A stretch of 53,146 bases of DNA, from NCBI GenBank assembly GCA_023268935.1, contig JALRKK010000019.1, forward strand, positions 1 through 53,146, read 5' to 3'. The DNA is from Glaciecola sp. GTDB taxonomy: Bacteria > Pseudomonadota > Gammaproteobacteria > Enterobacterales > Alteromonadaceae. Each line of letters starts with the position of its first letter. Positions within the stretch are counted from its first letter, which is position 1. Positions 1 through 53,146 of this stretch are shown piece after piece. The notes below the pieces were generated by a model. The model had not been told where the DNA came from. It saw only the letters and a list, made by a program, of their open reading frames with translations, and searched no databases. A program made the position numbers and the translations under genes.

Positions 1-1
1 A

Positions 2-769
2 TCACACTCTATGATGTTTTTCTCTTTGATACGCTTCGTATAATTTTGCTTCTTTGATGAAAGAATAATAGGCGGTGATAACCGATTGGATGAACCCCCT
101 CCTTCCAGAAAATATAAATCTTTGCAACAAATACACTTTTAAAAAAATAATTGGAAATACCAACGTCAATTTGAGTAGAGAGTGGCGTTTGCCTTTTGCG
201 AATTTTTCATCGGCTTTTAAGGTCGAATATTGGTTACATTTATCGGTTAATACATGAATGGAATCGTAGCCAAAATGATCAAATGCTTCTTTGATCTGAA
301 TCTCTCGTCCATCTACTTGTGCGCTCTCATGCACTAAAACATCGGGTTTAAATTGGGCGTTTGATTTTTTGAAAAAACGCAGATTGTTTGGCTTTTTAGT
401 CAATGTCGAAAAGGGTTGACCAATGAAAAAGTCATTTCGCGGTAAACGCACGCAGTCGGCGTCATCGGACTTAATGATCGCTTCCATTTTTGCCACTAAG
501 GTCGGCGTCAGTGCTTCATCGGCATCCAAATTCAGCACCCAGTCGTGTGAGCATAGATTCATGGCAAACTGTTTCTGTTTTGTGTACCCCAACCATTCTT
601 GATGAGTGATCTTAACATCATATTCGCGCGCGATCTCCAGTGTCATATCTGTACTACCTGAGTCCACAATAATGATTTCATCCATCATCTCAAGGGAGGT
701 GAGTAGACGTCGAATATGTTGTTCTTCATTTTGACAAATAATAAAAACACTAATCGGTAACTTGGTCAT
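2..769 (-). CDS. Family 2 glycosyltransferase, WaaE/KdtX-like (LPS core)
   Basis: A 255-residue glycosyltransferase with a GT-A fold. The nucleotide-sugar signature DSGSTD is at residues 36-41 and the metal-binding DADEA at 82-86. A hydrophobic, basic stretch near residues 200-220 probably lets it sit on the inner face of the cytoplasmic membrane. The family (WaaE/KdtX) adds a sugar to the inner core of lipopolysaccharide, commonly a beta-1,4-glucose on heptose. The stop codon lies at the very edge of the window, so the gene is complete, but whatever follows it (often coaD or waa genes in relatives) cannot be seen. It is divergent from the aldo/keto reductase. The family is clear; the exact sugar and acceptor are inferred. 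Confidence 0.85.
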   Translation of the reverse strand: MTKLPISVFIICQNEEQHIRRLLTSLEMMDEIIIVDSGSTDMTLEIAREYDVKITHQEWLGYTKQKQFAMNLCSHDWVLNLDADEALTPTLVAKMEAIIKSDDADCVRLPRNDFFIGQPFSTLTKKPNNLRFFKKSNAQFKPDVLVHESAQVDGREIQIKEAFDHFGYDSIHVLTDKCNQYSTLKADEKFAKGKRHSLLKLTLVFPIIFLKVYLLQRFIFSGRRGFIQSVITAYYSFIKEAKLYEAYQREKHHRV

Positions 770-823
770 GGTATAAGCTTCTTAATGGCTAACAGTGTAT
801 GCAAGATAGATTTATTGTAACAT

Positions 824-844
824 ATCCAAATAGACATATTGGAT
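824..844. promoter_or_regulatory. Imperfect inverted repeat in the divergent intergenic region
   Basis: ATCCAA (824-829) faces TTGGAT (839-844) across nine bases, between the glycosyltransferase and the aldo/keto reductase genes and about 20 bases before the latter's start codon. It could be an operator. Six-base arms in AT-rich DNA can arise by chance. Confidence 0.2.
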
Positions 845-863
845 CATTCAAAAAGAGGGAAAT

Positions 864-1826
864 ATGCATCGCATCCGTTCACTTAACAAAACGATTGGAC
901 AGGCTTCTCAACTCGTTTATGGCTGTATGGGCTTAGGTGGAGGATGGAATGACAACGCTCTGACGAAGGATGACATTCACCAAGCTGAACACATAATCGA
1001 CACGTGTCTGGAACATAATATTACCGTATTTGACCACGCTGACATTTATACTTTTAATAAGGCCGAAAAGGCGTTCGGTCAAGTATTAAAAAGCCGTCCG
1101 GGTTTACGGGAGCAAATCGTTCTGCAATCTAAGTGTGGGATCCGTTTTGCAGATGGATACGGGCCTAAACGCTATGATTTTTCAGCAGAATGGTTAACCA
1201 CATCGGTACAAGGGATTTTACAGCGCTTGAGTATCGATTACCTCGATATTTTGCTGTTGCATCGTCCTGACCCGCTGATGGAATTGCATGAAACCGCACA
1301 AGCACTGAATCAAATGCACGCTCAAGGCCTGTTTAAAGCTATCGGAGTATCTAATATGTCCGTTTCGCAAATTGAGTTTTTGCAAAGTGCTTTGGCTATG
1401 CCCATCATAGTGAATCAAGTTGAATGCGGTTTACACCATTTAGCATTACTTGACCAACAAGTCATCGGCAACGATGCGCAATATCCTTCCTACAATACCT
1501 TTGGCGGCATGCTTGAATATTCGCAAATGAAAGGCGTGCAACTTCAAGCTTGGGGGGCTCTCTCGCAAGGGAGATATAGTCGTCCTCAAACTGATGTGGA
1601 ACATCGCGTTCATAAAGTCTTGGCTGAATCCGCTTTGCATCACGGCGTATCGATTGAAGCAGTGCAACTGGCGTTTTTGACTAGACACCCCGCCAATATT
1701 CAGCCTGTGATTGGAACGACGAATATCAATAGAATTCGTGAATGTTCAAAATTGGCAAATATCATATTGTCACGAGAAGAATGGTACAAACTCCTGCAGA
1801 CCGCAAGAAATGCGGAGTTACCTTAA
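864..1826 (+). CDS. Aldo/keto reductase, YdhF-like
   Basis: A 320-residue (beta/alpha)8 NADPH-dependent oxidoreductase. The catalytic set is visible: Asp57 in FDHADIY, Tyr62, Lys90 in LQSKCGI and His133 in LLLHRPDPL. The C-terminal QPVIGTT segment belongs to the cofactor-binding loop. Overall it resembles E. coli YdhF, whose physiological substrate is unknown; the family reduces aldehydes and ketones. The start is supported by an AGAGGG ribosome site six to seven bases before the ATG. It stands alone, divergent from the LPS glycosyltransferase, and gives no pathway clue. Confidence 0.85.
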   Translation: MHRIRSLNKTIGQASQLVYGCMGLGGGWNDNALTKDDIHQAEHIIDTCLEHNITVFDHADIYTFNKAEKAFGQVLKSRPGLREQIVLQSKCGIRFADGYGPKRYDFSAEWLTTSVQGILQRLSIDYLDILLLHRPDPLMELHETAQALNQMHAQGLFKAIGVSNMSVSQIEFLQSALAMPIIVNQVECGLHHLALLDQQVIGNDAQYPSYNTFGGMLEYSQMKGVQLQAWGALSQGRYSRPQTDVEHRVHKVLAESALHHGVSIEAVQLAFLTRHPANIQPVIGTTNINRIRECSKLANIILSREEWYKLLQTARNAELP

Positions 1827-2029
1827 GTACTTAAGGCGTTTTTATCTAATAACTTAGTATTAGTATGGGGCAATGCTTTTGTGAAATAGGCCTTGAAGGT
1901 TTACAATTACCACAAAGGCGCAAAAATAATAAAAAAAAGCAAAATAAGCATAAAAACTCCCGCCTGCACGACGAAAAATTTACAATTTAGTCGACGTTTA
2001 CGTCACCTCTATACCCAGGAGTACCCTAC

Positions 2030-3631
2030 ATGTCCATCTCCCAAGATTTGGCTGCAATTGGCATCGTTGATGCTACGGAGATCGTTTATAACCCGAGTTA
2101 TGAACAATTATTTGAAGAAACCACAAAACCTGAACTAGAAGGTTTTGAAAAGGGTGTTGTTACTGAGTGTGGTGCAGTATCTGTGAACACGGGACAGTTC
2201 ACTGGACGCTCACCCAAAGACAAATACATCGTGCGCGATGATGTAACACGTGACACCGTTTGGTGGGCCGACCAGGGCAAAAACGACAACAAAGCGATTT
2301 CGCAAGATGTCTGGAATGACTTAAAAGCCCTAGTGACCAAGCAATTATCGAACAGTCGTTTATTTGTGGTTGATACCTATTGTGGTGCCAATCCAGATAC
2401 CCGTCTTAAAGTGCGTTTTGTGACACAAGTTGCATGGCAAGCACACTTCGTGAAAAACATGTTCATTCGCCCCTCAGAAGCAGAATTAGAAACCTTTGAA
2501 CCAGATTTTGTGGTCATGAATGGGGCAAAAACAACCAATCCTGATTGGCAAAAACACGGCCTGAATTCTGAGAATTTCGTTGCCTTTAACCTAACTGAAA
2601 AGATCCAACTTATCGGCGGCACATGGTACGGCGGTGAGATGAAAAAAGGCATGTTCTCTATGATGAACTACTTCTTGCCACTACAAAACATCGCATCAAT
2701 GCACTGTTCTGCGAACGTTGGCAAAGAGGGTGATGTGGCGATTTTCTTCGGTCTTTCAGGCACAGGTAAAACCACACTGTCAACGGATCCTAAGCGTGAG
2801 TTAATTGGTGATGACGAGCACGGTTGGGACGACAACGGCGTCTTTAATTTTGAAGGTGGTTGTTACGCCAAAACGATTAACCTGAGCAAAGAAGCGGAAC
2901 CAGATATCTACAATGCCATTCGTCGTGATGCGTTATTGGAGAATGTCACCGTGCTTGAAGGCGGAGAAATTGATTACGATGATAACTCCACGACTGAGAA
3001 TACACGGGTTTCTTACCCAATCCATCACATTGATAACATTGTTAAGCCGGTCTCTAAAGCCGGCCATGCGAAGAAAGTTATTTTCTTAACTGCGGATGCT
3101 TTTGGCGTATTACCCGCAGTTTCTAAATTGACTCCTGAGCAAGCACAATATTATTTCTTATCGGGTTTTACTGCAAAATTAGCGGGGACTGAGCGCGGTA
3201 TTACTGAGCCAACGCCTACGTTCTCAAGCTGTTTTGGTGCGGCGTTCTTGACGCTTCACCCTACTCAATATGCTGATGTATTGAAATCGCGTATGGAAGC
3301 CGTTGGCGCGACAGCGTATTTGGTCAATACAGGCTGGAACGGTACGGGTAAACGTATTTCGATTAAAGCCACCCGAGCGATCATTGATGCGATTCTTGAT
3401 GGCTCAATTGATGAAGCACCGACGCAAGTTGTGCCATTGTTTAATCTAGAGGTACCGACCGAGTTGGGCGAGGTTGCACCTGAGGTGCTTGATCCTCGTG
3501 GTACCTATGCCGATGCCTCTGAGTGGACCGAGAAAGCGACTAAGCTTGCAGGCTTATTTGTCGATAACTTCGAGAAGTTTACCGATACTGACAATGGTGC
3601 TGCACTGGTAGAGGCTGGACCTAAGCTGTAA
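2030..3631 (+). CDS. pckA: Phosphoenolpyruvate carboxykinase (ATP)
   Basis: A 533-residue cytosolic enzyme that converts oxaloacetate and ATP to phosphoenolpyruvate, CO2 and ADP, the first committed step of gluconeogenesis. The kinase-1a P-loop GLSGTGKTT is at residues 241-249, followed by the metal-binding DDEHGW segment, and FTGRSPKDK near residues 57-65 is the substrate-binding arginine region. Length matches the bacterial ATP-dependent family (about 540). An AGGAG site eight bases before the ATG supports the start. The roughly 200-bp AT-rich leader has no unambiguous promoter I can call. A strong terminator follows. It is monocistronic. Confidence 0.97.
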
Positions 3632-3650
3632 GCACATAGCTGAACATCAA

Positions 3651-3685
3651 AAAAGCAGAGCGTGGAAACACTCTCTGCTTTTTTT
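3651..3685 (+). terminator. Rho-independent terminator after pckA (probably bidirectional)
   Basis: Stem AAAGCAGAG (3652-3660) pairs with CTCTGCTTT (3673-3681) across a 12-base loop, and a T-run follows. The left arm is preceded by an A-run, so it can also terminate the convergent gene on the minus strand. Confidence 0.85.
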
Positions 3686-3718
3686 AATTTTAATTGTCGG
3701 CTGATTGACTTTTTAAAA

Positions 3719-4720
3719 TCATAGACAGGGTGTCTGTGTAAGGTAATCCACCGCATAAATTTTTTGCATACTTTGCGCACTAATATTCCCCCCAGATAAC
3801 ATCACCAATACCGTCTGTGGGGAAGTCTGTTCAGCAAGCCAACCTACCACGCCCGCCATGGTCATACAGCAAGTTGGTTCGATATGTAGTTTCAGCAGAT
3901 GATGCAGCCATTGGGTCCAATAGGCAATATGCGTTTCGCTCGCCTCATAAAAGCCATCTAACTCCTGCAGCAAAGCGAACGTCAAATCACCAATCGCCGG
4001 AGTAGCAGCGCCGTCTGCTAATGTGTCAGGTGGTGTAGTGAGTGTGTGAATTGCTCCTTGTTGCAATGAAATCGAAGCATCATTTGCGTTTTGCGGCTCC
4101 ACGCCAATGACTTGGGCTTTAGGGGCTAACTCGCGTGTGGCTAGTAAGGCGCCAGACACTAAACCGCCACCACCACATGGTGCAAAGACCGCATTAGGAG
4201 TCATGTCTTGAGCGCGACATTGCTGTAACGCTTCTAACGTGGCGGTGCCTTGTCCTGAAATAATATCAGCGTGATTAAACGGTGGGATCCAAATGACATT
4301 GTCTTCACTGGCAGCCACCTTGACCGCGTCATCAGCCTCGAGTCGAGTCGGAAATAAACGTAAATCTGCGCCATATTCAATCGTACCTTGTGCTTTGACA
4401 GCAGAAATATTTTCAGTACTAAAAATGGTCACGTCTCGACCAGCCTGAGCTCCGGCATATGCAACCGCCTGAGCATGATTGCCAGAGCTATTGGCCACAA
4501 TGTAATCGGGCAAGCGTTCTTCAGCCAATGCACGTTGAATAAAATTGGTCGCCCCGCGCAGTTTAAATGCCCCAGTTTTTTGTAAGCACTCTGCTTTAAA
4601 CAACACGGTATGCCCCAACCAATCATTGAGTAGGTTGGATGTCACTATCGGAGTCGTGTCGACTTTCCCTGAAATGCGCTGTTGCGCAGCTTGCACATCG
4701 AAAAAAGTTGGTAATATCAC
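3719..4720 (-). CDS. PLP-dependent threonine/serine ammonia-lyase family protein
   Basis: A 333-residue fold-type II PLP enzyme. The cofactor lysine is Lys53 in GAFKLRGA, the substrate loop is SSGNHAQ (78-84) and the phosphate-binding glycine loop is CGGGGL (182-187). It has only the catalytic domain and no C-terminal ACT regulatory domain, so it is closer in build to catabolic threonine dehydratase (TdcB), serine racemase or hydroxyaspartate ammonia-lyase than to biosynthetic IlvA. Reactions in this family deaminate L-Thr or L-Ser to the 2-oxo acid. The start is GTG; no strong ribosome site is seen. It is convergent with pckA. Substrate remains open. Confidence 0.8.
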   Translation of the reverse strand: MILPTFFDVQAAQQRISGKVDTTPIVTSNLLNDWLGHTVLFKAECLQKTGAFKLRGATNFIQRALAEERLPDYIVANSSGNHAQAVAYAGAQAGRDVTIFSTENISAVKAQGTIEYGADLRLFPTRLEADDAVKVAASEDNVIWIPPFNHADIISGQGTATLEALQQCRAQDMTPNAVFAPCGGGGLVSGALLATRELAPKAQVIGVEPQNANDASISLQQGAIHTLTTPPDTLADGAATPAIGDLTFALLQELDGFYEASETHIAYWTQWLHHLLKLHIEPTCCMTMAGVVGWLAEQTSPQTVLVMLSGGNISAQSMQKIYAVDYLTQTPCL

Positions 4721-4780
4721 GGCGTTTCACTAAACTTAACAATCAGTTAACGTGATTATACATAAATAAGGAAGGTTCTC

Positions 4781-5152
4781 ATGGGTTTATTAGACAGTCT
4801 GTTGGGCAATGCGTCAGAAGTGGATATTAGTGAAGTACAGGAAGATATGGCTGGGGTGCTTGCTAAGAACGAAAACATTACCAAAGCATACAAACTGGTA
4901 CGGGACATGATTTTATTCACCAACAATCGGATGATCATGGTCGACAAGCAGGGGATCACTGGAAGTAAAGTTGAATATCACTCGATTCCGTACAAATCGG
5001 TGACGCAATTCAAGGTGGAAACCGCAGGTCGATTTGATATGGAATCTGAGCTTAAGATTTATATTTCTGGCGGTGAGATGTTAGAAGTCACGCTCACGCC
5101 TGAGTGTGCCATGGGCGTACAACAGGCGCTTGCGGATAATATTTTCAACTAA
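4781..5152 (+). CDS. Bacterial PH-domain protein (bPH_1 / DUF1696 type)
   Basis: A 123-residue single-domain cytosolic protein. Its length and beta-rich pattern (LFTNNRMIMVD, VEYHSIPYKSVTQFKVETAG, LKIYISGGEMLEVTL, then a C-terminal helix) match the bacterial pleckstrin-homology family once called DUF1696. These proteins form small oligomers and their roles are mostly unknown. AAGGAAGG before the ATG gives a good ribosome site. It lies between two minus-strand genes and appears monocistronic. No catalytic residues are evident. Confidence 0.75.
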   Translation: MGLLDSLLGNASEVDISEVQEDMAGVLAKNENITKAYKLVRDMILFTNNRMIMVDKQGITGSKVEYHSIPYKSVTQFKVETAGRFDMESELKIYISGGEMLEVTLTPECAMGVQQALADNIFN

Positions 5153-5172
5153 GACAGCATGAAGCCACGCCT

Positions 5173-7386
5173 CTATTGCAGGTGCGTGTCAAAGTGTTTT
5201 GTAATGGTCTTGTACATGTGAATCTGGGTATTTTTACCACGTATTCCGTGTTTTTTACCTGGATAATCCATCACATGAAACAATTTTGCATTGTCTTGCA
5301 AATGCTTATACAACTTGGTTGCATGCGTAAATAACACATTGTCATCTGCCATTCCATGCAGAATCAACAACTCATCTTCGAGCTGGTTGGCATAAGGAAA
5401 CACTGATGATGCATCGTATTTTTGTGGCACTTTTCTGGGGTCGCCCATGTAACGCTCTGTGTAATGTGTATCGTATAAACGCCAATCAGTGACTGGAGCA
5501 CCTGACACGCCGGCTGTCACTAATCCAGGATGTTTGAACATGGTCATTAAAGTCATGTAACCACCGTATGAGTGTCCATAAATCCCCACACGATTACCAT
5601 CGACAAAAGGTTGTGCTTTGAGCCACTCGATGCCGCGTTTTTGATCCAAGACTTCAATATCCCCCATGCGCTGATAAATGTGATCTTCAAACGCTTTACC
5701 GCGATAGTTAGAACCGCGATTATCAATGCTAAAAACCACATAGCCTTGTTGTGCCCAATATTGAAACATTAACCCGCGAGTGCCACCCCAGCGATTGGTA
5801 ACGACTTGTGCAATTGGGCCACCATAATGATAAACGATGGCGGGGGCTTTGCCTTGCACATTGCGCGGTCGGTATAAGCGATAATAGAGCTCGGTACCAT
5901 CATCTGCCTTTATGGTGCCAAATTCAGGTGCTATCCAATTCTCATAATAATTAGTTAAAGGATGGTTCATATCCAAAGCGTTTTCATCTAGCCAGGTTAT
6001 CAGAGAACCTTCGGCGCGATATAGGCCTGTTTGAGGAGGAGTATTAATAGTAGAAAAACTATTCACAAAGACCGTTGCATCGGAACTGAAATTCACTGCG
6101 TTATACTGATCGGCAGGCGTAATACGTGTTAGGTTCTTACCTGCAAAATCAATGCTGTACAAATGTGTTTCAAGAGGGGTATCCGCACGACCACTAAAGT
6201 AAATTACCTCTTCTTTTTCATCAATCGCGTCGATACTGGTGACCACCCAATCACCTTGAGTAACCTGTCTGATTAACTCGCCATTGTTGTGATAGAGATA
6301 AAGATGTGTAAATCCATCGCGTTCACTGGCCCAAATAAACTGTTCAGTTTGTTTTAAAAAGCGCAAAGACTTATGTAAATTGATCCAAGTTGGGCTGGTT
6401 TCGGTCACTAGCGTCTTTGTGGTTTTCTGTTCCAAGTCAAACGCTCGCAGCTCAAGTGTTTTTTGATCACGTGACTGCCATTGATAGGTTAATACTTTAC
6501 TATTGGGCATCCAGTCTACACGGGGTAAGTAGATGTCTTTTTCTGCGCCAAGAGGGACTTGGATGCGTTCATTATCAGCAAGTGTTTGCACGTACAGTTC
6601 AATCCGTGCATTGTCAGTGCCAGCGAACGGGTATTTTTGGTCAATCATATCAATGCGATCGGCATAGATCTCAGAGCGAGTGGCATCTTTAACGCCACTC
6701 TCATCCGTGCGCGTGAAGGCTATGGCAGTTTCATCCGGTGCCCACCAATATCCTGTCATACGATACATTTCTTCTTGGGCAACAAATTCTGCCATGCCAA
6801 ACTTGATGTCTCCACCACCTTGTGTGGTGATAGCGGTTTCTTTTCCTGTTGCAATGTCGAGCACAAAAACATTTTGTTCACGAATAAAAGAAACGTAATT
6901 TCCTTTTGGGGAGAGTTTGACGTCGGTTTCAAATTCTGGAGTTTCGACCAAACGAGTTGCCTTTTTATTTCCCAGCTTGTAATAAAAGACATCGCCGGCA
7001 AGCGGAAAGAGCAGGGCTTTGCCATCGTTTGACCATTGATAAGATACGATGCCTGAACCGGATAAGCGCAAGCGCTCACGTCGCGCTTTTTCCTCATCTG
7101 ACAGGGTCTCAGGGCCAGAATGTAAATCATCGGCATCAAACAAAATACGCTCTTGGCCACTTGGAATATGATACTCCCATAAATCGAAGCGGGTATTATC
7201 AGTCGCTTTAGCACGAATAAATGTAACCCGTTCACCGTTTGGCGATAATTTTACTTGTGACGGGGCTGTGCCGGTTAAAGATGGGGCAGACATGATCCGC
7301 TCAATGCTAAGTTCTTGTGCGGTGGCTACGGTAATAATGGAGGCACAGCAGAGCAAGCTAGTAGTTAAAACGTGTTTTATTTTCAT
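5173..7386 (-). CDS. Secreted prolyl dipeptidyl peptidase (S9 family, DPP IV-like)
   Basis: A 737-residue exopeptidase. An N-terminal signal peptide (basic start, hydrophobic core, AxA-like TVATAQ) sends it to the periplasm. A long DPPIV-type beta-propeller precedes the alpha/beta-hydrolase domain. The nucleophile is Ser606 in GHSYGG, the acid Asp681/682 in GMADDNV and the base His713 in KKHGIRG. VAQEEMYRMTGYWW supplies the paired glutamates that bind the peptide N-terminus. The family removes Xaa-Pro dipeptides from peptide N-termini and helps marine bacteria use protein. It is monocistronic by spacing. Exact specificity (DPP IV or prolyl tripeptidyl) is not settled. Confidence 0.9.
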   Translation of the reverse strand: MKIKHVLTTSLLCCASIITVATAQELSIERIMSAPSLTGTAPSQVKLSPNGERVTFIRAKATDNTRFDLWEYHIPSGQERILFDADDLHSGPETLSDEEKARRERLRLSGSGIVSYQWSNDGKALLFPLAGDVFYYKLGNKKATRLVETPEFETDVKLSPKGNYVSFIREQNVFVLDIATGKETAITTQGGGDIKFGMAEFVAQEEMYRMTGYWWAPDETAIAFTRTDESGVKDATRSEIYADRIDMIDQKYPFAGTDNARIELYVQTLADNERIQVPLGAEKDIYLPRVDWMPNSKVLTYQWQSRDQKTLELRAFDLEQKTTKTLVTETSPTWINLHKSLRFLKQTEQFIWASERDGFTHLYLYHNNGELIRQVTQGDWVVTSIDAIDEKEEVIYFSGRADTPLETHLYSIDFAGKNLTRITPADQYNAVNFSSDATVFVNSFSTINTPPQTGLYRAEGSLITWLDENALDMNHPLTNYYENWIAPEFGTIKADDGTELYYRLYRPRNVQGKAPAIVYHYGGPIAQVVTNRWGGTRGLMFQYWAQQGYVVFSIDNRGSNYRGKAFEDHIYQRMGDIEVLDQKRGIEWLKAQPFVDGNRVGIYGHSYGGYMTLMTMFKHPGLVTAGVSGAPVTDWRLYDTHYTERYMGDPRKVPQKYDASSVFPYANQLEDELLILHGMADDNVLFTHATKLYKHLQDNAKLFHVMDYPGKKHGIRGKNTQIHMYKTITKHFDTHLQ

Positions 7387-7457
7387 TGGTTTTGTGTCGT
7401 TTAGGTGATTTCTTCGTATAATACCTTATCTTTTTATACACCTGTCAATGATGTTCT

Positions 7458-8144
7458 ATGCAAAGTTCAGGGCAAACAGCAATAAAATCAGGATTGACTG
7501 CCACGGTTGTGGGAGCGACTGGACTCGTCGGCAAAGCCCTGACTCAGCAATTGCTTGCGCATCCAGACTATTCTGAAGTAACGATAATCGTTCGCAGGGA
7601 ATTAGTGCGTGGCGAGTTTGTTGATCCCTTACTCAAACTGCGAGTACTTGTTATTAACTTTGATGATTTTCAGGAATATCAGGGATATTTTAGTGTCGAT
7701 CATGTGTATTGTTGCCTCGGCACCACCATCAAAAAAGCCGGTTCTCGCAAGGCGTTTCGTTATGTCGATTTTCAATTAGTTCACGTGGCCGCTCAGCTTG
7801 CTAGAGCACAACGTGCAAAAGGCTTTGTGTGGGTGTCGAGTGTTGGTGCGGACGCCAAATCTAAGCATTTCTACCTCAAAGTAAAAGGTGAGCTAGAAAA
7901 TGCAATATTAACGATGCCACAGCTAGAACATGCGGCAGCGGTCAGACCGTCTTTGTTGTTAGGAGCGCGAGAGGAGCAACGCCGTAAGGAACAGGTTGGA
8001 ATTTGGTTAAGTCGCTGGTTATCTTGGTGTTTTGTTGGCAAATTTGCCAAATATAAGCCAATTCATGCTAACCAAGTTGCCCGACAAATGATAGACTTGC
8101 AACCCAAATTAGAGATATCGACTGAGGCAATCCAAGTTGGCTAA
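7458..8144 (+). CDS. NAD(P)-binding Rossmann protein, HTATIP2-like atypical SDR
   Basis: A 228-residue atypical short-chain dehydrogenase. The dinucleotide-binding motif GATGLVG is at residues 19-25, and the middle holds YCCLGTTIKKAGS and WVSSVGAD, both typical of the HTATIP2/TIP30-like branch. No established substrate is known for the bacterial members. Its last codons overlap the TTG start of trmN6 by eight bases, so the two are probably co-transcribed and translationally coupled. The ATG at 7458 has little Shine-Dalgarno character. Confidence 0.75.
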   Translation: MQSSGQTAIKSGLTATVVGATGLVGKALTQQLLAHPDYSEVTIIVRRELVRGEFVDPLLKLRVLVINFDDFQEYQGYFSVDHVYCCLGTTIKKAGSRKAFRYVDFQLVHVAAQLARAQRAKGFVWVSSVGADAKSKHFYLKVKGELENAILTMPQLEHAAAVRPSLLLGAREEQRRKEQVGIWLSRWLSWCFVGKFAKYKPIHANQVARQMIDLQPKLEISTEAIQVG

Positions 8145-8874
8145 CTCAGCAAATAGCGGGTTTCGTTTTAAGCAGTTTGCAATTGAACATGATGAATGCG
8201 GCATGAAAGTCGGCACAGATAGTATTGTGTTGGGTTCTTGGGCGCATACCAAAAATGCTCGTTACATATTGGACATTGGTACCGGTTCGGGTTTACTTGC
8301 CTTGATGTTGGCACAAAAAACGTTTGATACAAGTCTGATATCTGCTGTCGAGATTGAGCCAGCGGCGGTTCGTCAAGCGCGTAATAACATTCAAAAGTCC
8401 AAATTTGCCAATCAAATTCGTGTGATTGAATGCGATATCAAGACATTTCATGCGTCGAATCCATATGATTTGATTATTTCAAATCCGCCTTATTACAAAG
8501 GCATGCATAAACAGCAACACAATCTGATCGATCCGAATCAGGCAAGAGTGTATGCCCGCTCGCAACAGCATTTGTCACATAAACAACTATTGGAACAAGT
8601 GGCTAGGTTATTGAGTTCCGATGGGTATTTTTATTGTGTGGTCCCGACGGGGGACATCTCGAGTTTATTGGAATACGCATTGAATGAAGGCCTTCATTTA
8701 AATAAGCGCTTAGACATACGCAGCAATTATCAAAATGACAAAATTCGAGCGTGTTTGTGCTTTTCTCGGAGCAAAAGCATTGTTGAACATGACGAGCTAG
8801 TCATCTACGCTGATGCTCGGGAGTACACGGAAGAATATCGTACTATGTGCCGGGATTATTATTTGAATTTTTAA
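8137..8874 (+). CDS. trmN6: tRNA1(Val) (adenine-37-N6)-methyltransferase
   Basis: A 245-residue SAM-dependent methyltransferase (E. coli YfiC/TrmM). The SAM-binding motif LDIGTGSG is near residues 47-54 and the adenine-N6 catalytic motif NPPYY is at 116-120, exactly the family signature. It modifies A37 next to the valine anticodon. I chose the TTG at 8137 because GAGG lies nine bases upstream and the family N-terminus (FRFKQF) follows shortly; it overlaps the previous stop by eight bases. The next possible ATG would remove conserved sequence. Confidence 0.9.
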   Translation: MANSANSGFRFKQFAIEHDECGMKVGTDSIVLGSWAHTKNARYILDIGTGSGLLALMLAQKTFDTSLISAVEIEPAAVRQARNNIQKSKFANQIRVIECDIKTFHASNPYDLIISNPPYYKGMHKQQHNLIDPNQARVYARSQQHLSHKQLLEQVARLLSSDGYFYCVVPTGDISSLLEYALNEGLHLNKRLDIRSNYQNDKIRACLCFSRSKSIVEHDELVIYADAREYTEEYRTMCRDYYLNF

Positions 8875-8897
8875 ATTTGTTGGTGGTTTGCAACACG

Positions 8898-9248
8898 ATG
8901 GCAATCTCTTTGAACAATATGGGGCAGGTTATCGAGATAACACCTATCAGTTGGGATGGGGTACCATTGCACATTCCTAAGTTTCAAATCTACGCTATTA
9001 TCCCGAACCCTATTTTCACCAGTTTTCATAGCAAAGACGGTAAGCGCATCCCATTGATTGACGTTGACCAGTATCATATTCCGGTTCTTGAGCCTTATGG
9101 TGGTTTCCTAGACACACCGCCTAATTTTGCCGTAGTGATGAGCCATCATATCCAAAACGAGTTTAGTTTGTACGCTTACCCAGCAGACACTATCGAAGAC
9201 ACCTACAGCATCAGTTACGCAGAGTGGCTTTCGGAACAGACCAACTAA
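8898..9248 (+). CDS. Conserved small protein of unknown function (distant CheW-like look)
   Basis: About 116 residues, soluble, no signal peptide or membrane segment. I do not recognise it with certainty. The pattern of a conserved GKRIPLIDV strand, then PVLEPYGG and two alternating hydrophobic strands (NFAVVMSH, FSLYAYPADTI) is reminiscent of a CheW-type domain, but this is only a shape impression. The reading frame is open upstream into the end of trmN6; I chose the ATG at 8898 (GGTGG eight to nine bases before). The stop overlaps the next start (TAATG), indicating translational coupling with the YgjV-like gene. Confidence 0.55.
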   Translation: MAISLNNMGQVIEITPISWDGVPLHIPKFQIYAIIPNPIFTSFHSKDGKRIPLIDVDQYHIPVLEPYGGFLDTPPNFAVVMSHHIQNEFSLYAYPADTIEDTYSISYAEWLSEQTN

Positions 9249-9748
9249 TGTTTACTGATCTGAATATCACAGCTGAACTAATCGGCGCCTGCGCCCTCGG
9301 GTTTAATATTGTGGCGTACCGGCAAAATGAAATGGCACGTTATCTTATTTTTTCAGGCTTTTCGATGGCTTGCTTAAGTTTGCATTTTTATTTGTTGGAA
9401 GCATTTGCTGCAGCTATTGGCTGTGGGCTGGCCGCGTTACGCAATGCGGTGGCACTCAAATCTCGGGCCTCGTGGGTGGTAGTGGTATTTGTTACCTTGA
9501 ATATTTCGGCCATGCTCATTGAATATTTTGTTTTGAAACATGGGGCATTGCTGTTTCTCGCATATTGCTCAGGCTTTATCTTTACCGTTGGCTCAATCGT
9601 CATCACGCAAGTAGAAGTTATGCGGCGTTGGTTCTTAGTTGCTGAAGCACTTGGATGTTTGTATGCTGTGATTGTTGGCAGTGTATTTGGTACGATTTTT
9701 AATGTAGTCAATATGACCAACATCATTATTAAGATGCGTAAACACTAG
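9248..9748 (+). CDS. YgjV-family inner-membrane protein
   Basis: A 166-residue integral membrane protein with about five to six hydrophobic segments, resembling E. coli YgjV (Imp-YgjV family), whose function is unknown. The start at 9248 shares one base with the previous stop (TAATG), the usual sign of coupling. A GTG in the same frame at 9224 would add eight polar residues and is less likely. It ends shortly before a terminator that mainly serves the opposite strand. Confidence 0.75.
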   Translation: MFTDLNITAELIGACALGFNIVAYRQNEMARYLIFSGFSMACLSLHFYLLEAFAAAIGCGLAALRNAVALKSRASWVVVVFVTLNISAMLIEYFVLKHGALLFLAYCSGFIFTVGSIVITQVEVMRRWFLVAEALGCLYAVIVGSVFGTIFNVVNMTNIIIKMRKH

Positions 9749-9760
9749 CCATGCACAAGA

Positions 9761-9800
9761 CAAAAAAAACCGTCTAACTCATAGGAGATAGACGGTTTAT
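9761..9800 (-). terminator. Rho-independent terminator after exbD-like gene
   Basis: AAACCGTCTA (9767-9776) and TAGACGGTTT (9789-9798) form a ten-pair perfect stem. Read on the minus strand the stem is followed by eight T residues, so it terminates the ExbD-like gene. A weaker effect on the plus-strand gene is possible. Confidence 0.85.
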
Positions 9801-9814
9801 GCGAGATAGTTTGG

Positions 9815-10219
9815 TTAGTCGTCTTTGACTAATACAGATACTCGGTTGATACCAGCAATCTTAGCTTGGTTCATGACCTCTACGACGATACCATGTTCAG
9901 CATCTTCGTGAGCCTGAATAGCAGCAACATCAGTATTGTTCTCGGCAAGGAAGGTTTGAATGTTCGCTACAACTCGACGAATATCGACTTCACGACCGTT
10001 CATTTTTATCACACCTGCATCGTCAATCTGAATCGATAACGCTTTGCTAGGCTGTTTCGATTCGTTGTTGTCCTTAGGGCGATTTACATCAAGGCCTTTT
10101 TCCTTGGCAAACGAGGTCGTCACGATGAAGAAAATCAACATAATGAATACGATGTCAAGCATCGGTGTCATATCGATTTGTGCTTCGTCGTCACTGGAGG
10201 TATGTTTTTTCTTTTTCAT
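9815..10219 (-). CDS. ExbD/TolR-family biopolymer transport protein
   Basis: A 134-residue protein with a short basic cytoplasmic tail (MKKKK), the family signature DMTPMLDIVFIMLIFFIVTTSF containing the proton-pathway aspartate near residue 22, and a periplasmic domain. ExbD works with an ExbB/TolQ/MotA-like partner to turn proton motive force into movement for TonB or Tol. No ExbB or TonB gene is nearby, so it must pair in trans. I chose the ATG at 10219 rather than an upstream in-frame start at 10276, because the longer form adds an atypical N-terminus. Confidence 0.85.
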   Translation of the reverse strand: MKKKKHTSSDDEAQIDMTPMLDIVFIMLIFFIVTTSFAKEKGLDVNRPKDNNESKQPSKALSIQIDDAGVIKMNGREVDIRRVVANIQTFLAENNTDVAAIQAHEDAEHGIVVEVMNQAKIAGINRVSVLVKDD

Positions 10220-10321
10220 ACAACTATTGATCTTATTTATAATGAAGTTAGCGCTAGTATAATGAAAATTGAGCAAAAAAAACAGCGAAAATGTAAACAG
10301 AATGTAGGTTTTTTTGCTTGA

Positions 10322-11125
10322 TTATGAAGGGCTATCCTGCTTGTATGCTATAGCCTGCCCGAGCTGAGTAAAATAGGTTAAGAATAACTGATTTATGGCC
10401 AAACGCTGATTTCCCATCGGATATAACCCTTTTTTAGCCCATTGCGATTGCTTGGTGCCTGAAACTAAAAAATGATTCTTTATTGGTTGGTCTTGAACCA
10501 TGGCTTCAAATGCCCTGGCGCATACTTCTTGGGGGAGTGCAAAATAGATACTTTTACAGGCTTTGTCGCAGGCAACAGAACGTGCCATCAATGGATTTAA
10601 CTCTCCCTCAATGGGACTTAATAAGATAGTGTGAAGGGTATCTAAGAGGCGTTGATTGAGTGGGTGTTGTTGGAGTTTATTTGCAGTTAAACTTAATGCT
10701 GAAGCAAATGTACCAGCCTGCTCGACAGCAAATATCTTGGGTGCGATATAATGGTCAAAAGCATGAAACCATTCGTGAGCAAGTGACCCAGCGCCGGCAT
10801 TTTTGGCCAATGCGAGTTCGCGTTTGACTGGCGTGTAATGTGCGCTGACACCTTTGCGTCCACCACTGCCAAAAGCCAGCGCAAGGCTTTGATTCAGACC
10901 AAGAGTGATGTAGGGAACATGTAATATTTCAGCCAAATCACACAACGCATCAAAGAAGAGATTCGCAGCGAGTTTTTGCTCCTCTACGGTGACCCATTTG
11001 CCAATCGTAATACCCCGAAACCCAAAGAATTTATGAATATCCGCAAAACTCACATCCGCTCCATCACGATGCGAAGGACCATCGCGATAAAACCCCCGTT
11101 GCAAACGATTCAAAGGCTTATCCAC
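10322..11125 (-). CDS. CLCA_X-family protein with HExxH zinc-metalloprotease-like motif
   Basis: A 267-residue soluble protein. HEWFH at residues 117-121 (LAHEWFHAFDHY) is a classical HExxH zinc site. The preceding FGFRGITIGKW segment (34-44) is shared with the LPD1-type domain seen in phage polyvalent proteins and in the proteins named CLCA_X in gammaproteobacteria, from memory of those families. No signal peptide, so it acts in the cytoplasm. The GTG start shares its G with the TAG stop of fldB, so expression is coupled to that flavodoxin. Substrate unknown; enzymatic activity is inferred from the motif only. Confidence 0.7.
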   Translation of the reverse strand: MDKPLNRLQRGFYRDGPSHRDGADVSFADIHKFFGFRGITIGKWVTVEEQKLAANLFFDALCDLAEILHVPYITLGLNQSLALAFGSGGRKGVSAHYTPVKRELALAKNAGAGSLAHEWFHAFDHYIAPKIFAVEQAGTFASALSLTANKLQQHPLNQRLLDTLHTILLSPIEGELNPLMARSVACDKACKSIYFALPQEVCARAFEAMVQDQPIKNHFLVSGTKQSQWAKKGLYPMGNQRLAINQLFLTYFTQLGQAIAYKQDSPS

Positions 11126-11652
11126 TAATTGGCTAACTCAGCTAATACGCCTTCTACCCAGGTGGCGATTCTGGCATCGGTTTGCTCAAATTGATTTTCA
11201 TCGTCCAGTGCTAAGCCAACAAAAAACTCTCTATCCTCAGTCAAAGCTTTAGATTGAGTAAATTCGTAATCAGGCGTGTTCGGCCAATATCCGCATATTT
11301 GAGCACCTGCAGCAACAACCACATCATGCAACATCCCCAGAGCATCTTGAAACCAGTCGGCGTAGCCATACATATCACCTAAACCATATAGGGCAACCGT
11401 TTTACCTGACCAATTAATGTCAGCTGCTTCATCCCAATGACTTTCCCAATCTTCTTGCAGTTCACCAAAATCCCAAGTAGATATGCCTAAGATTACGTTG
11501 TCATATTGCTCAACATCCGCAAGCGCAACCTCTTTGATATTGTGCATATCGACATTAAAATCACCCGCAGCTTCGATGACCGCTTTGATTTTTTCACCAG
11601 CCATTTCGGTATAACAAGTGGTGGATCCATAAAATAAACCGATTCGTTGCAA
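11125..11652 (-). CDS. fldB: Flavodoxin 2
   Basis: A 175-residue flavodoxin. The FMN phosphate loop GSTTCYT is at residues 9-15, followed by the 50s-loop STWDFGELQEDWE and the 90s-loop GDMYGYADWF; the close match to E. coli FldB along its length sets it apart from FldA. It is a low-potential one-electron carrier. I place the start at the TTG at 11652: an AAGG site lies eight bases upstream and no ATG or GTG exists at the family N-terminus. It overlaps the CLCA_X gene by one base. Confidence 0.88.
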   Translation of the reverse strand: MQRIGLFYGSTTCYTEMAGEKIKAVIEAAGDFNVDMHNIKEVALADVEQYDNVILGISTWDFGELQEDWESHWDEAADINWSGKTVALYGLGDMYGYADWFQDALGMLHDVVVAAGAQICGYWPNTPDYEFTQSKALTEDREFFVGLALDDENQFEQTDARIATWVEGVLAELAN

Positions 11653-11705
11653 AAGTATTACCTTGATACGTTGATAAGTGATAGTGGCGCGTAGAATACC
11701 AAAAA

Positions 11706-13547
11706 TCACTCATCCTCAAAAGCTATCTTATGCTTATCGGCACTGAGTAATGTACATTTTACCTCACTCAAATCAAAGTTTGGGGTGTCGGGGAGGTGTA
11801 GGACTCCCAAGGCACAAGGATTGATATGTTCTGCACCACCATATCCTACAGGCTTGCGTTCGGTGATTTTCATAAAGCGGCGTTTAGTCAAAAAGTTCAA
11901 TGGCGAGCGTGATGAGTAAAACACTCTGTTGAGGCGATCGAAGACACTTAATAATCGCTCTGGAAATTGATTTTTGATCCCACTGCACGTGAACTGTAGT
12001 ACTTGAGGTGAATTGCGGCGAAAACGCATTTTTACGTCATACACAAAAGAATAATGCACATCGCCGCTTAAGATCATAAAACGCGGTGGGGTTTTGACAT
12101 GGCGAAAAATATTGAGCATCACATTGGCCGTCCCTTTATGGGCCATCCAGTTCTCGGCATCTACCGTTAGCGCTTGTCCAAACCAAGTGAACACGCGCTG
12201 GATCATCTCAATAAATTTCATACCATAAATAGGCGCAGCGGATACCACAATCACATTATCTTGCCCAACAATGGATTGTTGAAAATCGACCAATGCTTCC
12301 CAATCCATCAGTCCTGACGGTTTTTTGGGATTTGACTCTGATCGCCAGCGCCTTGTACGTGTGTCTAAGACTCGAACGGGAGGCTCAGTATTGAGTGAGT
12401 AATGCCATTTTTCCCACTCCAATATGCCCTCTAATAGCTCATCATGGGCTTTAATTTTGGTTTTAAGAAGGTGTTTTTTGAGTAATTGGCGCAGTGGTTT
12501 TAAGCGTTCAGGTTGATTGCCAATACCTTGGAACAAAGCGTAACCTAACAAAGCATTACCAATGATGCGCTTTGAAAAAGCGTGTCCGCATACAGCCTCT
12601 TCCCATGCTCGATTGAGATTCCAATCGTCCGTGACGTCATGATCATCAAAAATCATATAAGTTGGAATCGCAGCCAATACGGTTTGCACCTGGTCTAGTC
12701 CTTCAACAAAGGCTGCAACGATACGTTGTTCGTTGCGGTATTTGTCGCGAAATTCCTCTGGAACTACCTGTTCGTCGAATTCTATAAACGCCCATAATAC
12801 CGGTGAGAAACTCAATAAATAGAGGGCGCATATTTCAGCAAAGCTCATTAAGTGATTTTGCGCATTGACAGAGGTAAATAGTGGCTTGCGTTTGGCGCCA
12901 AAAAACACCCTATCAAGCGCTTCATTCGCTTCGATATTAGGCAGCAATGACTCTCGAAGATAATAGCCGTAGGTGTGCTCAGCGAGCTCATTGGAACATT
13001 GTATCAACCCATCGGTGAACGTTTCTTGGTGAAGTCCAAGCAGGGAAATAACTTGATTAATAGCATGTAAAGTCGGGCCTGCAACATCATCTACATATAC
13101 TTGATCGCCAGTCAAAAACAGTATGTCGGGTCGCTCATCACCATCCAGTAAATCAGCAACAGAGGGCAATGCATCACTGCCTTCACTGTGAATTTTGCGA
13201 CAAGAACCGTGCATAACTTTTGTCAATTGAGTGGGAACGTAACACTGTGGATGATTAGACTGAGTAAATAAGGTTTCATCGTTTACTTTGATGTCATAAG
13301 TAAATGCAGAATCTGCTGAAAACAAGTTTGGTTTTTGTACATGCAAAATATGTAAAAAAGCTTTTTTACCCATTGGCAAACAGTCGTGTTGAACGTGTTT
13401 AGAGGTGAAGGAAGTATTTCGATCGTTTTGCACGAGGGTAATTTCTGGCTCACAAAATGAACTTGTCACAAGCGTGACACAAACTTCATCTAGGCTTGTA
13501 TGCCTTAGAAACGGGCCAGCAATCAGTAAAGGGATCTTGTTTGCCAT
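11706..13547 (-). CDS. PhoD-like metallophosphatase
   Basis: A 613-residue calcineurin-like phosphoesterase of the PhoD branch. Metal ligands are visible in GDQVYVDD (near 146), FDDHDVTDDW (near 299) and LSGDVHYS (near 493). Classical PhoD is Tat-exported, but this protein has no twin-arginine or other signal peptide, so it is probably cytoplasmic. The substrate is unknown; relatives hydrolyse phosphodiesters or phosphomonoesters. I see no Pho box before it. Its stop is about 50 bases before fldB, so fldB and the CLCA_X gene may be co-transcribed with it. Confidence 0.8.
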   Translation of the reverse strand: MANKIPLLIAGPFLRHTSLDEVCVTLVTSSFCEPEITLVQNDRNTSFTSKHVQHDCLPMGKKAFLHILHVQKPNLFSADSAFTYDIKVNDETLFTQSNHPQCYVPTQLTKVMHGSCRKIHSEGSDALPSVADLLDGDERPDILFLTGDQVYVDDVAGPTLHAINQVISLLGLHQETFTDGLIQCSNELAEHTYGYYLRESLLPNIEANEALDRVFFGAKRKPLFTSVNAQNHLMSFAEICALYLLSFSPVLWAFIEFDEQVVPEEFRDKYRNEQRIVAAFVEGLDQVQTVLAAIPTYMIFDDHDVTDDWNLNRAWEEAVCGHAFSKRIIGNALLGYALFQGIGNQPERLKPLRQLLKKHLLKTKIKAHDELLEGILEWEKWHYSLNTEPPVRVLDTRTRRWRSESNPKKPSGLMDWEALVDFQQSIVGQDNVIVVSAAPIYGMKFIEMIQRVFTWFGQALTVDAENWMAHKGTANVMLNIFRHVKTPPRFMILSGDVHYSFVYDVKMRFRRNSPQVLQFTCSGIKNQFPERLLSVFDRLNRVFYSSRSPLNFLTKRRFMKITERKPVGYGGAEHINPCALGVLHLPDTPNFDLSEVKCTLLSADKHKIAFEDE

Positions 13548-13612
13548 GTTTTGAGTAATGAATGTACAATAAAAAACAACATAATAAGACTAACAAAAAT
13601 AAGTAGATAAAT

Positions 13613-16019
<2,407 letters not shown>

Positions 16020-16277
16020 TTACTGGGGCATATTGAATAGCTTTTCCCTTTGCCATTGCGCTTTATTAAATGTTTTTATTGATACCGCATGCATTGAGCC
16101 ATCGGCAATTTTGTCATTCAGAGGTCCGTAGACGAACTGCTGGCGTTTGACCCGTGACATTTCGTCAAAGAGGTCGCTGACGGCGATGATGTGGAAGTGC
16201 GAGCCATCGCTTGTAACGTGGACTTCTTCTAACTCTAAAGTTTCTTTAAGATGCTGTTCGATTTCTTCGTTGGTCAT
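16020..16277 (-). CDS. ibaG: BolA-family protein IbaG
   Basis: An 85-residue BolA/IbaG protein (E. coli YrbA), with the family core DGSHFHIIAV and RVKRQQFVYGPL. These proteins bind monothiol glutaredoxin through a shared [2Fe-2S] cluster, using conserved histidines, and take part in iron-sulfur traffic and acid response. The ATG at 16277 with AAGG six bases upstream is the start; an in-frame TTG two codons earlier is unlikely. It sits ten bases before murA. Confidence 0.93.
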   Translation of the reverse strand: MTNEEIEQHLKETLELEEVHVTSDGSHFHIIAVSDLFDEMSRVKRQQFVYGPLNDKIADGSMHAVSIKTFNKAQWQREKLFNMPQ

Positions 16278-16297
16278 GGGCAACCTTTTTCTATTTA

Positions 16298-16582
16298 CTA
16301 GCTGTTGAGCAATGCGTCGGCATTCGATAGCGCTGCAAGATGACGTAATTTATCAGGAACACGTTCAAAACGCACTGTTATATTGCGTTGTTTGCAGTCG
16401 CGTAATAAATTGATTAGTACAGCAAGGCCGGCACTATCAATCAGCTCAATCCCGGATAAATCAACTTGCAGATTCTTTTCATTAAGAATTTGCGGAAGCT
16501 GACTTGTAATATTGCTGGTTATCTGAGCGTTTGAGCACTTTCCAGATATACACAGCCGCTCTTTGCTGTAGCTGAGTTCCAT
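16298..16582 (-). CDS. mlaB: STAS-domain lipid-asymmetry protein MlaB
   Basis: A 94-residue cytosolic STAS domain protein. The DLSGIELIDSAGLAVLINLL segment is the STAS signature with the conserved serine in DSAG. MlaB binds the ATPase MlaF and stabilises the MlaFEDB complex in the inner membrane, which moves phospholipids between outer and inner membranes. Its ATG overlaps the stop of mlaC by one base. Confidence 0.9.
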   Translation of the reverse strand: MELSYSKERLCISGKCSNAQITSNITSQLPQILNEKNLQVDLSGIELIDSAGLAVLINLLRDCKQRNITVRFERVPDKLRHLAALSNADALLNS

Positions 16583-17256
16583 TATTCTGCCGGGTTAGTA
16601 TTTTGTAAGACAATCGGTTCGTTGATTTTTTCTTGCATCAAAGTAATCACTTTTTCAACGCCTTCTTGGCGGATAATGGTTTCAAATTCACTGCGTTTTG
16701 AAGACAACAGGCTAATCCCTTCAGCAACCATATCATAACCTTTCCAGGAGTTAGTGCGACTGTCATAACGAACTTTAAAAGCTACCTTGATATCTGGACG
16801 CCCATCGTCTTGAATTATAGCGCGTACCGTAATGGTTTTTTGACCCAGATAATCACCGCCAGGTTCAAATGAAACGGTTTGATCATCATAATACCCCATT
16901 GCATTGGCGTAAGTGGTAACGAGATATTCTTTGAAGACATTAACAAATTCTGCAAGTTGAGGTTTAGGCACGTTACGGGCATTTTTGCCTAAGACCATAA
17001 AAGCAGAAAAACGATAATCGATGTACGGTAGCAGGTTTTCACGCATGATCGTGCGAAGATGTTCTGGATCTTGAGCGATCAGATCCTTTTCATTTTTCAT
17101 TCTACCGAATGTTGCCGATGCGGCATCTTGAATCATGACGTATGGATTGATAACTTCAGGTTGAGCAAATACTTTAGCGCTACTGAAAACAAGACTTAAG
17201 ATAAAAAGTCCGCCTAGCACGGGTGACGAAAACATACGTGAGAAAAAAGGCTTCAT
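16582..17256 (-). CDS. mlaC: Periplasmic phospholipid-binding protein MlaC
   Basis: A 224-residue periplasmic protein with an N-terminal signal peptide (hydrophobic LGGLFILSLVFSSAKVFA) and the MlaC/Ttg2D fold, recognisable from the PYIDYRFSAFMVLGK and KVAFKVRYD segments. It ferries phospholipids between the outer-membrane MlaA-porin complex and MlaFEDB. I chose the ATG at 17256, with AAGGA seven bases upstream, over an in-frame TTG two codons earlier. Confidence 0.93.
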   Translation of the reverse strand: MKPFFSRMFSSPVLGGLFILSLVFSSAKVFAQPEVINPYVMIQDAASATFGRMKNEKDLIAQDPEHLRTIMRENLLPYIDYRFSAFMVLGKNARNVPKPQLAEFVNVFKEYLVTTYANAMGYYDDQTVSFEPGGDYLGQKTITVRAIIQDDGRPDIKVAFKVRYDSRTNSWKGYDMVAEGISLLSSKRSEFETIIRQEGVEKVITLMQEKINEPIVLQNTNPAE

Positions 17257-17276
17257 TAACAATTCCTTAGATATTC

Positions 17277-17744
17277 TTAGTTACTGTCACGACTGAACAA
17301 AAATTGTCCAATCAAATCTTCCAGAACTAATGCTGATTTGGTATCTGAAATAAAATCGCCATCGGTCAATACTACTGGGTCATCAAAGGCAAATCCAGGC
17401 TGAAAGCCAATATACTGCTCACCTAATAAACCCGAGGTCAAAATGGCAACAGAACTCGTGTCTGGAAAATTGTTGTATTGTTCAGAGATGCTCAATACCA
17501 CCACCGGTGTAAAATCATCTTGGTCGAGATAAATCGATTCCACTCGACCAACCGTAACGCCGCCCACTTTGACCGCTGAACGAGGCTTTAAACCACCAAT
17601 ATTGTCAAACTTAGCATAAAGTGTATAACTTTGATCTGAACCGGACATCCCTTGATTGGCAACGTTTAATGCTAATAACAACCCAGCTGCAAGCGTTAAA
17701 ACGACAAAAATTCCAACCAATAGTTCAGTTTTACGTGTGGTCAT
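17277..17744 (-). CDS. mlaD: Outer-membrane lipid asymmetry protein MlaD (MCE domain)
   Basis: A 155-residue inner-membrane-anchored MCE-domain protein: one N-terminal transmembrane helix (LLVGIFVVLTLAAGLLLAL) and then the MCE domain with LYAKFDNIGGLKPRSAVKVGG. It forms a hexameric ring on top of MlaE that channels lipids. AGGAG lies six bases before the ATG. The gap to mlaE is only eight bases. Confidence 0.95.
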   Translation of the reverse strand: MTTRKTELLVGIFVVLTLAAGLLLALNVANQGMSGSDQSYTLYAKFDNIGGLKPRSAVKVGGVTVGRVESIYLDQDDFTPVVVLSISEQYNNFPDTSSVAILTSGLLGEQYIGFQPGFAFDDPVVLTDGDFISDTKSALVLEDLIGQFLFSRDSN

Positions 17745-17752
17745 AGTTGCTC

Positions 17753-18529
17753 CTAGTTTATGCCAAACATGAGTGCAGTAAGCACAAAATCCAAGCCGAG
17801 GACGGCGAGGGACGAATATACAACAGTTTGAGTGGTGGCTTGAGAAATACCTTCCGATGTGGGAATAGCATCGTACCCTTTAAAAATCGCAATCCAAGTG
17901 ACGACGACTGCAAAAACAAAACTCTTAATTATGCCGTTGACGACATCTTTATCCCACTCAACGGTCGCTTGCATTATAGACCAGTATGAACCCGCATCTA
18001 CCCCTAACCAATCGACGCCAACAAGGTGTCCGCCTAATATACCAATTGCGGAAAAAATCAGGGCCAACATTGGCATGGCAATGACGCCAGCCCAAAAACG
18101 GGGGGCAATAATGCGCCGCAATGGGTCAACCGCCATCATCTCGAGACTACTGAGTTGTTCAGTAGCCTTCATCAAACCAATCTCTGCGGTTAACGCCGAG
18201 CCTGCCCGACCAGCAAACAGCAAAGCCGTGACGACAGGACCCAGTTCACGAAGCAGAGACAAAGCAACCATTGGCCCAAGTGAGCCTTCTGCGCCGTAAT
18301 TCACCAGGATAGTGTAGCCTTGCAAGGCCATGACCATACCGATAAATAACCCAGATACCATGATGATCAACAAAGACTGCACACCCACAACGTATATTTG
18401 GTGAACGGTGAGGCGAATGTTTTTGCGTTGAGGGACGGCAATAATAGCCCCCACTAGCATCAATAAAGCACGTCCAAATCCCGTTAGGGCATTCAGCGTA
18501 TTGTACCCAATAGATTGTAAATAATTCAT
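17753..18529 (-). CDS. mlaE: Phospholipid ABC transporter permease MlaE
   Basis: A 258-residue multi-spanning permease. The MlaE/YrbE signature is seen in the [26 protein letters not shown] region near residues 90-115. It forms the membrane dimer of the MlaFEDB complex. Its start overlaps the mlaF stop by four bases (ATGA), so the two are translationally coupled. Confidence 0.96.
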
Positions 18530-19350
18530 TTTTTCACTCCCTGCTGAGCTGTGCCTAACAAGGTGTTAAATAAATCATCTGCAGGGAAATGAAACGGCAC
18601 GGGGCCATCTGCTTCACCCAATAAAAATTGCTGAACTAGCTCCGAGTCAGAAGCCTTAATTTGTGAGGGTGTTCCTTCGCCGATGATTTTTTGATTCGCT
18701 AAAATATACACATAATCTGCAATGTCGAGTACTTCAGAGACATCATGGGTGACAACAATACTTGTCAAATCTAAAGCACTGCTAAGTGCCTTGATAAGCT
18801 TAACCAATACGCCCATAGATATCGGATCTTGTCCGGCAAATGGCTCGTCATACATGATGAGCTCAGGATCGAGCGCAATGGCTCGAGCTAGAGCTGCACG
18901 CCGTGCCATGCCACCTGAAAGTTCACTAGGCATTAAATCAGCTGCTCCACGCAGGCCAACGGCTTCAAGTTTCAGATAAACCAAAGTGCGAATGATGTCC
19001 TCATCGAGTTTGGTGTGCTCGCGCAATGCAAATGCCACATTATCGAACACCGAAATATCGGTAAATAACGCGCCAGATTGGAACAGCATGCTCATTTTTT
19101 TGCGGGTTTTGTAAAGTTCCCTTCGTGACATCTGGGGAATAGAATCTCCGGCATAACGAATATCACCACTGTCAGGTTTGAGTTGCCCACCAATTAATTT
19201 CATTAAGGTGGTTTTACCTATTCCGCTGGGACCCATTATCGCGGTAATTTTCCCCTTTTCAATAGTGAGGTTAATATCATCGTAAATGACGCGATTACCA
19301 CGTAAAAAACGCAAGTTTTCAACGGACACTAGTGTAGATGAGTTACTCAT
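18526..19350 (-). CDS. mlaF: Phospholipid ABC transporter ATPase MlaF
   Basis: A 274-residue ABC ATPase, first gene of the mla operon. Walker A is GPSGIGKTT (40-48), the signature is LSGGMARR and Walker B is [13 protein letters not shown]. It powers MlaE and is bound by MlaB at its C-terminal extension. The upstream 230 bp, shared with the divergent exchanger gene, presumably holds the operon promoter, but I could not pick a convincing one. Confidence 0.96.
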
Positions 19351-19580
19351 GAATACAGGTGGTTCCTTAACCTTAATTGGAGGTGTGCATTGCTGTTATG
19401 TCTGTCTATATTATGCGACAAGACAGGTATATGGGGCAAATCTTAAAAGTTACAAGGTTTGTCTAAGATAAATCGCCAACCTCATGTATTTTACGTTATT
19501 ATATCATTATATGGTTCATAGACCGTTGATTTAGACGAAATGTTCACCACTAATACATTTTATTCAAGGATTTTGCTCGC

Positions 19581-20537
19581 GTGTTAATACAAATTGGGAT
19601 TTTTATCGCCGGTCTACTAGCGCTTAGTTGGAGTGCTGATCGCTTTGTGCACGGCGCCTCAGCGCTCGCCAAAAATCTGGGTGTTTCACCTATGATGATT
19701 GGGTTAACTATTGTGGCCATGGGGTCTTCCGCACCCGAGATTGTCGTATCCGCAACCGCTTCAGTAGGCGGTTCCCCGAATACCGCGATTGGTAATGCGA
19801 TAGGGTCAAATATCACCAATATAGCCTTAGTTTTGGGGATCACGGCTTTAATCAAGCCTTTAATTGTTTCTTCTGGCACCTTAAAACGTGAATTTCCTGT
19901 GTTATTTTTTGTTTGTTTGGTGGCGGCCTGGTTTTTACACGATGGTGTGTTTGCCTTTTACGAAGGTGTTATTTTGTTAGTCATGTTTGGCTTAGTACTT
20001 ATTGGTATGGGCGTGTTGTCAATGAAGGTAGACAAAAACGATCCACTCGTGAGCGAAAATGAAACCGAAATACCCTCTGACGTCAATACGTCTGTAGCCG
20101 TCATGTGGGTGATTGTCGGTTTAGTTATGTTACCTTTATCCGCTCATTTTTTGGTCGAATCTGCCGTCTTCATCGCCAAATACTTTGGTATTAGTGATTT
20201 GGTTATCGGTTTAACGATCATCGCGATTGGTACCAGCTTGCCAGAACTCGCTGCATGTGTGGCTGGTGTTCTCAAAGGCGAGGATGACCTAGCCATGGGC
20301 AATATCATTGGTTCCAATATATTTAACATACTGGCGGTTCTCGGCATGCCTGCGGTCTTTGCGCCTGGTATGTTTGACCCAAATGCAGCAGGTAGAGATT
20401 TGTTGGTCATGTTGAGTTTGACCGTTGTTTTACTTATTTTTAGTTTTAATTTTGTCGGTACTAGACGCATCAATCGCTTTGAAGGAGCGATTTTGTTAGC
20501 TTGTTTTATTGCGTATCAAGTCCTGTTGTTCGCATAA
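19581..20537 (+). CDS. Calcium/sodium antiporter, YrbG family
   Basis: A 318-residue inner-membrane cation exchanger. The two alpha-repeats typical of the CaCA superfamily are present: GSSAPEIVVSATAS and GNAIGSNITNI in the first half, GTSLPELAACVAG and GNIIGSNIFNIL in the second, with the conserved acidic residues in GSSAPE and GTSLPE. The start is GTG at 19581 (AAGGA about eleven bases upstream). In E. coli the homologue yrbG also lies next to kdsD and lptC, so position supports the assignment. Ion preference is inferred. Confidence 0.9.
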   Translation: MLIQIGIFIAGLLALSWSADRFVHGASALAKNLGVSPMMIGLTIVAMGSSAPEIVVSATASVGGSPNTAIGNAIGSNITNIALVLGITALIKPLIVSSGTLKREFPVLFFVCLVAAWFLHDGVFAFYEGVILLVMFGLVLIGMGVLSMKVDKNDPLVSENETEIPSDVNTSVAVMWVIVGLVMLPLSAHFLVESAVFIAKYFGISDLVIGLTIIAIGTSLPELAACVAGVLKGEDDLAMGNIIGSNIFNILAVLGMPAVFAPGMFDPNAAGRDLLVMLSLTVVLLIFSFNFVGTRRINRFEGAILLACFIAYQVLLFA

Positions 20538-20576
20538 TATAAGCAGCATAAGCCGAATTAGGCACAAGGGAAAATT

Positions 20577-21545
20577 ATGTCTGAGCATCACTTTATTCAA
20601 TCTGCCAAGCAAGTCATCGCAACCGAAGCGAAAGGGCTTGCTGAGTTACCTAAGGTCTTAGACGAAACCTTTGTTGCGGCTTGTCAGTTACTAAAAGATT
20701 GTCAGGGCAAAGTCGTTGTCTCGGGCATGGGTAAGTCTGGACACATCGGTTCGAAGATCGCAGCAACGCTTGCCAGTACTGGTACTCCAGCGTTTTTTGT
20801 TCACCCTGGTGAAGCGAATCATGGTGATTTGGGAATGCTAAGCGCCAACGATGTGGTGATCGCCATATCTAATTCGGGCGAAACACAAGAGTTACTCGGA
20901 TTATTACCTGTGCTCAAAAGACTCAATATTCCCTACATTGCTATAACTCAGCAAGCTGAATCAACACTTGCTCAACACGCTAAGTTAGTACTCACTATTC
21001 CGGTGCCGGCTGAAGCGTGTTCACTTGGCCTGGCACCAACGACTTCAACAACCGTTACCTTGGTACTTGGGGATGCATTGGCCATTGCGTTGCTAGATGC
21101 CAAAGGATTTACCTCTGAAGATTTTGCATTGTCACATCCTGGAGGTTCTCTTGGTCGAAAATTATTGCTACGCTGCAGTGATATCATGTTGCGTGGAGAA
21201 GAAATACCAAGTGTAAACACGGATACTTTGATTACTGAGGCGTTACTAGAAATTAGTAGAAAAGGCTTAGGAATGACTGGCGTGGTTGCTGATGAACGCT
21301 TAAAGGGAATTTTTACAGACGGTGATTTGCGCCGTGTCTTGGACCAAAAAATCGACATACATCACAGCGTAGTCGAAAACGTAATGACAGCTAATCCAAT
21401 TACAGTTTCACCAGAAATGCTTGCCGTAGATGCCTTAAATATCATGCAACAAAAGCAAATAACAGCCTTATTAGTTGTCGATCAGGATCACAACATTGTC
21501 GGTGCATTTAATATGCACATGCTACTCAAGGCAGGGGTCGTTTAA
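20577..21545 (+). CDS. kdsD: D-arabinose 5-phosphate isomerase
   Basis: A 322-residue enzyme that converts ribulose 5-phosphate to arabinose 5-phosphate, the first step towards Kdo of LPS. An SIS sugar-isomerase domain (GMGKSGHIG, ISNSGETQEL, TTSTTVTLVLGDALA) spans about residues 35-180, followed by two CBS domains to the C-terminus. GGGAAAA before the ATG is the ribosome site. kdsC starts one base after its stop. Confidence 0.96.
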   Translation: MSEHHFIQSAKQVIATEAKGLAELPKVLDETFVAACQLLKDCQGKVVVSGMGKSGHIGSKIAATLASTGTPAFFVHPGEANHGDLGMLSANDVVIAISNSGETQELLGLLPVLKRLNIPYIAITQQAESTLAQHAKLVLTIPVPAEACSLGLAPTTSTTVTLVLGDALAIALLDAKGFTSEDFALSHPGGSLGRKLLLRCSDIMLRGEEIPSVNTDTLITEALLEISRKGLGMTGVVADERLKGIFTDGDLRRVLDQKIDIHHSVVENVMTANPITVSPEMLAVDALNIMQQKQITALLVVDQDHNIVGAFNMHMLLKAGVV

Positions 21546-21546
21546 C

Positions 21547-22092
21547 GTGCAAACTCTATACACCAACTTGTCTCATGACGTCGCGACTAAGTTAAATCAG
21601 ATCAAGCTGATTGCTTTTGACGTCGATGGGGTCTTTTCTGACGGTCGAATTTATTTAGGTAATCAGGGGGAAGAGCTCAAAGCTTTTCATACCCGTGATG
21701 GCTACGGAGTGAAATCTCTACAAAGCATAGGGGTAGAGGTTGCCATCATCACTGGTCGCGCTTCCTCTTTAGTGCATAACAGAATGAGTGCTCTAGGTGT
21801 AAAACATATTATTCAAGGGTGCGAAGACAAAGCGCAAGCACTTGCCGCGTTGAAAGACACCCTAGGTTTTACAAGCGCAAACGTAGCAAGTATGGGTGAC
21901 GATATGCCAGATATTGGTATGTTTACTGAGTCGAATTTATGCATAAGTGTTGCCGATGGGCACCCTTTGGTAAAACAACAAGCTCAATGGATAACCATAG
22001 CTGAGGGTGGTAAAGGCGCAGTGCGCGAGGTTACTGATACTCTATTACAAGCTCACGGGCAATTGAATCATATTCACAGTGCGAGTGTTTGA
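21547..22092 (+). CDS. kdsC: 3-deoxy-D-manno-octulosonate 8-phosphate phosphatase
   Basis: A 181-residue C0-type HAD phosphatase that makes free Kdo. The nucleophile and acid are Asp25 and Asp27 in FDVDGVFSD; TGR and GDDMPDI complete motifs II and IV. I chose the GTG at 21547, just after the kdsD stop; the open frame reaches back into kdsD but the added residues do not fit the family. Its TGA overlaps the lptC ATG by one base. Confidence 0.94.
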   Translation: MQTLYTNLSHDVATKLNQIKLIAFDVDGVFSDGRIYLGNQGEELKAFHTRDGYGVKSLQSIGVEVAIITGRASSLVHNRMSALGVKHIIQGCEDKAQALAALKDTLGFTSANVASMGDDMPDIGMFTESNLCISVADGHPLVKQQAQWITIAEGGKGAVREVTDTLLQAHGQLNHIHSASV

Positions 22093-22655
22093 TGAATCGA
22101 GTTGGTTATTCAATTTTTGTCCTGTTCATTCTGGTTATTATTGTATATAACTTGCCCATTTCTGTGAATTCAATCAAGCAACAGACCAATAATAATGAAC
22201 CTTCTTTATTGACCCCGACCTACTTAGCTGAAGAATTATTTTCGCAACGCTTCAATGAAGCAGGCCTTATCAGTCACGAAATCAATGCTAAGAGAATGGA
22301 ACATTACGCCGAATTGGGCTTTATGGTCTTCACCCAACCGCGATATACGATCTTTTTAGCAGATGGCAGCGAATACATTATCAGTGCGCAAGAGGGCACC
22401 TTGTACGATGATAATCGTATGCTACTCGAAAATAATATTGTCATTCAAAGTCAAAATGAGACAGACTTTATTCAGCAAATTAGTGCAGAATATATAGAAA
22501 TGAATTTAGATACCAAAGCGTTGAGTTCAAGCTCGGCGATAGTGTTGCGTGGTAAAGAATTTTCCATGCACAGCAATGGCTTAGATGCGAACTTGGCACA
22601 AAAACGCTTTGCACTACTTGAACATACTCGTACTGAGTTTAAACCAACCCAATAA
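22092..22655 (+). CDS. lptC: LPS export protein LptC
   Basis: A 187-residue bitopic protein: one N-terminal transmembrane helix (residues about 5-22), then a periplasmic beta-jellyroll. LptC accepts LPS from LptB2FG and passes it to LptA. The ATG at 22092 overlaps the kdsC stop (TGATG). Sequence conservation in the family is low, but gene order kdsC-lptC-lptA-lptB makes the call secure. Confidence 0.92.
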   Translation: MNRVGYSIFVLFILVIIVYNLPISVNSIKQQTNNNEPSLLTPTYLAEELFSQRFNEAGLISHEINAKRMEHYAELGFMVFTQPRYTIFLADGSEYIISAQEGTLYDDNRMLLENNIVIQSQNETDFIQQISAEYIEMNLDTKALSSSSAIVLRGKEFSMHSNGLDANLAQKRFALLEHTRTEFKPTQ

Positions 22656-22670
22656 GTCAACGAGAAGATC

Positions 22671-23171
22671 ATGCGTTTAATACTAATTTTTGCCGTTTTT
22701 ATGAGTTGCGTTTTGTACGCGGAACAAAACGATTTTGCTCAACCTATCACAATCAAATCGGTCACGCAGTTTGTGGATGGATTAAATGATGTGGCGGTCT
22801 ACAAAGAGAACGTCGTGATTACGCAAGGTTCATTGAAAATTACTGCAGATGAAGTCCGGATCGATGCCAGTGCGGGAGATGGTAACGAAGTGTTTATCGC
22901 AACAGGAACCCCAGCCTCATTTGAGCAACGCTCTCAGGATGGCAGTCTCGTTAAAGCATCGGGAAATGAAATTAGATATACTCGAAAAGATAAAAAAATC
23001 AACTTGTCCGGAAGTGCTCAGTTAGCTCAGGATTCCAGTACGGTTTCGGGAGAAAACATTATTTTTGACATGCTCAATGAGCAATTAATCGCCTCTGGAA
23101 CGGATGGCGATTCAGGTCGAGTCCAAGCGATATTTCAAGCTGAAAAAACACCACAAAAAGAAGAGCAATAA
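22671..23171 (+). CDS. lptA: Periplasmic LPS-bridge protein LptA
   Basis: A 166-residue periplasmic protein with a short signal peptide (cleavage likely after VLYA) and the OstA/LptA jellyroll pattern, seen in [21 protein letters not shown] and [21 protein letters not shown]. It polymerises into the bridge carrying LPS across the periplasm. It starts 15 bases after lptC and ends five bases before lptB. Confidence 0.93.
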
Positions 23172-23176
23172 ACACT

Positions 23177-23902
23177 ATGGCAATTCTCAAGGCAACTCAT
23201 CTCGCAAAGTCTTACAAGTCTCGACAAGTGGTGCGAGATGTTTCTTTAGAGGTTGAGTCAGGACAAATAGTCGGTCTCCTAGGGCCTAATGGTGCAGGTA
23301 AGACTACGACCTTTTATATGATTGTCGGTATTGTGCCATTGGATAAAGGCGAAATTACTTTAGATCAGACAGATTTAACTTATCATCCCATGCATGAACG
23401 CGCTAGGCAGGGTATTGGTTATTTACCTCAAGAAGCCTCGGTATTCCGTAAATTAAGCGTTTATGACAACATCATGGCGATTTTGCAAACCCGCAAAGAA
23501 CTCTCGCAAGAGCAGCGTGAAGCGGAAGCTGACGCACTCATTGACGAATTTAATATTAATCACATTCGCAATTCAGTGGGTATGGCCTTATCTGGTGGAG
23601 AGCGACGCCGGGTTGAAATTGCTCGAGCATTGGCGGCCAATCCACAGTTTATTTTGCTGGATGAACCTTTTGCTGGTGTTGATCCAATTTCTGTTGGGGA
23701 TATCAAACACATTATTCAGCAGCTTAAAAACAAAGGCTTAGGTGTACTGATTACGGATCACAATGTACGTGAAACACTCGATGTGTGTGAAAAAGCCTAC
23801 ATTGTTAGCCAAGGGGAATTGATTGCTTCGGGAACAGCTTCGCAAGTACTTGATAATCAAAAAGTTAAGGAAGTATACCTTGGGGAACAATTTAGGCTAT
23901 AA
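23177..23902 (+). CDS. lptB: LPS export ABC transporter ATP-binding protein
   Basis: A 241-residue ABC ATPase of the LptB2FGC complex. Walker [10 protein letters not shown] is at residues 36-44, the signature is LSGGERRR and Walker B is [13 protein letters not shown]. It drives LPS extraction from the inner membrane. lptF and lptG are not in the window, as usual for this cluster. Confidence 0.97.
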
Positions 23903-23956
23903 TCAATTTATGCAGATATTTTGGATGTTATCTGCTAGGTAAGATTAAGGATATAA

Positions 23957-25414
23957 ATGAGACCCTCACTGCAACTAAAATTCAGTCAACAACTTACCAT
24001 GACGCCGCAACTGCAGCAGGCGATTAAGTTGCTACAGCTTTCAACACTGGATTTACAACAAGAAATACAAGAAGCTTTAGATGCAAATCCACTATTAGAA
24101 GTGGAAGACGACTTTTCTAGCAATACCGAATCACTCGACGAATCTCAAGATAAAGAATCCGCTAGTTCTGATTCTATTTCATCCCATGAGGCGCTGGAAT
24201 CCGAAAATGTATCGGATGATTTGCCATTGGACAGTACCTGGGATGACTACTACAGCGCATCTTCAGCTCCCGCACCGATGACAAACACGGTCGGTGGTGA
24301 GGATGATACCGTTTACCAAGGTGAAACTACTGAGAATATTCAAGACCATTTGCTTTGGCAGGTAGATTTAACCCCTTTTTCAGACACCGATCGTGCCATA
24401 GCGTTCGCGATCATAGATAGTATCGATGACAGCGGTTATCTGACGACTACAACTGAAGAAATTCTAGAAGCCGTTGATATTGAGGATGTCGAACTCGATG
24501 AAGTAGAGTGTGTCCTTAAGCGGATCCAGATGTTTGATCCAGTGGGTTCCGGTTCTCGCAATGTACAAGAATGCTTATTGATCCAGCTTCGTCAGTTTGA
24601 CCAAGACACACCATATCTAGCAGAAGCAAAAGACATTATTACCGAATACAGCGATTTGCTTGCTGCAAAAGATTATCGAACTTTAATGCGCAAAACGCGT
24701 CTAAAAGAACAAGAGCTACGCGAAGTAATGCTGTTATTACAGACACTTAACCCAAGACCGGGAAGTGTAATACAAACTGAAGCCCCATCTTACATCATTC
24801 CCGATGTAAGCGTGGTCAAAAAGAACGGACGTTGGTTAGTCGAACTTAACCCTGATAGCTTACCTAAGTTAAATATTAACCAACAATACGCAGCATTGAG
24901 TAAAAACTCACGCAATAGCGCAGATAGCCAGTTTGTCAAATCGCACATGCAAGAGGCCAAATGGTTTATTAAGAGCCTAGAATCTCGCAATGACACATTA
25001 CTTAAGGTCGCAAACTGTATTGTGCAACAGCAAATAGGCTTTTTTGAGCACGGTCCAGAGATGATGAAGCCAATGGTACTCAATGATGTAGCTGAAATGG
25101 TAGATATGCACGAATCCACTATCTCTCGTGTCACTACACAAAAGTATATGCATACCCCACGTGGTATTTTTGAATTGAAATATTTCTTTTCTAGCCATGT
25201 GGCAACAGAATCAGGTGGTGAATGCTCATCAACAGCGATTCGCGCATTAATTAAAAAGCTCGTAGCGGCAGAAAACACAGTGAAGCCGCTCAGCGATAAC
25301 AAGATTGCAGAAGTGTTAGCCGATCAAGGTATCAAAGTAGCGCGGCGAACCATTGCAAAGTACCGGGAGTCTTTGAACATCCCATCTTCGAGCCAACGCA
25401 AAAGCTTGGTTTAA
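23957..25414 (+). CDS. rpoN: RNA polymerase sigma-54 factor
   Basis: A 485-residue sigma factor. The glutamine/leucine-rich region I ([23 protein letters not shown]) is at the N-terminus, an acidic region II follows (about residues 50-115), then the core-binding and HTH regions, with the RpoN box ARRTIAKYR at residues 462-470 that reads the -24 element. AAGG seven bases before the ATG supports the start. It serves enhancer-dependent promoters such as the two I find near 41.5 and 42.2 kb. It heads the hpf-ptsN-rapZ-ptsO group. Confidence 0.98.
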
Positions 25415-25442
25415 AAATAATGAAACAAAAAGGAAGTCAATT

Positions 25443-25730
25443 ATGCAAATAAACCTGACTGGTCACCACGTTGAAATTACTGATTCACTACGGGATTATG
25501 TTGATACGAAATTCGAGAAACTCGAGCGTCATTTTGATCATATCAACAATGTACAAGTGATTTTGAATGTCGAAAAAATTCGACAGAAAGCCGAAGCTAA
25601 ATTGAACCTCAATGGTGGTGAGGTCTTTGCAACCTCTGAACACGAAGATATGTATGCGGCGATTGATAGTTTAATTGACAAACTGGATCGTCAAGTGATT
25701 AAGCACAAGGAAAAGCTTCAGCGTCATTAA
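25443..25730 (+). CDS. hpf: Ribosome hibernation promoting factor (short form)
   Basis: A 95-residue short HPF/YfiA-family protein (N-terminal MQINLTGHHVEITDSLRDYV, KLERHFDHI). It binds the 30S decoding centre in stationary phase; short HPF works with RMF to form 100S dimers in gammaproteobacteria. Position between rpoN and ptsN is the classical one. Confidence 0.95.
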   Translation: MQINLTGHHVEITDSLRDYVDTKFEKLERHFDHINNVQVILNVEKIRQKAEAKLNLNGGEVFATSEHEDMYAAIDSLIDKLDRQVIKHKEKLQRH

Positions 25731-25732
25731 TC

Positions 25733-26176
25733 ATGAGCATTCAACATTTACTCGATATAGACCGCACTTTATGTGCGGTCTCTTGTCAAAGCAAGAAACG
25801 TATTTTAGAAACTATTTCTCAAGTCGTTGCAAGTCAGCTTGAAGATATTCCTCAAGCTGAAGTTCTTGCAAGTCTTGTCGGTCGCGAGAAGATGGGGTCA
25901 ACTGGTATTGGTAAAGGGATTGCCATACCGCATGGTCGTCTAGCCAATATTGAAGAAGTGATTGCGGTCGTTCTAACGACACAACCGGGTGTGGATTTTG
26001 ATGCGGTAGATAATGAACCCGTCGATATTTTTTTCGCACTCCTGGTACCCGAAGAGCAAATAGAAGGACACTTGCAAACGCTCGCGGCCATTGCTGCAAA
26101 ACTCAATGATGAGCGCATAGTCAGTCAGATCCGCGCAGCAACCATTCCACAGCAAATCATCGACGCATTGCAATAA
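25733..26176 (+). CDS. ptsN: PTS IIA-like nitrogen regulatory protein
   Basis: A 147-residue EIIA-Ntr protein. The phosphorylated histidine is His67 in GIAIPHGRL. It receives phosphate from NPr and controls potassium and nitrogen/carbon balance by binding partners; it does not transport sugar. Starts two bases after hpf. Confidence 0.96.
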   Translation: MSIQHLLDIDRTLCAVSCQSKKRILETISQVVASQLEDIPQAEVLASLVGREKMGSTGIGKGIAIPHGRLANIEEVIAVVLTTQPGVDFDAVDNEPVDIFFALLVPEEQIEGHLQTLAAIAAKLNDERIVSQIRAATIPQQIIDALQ

Positions 26177-26196
26177 CCCGAGCTTTAGGAGCCTAT

Positions 26197-27054
26197 ATGA
26201 AACTCATTATTATCAGTGGACGTTCAGGCTCGGGCAAATCGATTGCACTGCGCGCCCTAGAGGATCTGGGGTATTATTGTGTCGATAATATTCCGGTAAA
26301 CTTATTACCAGCACTGACACAAACCTTGACGAACGAGTACCATGAGGTCGCGGTGAGTGTTGACGTTCGTAACTTACCCAAAGAATCTAACGAGCTTGCT
26401 GAAATACTAGACTATCTGCCGAATGCATGGGATGTGTCAATTGTTTACCTTGATTCTTCTAAAGACGTCCTATTGAAAAGGTATAGCGAAACCAGACGCC
26501 TGCATCCGTTATCACGCCATAACCGTTCTTTAGAAGAAGCAATTAAATCTGAAAAATTATTATTAGAGCCGATACAAGAACGGGCCGATCTGGTGATCCA
26601 CACTGACAAACTCACAGTGCATGAGTTAGCTGAAATAGTCAAAGAGCGGATTTTGGGCAAAAAAAGCACTCGCTTAGTGTTGGTTTTTGAATCATTTGGG
26701 TTCAAGTATGGCATACCCAAAGATGCAGACTACGTGTTTGATGCCAGGTTTCTGCCCAACCCTCACTGGGAGCCGGAATTAAAGCACTTTACTGGCTTGG
26801 ATAAGCCCATTCAGTATTTTCTTGGCGGACAACCCGTTGTGAGCAAGTTTATCTGGCAGATCCAAAATTTAATCACCACATGGCTACCCCATCTTGAGCG
26901 CAATAATCGGAGTTATGTAACGGTTGCTATTGGTTGTACAGGTGGGCAGCACCGTTCTGTGTATGTTGCTGAACAACTCAAACAGAACATAATGGATATG
27001 TACCCAGATGTGCAAATTCGTCATCGTGAATTGCAGCGTAGTGAGAAAAACTAA
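26197..27054 (+). CDS. rapZ: RNase adapter / nucleotide-binding protein RapZ
   Basis: A 285-residue protein with an N-terminal P-loop GRSGSGKS (8-15) and a C-terminal domain ending in the GCTGGQHRSV motif. In E. coli RapZ binds GlcN6P and the small RNA GlmZ and delivers it to RNase E. Whether a GlmY/GlmZ system exists here cannot be judged; none is visible in the window. AGGAG lies before the ATG. Confidence 0.95.
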   Translation: MKLIIISGRSGSGKSIALRALEDLGYYCVDNIPVNLLPALTQTLTNEYHEVAVSVDVRNLPKESNELAEILDYLPNAWDVSIVYLDSSKDVLLKRYSETRRLHPLSRHNRSLEEAIKSEKLLLEPIQERADLVIHTDKLTVHELAEIVKERILGKKSTRLVLVFESFGFKYGIPKDADYVFDARFLPNPHWEPELKHFTGLDKPIQYFLGGQPVVSKFIWQIQNLITTWLPHLERNNRSYVTVAIGCTGGQHRSVYVAEQLKQNIMDMYPDVQIRHRELQRSEKN

Positions 27055-27056
27055 CC

Positions 27057-27335
27057 ATGCCAAAAGTTTGTGAAGCACTCACTATTGTAAATCGCTTAGG
27101 GTTGCATGCTAGACCTGCGACTCAGTTAGCCAAAATCTCTGGCGAATTCAACTCATCTATTACATTGCAAATTGGTAATAAAACCGCAGACGCTTCAAGT
27201 GTGTTAGGACTAATGTTACTCGCGGGGTCACAAGGCAAAGTAGTTATGGTGACAGTAGAAGGCGACGATGCTGAAGAAGCATTTGAGGCGGTTAAAACCC
27301 TGTTTTGTACAAAGTTTTTAGAAGAGGATAACTAA
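27057..27335 (+). CDS. ptsO: Phosphocarrier protein NPr
   Basis: A 92-residue HPr-like protein. The active-site histidine is His17 in GLHARPATQL; the region KTADASSVLGLM corresponds to the serine-loop of HPr. It carries phosphate from EI-Ntr (PtsP, elsewhere) to PtsN. It begins two bases after rapZ and closes the rpoN group. Confidence 0.94.
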   Translation: MPKVCEALTIVNRLGLHARPATQLAKISGEFNSSITLQIGNKTADASSVLGLMLLAGSQGKVVMVTVEGDDAEEAFEAVKTLFCTKFLEEDN

Positions 27336-27410
27336 CTTCTCAATTTCTTTTTGTCCATCTTTCGTTTATCATTGACATATTCCAAACGCGCACAGTGTGG
27401 AACTTAAGTT

Positions 27411-28769
27411 ATGGCAGAACTCTTAGCCACGCCAACTCCAGTCAACCAGGTTAGCATGATTATCGACGCTCTCAACGCCGGTAAGTTTGTATCTGTGCGT
27501 AAGATCTTGCATGAAACTCCCGCGTGTGATGTTGCTCTGATTCTCGAATCCAGTCCAAGTAAAACCCGTGATGAGCTTTGGGAATTACTCGATGCGGATT
27601 ATCACGGTGACGTCTTAGAAGAACTTTCTGAAGACGTGCGTAACGGTATCATCAGCAAAATGATGCCGGACAATGTCGTTGAAGCACTCGAGGACATGGA
27701 CACGGATGACTTGGCTGAGACGCTCAGTACGTTGCCGATGGATGTAGTACAAGATATTCTTGATTCGATGGATGCGCAAGACCGCCATCGTGCTGAGCAA
27801 GCCTTGAGTTATGGTGAAGAAACCGCCGGTTTCATTATGAATACCGACACCATCACCTTACGTCCGGATGTTTCGATTGATGTGATATTACGTTATCTCA
27901 GATTGCGCGGAGAACTTCCTGAAAATACTGATACCTTTTATGTAGTCAATCGTTCAGATGTGTTAATCGGCAGTGTTCCTGTCACTCGCTTACTGACTTC
28001 TCCTTCTGAGATGACGGTAGCTGAGATCATGGATGAAGAGCCAGAAGTGATCACTGTGAGTACCCCTGATGATCAAGTAGCGATGTTGTTTGAGCGCTAT
28101 AACTGGTTATCGGCGCCAGTTGTCGATGAGAATCACCTTCTGGTTGGTCGGGTTACAATTGATGACGTGGTTGATATCATTCGCGAAGACGCTGAGCATT
28201 CAATGATGAGTATGGCCGGTCTTGATGACGAAGAAGATACGTTTGCACCCGTCATGCAGTCGACCAAACGCCGCTCTGTCTGGTTAGGAGTGAATCTGAT
28301 TACCGCTTTACTCGCGGCAATGGTGTCTGATTTGTTTGAGCAAACATTGGCACAATTAGCGGTGCTTGCCATCCTCAATACCATAGTGCCGAGCATGGGT
28401 GGGGTGGCCGGTAATCAGACATTGACTCTTGTAATACGGGGTATGGCATTAGGGCACGTCAATGAATCCAACCAAAAGTTTTTGATCAGCAAGGAGCTTG
28501 CGATTGGTTTTCTGAATGGGATGATTTGGGCGGTGTTGATTGCTACGGTTGTCGCATTGTGGAAACAAGATTTTCAGCTCGGTGTGATCATCGCTTTTGC
28601 GATGATGATGAACATGGTCGCGGCCGGTTTGTCAGGCGCGACATTACCACTGATCATGAAGAAACTCAAAATAGATCCGGCACTTGCAGGGAGTGTTATC
28701 CTCACTACAATCACCGATGTAGTCGGGATTTTTGCCTTTCTTGGCACGGCAACGCTATTTTTGATTTAG
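27411..28769 (+). CDS. mgtE: Magnesium transporter MgtE
   Basis: A 452-residue Mg2+ channel: a cytosolic N domain (about residues 20-135), two CBS domains (about 140-260, Mg2+ sensing), a connecting helix and five transmembrane helices in the C-terminal third. The conserved PSMGGVAGNQTLTL segment of the first membrane helices is present. It follows ptsO by 75 bases and may be read from the same operon or from its own promoter. Confidence 0.95.
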   Translation: MAELLATPTPVNQVSMIIDALNAGKFVSVRKILHETPACDVALILESSPSKTRDELWELLDADYHGDVLEELSEDVRNGIISKMMPDNVVEALEDMDTDDLAETLSTLPMDVVQDILDSMDAQDRHRAEQALSYGEETAGFIMNTDTITLRPDVSIDVILRYLRLRGELPENTDTFYVVNRSDVLIGSVPVTRLLTSPSEMTVAEIMDEEPEVITVSTPDDQVAMLFERYNWLSAPVVDENHLLVGRVTIDDVVDIIREDAEHSMMSMAGLDDEEDTFAPVMQSTKRRSVWLGVNLITALLAAMVSDLFEQTLAQLAVLAILNTIVPSMGGVAGNQTLTLVIRGMALGHVNESNQKFLISKELAIGFLNGMIWAVLIATVVALWKQDFQLGVIIAFAMMMNMVAAGLSGATLPLIMKKLKIDPALAGSVILTTITDVVGIFAFLGTATLFLI

Positions 28770-28793
28770 TCCGAACAGCGTTGCTACTGCGCT

Positions 28794-29333
28794 TTAATCT
28801 TTGAGCATCTGCGCAAAGGTTTGTTTGAACTTGGTTAACTTCGGACCAACGACAAAGTTACAATAGGTGTTTCCAGGATTGTTATTAAAATAATCCTGAT
28901 GATAATCTTCTGCGTCATAATAATTTTCTAGCGGCAATACTTCTGTGACAATTTCACCGTCATAGATTTTATCAGCTCTCAGCTTGGCTATGAAAGCAAT
29001 CGCGGCTTGATGCTGAGCTCCGTTGTGATAATAAATCCCGCCTCGATATTGTGAGCCAATATCATTGCCTTGGCGGTTAAGTTGCGTCGGGTCGTGTAGG
29101 GCAAAGAATATTTCGAAGATTTGCTCTAACGTTATTTGCTCTGGGGAAAATGTCAGTTGTACGACTTCTGCGTGTCCGGTGTCACCAGCACATACTTGCT
29201 CGTAAGTAGGTTCAATGACGGCTCCGTTACTGTATCCTGATACGGCTTGTTGTATACCTTTGACTCGGTTGAAGGCAGACTCAATGCACCAGAAGCATCC
29301 GCCGGCCAATGTGATTTGCTCTAATTTCGACAT
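28794..29333 (-). CDS. msrA: Peptide-methionine (S)-S-oxide reductase
   Basis: A 179-residue repair enzyme that reduces methionine-S-sulfoxide. The catalytic cysteine is Cys13 in GGCFWC, with FFALHDPTQLNRQGND and QYRGGIYY completing the active site. I chose the ATG at 29333 over a longer GTG form. No MsrB domain is fused. It converges with mgtE. Confidence 0.95.
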   Translation of the reverse strand: MSKLEQITLAGGCFWCIESAFNRVKGIQQAVSGYSNGAVIEPTYEQVCAGDTGHAEVVQLTFSPEQITLEQIFEIFFALHDPTQLNRQGNDIGSQYRGGIYYHNGAQHQAAIAFIAKLRADKIYDGEIVTEVLPLENYYDAEDYHQDYFNNNPGNTYCNFVVGPKLTKFKQTFAQMLKD

Positions 29334-29461
29334 TTTATTCTCTAACACATTTTATTATCTATTGTTATGGTGTTTGGTAGCACATTGATCAAGTATTGCA
29401 AAAAAATATTTGCACTAAATGTCATTCTGTCCGTATTCATCTTGTTATATGGAGAAAGTAT

Positions 29462-29860
29462 ATGACCTTAACGTTATTTTATGATGGCCAATGTCCACTT
29501 TGCCAAAAAGAAATGTCTCACCTGCGCAAGCTGAATCGAGATGGTCATTTGCGCTTCGAGGACATTATGGCGCCAGACTTTGTACAGCGTTTTCCAAACA
29601 TGGATTGGCATGCATTAAATAATCGTATTCACGGTATGACTGACACCGGTGAGTTGATTACTGGGCTTGATGTGACACATTTAGCTTGGTCATTGGTCGG
29701 TAAGGGCTGGTTGTATGCTCCATTGCGTTGGCCGGTCATTAGGTGGTTTGCGGACCACGCTTATAATATATTTGCCAAACATCGTTATACCATCTCATAT
29801 TGGTTAACTGGTCAAAAACGATGTTCCATATGTGGCCCAAAACCCGAAGGAAAATTATGA
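29462..29860 (+). CDS. DCC-family thiol-disulfide oxidoreductase-like protein (DUF393)
   Basis: A 132-residue protein starting with the family signature YDGQCPLCQKE (CxxC near residues 12-15) and carrying the later RF and W-rich helices of DUF393. The family has a thioredoxin-like CxxC but its role is unproven. A GGAG site about eight bases upstream marks the ATG at 29462 as the start. Its TGA overlaps the next ATG (ATGA), so it is coupled to the SDR gene. Confidence 0.8.
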   Translation: MTLTLFYDGQCPLCQKEMSHLRKLNRDGHLRFEDIMAPDFVQRFPNMDWHALNNRIHGMTDTGELITGLDVTHLAWSLVGKGWLYAPLRWPVIRWFADHAYNIFAKHRYTISYWLTGQKRCSICGPKPEGKL

Positions 29861-30600
29861 CTGAAAGCAACAGTGAACGTGCTTTAGTGATAGGTGCTAG
29901 CAGTGGTATTGCACAAGCGCTGATAGAACAACTTCTGCAAAGTGCTTCAGTCACTTGCATTGATGCGGTATCTCGAAGCCTTCCAAAGAAAGACTTTGGA
30001 GACAGTGTTCAGCATTTTGAGGTTGACTCGTCGCATGAATCACAGATCAAAGCGTTTATTTCTGCCCGCAAAGCAGAAGGTATAACCTATCGCTACGTGG
30101 TGTGTACGATTGGCTTTTTGCACAATGCAGAGTTGGCCATAAAGCCGGAAAAACGCCTTGAAGATATTAATGCAGATGCGATGCAACACTATTTTGCAGT
30201 GAATACCATTATGCCAACACTGTGGTTAAAAAATCTTCCAGCCGTTGTGGCAAAAAACGCACCGACAACCATGGCGTTTTTCTCCGCACGTGTTGGTAGC
30301 ATAAGCGATAATCGCTTAGGGGGTTGGTATGGTTATCGCGCATCAAAATCCGCTTTGAATATGGTGATCAAAAATGCGGCGATAGAGTACGCAAGACGCC
30401 ATAAGCAGGTTACATTGATGGCGTATCATCCCGGTACAGTAGACACTGGATTATCCAAGCCGTTTCAAGCGAATGTACCCCAAAAAAAGCTCTTCACACC
30501 TGCATTTACCGCACAATGTCTGGTTAAACAGTTACAATTCGCGCAGGCCGAACATTCACCTTATTATGTCGACTGGGATGCGCAAAATATTCCGTGGTAA
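29857..30600 (+). CDS. Short-chain dehydrogenase/reductase (C-factor-like)
   Basis: A 247-residue classical SDR. The nucleotide-binding GASSGIA is at residues 13-19, and the catalytic triad can be read in FFSARVGS (Ser) and YRASK (Tyr and Lys). It resembles CsgA/C-factor-type SDRs found next to DCC proteins. The ATG at 29857 overlaps the DCC stop by four bases. Substrate unknown. Confidence 0.82.
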   Translation: MTESNSERALVIGASSGIAQALIEQLLQSASVTCIDAVSRSLPKKDFGDSVQHFEVDSSHESQIKAFISARKAEGITYRYVVCTIGFLHNAELAIKPEKRLEDINADAMQHYFAVNTIMPTLWLKNLPAVVAKNAPTTMAFFSARVGSISDNRLGGWYGYRASKSALNMVIKNAAIEYARRHKQVTLMAYHPGTVDTGLSKPFQANVPQKKLFTPAFTAQCLVKQLQFAQAEHSPYYVDWDAQNIPW

Positions 30601-30665
30601 ATGACATTCTGGCGCAACACTGATACTATTATTGCCAATATAAAAACAATAATTAGGATAGTGTT

Positions 30666-32084
30666 ATGGGCGCATCTCGCGAGCAGTTTGGTTCTCGCTT
30701 AGGCTTTATTTTGGCAGCCGCAGGTTCCGCTGTGGGCATCGGCAATTTGGTGGGTTTTCCTGTTGGCGCGGCCAAAAATGGGGGCGGTGCATTTTTATTG
30801 ATGTATGCGGTATTTGTCTTTTTCATCTGCTTGCCAGTGATGATGGCAGAAATGTCTGTTGGTCGTCATACTCAGCGTGATCCTCTCGGTGCATATAAGA
30901 AGCTCGCGCTCAATTCAAAATGGTCTATTGCGGGCTGGTTGTCAATTATCACCCCATTTATGATTGCCGTATTTTATTCCGTTATTACAGTATGGATATT
31001 GGGTTACTTGGTTGAATCGGTAACCGGTAATTTGTCGCAGTTAGCCAATCCGGATAATTTTGGTCAGTTTATCAATTCGGGCAAAGTGTTTGGTTATTTG
31101 GTCGCCGTGTTAGCGATTATGTATTTAATCTTGCAAGGCGGGGTCAAAGAAGGGATCGAGCGTGGCGCAAAAATATTGATGCCGGCTCTGTTCTTTATGC
31201 TCATTGGTATGGTGATATTTGTCTTGTTACAAGACAATGCGATGTTAGGGGTGCAGTTTTATCTTATTCCAGATATCAGTAAAATAGATTCAGGCGTCGT
31301 CAATGGCGCACTATCTCAAGCGTTTTTCTCATTGTCTTTGGGTATGGGGATCATGATCACATATGGCAGCTACGTCGATCGACGCGCAGATGTACCAAAT
31401 TCTTCCAAATTAGTCGCATTAACCGATACGGCAGTTGCGTTTACTGCGGGGCTGATGATTCTACCAGCAATCTTTACCTTCAACCCTGAGATCAGAGCTG
31501 AAGATTTGAGTGAGTCATCAGTGGGTTTGATTTTTACCTTTTTGCCTAAGATCTTCCTAGCACTACAAGCCACCATAGGTTATGTGGGGGCGTCAGTTGT
31601 TGCCAGTGTCTTTTTCTTACTTGTGTTCTTTGCAGCGATTACATCCTTGGTATCGATATTTGAAGTACCGGTCTCATCTTTGATGAGTGAAAAGGGAGTT
31701 TCCCGACCAAAAGCACTCGGTATGGCTGGCGCTTTGCTAGTATTACTGTCTTTAATGTGCGCAGTATCCTTTGGTATGGTACCGTTTTTGACTGATTTTG
31801 TGAGTTATGCTGGCGCGAATAAATCGTTCTTTGATGTAGTGATTGATGTGTTTTATGAGACGATCTTACCTCTTAATGGTTTGTTGATTTGTTTGTTTGT
31901 GAGTTATCGCTGGCGCAAACAGAACTTTAATGCCGCCCTAGAAGAAGGCTCAACCGCTTATCAGGGCTCATGGTTTGAACGTTATGTAAACTTCTCAATT
32001 GGGACATTTATCCCGCTCGTTTTGGCGTTTATCTTTCTCAATACTGTGCTGACTAAGTATTTTGGTTTAGCTCTATTGGGCTAG
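30666..32084 (+). CDS. Neurotransmitter:sodium symporter (SNF) family transporter
   Basis: A 472-residue inner-membrane symporter with about 11-12 helices (LeuT fold). The hallmark of helix 1, AAAGSAVGIGNLVGFPV, holds the unwound sodium and substrate site. Bacterial members move amino acids with Na+; the substrate here is unknown. Preceded by an AGGATAG ribosome-like site. Its last four bases overlap the end of the convergent YeeZ-like gene. Confidence 0.9.
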   Translation: MGASREQFGSRLGFILAAAGSAVGIGNLVGFPVGAAKNGGGAFLLMYAVFVFFICLPVMMAEMSVGRHTQRDPLGAYKKLALNSKWSIAGWLSIITPFMIAVFYSVITVWILGYLVESVTGNLSQLANPDNFGQFINSGKVFGYLVAVLAIMYLILQGGVKEGIERGAKILMPALFFMLIGMVIFVLLQDNAMLGVQFYLIPDISKIDSGVVNGALSQAFFSLSLGMGIMITYGSYVDRRADVPNSSKLVALTDTAVAFTAGLMILPAIFTFNPEIRAEDLSESSVGLIFTFLPKIFLALQATIGYVGASVVASVFFLLVFFAAITSLVSIFEVPVSSLMSEKGVSRPKALGMAGALLVLLSLMCAVSFGMVPFLTDFVSYAGANKSFFDVVIDVFYETILPLNGLLICLFVSYRWRKQNFNAALEEGSTAYQGSWFERYVNFSIGTFIPLVLAFIFLNTVLTKYFGLALLG

Positions 32085-32911
32085 ACCATATCAAATGGAC
32101 TCTTGTATTGATATTCAAAGCCCAGCAGTTGCTGGGTTTTTTGTGCCAGAACCACTTTGCCATGAGGTGTGGAGTTGGGATCGGGAATAATAGCAGGAAA
32201 CGTCAATAAGCGTTGTTGTGCTGCGTATTGATAATAGTCTTCTCGAGTAGGGTGTTCCGGTGCGCAAAGATGCATGGTTGTGCCTACGAGTTGTCGTTCA
32301 ATGATTATTTGCAAAGCGCTCACTACATCGTCCTGGTGAACTAGATTCACTACTTGTTGTCCGTTACTAAAGGTCTCGCGTTTGACAATACTGGTAATCG
32401 GGTGGCGTACATCGTCAATCAGACCGGCTAAGCGCACCACCGAGCCTTTAGATTGGTTGAGAATGAATTGCTCCAGTTCAACATGCGCATGACCTGAGGG
32501 GGTGTTTGGACGAGTCGGGCTATTTTCATTCACCGCTTGTGTCGTATTACCAAACACGGACGTTGTGGATACAAAAATCATAGAGGCATTCGGGGAAAGG
32601 GATAACAGTGTGTCCACAAATTCTTTGACTTGAGACACAAATAGCGGCGCATTTAGATCTCTGCGTTTTGGGGGAATGTTGACCAAGATAACATCAAGTT
32701 GACGAAGCGTTGGATAGTTATTGGTCGCTAAAGGATGCTGTCGAAGGTCAAGTATAATTGGCCTGACGCCGAGAGCGGATAGAACGGCTAGCTGTGATGC
32801 ACGAGTAGTACTGCCTATTAACTCATGTCCAGATTGAATAAGTCTCTTAGCCAGTGGTTGACCAAGCCAACCACAGCCAAAAATGCCCACGCGTAATGCC
32901 TTATTGGGCAT
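32081..32911 (-). CDS. NAD(P)-binding epimerase/dehydratase-like protein, YeeZ family
   Basis: A 276-residue atypical extended SDR. The N-terminal dinucleotide loop GCGWLG is at residues 12-17, STTSVFG resembles the catalytic serine region, and the C-terminal GFEYQYKSP matches E. coli YeeZ. Function in E. coli is unknown. It overlaps the end of the DUF2884 gene by eleven bases, so the two form an operon. Confidence 0.8.
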   Translation of the reverse strand: MPNKALRVGIFGCGWLGQPLAKRLIQSGHELIGSTTRASQLAVLSALGVRPIILDLRQHPLATNNYPTLRQLDVILVNIPPKRRDLNAPLFVSQVKEFVDTLLSLSPNASMIFVSTTSVFGNTTQAVNENSPTRPNTPSGHAHVELEQFILNQSKGSVVRLAGLIDDVRHPITSIVKRETFSNGQQVVNLVHQDDVVSALQIIIERQLVGTTMHLCAPEHPTREDYYQYAAQQRLLTFPAIIPDPNSTPHGKVVLAQKTQQLLGFEYQYKSPFDMV

Positions 32912-33749
32912 TGTGGTGAGTGCCTTTACGATATTGAATCACATCAAACGAGTTAAGTACTTCGATACTGTTTGCCAAGTCTGTCTCAGCTTGGTCAGCC
33001 GCTTCAACGATTGCACAAAAGGTCACCATCGCCTCACTGATTTGCGTACCATGATGCGCCATTTTGTCGCCAACACGTTGGGCTAATGCATCTGGATCAA
33101 ACGCCTCTAAGCCAAAATCTCCTTCACCAAATAATAACTCAGCACCAATCGCAATCATCAACCGCCCCATATTTTGCTCTATGGTGTCGGTTAATACGCG
33201 TTCAAAGTCTTTTTCCCACTGGGGTGAAAACCAATTGCCACCACTCATATTGGGTGCAATAGAAAGGTTGCCTTGCGCATCATAAATATCGTTTTGCAAT
33301 CCTTGTGCAACGCCTGTGAGTAACTCATTGAGTTTGATAATCATTTCATCATCTTCACCAAGTAAAGGAGACAGAATGTCGTTCACGGCCACATTGCTAA
33401 GTTCTAAGCCTTGCGCAGCGATTTCAATGCCCATTGGAATCGCTGCGTTGATGTTGTAATAATACTGCTCAGCCAAGCTCTGTTGTGATGGAGTAAGTAG
33501 CATTTCTTTGCCATCAACCGAGAGCTGTTGTTCGGCATCTAAGGTAAGTGTTTGACCTGTTGTCGTGGTCACTGTCATGACACCATTCTCGATGCCGAGA
33601 GTGCCATGCATATTGACTTCGCACTGTGACATGTCAATTTGTATGTTGTTTGCTAGAGTCGAAGTGCTAAAGAGTGCAAACAAACCGACACAGGACGCAG
33701 TGATAAACGGAGCCTTGATTCTGCTATATGATGAGTTGGATGGGTTCAT
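32901..33749 (-). CDS. DUF2884 (YggN-like) periplasmic protein
   Basis: A 282-residue exported protein with an N-terminal signal peptide ending near STLANN and the YggN-like body (VDGKEMLLTPSQQSLAEQYYYNI). Family function is unknown. I placed the start at the ATG at 33749 because a TAGGAA ribosome site lies a few bases upstream; the open frame extends eight codons further. It is the first gene of the pair with the YeeZ-like gene. Confidence 0.75.
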   Translation of the reverse strand: MNPSNSSYSRIKAPFITASCVGLFALFSTSTLANNIQIDMSQCEVNMHGTLGIENGVMTVTTTTGQTLTLDAEQQLSVDGKEMLLTPSQQSLAEQYYYNINAAIPMGIEIAAQGLELSNVAVNDILSPLLGEDDEMIIKLNELLTGVAQGLQNDIYDAQGNLSIAPNMSGGNWFSPQWEKDFERVLTDTIEQNMGRLMIAIGAELLFGEGDFGLEAFDPDALAQRVGDKMAHHGTQISEAMVTFCAIVEAADQAETDLANSIEVLNSFDVIQYRKGTHHNAQ

Positions 33750-33965
33750 AAAGATTCCTAATTGATAGTACAATACCTTAATTGATAACCAATATTCATG
33801 CCAACAAAAAATACGACGAATCGCCTATTAAAAGGCGCTGTTCAGGTACGATATACTTTATAAGTAGCAAAAAGTTAGGCAAAACAAATAATATGTGTAA
33901 GTTTTGACTAACATCAAAGTATCATGTCTTTTTGCCTCTGATAACTAGGGTTTTTTTGGGAAGCT

Positions 33966-33974
33966 TGATATAAT
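33966..33974 (+). promoter_or_regulatory. Extended -10 promoter for the small membrane protein
   Basis: TGATATAAT is a perfect TATAAT (33969-33974) with the extended TGn element. No good -35 is seen at 16-18 bases, which an extended -10 tolerates. It lies about 30 bases before the ATG at 34003. Confidence 0.55.
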
Positions 33975-34002
33975 TTACGCAGTTGTTTTTTTGGAGTCAG
34001 TA

Positions 34003-34194
34003 ATGATTGAATGGATCAATGCACTTGCGTTTGGCGGTGCTTTATTAGCCTTGGTATTAGGGGTTACTTGTGTGATTATGGCTTTTTTGTCTAGCGAGAC
34101 AGGTGAAGCAGGCATGAAAGAGAAAGTCGAATATGGCTTTTTTGGCGTGTCTGGTATTATTTTTACCGCTCTACTTGCTTACGCGTTAGCCTAA
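34003..34194 (+). CDS. Small two-helix membrane protein, unknown function
   Basis: A 63-residue protein made of two hydrophobic helices (about 7-29 and 43-62) joined by a short charged loop (SSETGEAGMKEKVEYG). I do not recognise a family. Start is the ATG at 34003, with GGAG six bases upstream; an in-frame upstream start at 33991 would overlap that ribosome site. It is a self-contained unit with its own promoter and terminator, which argues that it is a real gene. Confidence 0.7.
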   Translation: MIEWINALAFGGALLALVLGVTCVIMAFLSSETGEAGMKEKVEYGFFGVSGIIFTALLAYALA

Positions 34195-34218
34195 TTTAGC
34201 CGTTTATATTGCTAAAAA

Positions 34219-34249
34219 CGGTTGTCAGGAAACTGGCAACCGTTTTTTT
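34219..34249 (+). terminator. Rho-independent terminator (probably bidirectional)
   Basis: CGGTTGTCAG and CTGGCAACCG pair around a GAAA tetraloop, followed by seven T residues. The reverse strand also has a T-run, so it likely ends both the small membrane protein gene and the convergent YbdG-like gene's transcript. Confidence 0.9.
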
Positions 34250-34255
34250 ATGCCT

Positions 34256-35509
34256 TTACCCTTTGTCACTCACGCGCTGATAACACCTCAAGCCAAACAA
34301 CGGCATGATGGCCAGCAGGTGGTCAAAAATATCCGCTTGAATGCTCTCATACTCAACCCAAATAGTAGTATTGGTAAAACAATATAGTTCAATTGGCAGT
34401 CCCGTTTCTGTTGGTTTTAACTGACGGACCATTAGGGTCATCTGCTGAGCGATGTTTGGGTGGGATTTAAGATAAGCTTCGATATATGCTCTAAATGTAC
34501 CGATATTGGTTAAACGTCGGGCATTTTTGGTGTCTTTTGCATCGATGGCATTATTGATATTATCGGTATTTATCTCTCCAAGCTTATCTGCCAAATACTG
34601 TGCGATGCGTTTAAACTGTTTCAGATCGTCAAGTTGATCATCACTTAAAAAACCGATGCTTGATTGGTCTATCAGTAACGCGCGTTTTATGCGTCGGCCG
34701 CCTGAGCGCTGCATACCTTGCCAGTTTCTAACCGATTCGTTAGTTAATGAGTAAGTCGGAATAGTTGCAATGGTTTTATCCCAATTTTGCACTTTGACCA
34801 CGTTTAACCCGATTTGTTGGATTTCGCCATCGATGCCAAATTTTGGGATTTCGATCCAGTCACCACTGTTGAACATGCGATTAGCGGCAATTTGAATACC
34901 CGCGACAAACCCCAATATCGTGTCGCGGAAAATCAATAACAATACCGCTGTGATGGCAGTTAAGCCTGAAAGTAATAAATAGGGACTTTTTTCTAAGATA
35001 AGGGAGATGGATAGCACAATGGCAATAATAGCAAACAGCAATTTGAAGACTTGAATAAAGCCGGTAATGGGTGCTTTGCTGGCAAGCTTGGAGGCGTTAT
35101 ACAAATCCTCAATGGTATTGAGTAGGGCATAGACGGCAAAAATACCCGCAAAAACAATGTAAACCAAAGCAGCTTTGTTGGTAAAGCTTGAGATAAGCGT
35201 ATTTTGTTCAAGCAACACGGGCGTTGTGAGGAGAATAAATACCGCAGGCATTACATGACCAACACGATTAAAGAATCCATGCTCTAATAAGGCATCATCC
35301 CAACGATATTCGTTTTCAAATAAACGCAATAACATCTTAGATTGCAACATGGCGCGCATAATATAAAACACCACAAACGCACCGAATAATATACTCAAAA
35401 TAGCGGACAGCTTGTAAATAGGGTGCTGATTAGTAATGTCATCTTGCTGGGTTATTTGGCTGATGATATGGATGAACATATCCATAAATTGTGTACTTTC
35501 CATATTCAC
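34256..35509 (-). CDS. MscS-family mechanosensitive channel, YbdG-like
   Basis: A 417-residue inner-membrane protein with about five hydrophobic helices in the first half, the MscS pore-helix and beta-domain segment (FVAGIQIAANRMFNSGDWIEIPKFGIDGEIQQIG) and a C-terminal cytosolic vestibule. It matches E. coli YbdG in length and pattern, which contributes to low-conductance MscM activity and osmotic response. It follows the YihG-like acyltransferase with a one-base gap; both are probably one operon. Confidence 0.85.
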   Translation of the reverse strand: MNMESTQFMDMFIHIISQITQQDDITNQHPIYKLSAILSILFGAFVVFYIMRAMLQSKMLLRLFENEYRWDDALLEHGFFNRVGHVMPAVFILLTTPVLLEQNTLISSFTNKAALVYIVFAGIFAVYALLNTIEDLYNASKLASKAPITGFIQVFKLLFAIIAIVLSISLILEKSPYLLLSGLTAITAVLLLIFRDTILGFVAGIQIAANRMFNSGDWIEIPKFGIDGEIQQIGLNVVKVQNWDKTIATIPTYSLTNESVRNWQGMQRSGGRRIKRALLIDQSSIGFLSDDQLDDLKQFKRIAQYLADKLGEINTDNINNAIDAKDTKNARRLTNIGTFRAYIEAYLKSHPNIAQQMTLMVRQLKPTETGLPIELYCFTNTTIWVEYESIQADIFDHLLAIMPLFGLRCYQRVSDKG

Positions 35510-35510
35510 C

Positions 35511-36419
35511 TTAGGGAGCAGTGCTGTCTTGAACGTTTAGATAGGAGGTTATGCACCTATCCTTGTTAGCCCAAAGCCTATTCAACCATTGCTGGAAATA
35601 AGCTTTGAAATCTTCATCTATATCATAATTTCCACGTAAATCGTTAGAAATAGGTACGCTTGTCACATCAATGATAATCCGCTTCATACGTCCACATAGC
35701 ATATCCATCATCGGATGGCCTTCATTTTCGGGGTATATAAGCGTAATGTCGAGTAATTCAGTAAACTGTTCCCCCATGGTGTTTAGCGTAAAAGCCAATC
35801 CCGCAGCTTTTGGCCTCAGCAGGTGGGTATACGGAGATTGCTTTTCTTGATGTTTGGCCAAGGTAAACCGAGTACCCTCTGCAAAATTGACCACGGTAGT
35901 AGGTGTGGATTTGTATTTTTTGCACTTTTTTCGAGTGGTTTCGATGTCTTTACCAGCAAGATTTGGATTTTTAGTGATTTGCGCTTTGCTAAAACGCTGC
36001 ATGAAAGGCATATCCAAAGCCCATGCACCTAAACCAATAACCGGTAACCAAATCAGTTCTTTTTTGAGGAAAAATTTGGGCGCCGGGATCCTTTGATACG
36101 CAAAATCCATGACTAAGATGACATCTAAGTAGGAGCGGTGATTAACCGTGACGAGATACCATTGGTCTTTTGACAGCTCAGAGGTGACTTGATAATCAAT
36201 ATTAATGCGGTTGAAGAACTTAAGTAAACTGATACTGCATACACCAAAAGCTATTTCAAAGTTGGCAATGACCGGATTAATGGTTTGGCGTAAAAAAGTA
36301 AGTGGGATGAGTTTGACGATGCCCAAGACAATGATTAGACCGCCCCAAAAGCACAGATTAAAAATCTGCAATGCGAAGTGCAATGGGAACACAAAGAGGG
36401 CTTTCATAAAGCGCATCAT
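35511..36419 (-). CDS. Lysophospholipid acyltransferase, YihG-like
   Basis: A 302-residue membrane-associated acyltransferase (PlsC superfamily). The catalytic NHRSYLD (HX4D) is near residue 93-99 and the FAEGTRFT motif near 177-184 binds the glycerol phosphate. N-terminal hydrophobic segments anchor it. E. coli YihG acylates 1-acyl-glycerol-3-phosphate to influence membrane composition. It precedes the YbdG-like channel gene, a pairing that suggests membrane-property control. Confidence 0.85.
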   Translation of the reverse strand: MMRFMKALFVFPLHFALQIFNLCFWGGLIIVLGIVKLIPLTFLRQTINPVIANFEIAFGVCSISLLKFFNRINIDYQVTSELSKDQWYLVTVNHRSYLDVILVMDFAYQRIPAPKFFLKKELIWLPVIGLGAWALDMPFMQRFSKAQITKNPNLAGKDIETTRKKCKKYKSTPTTVVNFAEGTRFTLAKHQEKQSPYTHLLRPKAAGLAFTLNTMGEQFTELLDITLIYPENEGHPMMDMLCGRMKRIIIDVTSVPISNDLRGNYDIDEDFKAYFQQWLNRLWANKDRCITSYLNVQDSTAP

Positions 36420-36490
36420 CGATGATTGTCAAAAGTTGTTAGTAAAATCAATGCTATGCAAAAGTGCGGGTGAAGTCAATTACGCTCAAT

Positions 36491-36530
36491 AAAAAAAGCC
36501 TGCGATCTTTTGATTGAGATTGCAGGCTTT
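36491..36530 (-). terminator. Rho-independent terminator after pntB
   Basis: AAAGCCTGCGATCT (36495-36508) pairs with AGATTGCAGGCTTT (36517-36530), with one G-U pair, around an eight-base loop. On the minus strand the stem runs into seven T residues. Confidence 0.9.
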
Positions 36531-36551
36531 GCATAGAAGATATTGTAATGG

Positions 36552-37940
36552 TTACTGATCACCAAACTCACGAATGATATTGTTGATGGTGTCTTTGGCA
36601 TCGCCCAGCACCATGCGAGTGTTGTATTTAAAGAACAGGGGGTTATCTACACCGGCAAACCCCGCGTTGGCCGAGCGTTTCAAGACAAATACGGTCTTGG
36701 CGCGATACACTTCGATAACCGGCATACCGTAGATAGGGCTGCCTTCCATTTCTTTCGCAGCTGGATTGACGACATCATTGGCCCCGATGACGATGACTAC
36801 ATCGTAGTTTTCCATACGCGGATTCACATCATCCATTTCATATAACTGCTCATATGGTACGTCCGCTTCTGCCAATAACACGTTCATGTGCCCTGGCATT
36901 CGACCGGCAACCGGGTGAATCGCGTAATCGACGGTACAGTTGTTTTCTTCAAGCAAGTTTTGCAGTTCACGTACTGCGTGTTGCGCTTGCGCTACAGCCA
37001 TACCATAACCTGGTACAACTAAGACCGCTTGTGCTGCTTCGAGTACATAAAAGGCATCTTGCGCCGACATCACCTTGACTTCCCCTGTGATGACCTCACC
37101 CATTTCAACCGGCTTAGCAAAGCCCGAAAGCAATACGTTAAGCAATGAACGGTTCATCGCTTTACACATGATGTTGGTCAGAATGAGACCTGATGCACCC
37201 ACCAAAAGACCCGTTACAATCAGAATCGTGTTATCAATCGCCAGACCTGCAGCACACGCCGCAATACCTGAATAACTGTTTAATAAAGCAATGACTACGG
37301 GCATGTCGGCACCACCGATTGAAATGGTCGCCAAAATACCAAAGCTCAAGGCCAGCAAAATTGCTAAGCCTAATAAAAAGGCACTGTCTGGGTTATATAC
37401 AAACGCAATACCGACAATGACAAAGGCCACAAGGTGCGCAATGCTTAGCTCACGAAGCCCTTTGAAGATCACGGCTTTGGAGCCTAATTTACCAGACAGC
37501 TTACCCCATGCAACCAAACTACCTGAGAACGTAATACCACCAATCAATATAGTAATAATGACCGTGCTAAACACAAATCCACTGGTAAAACGCAGTGCCA
37601 TATCAGACATGGCGACAATGGTTGCCCAACCTACTAGTAATGACGCTGCCCCACCAAAACCGTTGAATAACGAGACCATTTCAGGCATGGCCGTCATTTC
37701 AACGGATTTTGCTTTCCATGCGCCGTATGCCCCGCCGATAATAAAGCCCAAGACAATATACTGGTATTGCAAGACCTCTTGATCAATGAGTGTAATGACG
37801 ACGGCAAATAGCATACCAATCGCTGAGACAAGATTACCGCGCCTTGCGGTATCTGGATGTGAGAGAAGTTTTAAACCACCAATAAACAAGGCGGCGGCTA
37901 ATACATAGACCAAATTAATGGTTAAATCGACTGCGTTCAT
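36552..37940 (-). CDS. pntB: NAD(P) transhydrogenase subunit beta
   Basis: A 462-residue inner-membrane subunit: about nine transmembrane helices, then the cytosolic NADP(H)-binding domain III with the fingerprint VVPGYGMAVAQAQHAV (about residue 310) and GANDVVNPAA. With the alpha subunits it couples hydride transfer from NADH to NADP+ to proton entry. Ends just before a strong terminator. Confidence 0.96.
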   Translation of the reverse strand: MNAVDLTINLVYVLAAALFIGGLKLLSHPDTARRGNLVSAIGMLFAVVITLIDQEVLQYQYIVLGFIIGGAYGAWKAKSVEMTAMPEMVSLFNGFGGAASLLVGWATIVAMSDMALRFTSGFVFSTVIITILIGGITFSGSLVAWGKLSGKLGSKAVIFKGLRELSIAHLVAFVIVGIAFVYNPDSAFLLGLAILLALSFGILATISIGGADMPVVIALLNSYSGIAACAAGLAIDNTILIVTGLLVGASGLILTNIMCKAMNRSLLNVLLSGFAKPVEMGEVITGEVKVMSAQDAFYVLEAAQAVLVVPGYGMAVAQAQHAVRELQNLLEENNCTVDYAIHPVAGRMPGHMNVLLAEADVPYEQLYEMDDVNPRMENYDVVIVIGANDVVNPAAKEMEGSPIYGMPVIEVYRAKTVFVLKRSANAGFAGVDNPLFFKYNTRMVLGDAKDTINNIIREFGDQ

Positions 37941-37949
37941 GCCTAATCC

Positions 37950-38234
37950 TTACTTACTGTCTTTTTTCTTAAACATGCCGAGCATCCTATCTGTAACTAG
38001 ATAGCCACCCACTACGTTGATGCTTGCTAGTGCTACCGCACCCGTGCCTAATAAAATGGTCAGCCACTCATGATCGCCACCTGCTGAGGCAATTGCGCCA
38101 ACTAACGTAATGCCAGAGATGGCATTTGAACCAGACATCAGTGGCGTGTGCAAAGTGGCTGGTACTTTACGAATGAGTTCAAAGCCTAATAACGCGGCCA
38201 GTAAGACGATAAAAATCAGATAAATCATTTCCAT
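37950..38234 (-). CDS. pntAB: NAD(P) transhydrogenase subunit alpha part 2 (PntAB)
   Basis: A 94-residue membrane protein with three hydrophobic helices, equal to the C-terminal membrane domain of E. coli PntA. TPLMSGSNAISGI is the conserved segment. Here it is a separate gene, as in alphaproteobacteria such as Rhodospirillum. Its start overlaps the pntAA stop by one base. Confidence 0.93.
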   Translation of the reverse strand: MEMIYLIFIVLLAALLGFELIRKVPATLHTPLMSGSNAISGITLVGAIASAGGDHEWLTILLGTGAVALASINVVGGYLVTDRMLGMFKKKDSK

Positions 38235-39391
38235 TATTTTGCTCCTTTGAACGCATTGATTAACATGTCATTGATGACGGCACCATCATGCGTAATCACA
38301 CTTTGTGCTAAGATTTCATCGTCTAAATCCAAATTAAACGAGTGCGTTTCAGAATCTGTGAACTCATCAATTAAATTGGCGAGGTTATTGGCGTACATCT
38401 CGGTGGCATCACGCGCAACGGCTTGACTCCAGTTGCCAGTACCGATGACGGTGACACCGCCAATCGTTTTGGTCTTGCCCGCGACAGAGCCTTCGACATT
38501 GCCGCCTGATTGCGCCGCCATATCGACCACAACCGACCCTGGACGCATTAAAGATAACGTTTCTTTGCTAATTAGAACGGGGGGTTTGCGACCAAATAAC
38601 TGCGCAGTGGTGATGACGATGTCAGAATCGGCAATGGCATCGCGCTGGGCATCTTGTTGAATTTGTTTTTGTTCCGCAGTGAGCTCTTTCGCATAACCGT
38701 CTTTGGTTTGACCTGTCTCACCGATGTCAATGTGCAAGAATTTGCCACCCAAAGATTGGACTTGCTCAGCCACTACGGGACGGGTGTCGTATGCTAACAC
38801 ATTTGCACCCAAGCGTTTCGCAGTAGCAATGGCCTGTAAACCCGCCACACCCGCACCGATGATAAAGACCTTGGCGGGTTTAATGGTGCCAGATGGCGTC
38901 ATCATCATGGGTAAAATAGAAGGTAGTGTATTGGCGGCTTGCAGCATCATGACATAACCTGCAAGGCTAGCTTGTGAACTTAACGCATCCATTTTTTGCG
39001 CACGTGTAGAACGAGGGATCATTTCAATTGATAGGGTGTTGAGTTTGGCTTTAGCCATATCTTCAACTAGCGCCTGGTTAAAGAAAGGATCGCAGTGACC
39101 TATCACAATCGCACCAGCTTTGATTTGCTTGACCTCTTCTGGCATGGGGCGATTGACGTAAAGGATGATATCCGCCTTTTGCAACGCTGTCTCACTTTCT
39201 TCGGCTATCGTAACGTCCACGTCAGCAAAATCGCTGTCGCTATAGCCAGAAGCTTTACCAGCATTCGTTTCTAGCGTGATGGTATAACCTAATCGAATAA
39301 GTTTTTTGGCACTAGTGGGCGTTAAGGCACAGCGCTTTTCAGTGCTGAATTCACGACCCTTTTGTGCTTCGTTGACCACAAATATGTTCAA
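38234..39391 (-). CDS. pntAA: NAD(P) transhydrogenase subunit alpha part 1 (PntAA)
   Basis: A 385-residue cytosolic NAD(H)-binding domain I, related to alanine dehydrogenase. The Rossmann motif GAGVAGLQAIATAKRLGA is near residue 175 and the mobile loop region near 230-250. First gene of pntAA-pntAB-pntB. Together these supply NADPH at the expense of proton motive force. A GAGCTC site sits before the ATG; the promoter in the 234-bp upstream gap could not be assigned. Confidence 0.96.
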   Translation of the reverse strand: MNIFVVNEAQKGREFSTEKRCALTPTSAKKLIRLGYTITLETNAGKASGYSDSDFADVDVTIAEESETALQKADIILYVNRPMPEEVKQIKAGAIVIGHCDPFFNQALVEDMAKAKLNTLSIEMIPRSTRAQKMDALSSQASLAGYVMMLQAANTLPSILPMMMTPSGTIKPAKVFIIGAGVAGLQAIATAKRLGANVLAYDTRPVVAEQVQSLGGKFLHIDIGETGQTKDGYAKELTAEQKQIQQDAQRDAIADSDIVITTAQLFGRKPPVLISKETLSLMRPGSVVVDMAAQSGGNVEGSVAGKTKTIGGVTVIGTGNWSQAVARDATEMYANNLANLIDEFTDSETHSFNLDLDDEILAQSVITHDGAVINDMLINAFKGAK

Positions 39392-39625
39392 AGCGAGCTC
39401 CTTATATTCATCGTTCTAATTTTGTAGGGTATTGAACGGAATATTTATAATAGTCTAATTGTGCAAAAATGCGCTGACCTTAGCCTATATGCATGAGAGA
39501 GAACTCGGTATGCTACTTTTGGATAGGCAGTATAGTACTTTCGGACTATCCTGGTTAAGATGTTGATGGAATTATTAATGTGATGTGAATGTCGAGAAGA
39601 CTTTGTTAATAAATAAATATCAATG
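39392..39625. other. Intergenic region, no gene seen
   Basis: 234 bp between the acetyltransferase and pntAA genes, both minus strand. It must hold the pnt promoter. A possible hairpin uses GGATAG near 39520 and CTATCC near 39546, but no T-run follows and its role is unclear. Open frames here look random. Confidence 0.4.
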
Positions 39626-40105
39626 TTAAGAGTTAGCAAACGTTTTCATTGCATCATGATCGAGTCGATAACCGATCCATTCCGATTGTGGTTTGGCGCC
39701 AATCGATTCGTAAAATTCGATAGATGGCGTATTCCAATCTAAAACATTCCATTCAAAGCGGCCACATCCTTTATCTAAAGCGATTTGATTTAAGTGTTTC
39801 AGTAAGGCTTTACCGGCACCAATGCCGCGGGACTCCGGAGTAACATACAAATCTTCTAAAAAGAGTCCATTTTTACCGAGCCAAGTTGAGTAATTATAAA
39901 AGTACACGGCAAAGCCAATCGGCTTTTTACCCTGTTCGCAGATCACGGCGTCCACCGTTGAGTTGGCACCAAATATACTATGCTCAATATCTGCTTGCGT
40001 GGCTAAGACCTCATGCTCGGCTTTTTCGTAAACTGCGAGTTCAACAATGAACTGCATGATAGTCTCGGCATCTTCAATTGTGGCGGGGCGGATAGTAATG
40101 GACAT
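39626..40105 (-). CDS. GNAT N-acetyltransferase (diamine/thialysine type)
   Basis: A 159-residue GCN5-related acetyltransferase. The acetyl-CoA loop RGIGAGKALL (V/I-x-x-x-x-R/Q-G-x-G/A) is near residues 95-104, preceded by LFLEDLYVTPE and followed by FEWNVLDWNTPSIEFYESIGA, the pattern of spermidine/spermine and thialysine acetyltransferases. Substrate not determined. It is divergent from dusA. Confidence 0.85.
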   Translation of the reverse strand: MSITIRPATIEDAETIMQFIVELAVYEKAEHEVLATQADIEHSIFGANSTVDAVICEQGKKPIGFAVYFYNYSTWLGKNGLFLEDLYVTPESRGIGAGKALLKHLNQIALDKGCGRFEWNVLDWNTPSIEFYESIGAKPQSEWIGYRLDHDAMKTFANS

Positions 40106-40279
40106 GTTGGAGCCTTTTTAATTGAGATCGTTTAAATCTGGGTAATGTTAGCATATTTACGAATTTTATAGCCTATGTAAAGTTCGTTAAAGCTTACTTT
40201 TGCGAACTTAGTTTTTTTGATAACATAGACACATTAATTCCTCGTATTTTCTACCCATTTTATCAATGGATACAGCTTC

Positions 40280-41302
40280 ATGAGCACTAACCATTTTCAT
40301 CGTCGATTTAGTGTCGCCCCAATGCTGGATTGGACCGACCGTCACTGTCGTTACTTTTATCGACAAATGACCCAGTATGCGCTCTTATACACTGAAATGG
40401 TCACCACTGGCGCGATCATTCACGGCAAGGGAGATTTTTTAGGATTTAATGACGCTGAGCATCCGGTCGCTTTACAATTGGGAGGCTCAGATCCTGGTGC
40501 GATGGCAGAATGCGCCGCCCAAGCTCAAGAACAGGGCTATGATGAGGTCAACATCAATGTCGGCTGTCCCTCTGATCGAGTGCAAAATGGGGCGTTTGGC
40601 GCCTGTCTGATGGCAATGCCTGAGACCGTTGCTCAGTGTATCCAAGCGATGCAAGCGCAAGTTGACATTCCCGTGACGGTTAAGTCGCGGATTGGTATCG
40701 ATGATATGGATGAATATGAAGATCTGACTCGTTTTATCCAAATCGTCGCTGACGCAGGGTGTAACACGTTTATTGTGCATGCGCGCAAAGCTTGGCTCAA
40801 GGGTCTAAGCCCCAAAGAAAATCGAGACATTCCACCCTTGATGTACGATAGAGTCTATCAGCTCAAACAACAATTCCCTGAACTGCACATTGGTATTAAT
40901 GGTGGAATCAACAATCACGTGGATGGTCTTGCCCACTTAGAGCACGTTGACGAAGTCATGCTGGGCCGTGAAGTGTATGCTAATCCTTATTGTTTGGCTG
41001 AGGTTGATGCTCTATATTACGGCGATAATCATAGTGCGCCAAGTCGAGCTGATGTGGTTGAGAGTATGTATCGTTATACCAAAGAGTATCTCAGCGATGG
41101 TGGACGAGTATGGCATATTGCAAGGCACATGCTAGGCCTGTTTCAAGGTCAACCTGGTGGTAAAGTCTGGCGTCGTTATTTGAGCCAAAATGCGATAAAA
41201 GGTGAAGTATCAGCGGATGTACTGTTGGACGCTCATGCCGAAATGGAAGCGACTAAAGCGCGTGCCTTGGTATTTCAGGCCGAAAAAATAAGATCGTCTT
41301 AG
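40280..41302 (+). CDS. dusA: tRNA-dihydrouridine(20/20a) synthase DusA
   Basis: A 340-residue FMN enzyme that reduces U20 and U20a in the tRNA D-loop. The TIM-barrel N-terminus SVAPMLDWTDRHCRYFYRQM and the catalytic cysteine loop GCPSDRVQNGAFGACLM (about residues 94-110) identify DusA. In E. coli the next gene is pspG; here the next units are driven by sigma-54-type promoters, which makes this neighbourhood informative. Confidence 0.96.
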   Translation: MSTNHFHRRFSVAPMLDWTDRHCRYFYRQMTQYALLYTEMVTTGAIIHGKGDFLGFNDAEHPVALQLGGSDPGAMAECAAQAQEQGYDEVNINVGCPSDRVQNGAFGACLMAMPETVAQCIQAMQAQVDIPVTVKSRIGIDDMDEYEDLTRFIQIVADAGCNTFIVHARKAWLKGLSPKENRDIPPLMYDRVYQLKQQFPELHIGINGGINNHVDGLAHLEHVDEVMLGREVYANPYCLAEVDALYYGDNHSAPSRADVVESMYRYTKEYLSDGGRVWHIARHMLGLFQGQPGGKVWRRYLSQNAIKGEVSADVLLDAHAEMEATKARALVFQAEKIRSS

Positions 41303-41394
41303 TCTTTTTGAACCGGCAAAGAATGACAGTTGTCACTTATTTCCTTTCCCCCTTTCCTTAATTAATGAAACTTAACCAAAATGTGGTGTTTTTT

Positions 41395-41421
41395 ACTAAC
41401 TAGCATGGTCAAAAAAGCTAA
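41395..41421 (+). promoter_or_regulatory. Candidate PspF-like upstream activating site, copy 1
   Basis: ACTAACTA (41395-41402), three bases, then TGGTCAAAAAAGCTAA (41406-41421). The TGGTC start lies 89 bp before the GG of the -24 element at 41495. The same composite recurs at 42111-42135 before the second sigma-54 promoter. Two CTAA(C/T) half-sites are spaced by about two helical turns. I infer an enhancer-binding protein site, PspF being the natural candidate. Confidence 0.6.
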
Positions 41422-41493
41422 TCCAGGCTTTATGTGCGGATGTTTAAAATAAAAAGACTAAGTAAAATATAGGTTTACGATTTTTTTCAGAAT

Positions 41494-41509
41494 TGGCACA
41501 ACCTTAGCA
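41494..41509 (+). promoter_or_regulatory. Sigma-54 (-24/-12) promoter for the secreted small protein
   Basis: TTGGCACAACCTTAGCA (from 41493) has the invariant GG at 41495-41496 and GC at 41507-41508 with exactly ten bases between, and TTGGCAC is the full -24 consensus. Transcription would begin near 41520, about 55 bases before the ATG at 41575. Confidence 0.75.
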
Positions 41510-41574
41510 ATAGTTAATACGACTTAAACAATATGATGTAAATATTGTGATTAACTTGCTAAAAAGGTATGACC

Positions 41575-41892
41575 ATGACTGTTACCACAAAACTTGCCAA
41601 ATCCATTATCGCTTCAGTTTTTTTAATGACTGCATCGGCTGCAGCGAACGCTCAAACCGAGCAAACCGTTCCATTAAACACATATGTGAATATAATGACG
41701 CAACATACAACAGCATTGAATTCACAGGACGTACATTTTGGCGCGATGCAATCTGTCGCCAATACAGCACACCAATTTTTGTTAGACGACCAACCACAGT
41801 TTGCGCCGACCATCAATGTGATTGACATTGTACAAAACACTATTGCCTCGGACGTTAAAGCGCTTAAAGATACTGCAGACGAGGCTGAATAA
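41575..41892 (+). CDS. Small secreted protein of unknown function
   Basis: A 105-residue protein with a clear signal peptide (KLAKSIIASVFLMTASAAANA, cleavage likely at ANA-Q). The mature part of about 80 residues is acidic, helical in appearance, free of cysteine, and I do not recognise it. I chose the ATG at 41575: AAGG lies seven bases upstream, whereas an in-frame ATG at 41569 sits directly on that site. It is the first gene behind a sigma-54 promoter beside dusA, where E. coli has pspG, so an envelope-stress role is the working inference. Confidence 0.75.
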   Translation: MTVTTKLAKSIIASVFLMTASAAANAQTEQTVPLNTYVNIMTQHTTALNSQDVHFGAMQSVANTAHQFLLDDQPQFAPTINVIDIVQNTIASDVKALKDTADEAE

Positions 41893-41894
41893 TA

Positions 41895-42023
41895 ATGTTT
41901 TTCATAGACTTAGTGTGGTTGTTTAGTGCGCCAATCCTTGCCTTTGTTGCTGCAGTAGGTTTATGGATGAGCAGTTTAAAAATTCCACATCATATTTGTA
42001 CATTGAAACGTCGCTGGTGGTAA
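41895..42023 (+). CDS. 42-residue membrane peptide, unknown
   Basis: An open frame of 42 codons beginning two bases after the previous stop. One hydrophobic helix (about residues 3-26) is followed by a basic, tryptophan-ending tail (LKRRWW), giving a likely cytosolic C-terminus. GAGG ten bases before the ATG may serve as ribosome site. A strong terminator follows 37 bases later. It is in the position of E. coli pspG relative to dusA and also ends basic, but is half the length; no sequence match is claimed. Confidence 0.55.
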   Translation: MFFIDLVWLFSAPILAFVAAVGLWMSSLKIPHHICTLKRRWW

Positions 42024-42059
42024 TCACCGCGATAAAGTACTTCTCTCACACTCCCTTTG

Positions 42060-42082
42060 GCCACCATCTCGGTGGCTTTTTT
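42060..42082 (+). terminator. Rho-independent terminator of the first sigma-54 unit
   Basis: GCCACC and GGTGGC form a GC-rich stem around ATCTC, followed by TTTTTT. It closes the unit of the secreted protein and the 42-residue peptide. Confidence 0.88.
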
Positions 42083-42110
42083 ATGTCTAAAATCTAGTTT
42101 TAAATATTTA

Positions 42111-42135
42111 ACTAACTATTGGTCAAAAACGCTAA
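42111..42135 (+). promoter_or_regulatory. Candidate PspF-like upstream activating site, copy 2
   Basis: ACTAACTA (42111-42118), one base, then TGGTCAAAAACGCTAA (42120-42135), 15 of 16 identical to copy 1. The TGGTC start is 90 bp before the -24 GG at 42210, nearly the same distance as in copy 1. CTAACT occurs twice, 20 bp apart. Confidence 0.6.
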
Positions 42136-42179
42136 CTTGCAAACCCTCTGTATTACTTGGTTTTCATCCTTTCAAATAA

Positions 42180-42209
42180 AAGTATTTAAGATCAATGGTT
42201 TAAATACTT
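42180..42209. repeat. Perfect 10-bp inverted repeat abutting the -24 element
   Basis: AAGTATTTAA (42180-42189) and TTAAATACTT (42200-42209) are exact inverted copies with a ten-base spacer; the right arm runs into the TTGGCA of the sigma-54 promoter. It could be an operator or a bending site. It is not present in the first promoter. Confidence 0.5.
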
Positions 42210-42224
42210 GGCATGAGGATTGAA
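42208..42224 (+). promoter_or_regulatory. Sigma-54 (-24/-12) promoter for the PspC-domain gene
   Basis: TTGGCATGAGGATTGAA places GG at 42210-42211 and, ten bases later, GA at 42222-42223 where the consensus is GC. TTGGCA and TTG are otherwise consensus. The start would be near 42235, 49 bases before the ATG. Confidence 0.6.
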
Positions 42225-42283
42225 TTACTTAAACAGAAAAGTAGTTTCAACAACTCACGTAAGACTCGATAAAGGAGACTAAA

Positions 42284-42490
42284 ATGAATGTACATAAATG
42301 CGATACTCGATTGTACCGTGATGCTAGCAACCCTCTAATTAGTGGGGTTTGTAGTGGCATTGCAAAACGCTTTAATCTTGATGCTATCTGGGTCAGAGTG
42401 GCAGCCATCGCACTCTTCCTGTTTGCTCCGACAGCCATAGCATTGGGTTATATACTAGGGATCTTGTTTTTGCGCAAGCGCTATGCATAA
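42284..42490 (+). CDS. PspC-domain envelope stress protein
   Basis: A 68-residue single PspC domain: N-terminal LYRDASNPLISGVCSGIAKRF, then DAIWVRVAAIALFLFAP and a second hydrophobic segment, ending in basic FLRKRYA. PspC proteins are inner-membrane partners of PspA/PspB in the phage-shock response. A strong AAGGAG site lies seven bases before the ATG. It has its own sigma-54-type promoter and terminator; pspA, pspB and pspF are not in the window. It may act as an additional PspC, or in the toxin-immunity branch of the response. Confidence 0.85.
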   Translation: MNVHKCDTRLYRDASNPLISGVCSGIAKRFNLDAIWVRVAAIALFLFAPTAIALGYILGILFLRKRYA

Positions 42491-42550
42491 TGTCAAAATA
42501 GATAAAAACTATGAAGTAAATCAGAAATTTGTCACATAAAAACGCGCAAA

Positions 42551-42579
42551 ATGATGCTATGCTATCAGCATCATTTTTG
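42551..42579 (+). terminator. Rho-independent terminator after the PspC-domain gene
   Basis: ATGATGCT (42551-42558) pairs with AGCATCAT (42567-42574) around an eight-base loop, followed by TTTT. The stem is AT-rich, so termination may be partial and feed the DUF2333 gene. Confidence 0.65.
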
Positions 42580-42593
42580 TGCTAGGGAATGCC

Positions 42594-43583
42594 ATGCCAG
42601 AATCCTTTAATTTCAAGAACATCGGTTTTGCGACACTCGCTATTATTCTTATTTTAACTATCATTGGTTGGGTTTGGAGTTGGTCGCCAGCAACCTTTTC
42701 GGTAAAAGACGTTGTTGCAGAACAAGCAAATGCGCTACAAGTAGAACCGGTTGTTGGTTTTGCCACAACTACCGCCGTTATCGAAGTGGGTGATATTTTG
42801 CTTCATAAAACCGGTGGCTATCTGAGTAACGATATTGCTCCTCCGGGGGTACTGATGGACAATATGCCAGCATGGGAATTTGGCGTGCTAGAGATGTTAC
42901 GCGATGTCACTTTGGCGTTGCGTAAAGATTTTTCTCGATCGCAATCACAGTCGGTTGAAAATGAATTTTTGGTCAAAGCACAGCCTAATCTCAATATCGA
43001 TAGCACCAAATGGATTTTGCCTTCTGCTGAATCTCAATATGGTGAGGCGATTGATCTGATCAAAGCTTATCGTCTAGCGCTAACTCAACAACAGGCGAGC
43101 AGTCAATTTTTTGCTAGAGCAGACAATCTACGCGATTATCTTAAAGAAGTCGAAAAGCGATTGGGCTCCATGTCACAAAAGCTCAGTGCTAGCGTTGGGG
43201 CAGATGTTATCAACACAGATTTAGCTGGAGATGCTAAAGCATCTCAGTCGACGCCAACCCCCATGCAACTGACCAACAAAACAAGTTGGTTCAAAATTGA
43301 CGATAATTTTTATCAAGCTCGCGGAATGGCTTGGGCGTTATTACACATTTTACGCGGCATCGAAATGGACTTTCGCGATATTTTAGTCAACAAAAATGCC
43401 TTGGTTAGCCTGCGACAAATTATTCGCGAACTCGAAGCGACCCAAGATACGGTGTGGAGTCCTATGATTTTGAACGGCAGCGGTTTTGGTATGCTCGCAA
43501 ATCATTCATTGGTCATGGCTAACTATATATCTAGAGCCAATGCAGGCATCATTGAACTGGCAGAATTACTCAATCGAGGCTAA
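42594..43583 (+). CDS. DUF2333-family inner-membrane protein
   Basis: A 329-residue protein with one N-terminal transmembrane helix (about residues 10-29) and a long, mostly helical periplasmic part (VGDILLHKTGGYLSNDIAPPGVLMDNMPAWEFGVLEMLRD is the family core). Function is unknown. I chose the ATG at 42594 with AGGG six bases upstream rather than an in-frame GTG at 42579. It lies directly downstream of the PspC-domain gene and upstream of an outer-membrane barrel. Confidence 0.82.
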   Translation: MPESFNFKNIGFATLAIILILTIIGWVWSWSPATFSVKDVVAEQANALQVEPVVGFATTTAVIEVGDILLHKTGGYLSNDIAPPGVLMDNMPAWEFGVLEMLRDVTLALRKDFSRSQSQSVENEFLVKAQPNLNIDSTKWILPSAESQYGEAIDLIKAYRLALTQQQASSQFFARADNLRDYLKEVEKRLGSMSQKLSASVGADVINTDLAGDAKASQSTPTPMQLTNKTSWFKIDDNFYQARGMAWALLHILRGIEMDFRDILVNKNALVSLRQIIRELEATQDTVWSPMILNGSGFGMLANHSLVMANYISRANAGIIELAELLNRG

Positions 43584-43614
43584 AACAATTTAATATTAAA
43601 CACATGGAATGAAA

Positions 43615-44367
43615 ATGAAAACACATATCGCAGTTGTATTATCAGGTCTCTTGTTGAGTACTACTTCTCATGCTGACACTTTGTTGGGTCTTTACGGTGG
43701 TGCTCAAATGTGGGCAATGGAAAGCGAAGGCGCGTTTTCCTCAGACGCGAATTTGGCGAGCTTTACTTTTGATGATGAACGCCAAGGTTCTTATTACTTA
43801 GCGTTTGAGCATTTTATTCCGCTGGTGCCAAATGCCAAATTAATTCAAACCAGTTTTGATACTAATGGGTTCACGGATCTATCTAGTAGCTTTACTTTTG
43901 GTGGCCAAACGTTTGCATCCGATACGCGACTAAATACCGATGTCGAAATGAGTATGACTGATCATATTTTGTACTACGAAATTCTCGATAATGATTTGGT
44001 CAGCATTGATTTGGGGATCAACGCCAAGAAGATAGATGCGACAATCAGTGTGGACGACACGGTAAATGACATCTCAGGTTCTCAAGACGTTACTGGCTAT
44101 ATTCCAATGGTCTATTCCAAAATTGAGTTTGGGATCCCTGCGACCGATTGGTCGATTTTTGCTGAAGGCAGTTATTTATCGATTGATGGCCACAGCGTGA
44201 GCGATCTCAATGCAGCCTTTGAATACCGGATTATAGATAGCCTAGCCGTGAATGTTGCCCTGCAAATTGGCGGGCGAGCAGTCACTATCGAATTGGACGA
44301 TCTTGATAACACCTACACTGATTTAGAATTCAGCGGAGTGTATGCCGGAATTGAAGTCCATTTCTAA
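43615..44367 (+). CDS. TIGR04219-family outer-membrane beta-barrel protein
   Basis: A 250-residue exported protein: signal peptide ending at SHA-D, then GLYGGAQMW and about eight alternating amphipathic strands, with the terminal GVYAGIEVHF and its C-terminal phenylalanine, the signal used by the BAM complex. This fits the TIGR04219 outer-membrane family, whose function is unknown. The ATG at 43615 has GGA six bases upstream; an in-frame ATG two codons earlier is possible. It is 31 bases after DUF2333 and probably co-transcribed. Confidence 0.8.
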   Translation: MKTHIAVVLSGLLLSTTSHADTLLGLYGGAQMWAMESEGAFSSDANLASFTFDDERQGSYYLAFEHFIPLVPNAKLIQTSFDTNGFTDLSSSFTFGGQTFASDTRLNTDVEMSMTDHILYYEILDNDLVSIDLGINAKKIDATISVDDTVNDISGSQDVTGYIPMVYSKIEFGIPATDWSIFAEGSYLSIDGHSVSDLNAAFEYRIIDSLAVNVALQIGGRAVTIELDDLDNTYTDLEFSGVYAGIEVHF

Positions 44368-44483
44368 TATCATTTTTATTTCTTTAGTCTAAAAAGTAAT
44401 AAAAAATCGTTAATTATTCTTTTCTATTATACATGAAGTCGTTTAGATTGAAGGCATAGATAACAAGGGTTAACGATTTTTTT

Positions 44484-46274
44484 ATGACAAATCCAAATGT
44501 ACCAGGTGTACTTGCTTCCGCACAACTTAGTGCCATTACGCAAGCAATTCAAGGTCTTGATAACCAACAGTTAAGTTGGGTGAGTGGCTATATTGCTGGC
44601 CTAGCATCAGCTCAAGGCGGTGGTATTGCAACCACTGAAGCACCGGCTAATCAAGCACAACTTACCGTTTTATACGGTTCACAAACTGGCAATGCCAAAG
44701 GTGTTGCACACGCGTTTGCCGAAAAAGCCAACGCTTCTGGCATAAACGCCAAAGTCGTTTCGATGGCTGATTATAAACCAAGAGCTCTAAAAGCTGAGAC
44801 GCATGTTGCAGTTATCGTATCAACTCATGGCGAAGGCGACGCACCGGATGATGCGGTTGAATTGCACGAATTTGTCGCCAGCAAAAAAGCGCCTAAGCTC
44901 GTTAATACCAAATACGCAGTGCTTGGGTTAGGTGATACAAGTTATGAATTTTTCTGCCAAACGGCGAAAGATTTTGACTCAAGACTTGCCGCGCTTGGTG
45001 CGACAGCTGTTGCTGAACGAGTTGATTGTGACGTGGATTATGCCCAAGCTTCAGCTGCCTGGATGGACAGTGTTATCGCAGCAATAAAAGACGATTTTAA
45101 TCAGTCAGTCGCAACGGTAGCTACCACTCTCTCAGCAGCTAATGCACCAGTTGCCACGTCTCAATACAACAAGCAAAACCCGTTCACAGCGTCCCTGATA
45201 GAGAGTCTAAAAATCACCGGTCGGGATTCAATCAAAGACATTCGCCATATTGAAATTAGTTTAGAAGACTCAGGCATTCAATACCAAGTAGGCGACGCCC
45301 TTGGTGTGTATTTTAGCAACTCTGATGATGTGGTGAATCGCATATTAGCGGCATTGACCTTAGATGGATCAGCCGAGGTTGAGGTCGCAGGGGAAACTTT
45401 GCCACTGAATATTGCTTTGGCTGACAAACTAGAATTGACGCTATCGTACCCAACGTTTATTAGTAAGTTGGCAGAAAGCACAGGTGCAGAATCGTTAAAA
45501 GTGCTTTTAGAAGATAAAGCCGCACTGCGCGAATACATCGCAGACCGTCAAATTGTTGATATTATTATTGATCATCCAGTCTCGTGTTCTGCGCAACAAC
45601 TCGTGGATGCATTGCGTCCAATCACCCCGCGTCTGTATTCAATTGCTTCTTCGCAAAGTGAAGTGGAAGATGAAGTACATTTGACGGTTGCTTTAGTCGA
45701 ATACGATGAGTTTGGCTTCACCCATCAAGGTGGAGCATCAGGATATCTTGGCAAACGTTTGGCAGAAGGCGATACGGTTAAAGTCTATGTTGAACCAAAT
45801 AATAATTTCCGATTACCTGACGATCCTAATGCTCCAATCATTATGATTGGCCCAGGTACCGGCATAGCGCCATTCAGAGCATTCATGCAAGAGCGTGATG
45901 CACAAGGTGCTGGAGGTGATAATTGGTTATTCTTTGGCAATCCACATTTTACTCAAGATTTTCTGTATCAAACAGAATGGCAAGGATACAAAAAGTCGGG
46001 CTTGTTAAGTCGTGTGTCTCTTGCATGGTCACGTGATCAAGAAGAAAAGATCTATGTACAACACCGCCTGCTTGAACAGGGCGCAGAAGTCTATGCATGG
46101 CTTGAGCGCGGGGCACATGTTTATGTTTGTGGTGATGCAACGCATATGGCAAAAGACGTAGAAAATGCGCTACTCACTATTTATCAAACCCATGGCAAGC
46201 TGTCTGAAGCGGATGCCAAACAAGCGCTACTAGCTCTGCGCAAAGCCAAACGTTATCAGAAGGATGTTTACTAA
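44484..46274 (+). CDS. cysJ: Sulfite reductase (NADPH) flavoprotein alpha-component
   Basis: A 596-residue diflavin reductase. An FMN-binding flavodoxin domain ([11 protein letters not shown] near 72-82, [10 protein letters not shown]) is followed by the FAD and NADPH domains ([24 protein letters not shown]) and ends in the typical YQKDVY. It passes electrons from NADPH to CysI. The final TAA overlaps the cysI ATG by one base. The 116-bp upstream region would carry CysB control, but no clear promoter is assigned. Confidence 0.97.
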
Positions 46275-47977
46275 TGAGTGATTCAAAGAACCTAATCGTT
46301 GAGGGTAAACTCGCTGATAACGAGCGCATCAAAGGCGAGAGTAATTTCTTGCGCGGGACCATTGCGAACGATTTGCAAGATGATATGACAGGTGGTTTCA
46401 CCTCGGATAACTTTCAATTAATTCGTTTTCACGGCATGTATCAGCAAGATGACCGTGATATTCGCCCAGAGCGCATCAAGCAAAAACTAGAGCCATTACA
46501 CAATGTCATGCTTCGTGCGCGTTTGCCTGGTGGTGTTATTACACCTAAGCAATGGTTGGCGATTGATGAATTTGCTGACTCTCATACCATCTATGGCAGT
46601 ATTCGACTGACGACACGTCAAACATTTCAGTTCCATGGTGTCCTGAAGCCACATATTAAATTGATGCATCAAACTCTGAACAAAATCGGGATTGATTCGA
46701 TTGCAACAGCCGGTGATGTGAACCGAAACGTGTTGTGTACCTCAAATCCGGAAACCTCAAAAGTCCATCAAGAGGCATACGCATGGGCGGTAAAAATCAG
46801 TGAACATTTGTTGCCGCGCACTAAGGCATATGCTGAGGTATGGCTTGATGAAGAAAAAGTGGAAACCACTGAAGAACCGATTTTAGGTAATAACTACTTA
46901 CCCCGTAAGTTCAAAACGACAGTGGTCATTCCGCCGCAGAACGATGTGGACGTGCATGCGAACGATTTGAGCTTTGTTGCGATTGCACAAGGTGATGAGT
47001 TAGTGGGTTTTAATGTGCTCGTCGGGGGGGGCTTAGCCATGACCCACGGTGATCATAGTACGTTTCCACGCAAAGCTGATGACTTTGGCTTTATCCCATT
47101 AGAACATACGTTGGCGGTTGCTGAGGCCGTTGTCACGACGCAGCGCGATTGGGGTAATCGGGTGAATCGCAAAAATGCCAAAACCAAATATACCCTTGAG
47201 CGAGTCGGTGTTGAAACTTTTAAGAGCGAAGTCGAAAAACGTGCTGGAGTGACTTTTGCACCCTCTGCAGAGTATACATTCACAGGGCGCGGTGATCGCT
47301 TTGGTTGGGTCGAAGGCGTTGACGGCAATTACCACTTAACATGTTTTATCGAAAATGGCCGGATTCTTGATTATCCAGAAAAAACCTTAAAAACCGGTTG
47401 TCGCGAGATCGCCAAAATCCATACGGGTGAGTTCCGTATGACAGCGAACCAAAATTTGGTGATTGCTCAGGTTGCACCAGAGCATAAAACCCAGATTGAA
47501 GCGCTGGCCAAACAGCACGGATTAATGCCTGACGTCTCAAAACAACGCACAGATTCTATGGCGTGTGTTTCTTTACCAACATGTCCATTAGCGATGGCGG
47601 AAGCGGAGCGTTACTTACCCGATGCAGTGACACAAATTGAAAGCATGTTGGCAAAACACAATTTGGCCGATGAATCGATTATTTATCGTATAACCGGATG
47701 TCCCAATGGCTGTGGCCGCGCGATGCTCTCAGAGGTAGGTCTAGTCGGCAAAGGTCCTGGTAAATACAACTTGCATCTTGGTGGTAACCGTGAAGGTACG
47801 CGAATTCCCAAAATGTATCGAGAAAATATTACTGATACTGAAATTATGAGTATCCTCGACGATTTAATTGCTCGTTGGGCAAAAGAACGAACTGAAGACG
47901 AAGCGTTTGGTGATTTTGTGGTCCGTGTTGAGATCGTTGCCCCAGTGGTGGATTCAGCGAGGGATTTTTATGCCTAG
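46274..47977 (+). CDS. cysI: Sulfite reductase (NADPH) hemoprotein beta-component
   Basis: A 567-residue sirohaem and [4Fe-4S] protein that reduces sulfite to sulfide with six electrons. The cluster cysteines are in [16 protein letters not shown] and GCPNGCGR (C-x5-C and C-x3-C). The sirohaem-binding arginines lie in [12 protein letters not shown]. It ends inside the start region of cysH (8-base overlap). Confidence 0.97.
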
Positions 47978-48704
47978 TCTTGCTACTCAGCAATTTTCGG
48001 AGTTTGAACGCTCCGATATCGCTCGCCATAATGAAGTACTCGAGAATATGTCGCCGCTGGCTCGCGTTGAGTGGGCATTTGCGAATTTGCCCGAACAAGC
48101 CATCGTTTCGTCAAGCTTTGGTGCACAATCAGCCGTCATGTTGCATTTGATTAATACGGTTGCACCTGGTACACCAGTTGTGTTGACGGATACAGGTTAT
48201 TTGTTTCCTGAAACGTATCAATTTATTGATGAGCTCAGTGAGCGTCTTACTTTAAACCTTAAGGTTTATCGTGCGCCTTGGACAGCTGCATGGCAAGAGG
48301 CTCGCTATGGAAAGCTATGGGAAAAAGGGCTTGAGGGCATCGAACAATACAACCAAATCAACAAGGTTGAGCCAATGCAGCGAGCTTTGCAAGAACTTGG
48401 TGTCGGGACTTGGTTTGCAGGATTGCGTCGTTCACAATCTCAAGGGCGCAGTCAGTTATCTGTGTTGCAAAATATTGGACAGCAAATCAAAGTTTACCCA
48501 ATTATTGATCAGTCCAATAAACAACTTCACGAATATCTTAAAGCGCATAACTTGCCCTATCATCCATTATGGGAACAAGGCTACGTGTCCATTGGTGATT
48601 GGCATACTACCCGAGCTTTAACGGATGGCATGAGCGAAGAGGATACGCGATTTAACGGTCTCAAGCGAGAATGTGGTCTGCATGAATTCGGAGATGGGAT
48701 TTAA
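47970..48704 (+). CDS. cysH: Phosphoadenosine phosphosulfate reductase
   Basis: A 244-residue enzyme that reduces PAPS to sulfite using thioredoxin. The PP-loop-like [10 protein letters not shown] is near residues 46-55 and the single catalytic cysteine is in the C-terminal KRECGLHE. The paired-cysteine iron-sulfur motifs of APS reductases are absent, which marks it as PAPS-specific. The start is the ATG at 47970 with GAGGGA about seven bases upstream; longer in-frame starts run back into cysI. Confidence 0.95.
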
Positions 48705-48801
48705 TAGAGCTCACATTGTTTTTTGAGCACTTGCTTCCTCTCCGAAAAATACTGTTCTTGCTCACCACGCTTAAGCACCTTCGTTAGTTTGGAACCACAG
48801 T

Positions 48802-48841
48802 TTGTCATATCATTGTCATATAAGTGTAACAAACTTGTCAT
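48802..48841 (+). promoter_or_regulatory. Tandem Pho box (predicted PhoB binding sites)
   Basis: Four seven-base half-sites at an exact 11-bp period: TTGTCAT (48802), TTGTCAT (48813), GTGTAAC (48824) and TTGTCAT (48835), each separated by four AT-rich bases. The Pho box consensus is CTGTCAT, four bases, CTGTCAT. A TATAAC -10-like hexamer follows at 48855-48860, 13 bases after the last half-site, with no conventional -35, as expected for PhoB-dependent promoters. Confidence 0.75.
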
Positions 48842-48917
48842 AAAACTTGATTTTTATAACCATATGTTCTATATTTATTTCGTTGTCAGAATAAACTGGC
48901 AGCGAAGGAGTATAAAT

Positions 48918-49223
48918 ATGCGTAAATTCATTACTTTAGTAGCCCTTGTGTTAGGCTCAGGTCTTGCGCATGCTGAAACGAATAATCAATTACTAGATTG
49001 TGTGGATAAGACTAGCTTAACGTTTGATGCAAAATGTGTGGCTCAGCACATTGAGCAAAGCAGTCAGTTCCAACACGCGCAGCAAAACATCATCAATATA
49101 GCGGATGCTAATTCTGATTTTGCTGTTGCCACAATAAGTCTTGATCCCAAGACGCTAAACATTGAGATTGTCGCTCATCATGATGCTGGACAAACTGCGC
49201 TTTTGACTAAGCCGGCTCAATAA
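48918..49223 (+). CDS. Small secreted protein behind a Pho box, unknown function
   Basis: A 101-residue exported protein: signal peptide MRKFITLVALVLGSGLAHA with cleavage at AHA-E, then a mature domain of about 82 residues with two cysteines 15 apart (LLDCVDK and AKCVAQ) that could form a disulfide. I do not recognise a family. The ATG at 48918 follows GGAG by seven bases; the open frame extends far upstream but only into non-coding sequence. The tandem Pho box predicts induction by phosphate starvation. Monocistronic, with a strong terminator. Confidence 0.78.
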   Translation: MRKFITLVALVLGSGLAHAETNNQLLDCVDKTSLTFDAKCVAQHIEQSSQFQHAQQNIINIADANSDFAVATISLDPKTLNIEIVAHHDAGQTALLTKPAQ

Positions 49224-49243
49224 GATTTATATCTTAAACACAT

Positions 49244-49273
49244 AAAACCCGCACAATGTGCGGGTTTTGTTGT
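49244..49273 (+). terminator. Rho-independent terminator (probably bidirectional)
   Basis: AAAACCCGCACA (49244-49255) is the exact inverted copy of TGTGCGGGTTTT (49257-49268); the tip must open to form a small loop. A T-rich tail follows. It ends the Pho-box gene and may also stop desaturase transcripts from the other side. Confidence 0.88.
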
Positions 49274-49344
49274 TTTAGAATAGCCGATTGCGTCCTATCA
49301 TACTTCGTATGGCACACTCGCTTGAATGACACCGCTTTGTCTAT

Positions 49345-50484
49345 TTACGCAGGTTGTGCCAATTGTAAACGCAAACACTGCCAGCGTTGTTTTTGTTCCA
49401 TAAACGCCTGCTTGAGTTCTTCGCAGGTTTGCTGTAAATCTATTTTATCGACTGTCTTTTGTAATTGGCGTTGTTGTATGCGCATAAGACGTTTACGTGA
49501 GGCATAATACGCATTACATTTCTCAACTAGCTCGTGATATTCAGACTCGAGTTTTTGCATGATCACTTCCGCATTAGGCACGTGAGCAATTTTGTGCTTT
49601 GCCTTGAGCAACTGCATTGAGAATTTGGCTTGCTGAATTCGATCTTCCGGAACCGTACGCAGGTTTTTCGTTAAGCCAATCCACGACAAAGCTTTAATGA
49701 GCCATTTGGTAGGATCATACTGCCACCAGCGAATACCATTGCGATAGTCGTATTCAAAGATGTGGTGATAGTTGTGATACCCTTCACCAAAAGTAAATAG
49801 AGCAAGTATGCCATTATCGCGAGCAGTGTTCTCATCTGTATAAGTCTGCTTGCCCCAAATATGTGCCAGAGAGTTGATAAAGAAAGTGACGTGATGCACT
49901 AAAACTAGACGACAGACCCCTGCAATCAAAATCATTTCAAAAATGTTGCCGTTGAGCCAACCAATTAATCCAGTGATCCCGAAATTGGCAATTAAGACAA
50001 TCACAATGTAGTGGTTGTGTTGCCACATAACGATTTTGTCTTTAAGCAAATCTTTGCAGTTTGAATAATCACTGTAACGAACCGGTTGATACTCTCTTAA
50101 CATCCAGCCAATGTGTGAGTACCAGAACCCTTTTTTGGCTGAGTAAGGATCTTTATCATTATCGTCAACGTGACGATGATGTACTCGGTGATCGGAAGAC
50201 CAGTGTAAAATACTGTTTTGCAATGCCATGGCACCGCCGACTGCGAGTACAAATTTTACGATAGGATGAGCATCATAGGTCTTATGCGACCACAAACGAT
50301 GGTAACCCGCAGTAATCGACATCCCAGTATAAAAAAACAACACTATCGTCACAATGGCGGTGTTGGTCTCGATTCCATGAGTAATAGTCCACCAAGGAAC
50401 TCCGATTAGAGTAATCAGGGTTAAAACAGAAAAAATGGTAATATTTAACCATATAAATGGTGGTTTGGATGGTGTCTGAGGCAT
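49345..50484 (-). CDS. Fatty-acid (acyl-CoA-type delta-9) desaturase
   Basis: A 379-residue membrane di-iron desaturase. The three histidine boxes are HRLWSH (near 62), HRVHH (near 98) and HNYHH (near 236), separated by hydrophobic segments; a charged coiled-coil-like tail of about 90 residues ends the protein. It introduces a cis double bond into saturated acyl chains aerobically to keep membranes fluid. It is divergent from fabR, with a FabR-type operator at its promoter, so it should be repressed when unsaturated acyl chains are plentiful. Confidence 0.9.
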   Translation of the reverse strand: MPQTPSKPPFIWLNITIFSVLTLITLIGVPWWTITHGIETNTAIVTIVLFFYTGMSITAGYHRLWSHKTYDAHPIVKFVLAVGGAMALQNSILHWSSDHRVHHRHVDDNDKDPYSAKKGFWYSHIGWMLREYQPVRYSDYSNCKDLLKDKIVMWQHNHYIVIVLIANFGITGLIGWLNGNIFEMILIAGVCRLVLVHHVTFFINSLAHIWGKQTYTDENTARDNGILALFTFGEGYHNYHHIFEYDYRNGIRWWQYDPTKWLIKALSWIGLTKNLRTVPEDRIQQAKFSMQLLKAKHKIAHVPNAEVIMQKLESEYHELVEKCNAYYASRKRLMRIQQRQLQKTVDKIDLQQTCEELKQAFMEQKQRWQCLRLQLAQPA

Positions 50485-50522
50485 GTCGAACTACTTTTTT
50501 ATATATCTGGCTGTTAAATTTC

Positions 50523-50540
50523 AGCGTACACGTGTAAGCT
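50523..50540. promoter_or_regulatory. FabR-type operator
   Basis: AGCGTACACGTGTAAGCT is a near-perfect palindrome (8 of 9 pairs) and matches the known E. coli FabR site AGCGTACA-N2-TGTTCGCT in its left half and core. It lies just downstream of the desaturase -10, over the expected transcription start. Confidence 0.8.
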
Positions 50541-50541
50541 A

Positions 50542-50570
50542 AACATAAATTAAATCTCCTTGTAACGCAA
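50542..50570 (-). promoter_or_regulatory. Sigma-70 promoter of the desaturase
   Basis: On the minus strand TTGCGT (complement of 50565-50570) and TATGTT (complement of 50542-50547) are separated by exactly 17 bases. The start would fall inside the FabR operator, explaining repression. Confidence 0.6.
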
Positions 50571-50585
50571 GTAGTCATAAGTCTG

Positions 50586-51203
50586 ATGTCGCAAAAAGTC
50601 ACCCGTGAACAACAAAAACAGCAAACTAGACAAAATATTATTAACGCTGCTTTTGCCAGCTTAGATGCAACCAAAAGTTTATCTGCAGTGAGTTTGCGAG
50701 AGGTGGCACGAGTAGCGGGTATTGCTCCAACATCTTTTTATCGACATTTTAAAGATATTGATGAACTTGGTTTGACTTTGGTAGATGAAGCCGGATTGAC
50801 TTTGCGTCAATTGATGCGCAGCGCAAGGCGACGGATCTCATCTGAACGGGGGGCGATCAAAATCTCAGTGGACACATTTGTAGAATTTGTATTGGCTCAC
50901 AATAATGTGTTTCGTTTGCTCTTGCGTGAACATACCGGCACTTCTGCTGATTTTAGAGCAGCAGTGTTGAGGGAAATTCAGCACTTTACCGATGAATTAA
51001 CAGATTATATTGTTTTTCAGGAAAAAAAGCAGGTAGCGGTGGCCCAAATGCAGGCTGACGCAATGGTCAAAATTGTATTCAGTGCAGGCGGTGAGTTATT
51101 AGATGCTAGTAATGTGCAAATAGAGGAGATCACGGAGCGCACCAAACGCCAATTGTATATGGTACATTTTGGTGCGACTGCATTAATGAGTAAAAGAACT
51201 TAA
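50586..51203 (+). CDS. fabR: HTH-type transcriptional repressor FabR
   Basis: A 205-residue TetR-family regulator. The DNA-binding region [33 protein letters not shown] (about residues 33-66) is nearly identical to E. coli FabR, and the C-terminal ligand domain ([26 protein letters not shown]) also matches. FabR senses the ratio of unsaturated to saturated acyl-ACP/CoA. Its own start lies 45 bases from the operator, so it may regulate itself. Its end overlaps the convergent trmA by four bases. Confidence 0.94.
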
Positions 51204-52291
51204 GCCTTGCGTTGTAAGAATACTCCGGCCTCAATATGGTGAGTGAATGGAAACTGATCAAACAACGCGGTTTGTACGACATTATGGGTCTTTGTCAAAT
51301 GTACAAGGTTGTCAGCTAATGTATCAGGGTTACAAGATATATAAATGATATTGTCGTACTGACTGATCATTTTACATGTTTCCTCATCCAATCCTGATCT
51401 TGGTGGGTCGACAAGTACCGTTTGCAAATCATAATCGGACAGTTCAACCCCCTCCATACGGCGAAAGCTTCGTATGCCACGTTGGGCTTCAACAAATTCT
51501 TCACTCGACATCCGTAAAATAGTGCAGTTATCAGCTTTGTTTTGTTCTATGTTGTACTGAGCTGCATTAACTGATGTTTTGGATATTTCAGTCGCTAGCA
51601 CTCTATTGAAGTAATTAGATAGTGGAATACTAAAGTTTCCAGCACCACAATACAGTTCTAGCAGATCACCATTGAGTTGCTTTCCTATATCCGCAGCCCA
51701 TTCAATCATCTTACAATTCACCAGTGCGTTGGGTTGAGTGAAACTGTTTTCTATATGTTTAAATGTATAGTTATTATCGTGCACCGGTAAGGTTTCGATG
51801 ACGTAATCCCGCTCAACAATGCGTTTTTGTTTTTTGGCGCGACCAATAAAATCAATTTGGTATTTTTGATTAAGTTGCTCCTTTAATGCGCGAATGTGCG
51901 TTTCCCATTCATCATCTAATGGTCGATGATAAAGTAAAGAAACGAGCACTTGGTCATTGAGGCAACTTAAGTAGTCAATCTGAAATAATTTTTGACGTAA
52001 AAGCGGATTGGTTTTTAAACCTTGTATGACATCAACCATTGCTTGGTTAATTAATTTATTAGCCGCTGGTAGTTGGTCAACCCGATATTTTTGCTTGGTA
52101 CCTTGGTCGAACATGATGTGATATAAATCATCCCCGTCATGCCATACACGAAATTCTGCCCGCATCCGATAATGCTGTGATGATGACTGGACTATATGTG
52201 TGTTAGATAAAACCGATGCTGGAACGATTGGTGACAATAAAGAGCGAAGACGAGATATCTTCGCATCTAGTTGAGAGATGTATTCAGTCAT
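51200..52291 (-). CDS. trmA: tRNA (uracil(54)-C5)-methyltransferase
   Basis: A 363-residue SAM-dependent enzyme making ribothymidine 54 in the T-loop of t[17 protein letters not shown] (near 214-227) is the SAM motif, [11 protein letters not shown] near 308 the conserved loop, and ISCNPDTL near 334 carries the nucleophilic cysteine. Its start overlaps the end of the RRM gene by eight bases (ATGACTGA), so the two are coupled. Confidence 0.95.
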
Positions 52292-52760
52292 TACCTTTTT
52301 CTTTTGCTAAACGAACTTTTAATGTTCTTTCGGAAAACTCAGTATCATTTAAATTATCAATCATGCGTTGCGCATCGTTTGCGCCAACTTCGACAAAGCC
52401 AAACCCTTTGCGTTTACCACTGCGACGATCTTTCATTAAGCGCACAGAATCAACGTATCCATATTGTTCAAAATGTGTTTTGATTGCTTTTTCAGGGACC
52501 TTATATGCAAGATTTCCTATATATAATGTAGTGAGCTCATGACCGTCTGTGATTGTTTTGTTTTGCGGTTTCTTTGTTACACCTCGGTTGCTAGGTAGGG
52601 ACGACTGATGTGAGGTGGTAAGTGTGACAATTATCCAAGTACCAACAGTACCGAAAATAAAAGCGTATAGTTGCCCAAGTGTAAGGATAGGCGTTGTAAA
52701 ATGTATTAAAACTCCGAGCAGCAAAAAGAGGATGATTAAGATAATAGGTGAAACTTTCAT
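52284..52760 (-). CDS. Membrane-anchored RRM RNA-binding protein
   Basis: A 158-residue protein with two predicted transmembrane helices (about 5-21 and 29-48), a polar linker, and an RNA recognition motif: RNP2 LYIGNL at 79-84 and RNP1 RKGFGFVEV near 117-125 with the aromatic residues that stack on RNA. The tail is basic. RRM proteins are rare in bacteria and the membrane anchor is unusual. Translational coupling to trmA suggests an RNA-linked function, but none is known to me. Confidence 0.82.
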
Positions 52761-52954
52761 AATAATACCTGTAGTGATAATGATAGGTGAGATCGTTATG
52801 TTACTCCGATTGTGTGAATAATCAAATTAGAGGAAACTTGCATTAAAGTATCAATATGAATGCGCGATAAATGCCATCAATTGTGTGCTTTTTAGACGTT
52901 TTGAGTAAAATTTGAGTGAAAGACAAAAAAGTAGATGTTTTTTGATAAAAAGTG
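52761..52954. other. AT-rich region upstream of the rRNA promoter
   Basis: No gene is seen. The last 60 bases before the -35 contain A- and T-tracts that would serve as an UP element for the rRNA promoter. Confidence 0.5.
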
Positions 52955-52982
52955 TTGACGTTCGAAATGAAGTCTGTAGAAT
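52955..52982 (+). promoter_or_regulatory. rRNA operon promoter
   Basis: TTGACG (52955-52960), 16-base spacer, TAGAAT (52977-52982), then a GC-rich discriminator GCGC, the arrangement of stringently controlled rrn P1 promoters. Transcription should begin near 52990. Confidence 0.8.
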
Positions 52983-53019
52983 GCGCATCTCGCTTGAGGG
53001 GCTAACCCATTAAAAGCAC

Positions 53020-53080
53020 TGAAGCTTCGGCTTCAACGTTCTTTAACAATCAGATAACAAGACAATTTGTGTGGGCACTC
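53020..53080 (+). promoter_or_regulatory. rrn leader antitermination region (boxB-like, boxA, boxC)
   Basis: A small hairpin TGAAGC-TTCG-GCTTCA (53020-53035) is followed by boxA GTTCTTTAACAA (53038-53049), almost the E. coli sequence, and by a boxC-like TGTGTGGGCACTC (53068-53080). NusB/NusE bind boxA to prevent Rho termination of rRNA. Confidence 0.85.
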
Positions 53081-53122
53081 ATTAAGAGTGTCACAACGAC
53101 AATTCATATTTCGATATATTTT

Positions 53123-53146
53123 AATTGAAGAGTTTGATCATGGCTC
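53123..53146 (+). rRNA. 16S ribosomal RNA (5' end only)
   Basis: AATTGAAGAGTTTGATCATG is the universal 5' end of bacterial 16S rRNA, matching the 27F primer site. The gene continues beyond the window; the mature end is placed by comparison with E. coli. Confidence 0.95.

Follow-up and report, generated by a model that had tools for sequence, protein, structure and literature searches.

Organization of the locus beside dusA

What do the small genes directly downstream of dusA encode in this Glaciecola genome, and which regulator controls them? The window analyzed here is a stretch of 53,146 nucleotides (contig JALRKK010000019.1, positions 1 to 53,146 of the forward strand), in which two sigma-54 promoters lie in tandem 3' of dusA, each with a near-identical 16-bp site upstream. 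By sequence comparison, the locus is very probably (about 0.87) an accessory phage-shock (Psp) module controlled by PspF, at the position next to dusA where E. coli has pspG. Its features are as follows.

40280..41302, + strand: dusA (tRNA-dihydrouridine synthase A), upstream neighbour; Pfam Dus 3.8e-89
41384..41399, + strand: degenerate second PspF box of promoter 1, TGGTGTTTTTTACTAA; 110 bp ahead of the TGG, differing from the core at 3 positions
41406..41421, + strand: PspF box 1, TGGTCAAAAAAGCTAA; predicted site, by sequence match
41494..41509, + strand: sigma-54 promoter 1 (-24/-12), TGGCACAACCTTAGCA; GG at 41495-41496, N10, GC
41575..41892, + strand: small exported protein of 105 aa with a signal peptide; mature part acidic, with mostly helix predicted
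41895..42023, + strand: single-pass membrane peptide, 42 aa; basic C-terminus
42059..42083, + strand: intrinsic terminator-like hairpin at the end of unit 1; stem 42059-42077, then a T run
42100..42115, + strand: possible vestige of a second PspF box at promoter 2; the right half AACTAA alone fits, 5 mismatches to the core
42120..42135, + strand: PspF box 2, TGGTCAAAAACGCTAA; predicted site, by sequence match
42209..42224, + strand: sigma-54 promoter 2 (-24/-12), TGGCATGAGGATTGAA; GG at 42210-42211, N10, GA
42284..42490, + strand: short PspC, 68 aa, PspC domain alone; Pfam PspC 1.9e-16
42548..42577, strand not assigned: hairpin 3' of pspC; terminator-like call on the - strand only, with a T run also on the + strand
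42594..43583, + strand: DUF2333 gene, downstream neighbour, possibly co-transcribed with pspC; Pfam DUF2333 5.1e-143
43609..44367, + strand: 252-aa protein with an exported-looking N-terminus, without a Pfam family; it adjoins the module in several relatives too

An alternative ATG at 41569 would give an exported protein of 107 aa. Both units are on the + strand in the same direction as dusA, and the module is thus tandem, not divergent as the first-pass annotation had called it. No RNA family was matched within 40000-44600, and no plasmid copies of 41395-42490 were found. The sigma-54 gene rpoN is located in the same window, at 24929-25402 (+), and is the sole Sigma54_DBD match in this Glaciecola genome.

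Promoters and the shared 16-bp motif

The twin promoters of the type GG-N10-GC/GA, as first described, can be read directly in the sequence. Over the 53 kb window, no site has a better sigma-54-like score than promoter 1, and one other equals it. Promoter 2 is outscored by six sites and equalled by one, and so would not stand out alone. The two 16-mers (41406-41421 and 42120-42135) agree at 15 of 16 positions and start 89 and 90 bp before the -24 GG, which bears out the initial reading. With up to two mismatches, the motif has three matches in the window versus 0.11 expected, a number reached in none of 100 shuffles and far above chance. The additional element ACTAACTA was also said to precede the motif in both units. 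It is present in both, but its offset is unequal (11 vs 9 bp), and in unit 1 it begins as the right end of the degenerate box at 41384-41399.

A composite pattern of box core, 71-101 bp and sigma-54 -24/-12 element was searched in 98 genomes and found at 25 places in 20 genomes, versus 2 for the reversed pattern. This 2.2 Mb genome has three such sites, two beside dusA and one at pspA, and none in the reversed-pattern control. Among the nine other congeners, the single-contig relative G004 also has exactly three, at the same places; G009 has one (at pspA) and seven have none under the strict pattern, the diverged boxes of the congeners being detected only with mismatches allowed. A chance likeness of the two motifs was rejected on the expected number of matches, the shuffles and the reversed-pattern control.

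Distribution of the module at dusA loci

A total of 43 dusA loci from named organisms were fetched, presumably mostly from Alteromonadaceae, a family of mostly marine bacteria. Two were omitted, one with no downstream DNA (L071) and one with a partial match (L077), leaving 41 usable loci. The 2.5 kb 3' of dusA (102,426 bases) contain 58 promoter-plus-box sites on the + strand and none on the reverse strand, and the control upstream of dusA contains four in 463,210 strand-bases. At least one promoter with box was found in 37 of the 41 loci when boxes were permitted to extend back into dusA, at least two in 21 and at least three in five. The loci without one are L044, L050, L073 and L074, two of which are from Endozoicomonas.

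The boxes are degenerate in many relatives. A total of 89 boxes at 63 distinct promoters lie at distances of 87-90 bp (6 boxes), 97-100 bp (15), 109-112 bp (29), 118-119 bp (8), 122 bp (3), 129-134 bp (26) and other values (2). Paired boxes are often spaced by about 21 bp, which corresponds to two helical turns. Within 5 kb past dusA (two loci have less than 4.5 kb), the exported protein was found in 38 of the 41 loci, the peptide in 29, PspA in 32, PspC in 34 and DUF2333 in 31, with the profiles of the exported protein and the peptide built partly from these same loci. As judged from its sites and genes, the conserved PspF-type extension of the known Psp system is family-wide. The idea of a module peculiar to this genome was rejected on its occurrence across the family.

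The exported small protein

The first gene of unit 1 had been annotated as encoding a secreted 105-residue protein of unrecognised kind, and we indeed found a signal peptide and no database family. The window protein has no Pfam, NCBIfam or PHROG family at the curated cut-off or, for PHROGs, which lack cut-offs, at a significant E-value (best 0.065). All 37 members were compared to Pfam, with a best E-value of 0.00054 in two members and scattered families, and five to NCBIfam, with none near a cut-off. A known domain or solved structure was considered and dropped, with none in Pfam, NCBIfam, PHROG or solved relatives.

Used as sole query, the window protein has relatives in 12 of 98 genomes, itself counted. 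A 37-sequence profile detects the family in 109 of 246 genomes of Alteromonadaceae and 33 of 52 genera, at 125 places. In an order-wide search, 15 of 247 genomes match, 13 in the same family and two weakly outside it. One of the outside matches lies within a 380-aa frame; both were taken as chance, and on these 247 genomes a spread beyond the family was rejected.

Forty of the 125 places, hand-picked as mostly the weakest matches or second copies though not every such one (G135, for example, has a match within a 1050-aa frame that was left out), were screened for upstream sites. A PspF box plus sigma-54 promoter was found within 450 bp upstream of 31 of these 40 members, versus four on the reverse strand and 0.04 in shuffles; the other nine have none. 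The stronger of the 125 places are not an independent sample, because many come from the loci that built the profile. Across their full extent, the 40 loci contain 47 composite sites, 36 of which stand before a small exported protein or pspA; for sites scoring at least 17.5 the figure is 36 of 38. The downstream genes were judged by eye from their first residues. The gene lies directly 5' of a pspA in L043, L044, L049 and L225-L227. It is missing in G005 (L223) and G008 (L224), where the unit-1 promoter and the peptide are retained, and is therefore dispensable.

A clear AxA-like cleavage site was seen in 34 of the 37 members; the mature part of these 34 has a median of 69 residues, a net charge of -7.5 and no cysteine. 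The structure models are weak, with a mean pLDDT of 56 for the window protein and 62 for the protein of Aestuariibacter salexigens (L055). The latter model has a helix at residues 29-69 with mid-helix block values of 79-84, and the mature protein is predicted to be mainly one helix. Over a stretch picked after the first model, the family-average hydrophobicity is periodic like that of an amphipathic helix (permutation p 0.0002), with a peak near 90-95 degrees and a low moment at exactly 100.

The membrane peptide

The second product of unit 1, noted earlier as a 42-residue membrane peptide, has one predicted span and a basic tail. Proline 13 is present in all 23 aligned peptide sequences, that of the window included, and in each of the 23, basic residues are more numerous C-terminal to the hydrophobic span than N-terminal to it. 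This charge bias suggests an N-out, C-in topology. The peptide is short and the comparison to G004 comprises 6 changes, with dN/dS values of 0.04/0.09; those to G009 are 0.14/0.67, dN thus being lower than dS in both. In two loci (L035 and L228), the peptide gene is directly 5' of pspC with no further promoter between them.

Small membrane toxins have a similar size, a single hydrophobic span and a basic C-terminal tail. On these shared features the peptide might be no Psp partner but one that is released under stress and acts like a small toxin or forms pores. We consider this unlikely, given the fixed place of its gene, the invariant proline, the low dN relative to dS against G009, its retention where the exported gene is missing, and its union with pspC in one unit in two lineages.

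The place of PspG after dusA

PspG (Pfam PF09583, curated cut-off) was found in none of 59 genomes of the family, the present genome among them, and in 6 of 98 genomes overall. In four of these six PspG-bearing relatives of the order, dusA is just upstream of pspG. The annotation had named pspG as the neighbour of dusA and a PspF/sigma-54 target in E. coli, which agrees with the MG1655 sequence, where pspG follows dusA and a box with two mismatches stands 67 bp before its TGGCA promoter. For the pspG genes of the six relatives, a promoter with box (up to two mismatches) was found in L137 alone, where dusA was not seen. The place after dusA is thus occupied by PspG in some families and by the exported protein and peptide in Alteromonadaceae.

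The shared position raises the question whether the pair descend from a PspG that split or decayed instead of being new families, the more so as PspG, too, has an invariant proline and the peptide carries its own in the membrane segment, followed by the basic tail. This origin is improbable. Comparison of the two profiles to PspG by hhalign gave probabilities of about 1% and 0.1%, that is, no profile similarity, and PspG itself was found in none of the 59 family genomes searched. Either small protein as PspG in disguise was dropped for want of profile support.

PspF as the probable activator

The pspF gene lies on another contig of this genome, divergent from pspA-pspB-pspC. The first-pass annotation had tied its reading to the presence of the motif at the pspA operon of the same genome, and the pspF/pspA intergenic region does contain a box, 110 bp before the pspA promoter. 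This box follows the same consensus and shares 12 of 16 bases with those in the window, the differences falling mainly in the unconserved middle. The scan of related genomes proposed along with that reading covered pspA as well as the dusA loci described above. Among 24 genomes of the same genus and family, the box was found at 23 pspA promoters, 100-112 bp upstream, with up to two mismatches allowed and two of the 23 scoring just 14.5; L121 is the exception. Under identical settings, 0.58 of 24 would be expected from shuffled sequence, and 8 of 24 were obtained on the reverse strand, the one facing pspF. The pspA control region of E. coli MG1655 has boxes 100 bp (4 mismatches) and 80 bp (2 mismatches) before the promoter. 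The PspF of this genome is 56% identical to that of E. coli over 349 aligned positions, with the C-terminal end (helix-turn-helix) covered.

The boxes at pspA promoters, the fits in E. coli, the conserved PspF and the presence of rpoN together make the site a PspF enhancer by comparison, and we strongly infer this function for both sites. The single enhancer-binding protein proposed earlier from the shared motif would then be PspF. According to a passage in one review, PspF has very few direct targets (PMC3467454).

That the promoters depend on sigma-54 while some other enhancer-binding protein shares the site is very improbable: five further matches to the PspF query exist in this genome besides PspF, one of them encoded beside pspC and one, at a contig start, covering the C-terminal part too (117-356, 32% identity), but the remaining four stop in or near the ATPase region of the query, the pspF/pspA promoter carries the same-consensus box in nearly all genomes scanned, and the control regions of E. 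coli pspA and pspG, known PspF targets, fit the box with 2-4 mismatches.

Unit 2: short PspC, second PspA and DUF2333

The PspC domain first noted in unit 2 matches Pfam PspC (PF04024) with 60 bits, above the cut-off of 25, over residues 9-64. The equivalog model TIGR02978 gives 55.6 bits, below its cut-off of 104, over model positions 2-61 of 121. Alignment reveals that the short PspC is without the C-terminal region possessed by the full PspC of this genome and by E. coli PspC. In E. coli, PspC cannot contact PspA without its C-terminal leucine zipper, residues 40-68 are enough for it to contact PspG, and G48 is needed for both contacts (PMC3068692). In the alignment, one residue is missing from the short PspC at the glycine matching G48, and a PspG-like contact therefore cannot simply be transferred to it.

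Unit 2 of many relatives begins with a second pspA, followed in order by the short pspC, often a membrane protein of about 110 aa, and DUF2333. Two PspA proteins were counted in 18 of 24 genomes and one in G000, G004, G009, G011, G014 and G018. Beside dusA, pspC occurs without a second pspA in G000, G004 and G009; since G004 is a single contig, the absence is no assembly gap. G011, from another genus, has exported protein, peptide, pspC and DUF2333 in that order. The first-pass annotation had placed a change of the stress output in this genome. On the contrary, the extension is common to the family and the present lineage is the reduced one, in which the second pspA, present in 32 of 41 dusA loci, is missing.

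Proposed mechanism and relation to known systems

In E. coli and Yersinia, membrane stress draws PspA away from PspF. We assume, by analogy to these two, that a stressed inner membrane takes PspA off PspF here as well. PspF, as strongly inferred from sequence, would then bind the 16-bp boxes, which lie some 90-130 bp upstream, and activate sigma-54 RNA polymerase at both promoters of the module and at pspABC. The roles of the small proteins are hypotheses from location and composition. The exported, acidic, predicted helical protein would likely work on the periplasmic side of the inner membrane under stress, and the one-pass peptide may have a partner in the membrane, most likely the short PspC. 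As it is without the PspA-binding C-terminal region, the short PspC is more likely an effector than a sensor. Exported protein, peptide and short PspC might together be the effectors that stand in PspG's place.

A bolder proposal, which we put forward as speculative and rather doubtful, is that Alteromonadaceae swapped PspG for two new Psp effectors, including an exported one. From the periplasm, this helical protein would guard the inner membrane or report on it, and the peptide and the truncated PspC would form a PspA-independent effector complex. If true, the Psp response would have an outer arm beside the known cytoplasmic one.

The module resembles the PspF regulon of E. coli and Yersinia in the single box consensus, the sigma-54 promoters, the PspC domain and, for E. 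coli, a target after dusA. It differs in that no PspG was found in the family, two or three promoters lie beside dusA in many relatives, most relatives have a second pspA/pspC set, and two small-protein families are without a database family. To PspG (PF09583) it is comparable in the position after dusA and the small membrane product, with PspF/sigma-54 control of pspG in E. coli; however, PspG has two membrane spans, whereas the peptide has one and no detectable sequence similarity to it. The PspC domain is in common with PspC (TIGR02978), but not the C-terminal region. In the LiaI/LiaH pair of Bacillus subtilis, as a survey describes it, a PspA-family protein and a small membrane protein are encoded together and controlled by stress (PMC9239133). 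That pairing is similar by description alone, and its regulator is another one, the Lia system, versus the PspF-type control here.

In the literature searched, no title or abstract start describes such a module; most subscription papers and RegPrecise lay outside this scope, and an earlier prediction of the sites is possible. The module is unmentioned in the portions considered of two Psp surveys (PMC9239133 and PMC11237479). By word count, 'Alteromonad-' is absent from the main texts of both, and DUF2333 and PspG from that of PMC11237479. We conclude that the module is a real, conserved extension of the known Psp system, with no earlier description found in the literature searched. A large family thus possesses a conserved extra PspF-type module and two small-protein families new to the libraries searched, with no PspG found. 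The conserved extra module without PspG provides a natural experiment on the roles of accessory Psp proteins, which includes lineages with the short PspC but without a second PspA, and lineages with the peptide but without the exported protein.

Variants and neighbouring genes in relatives

A gene for an enhancer-binding protein, which we take to be TyrR-like from its appearance, adjoins the pspABC operon of this genome (L010:1399-2955, - strand). NtrC-like factors with ACT and PAS domains occur in such psp operons, according to the part of a survey used here (PMC11237479).

Second copies of the exported-protein gene with their own PspF-type promoter were found in L205, L206, L209 and L210; within the stretch fetched, dusA was not seen upstream of these copies, and the 2.6 kb downstream showed none of pspA, pspC and DUF2333. 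Unit 1 is duplicated 3' of dusA in L051, L052, L054, L058, L059 and L060 (Alteromonas/Aestuariibacter), and most of these six loci have three PspF-type promoters in a row. In Rheinheimera (L068 and L069), the exported protein, peptide and short pspC, in that order, are followed by a 141-aa exported-looking protein and then DUF2333.
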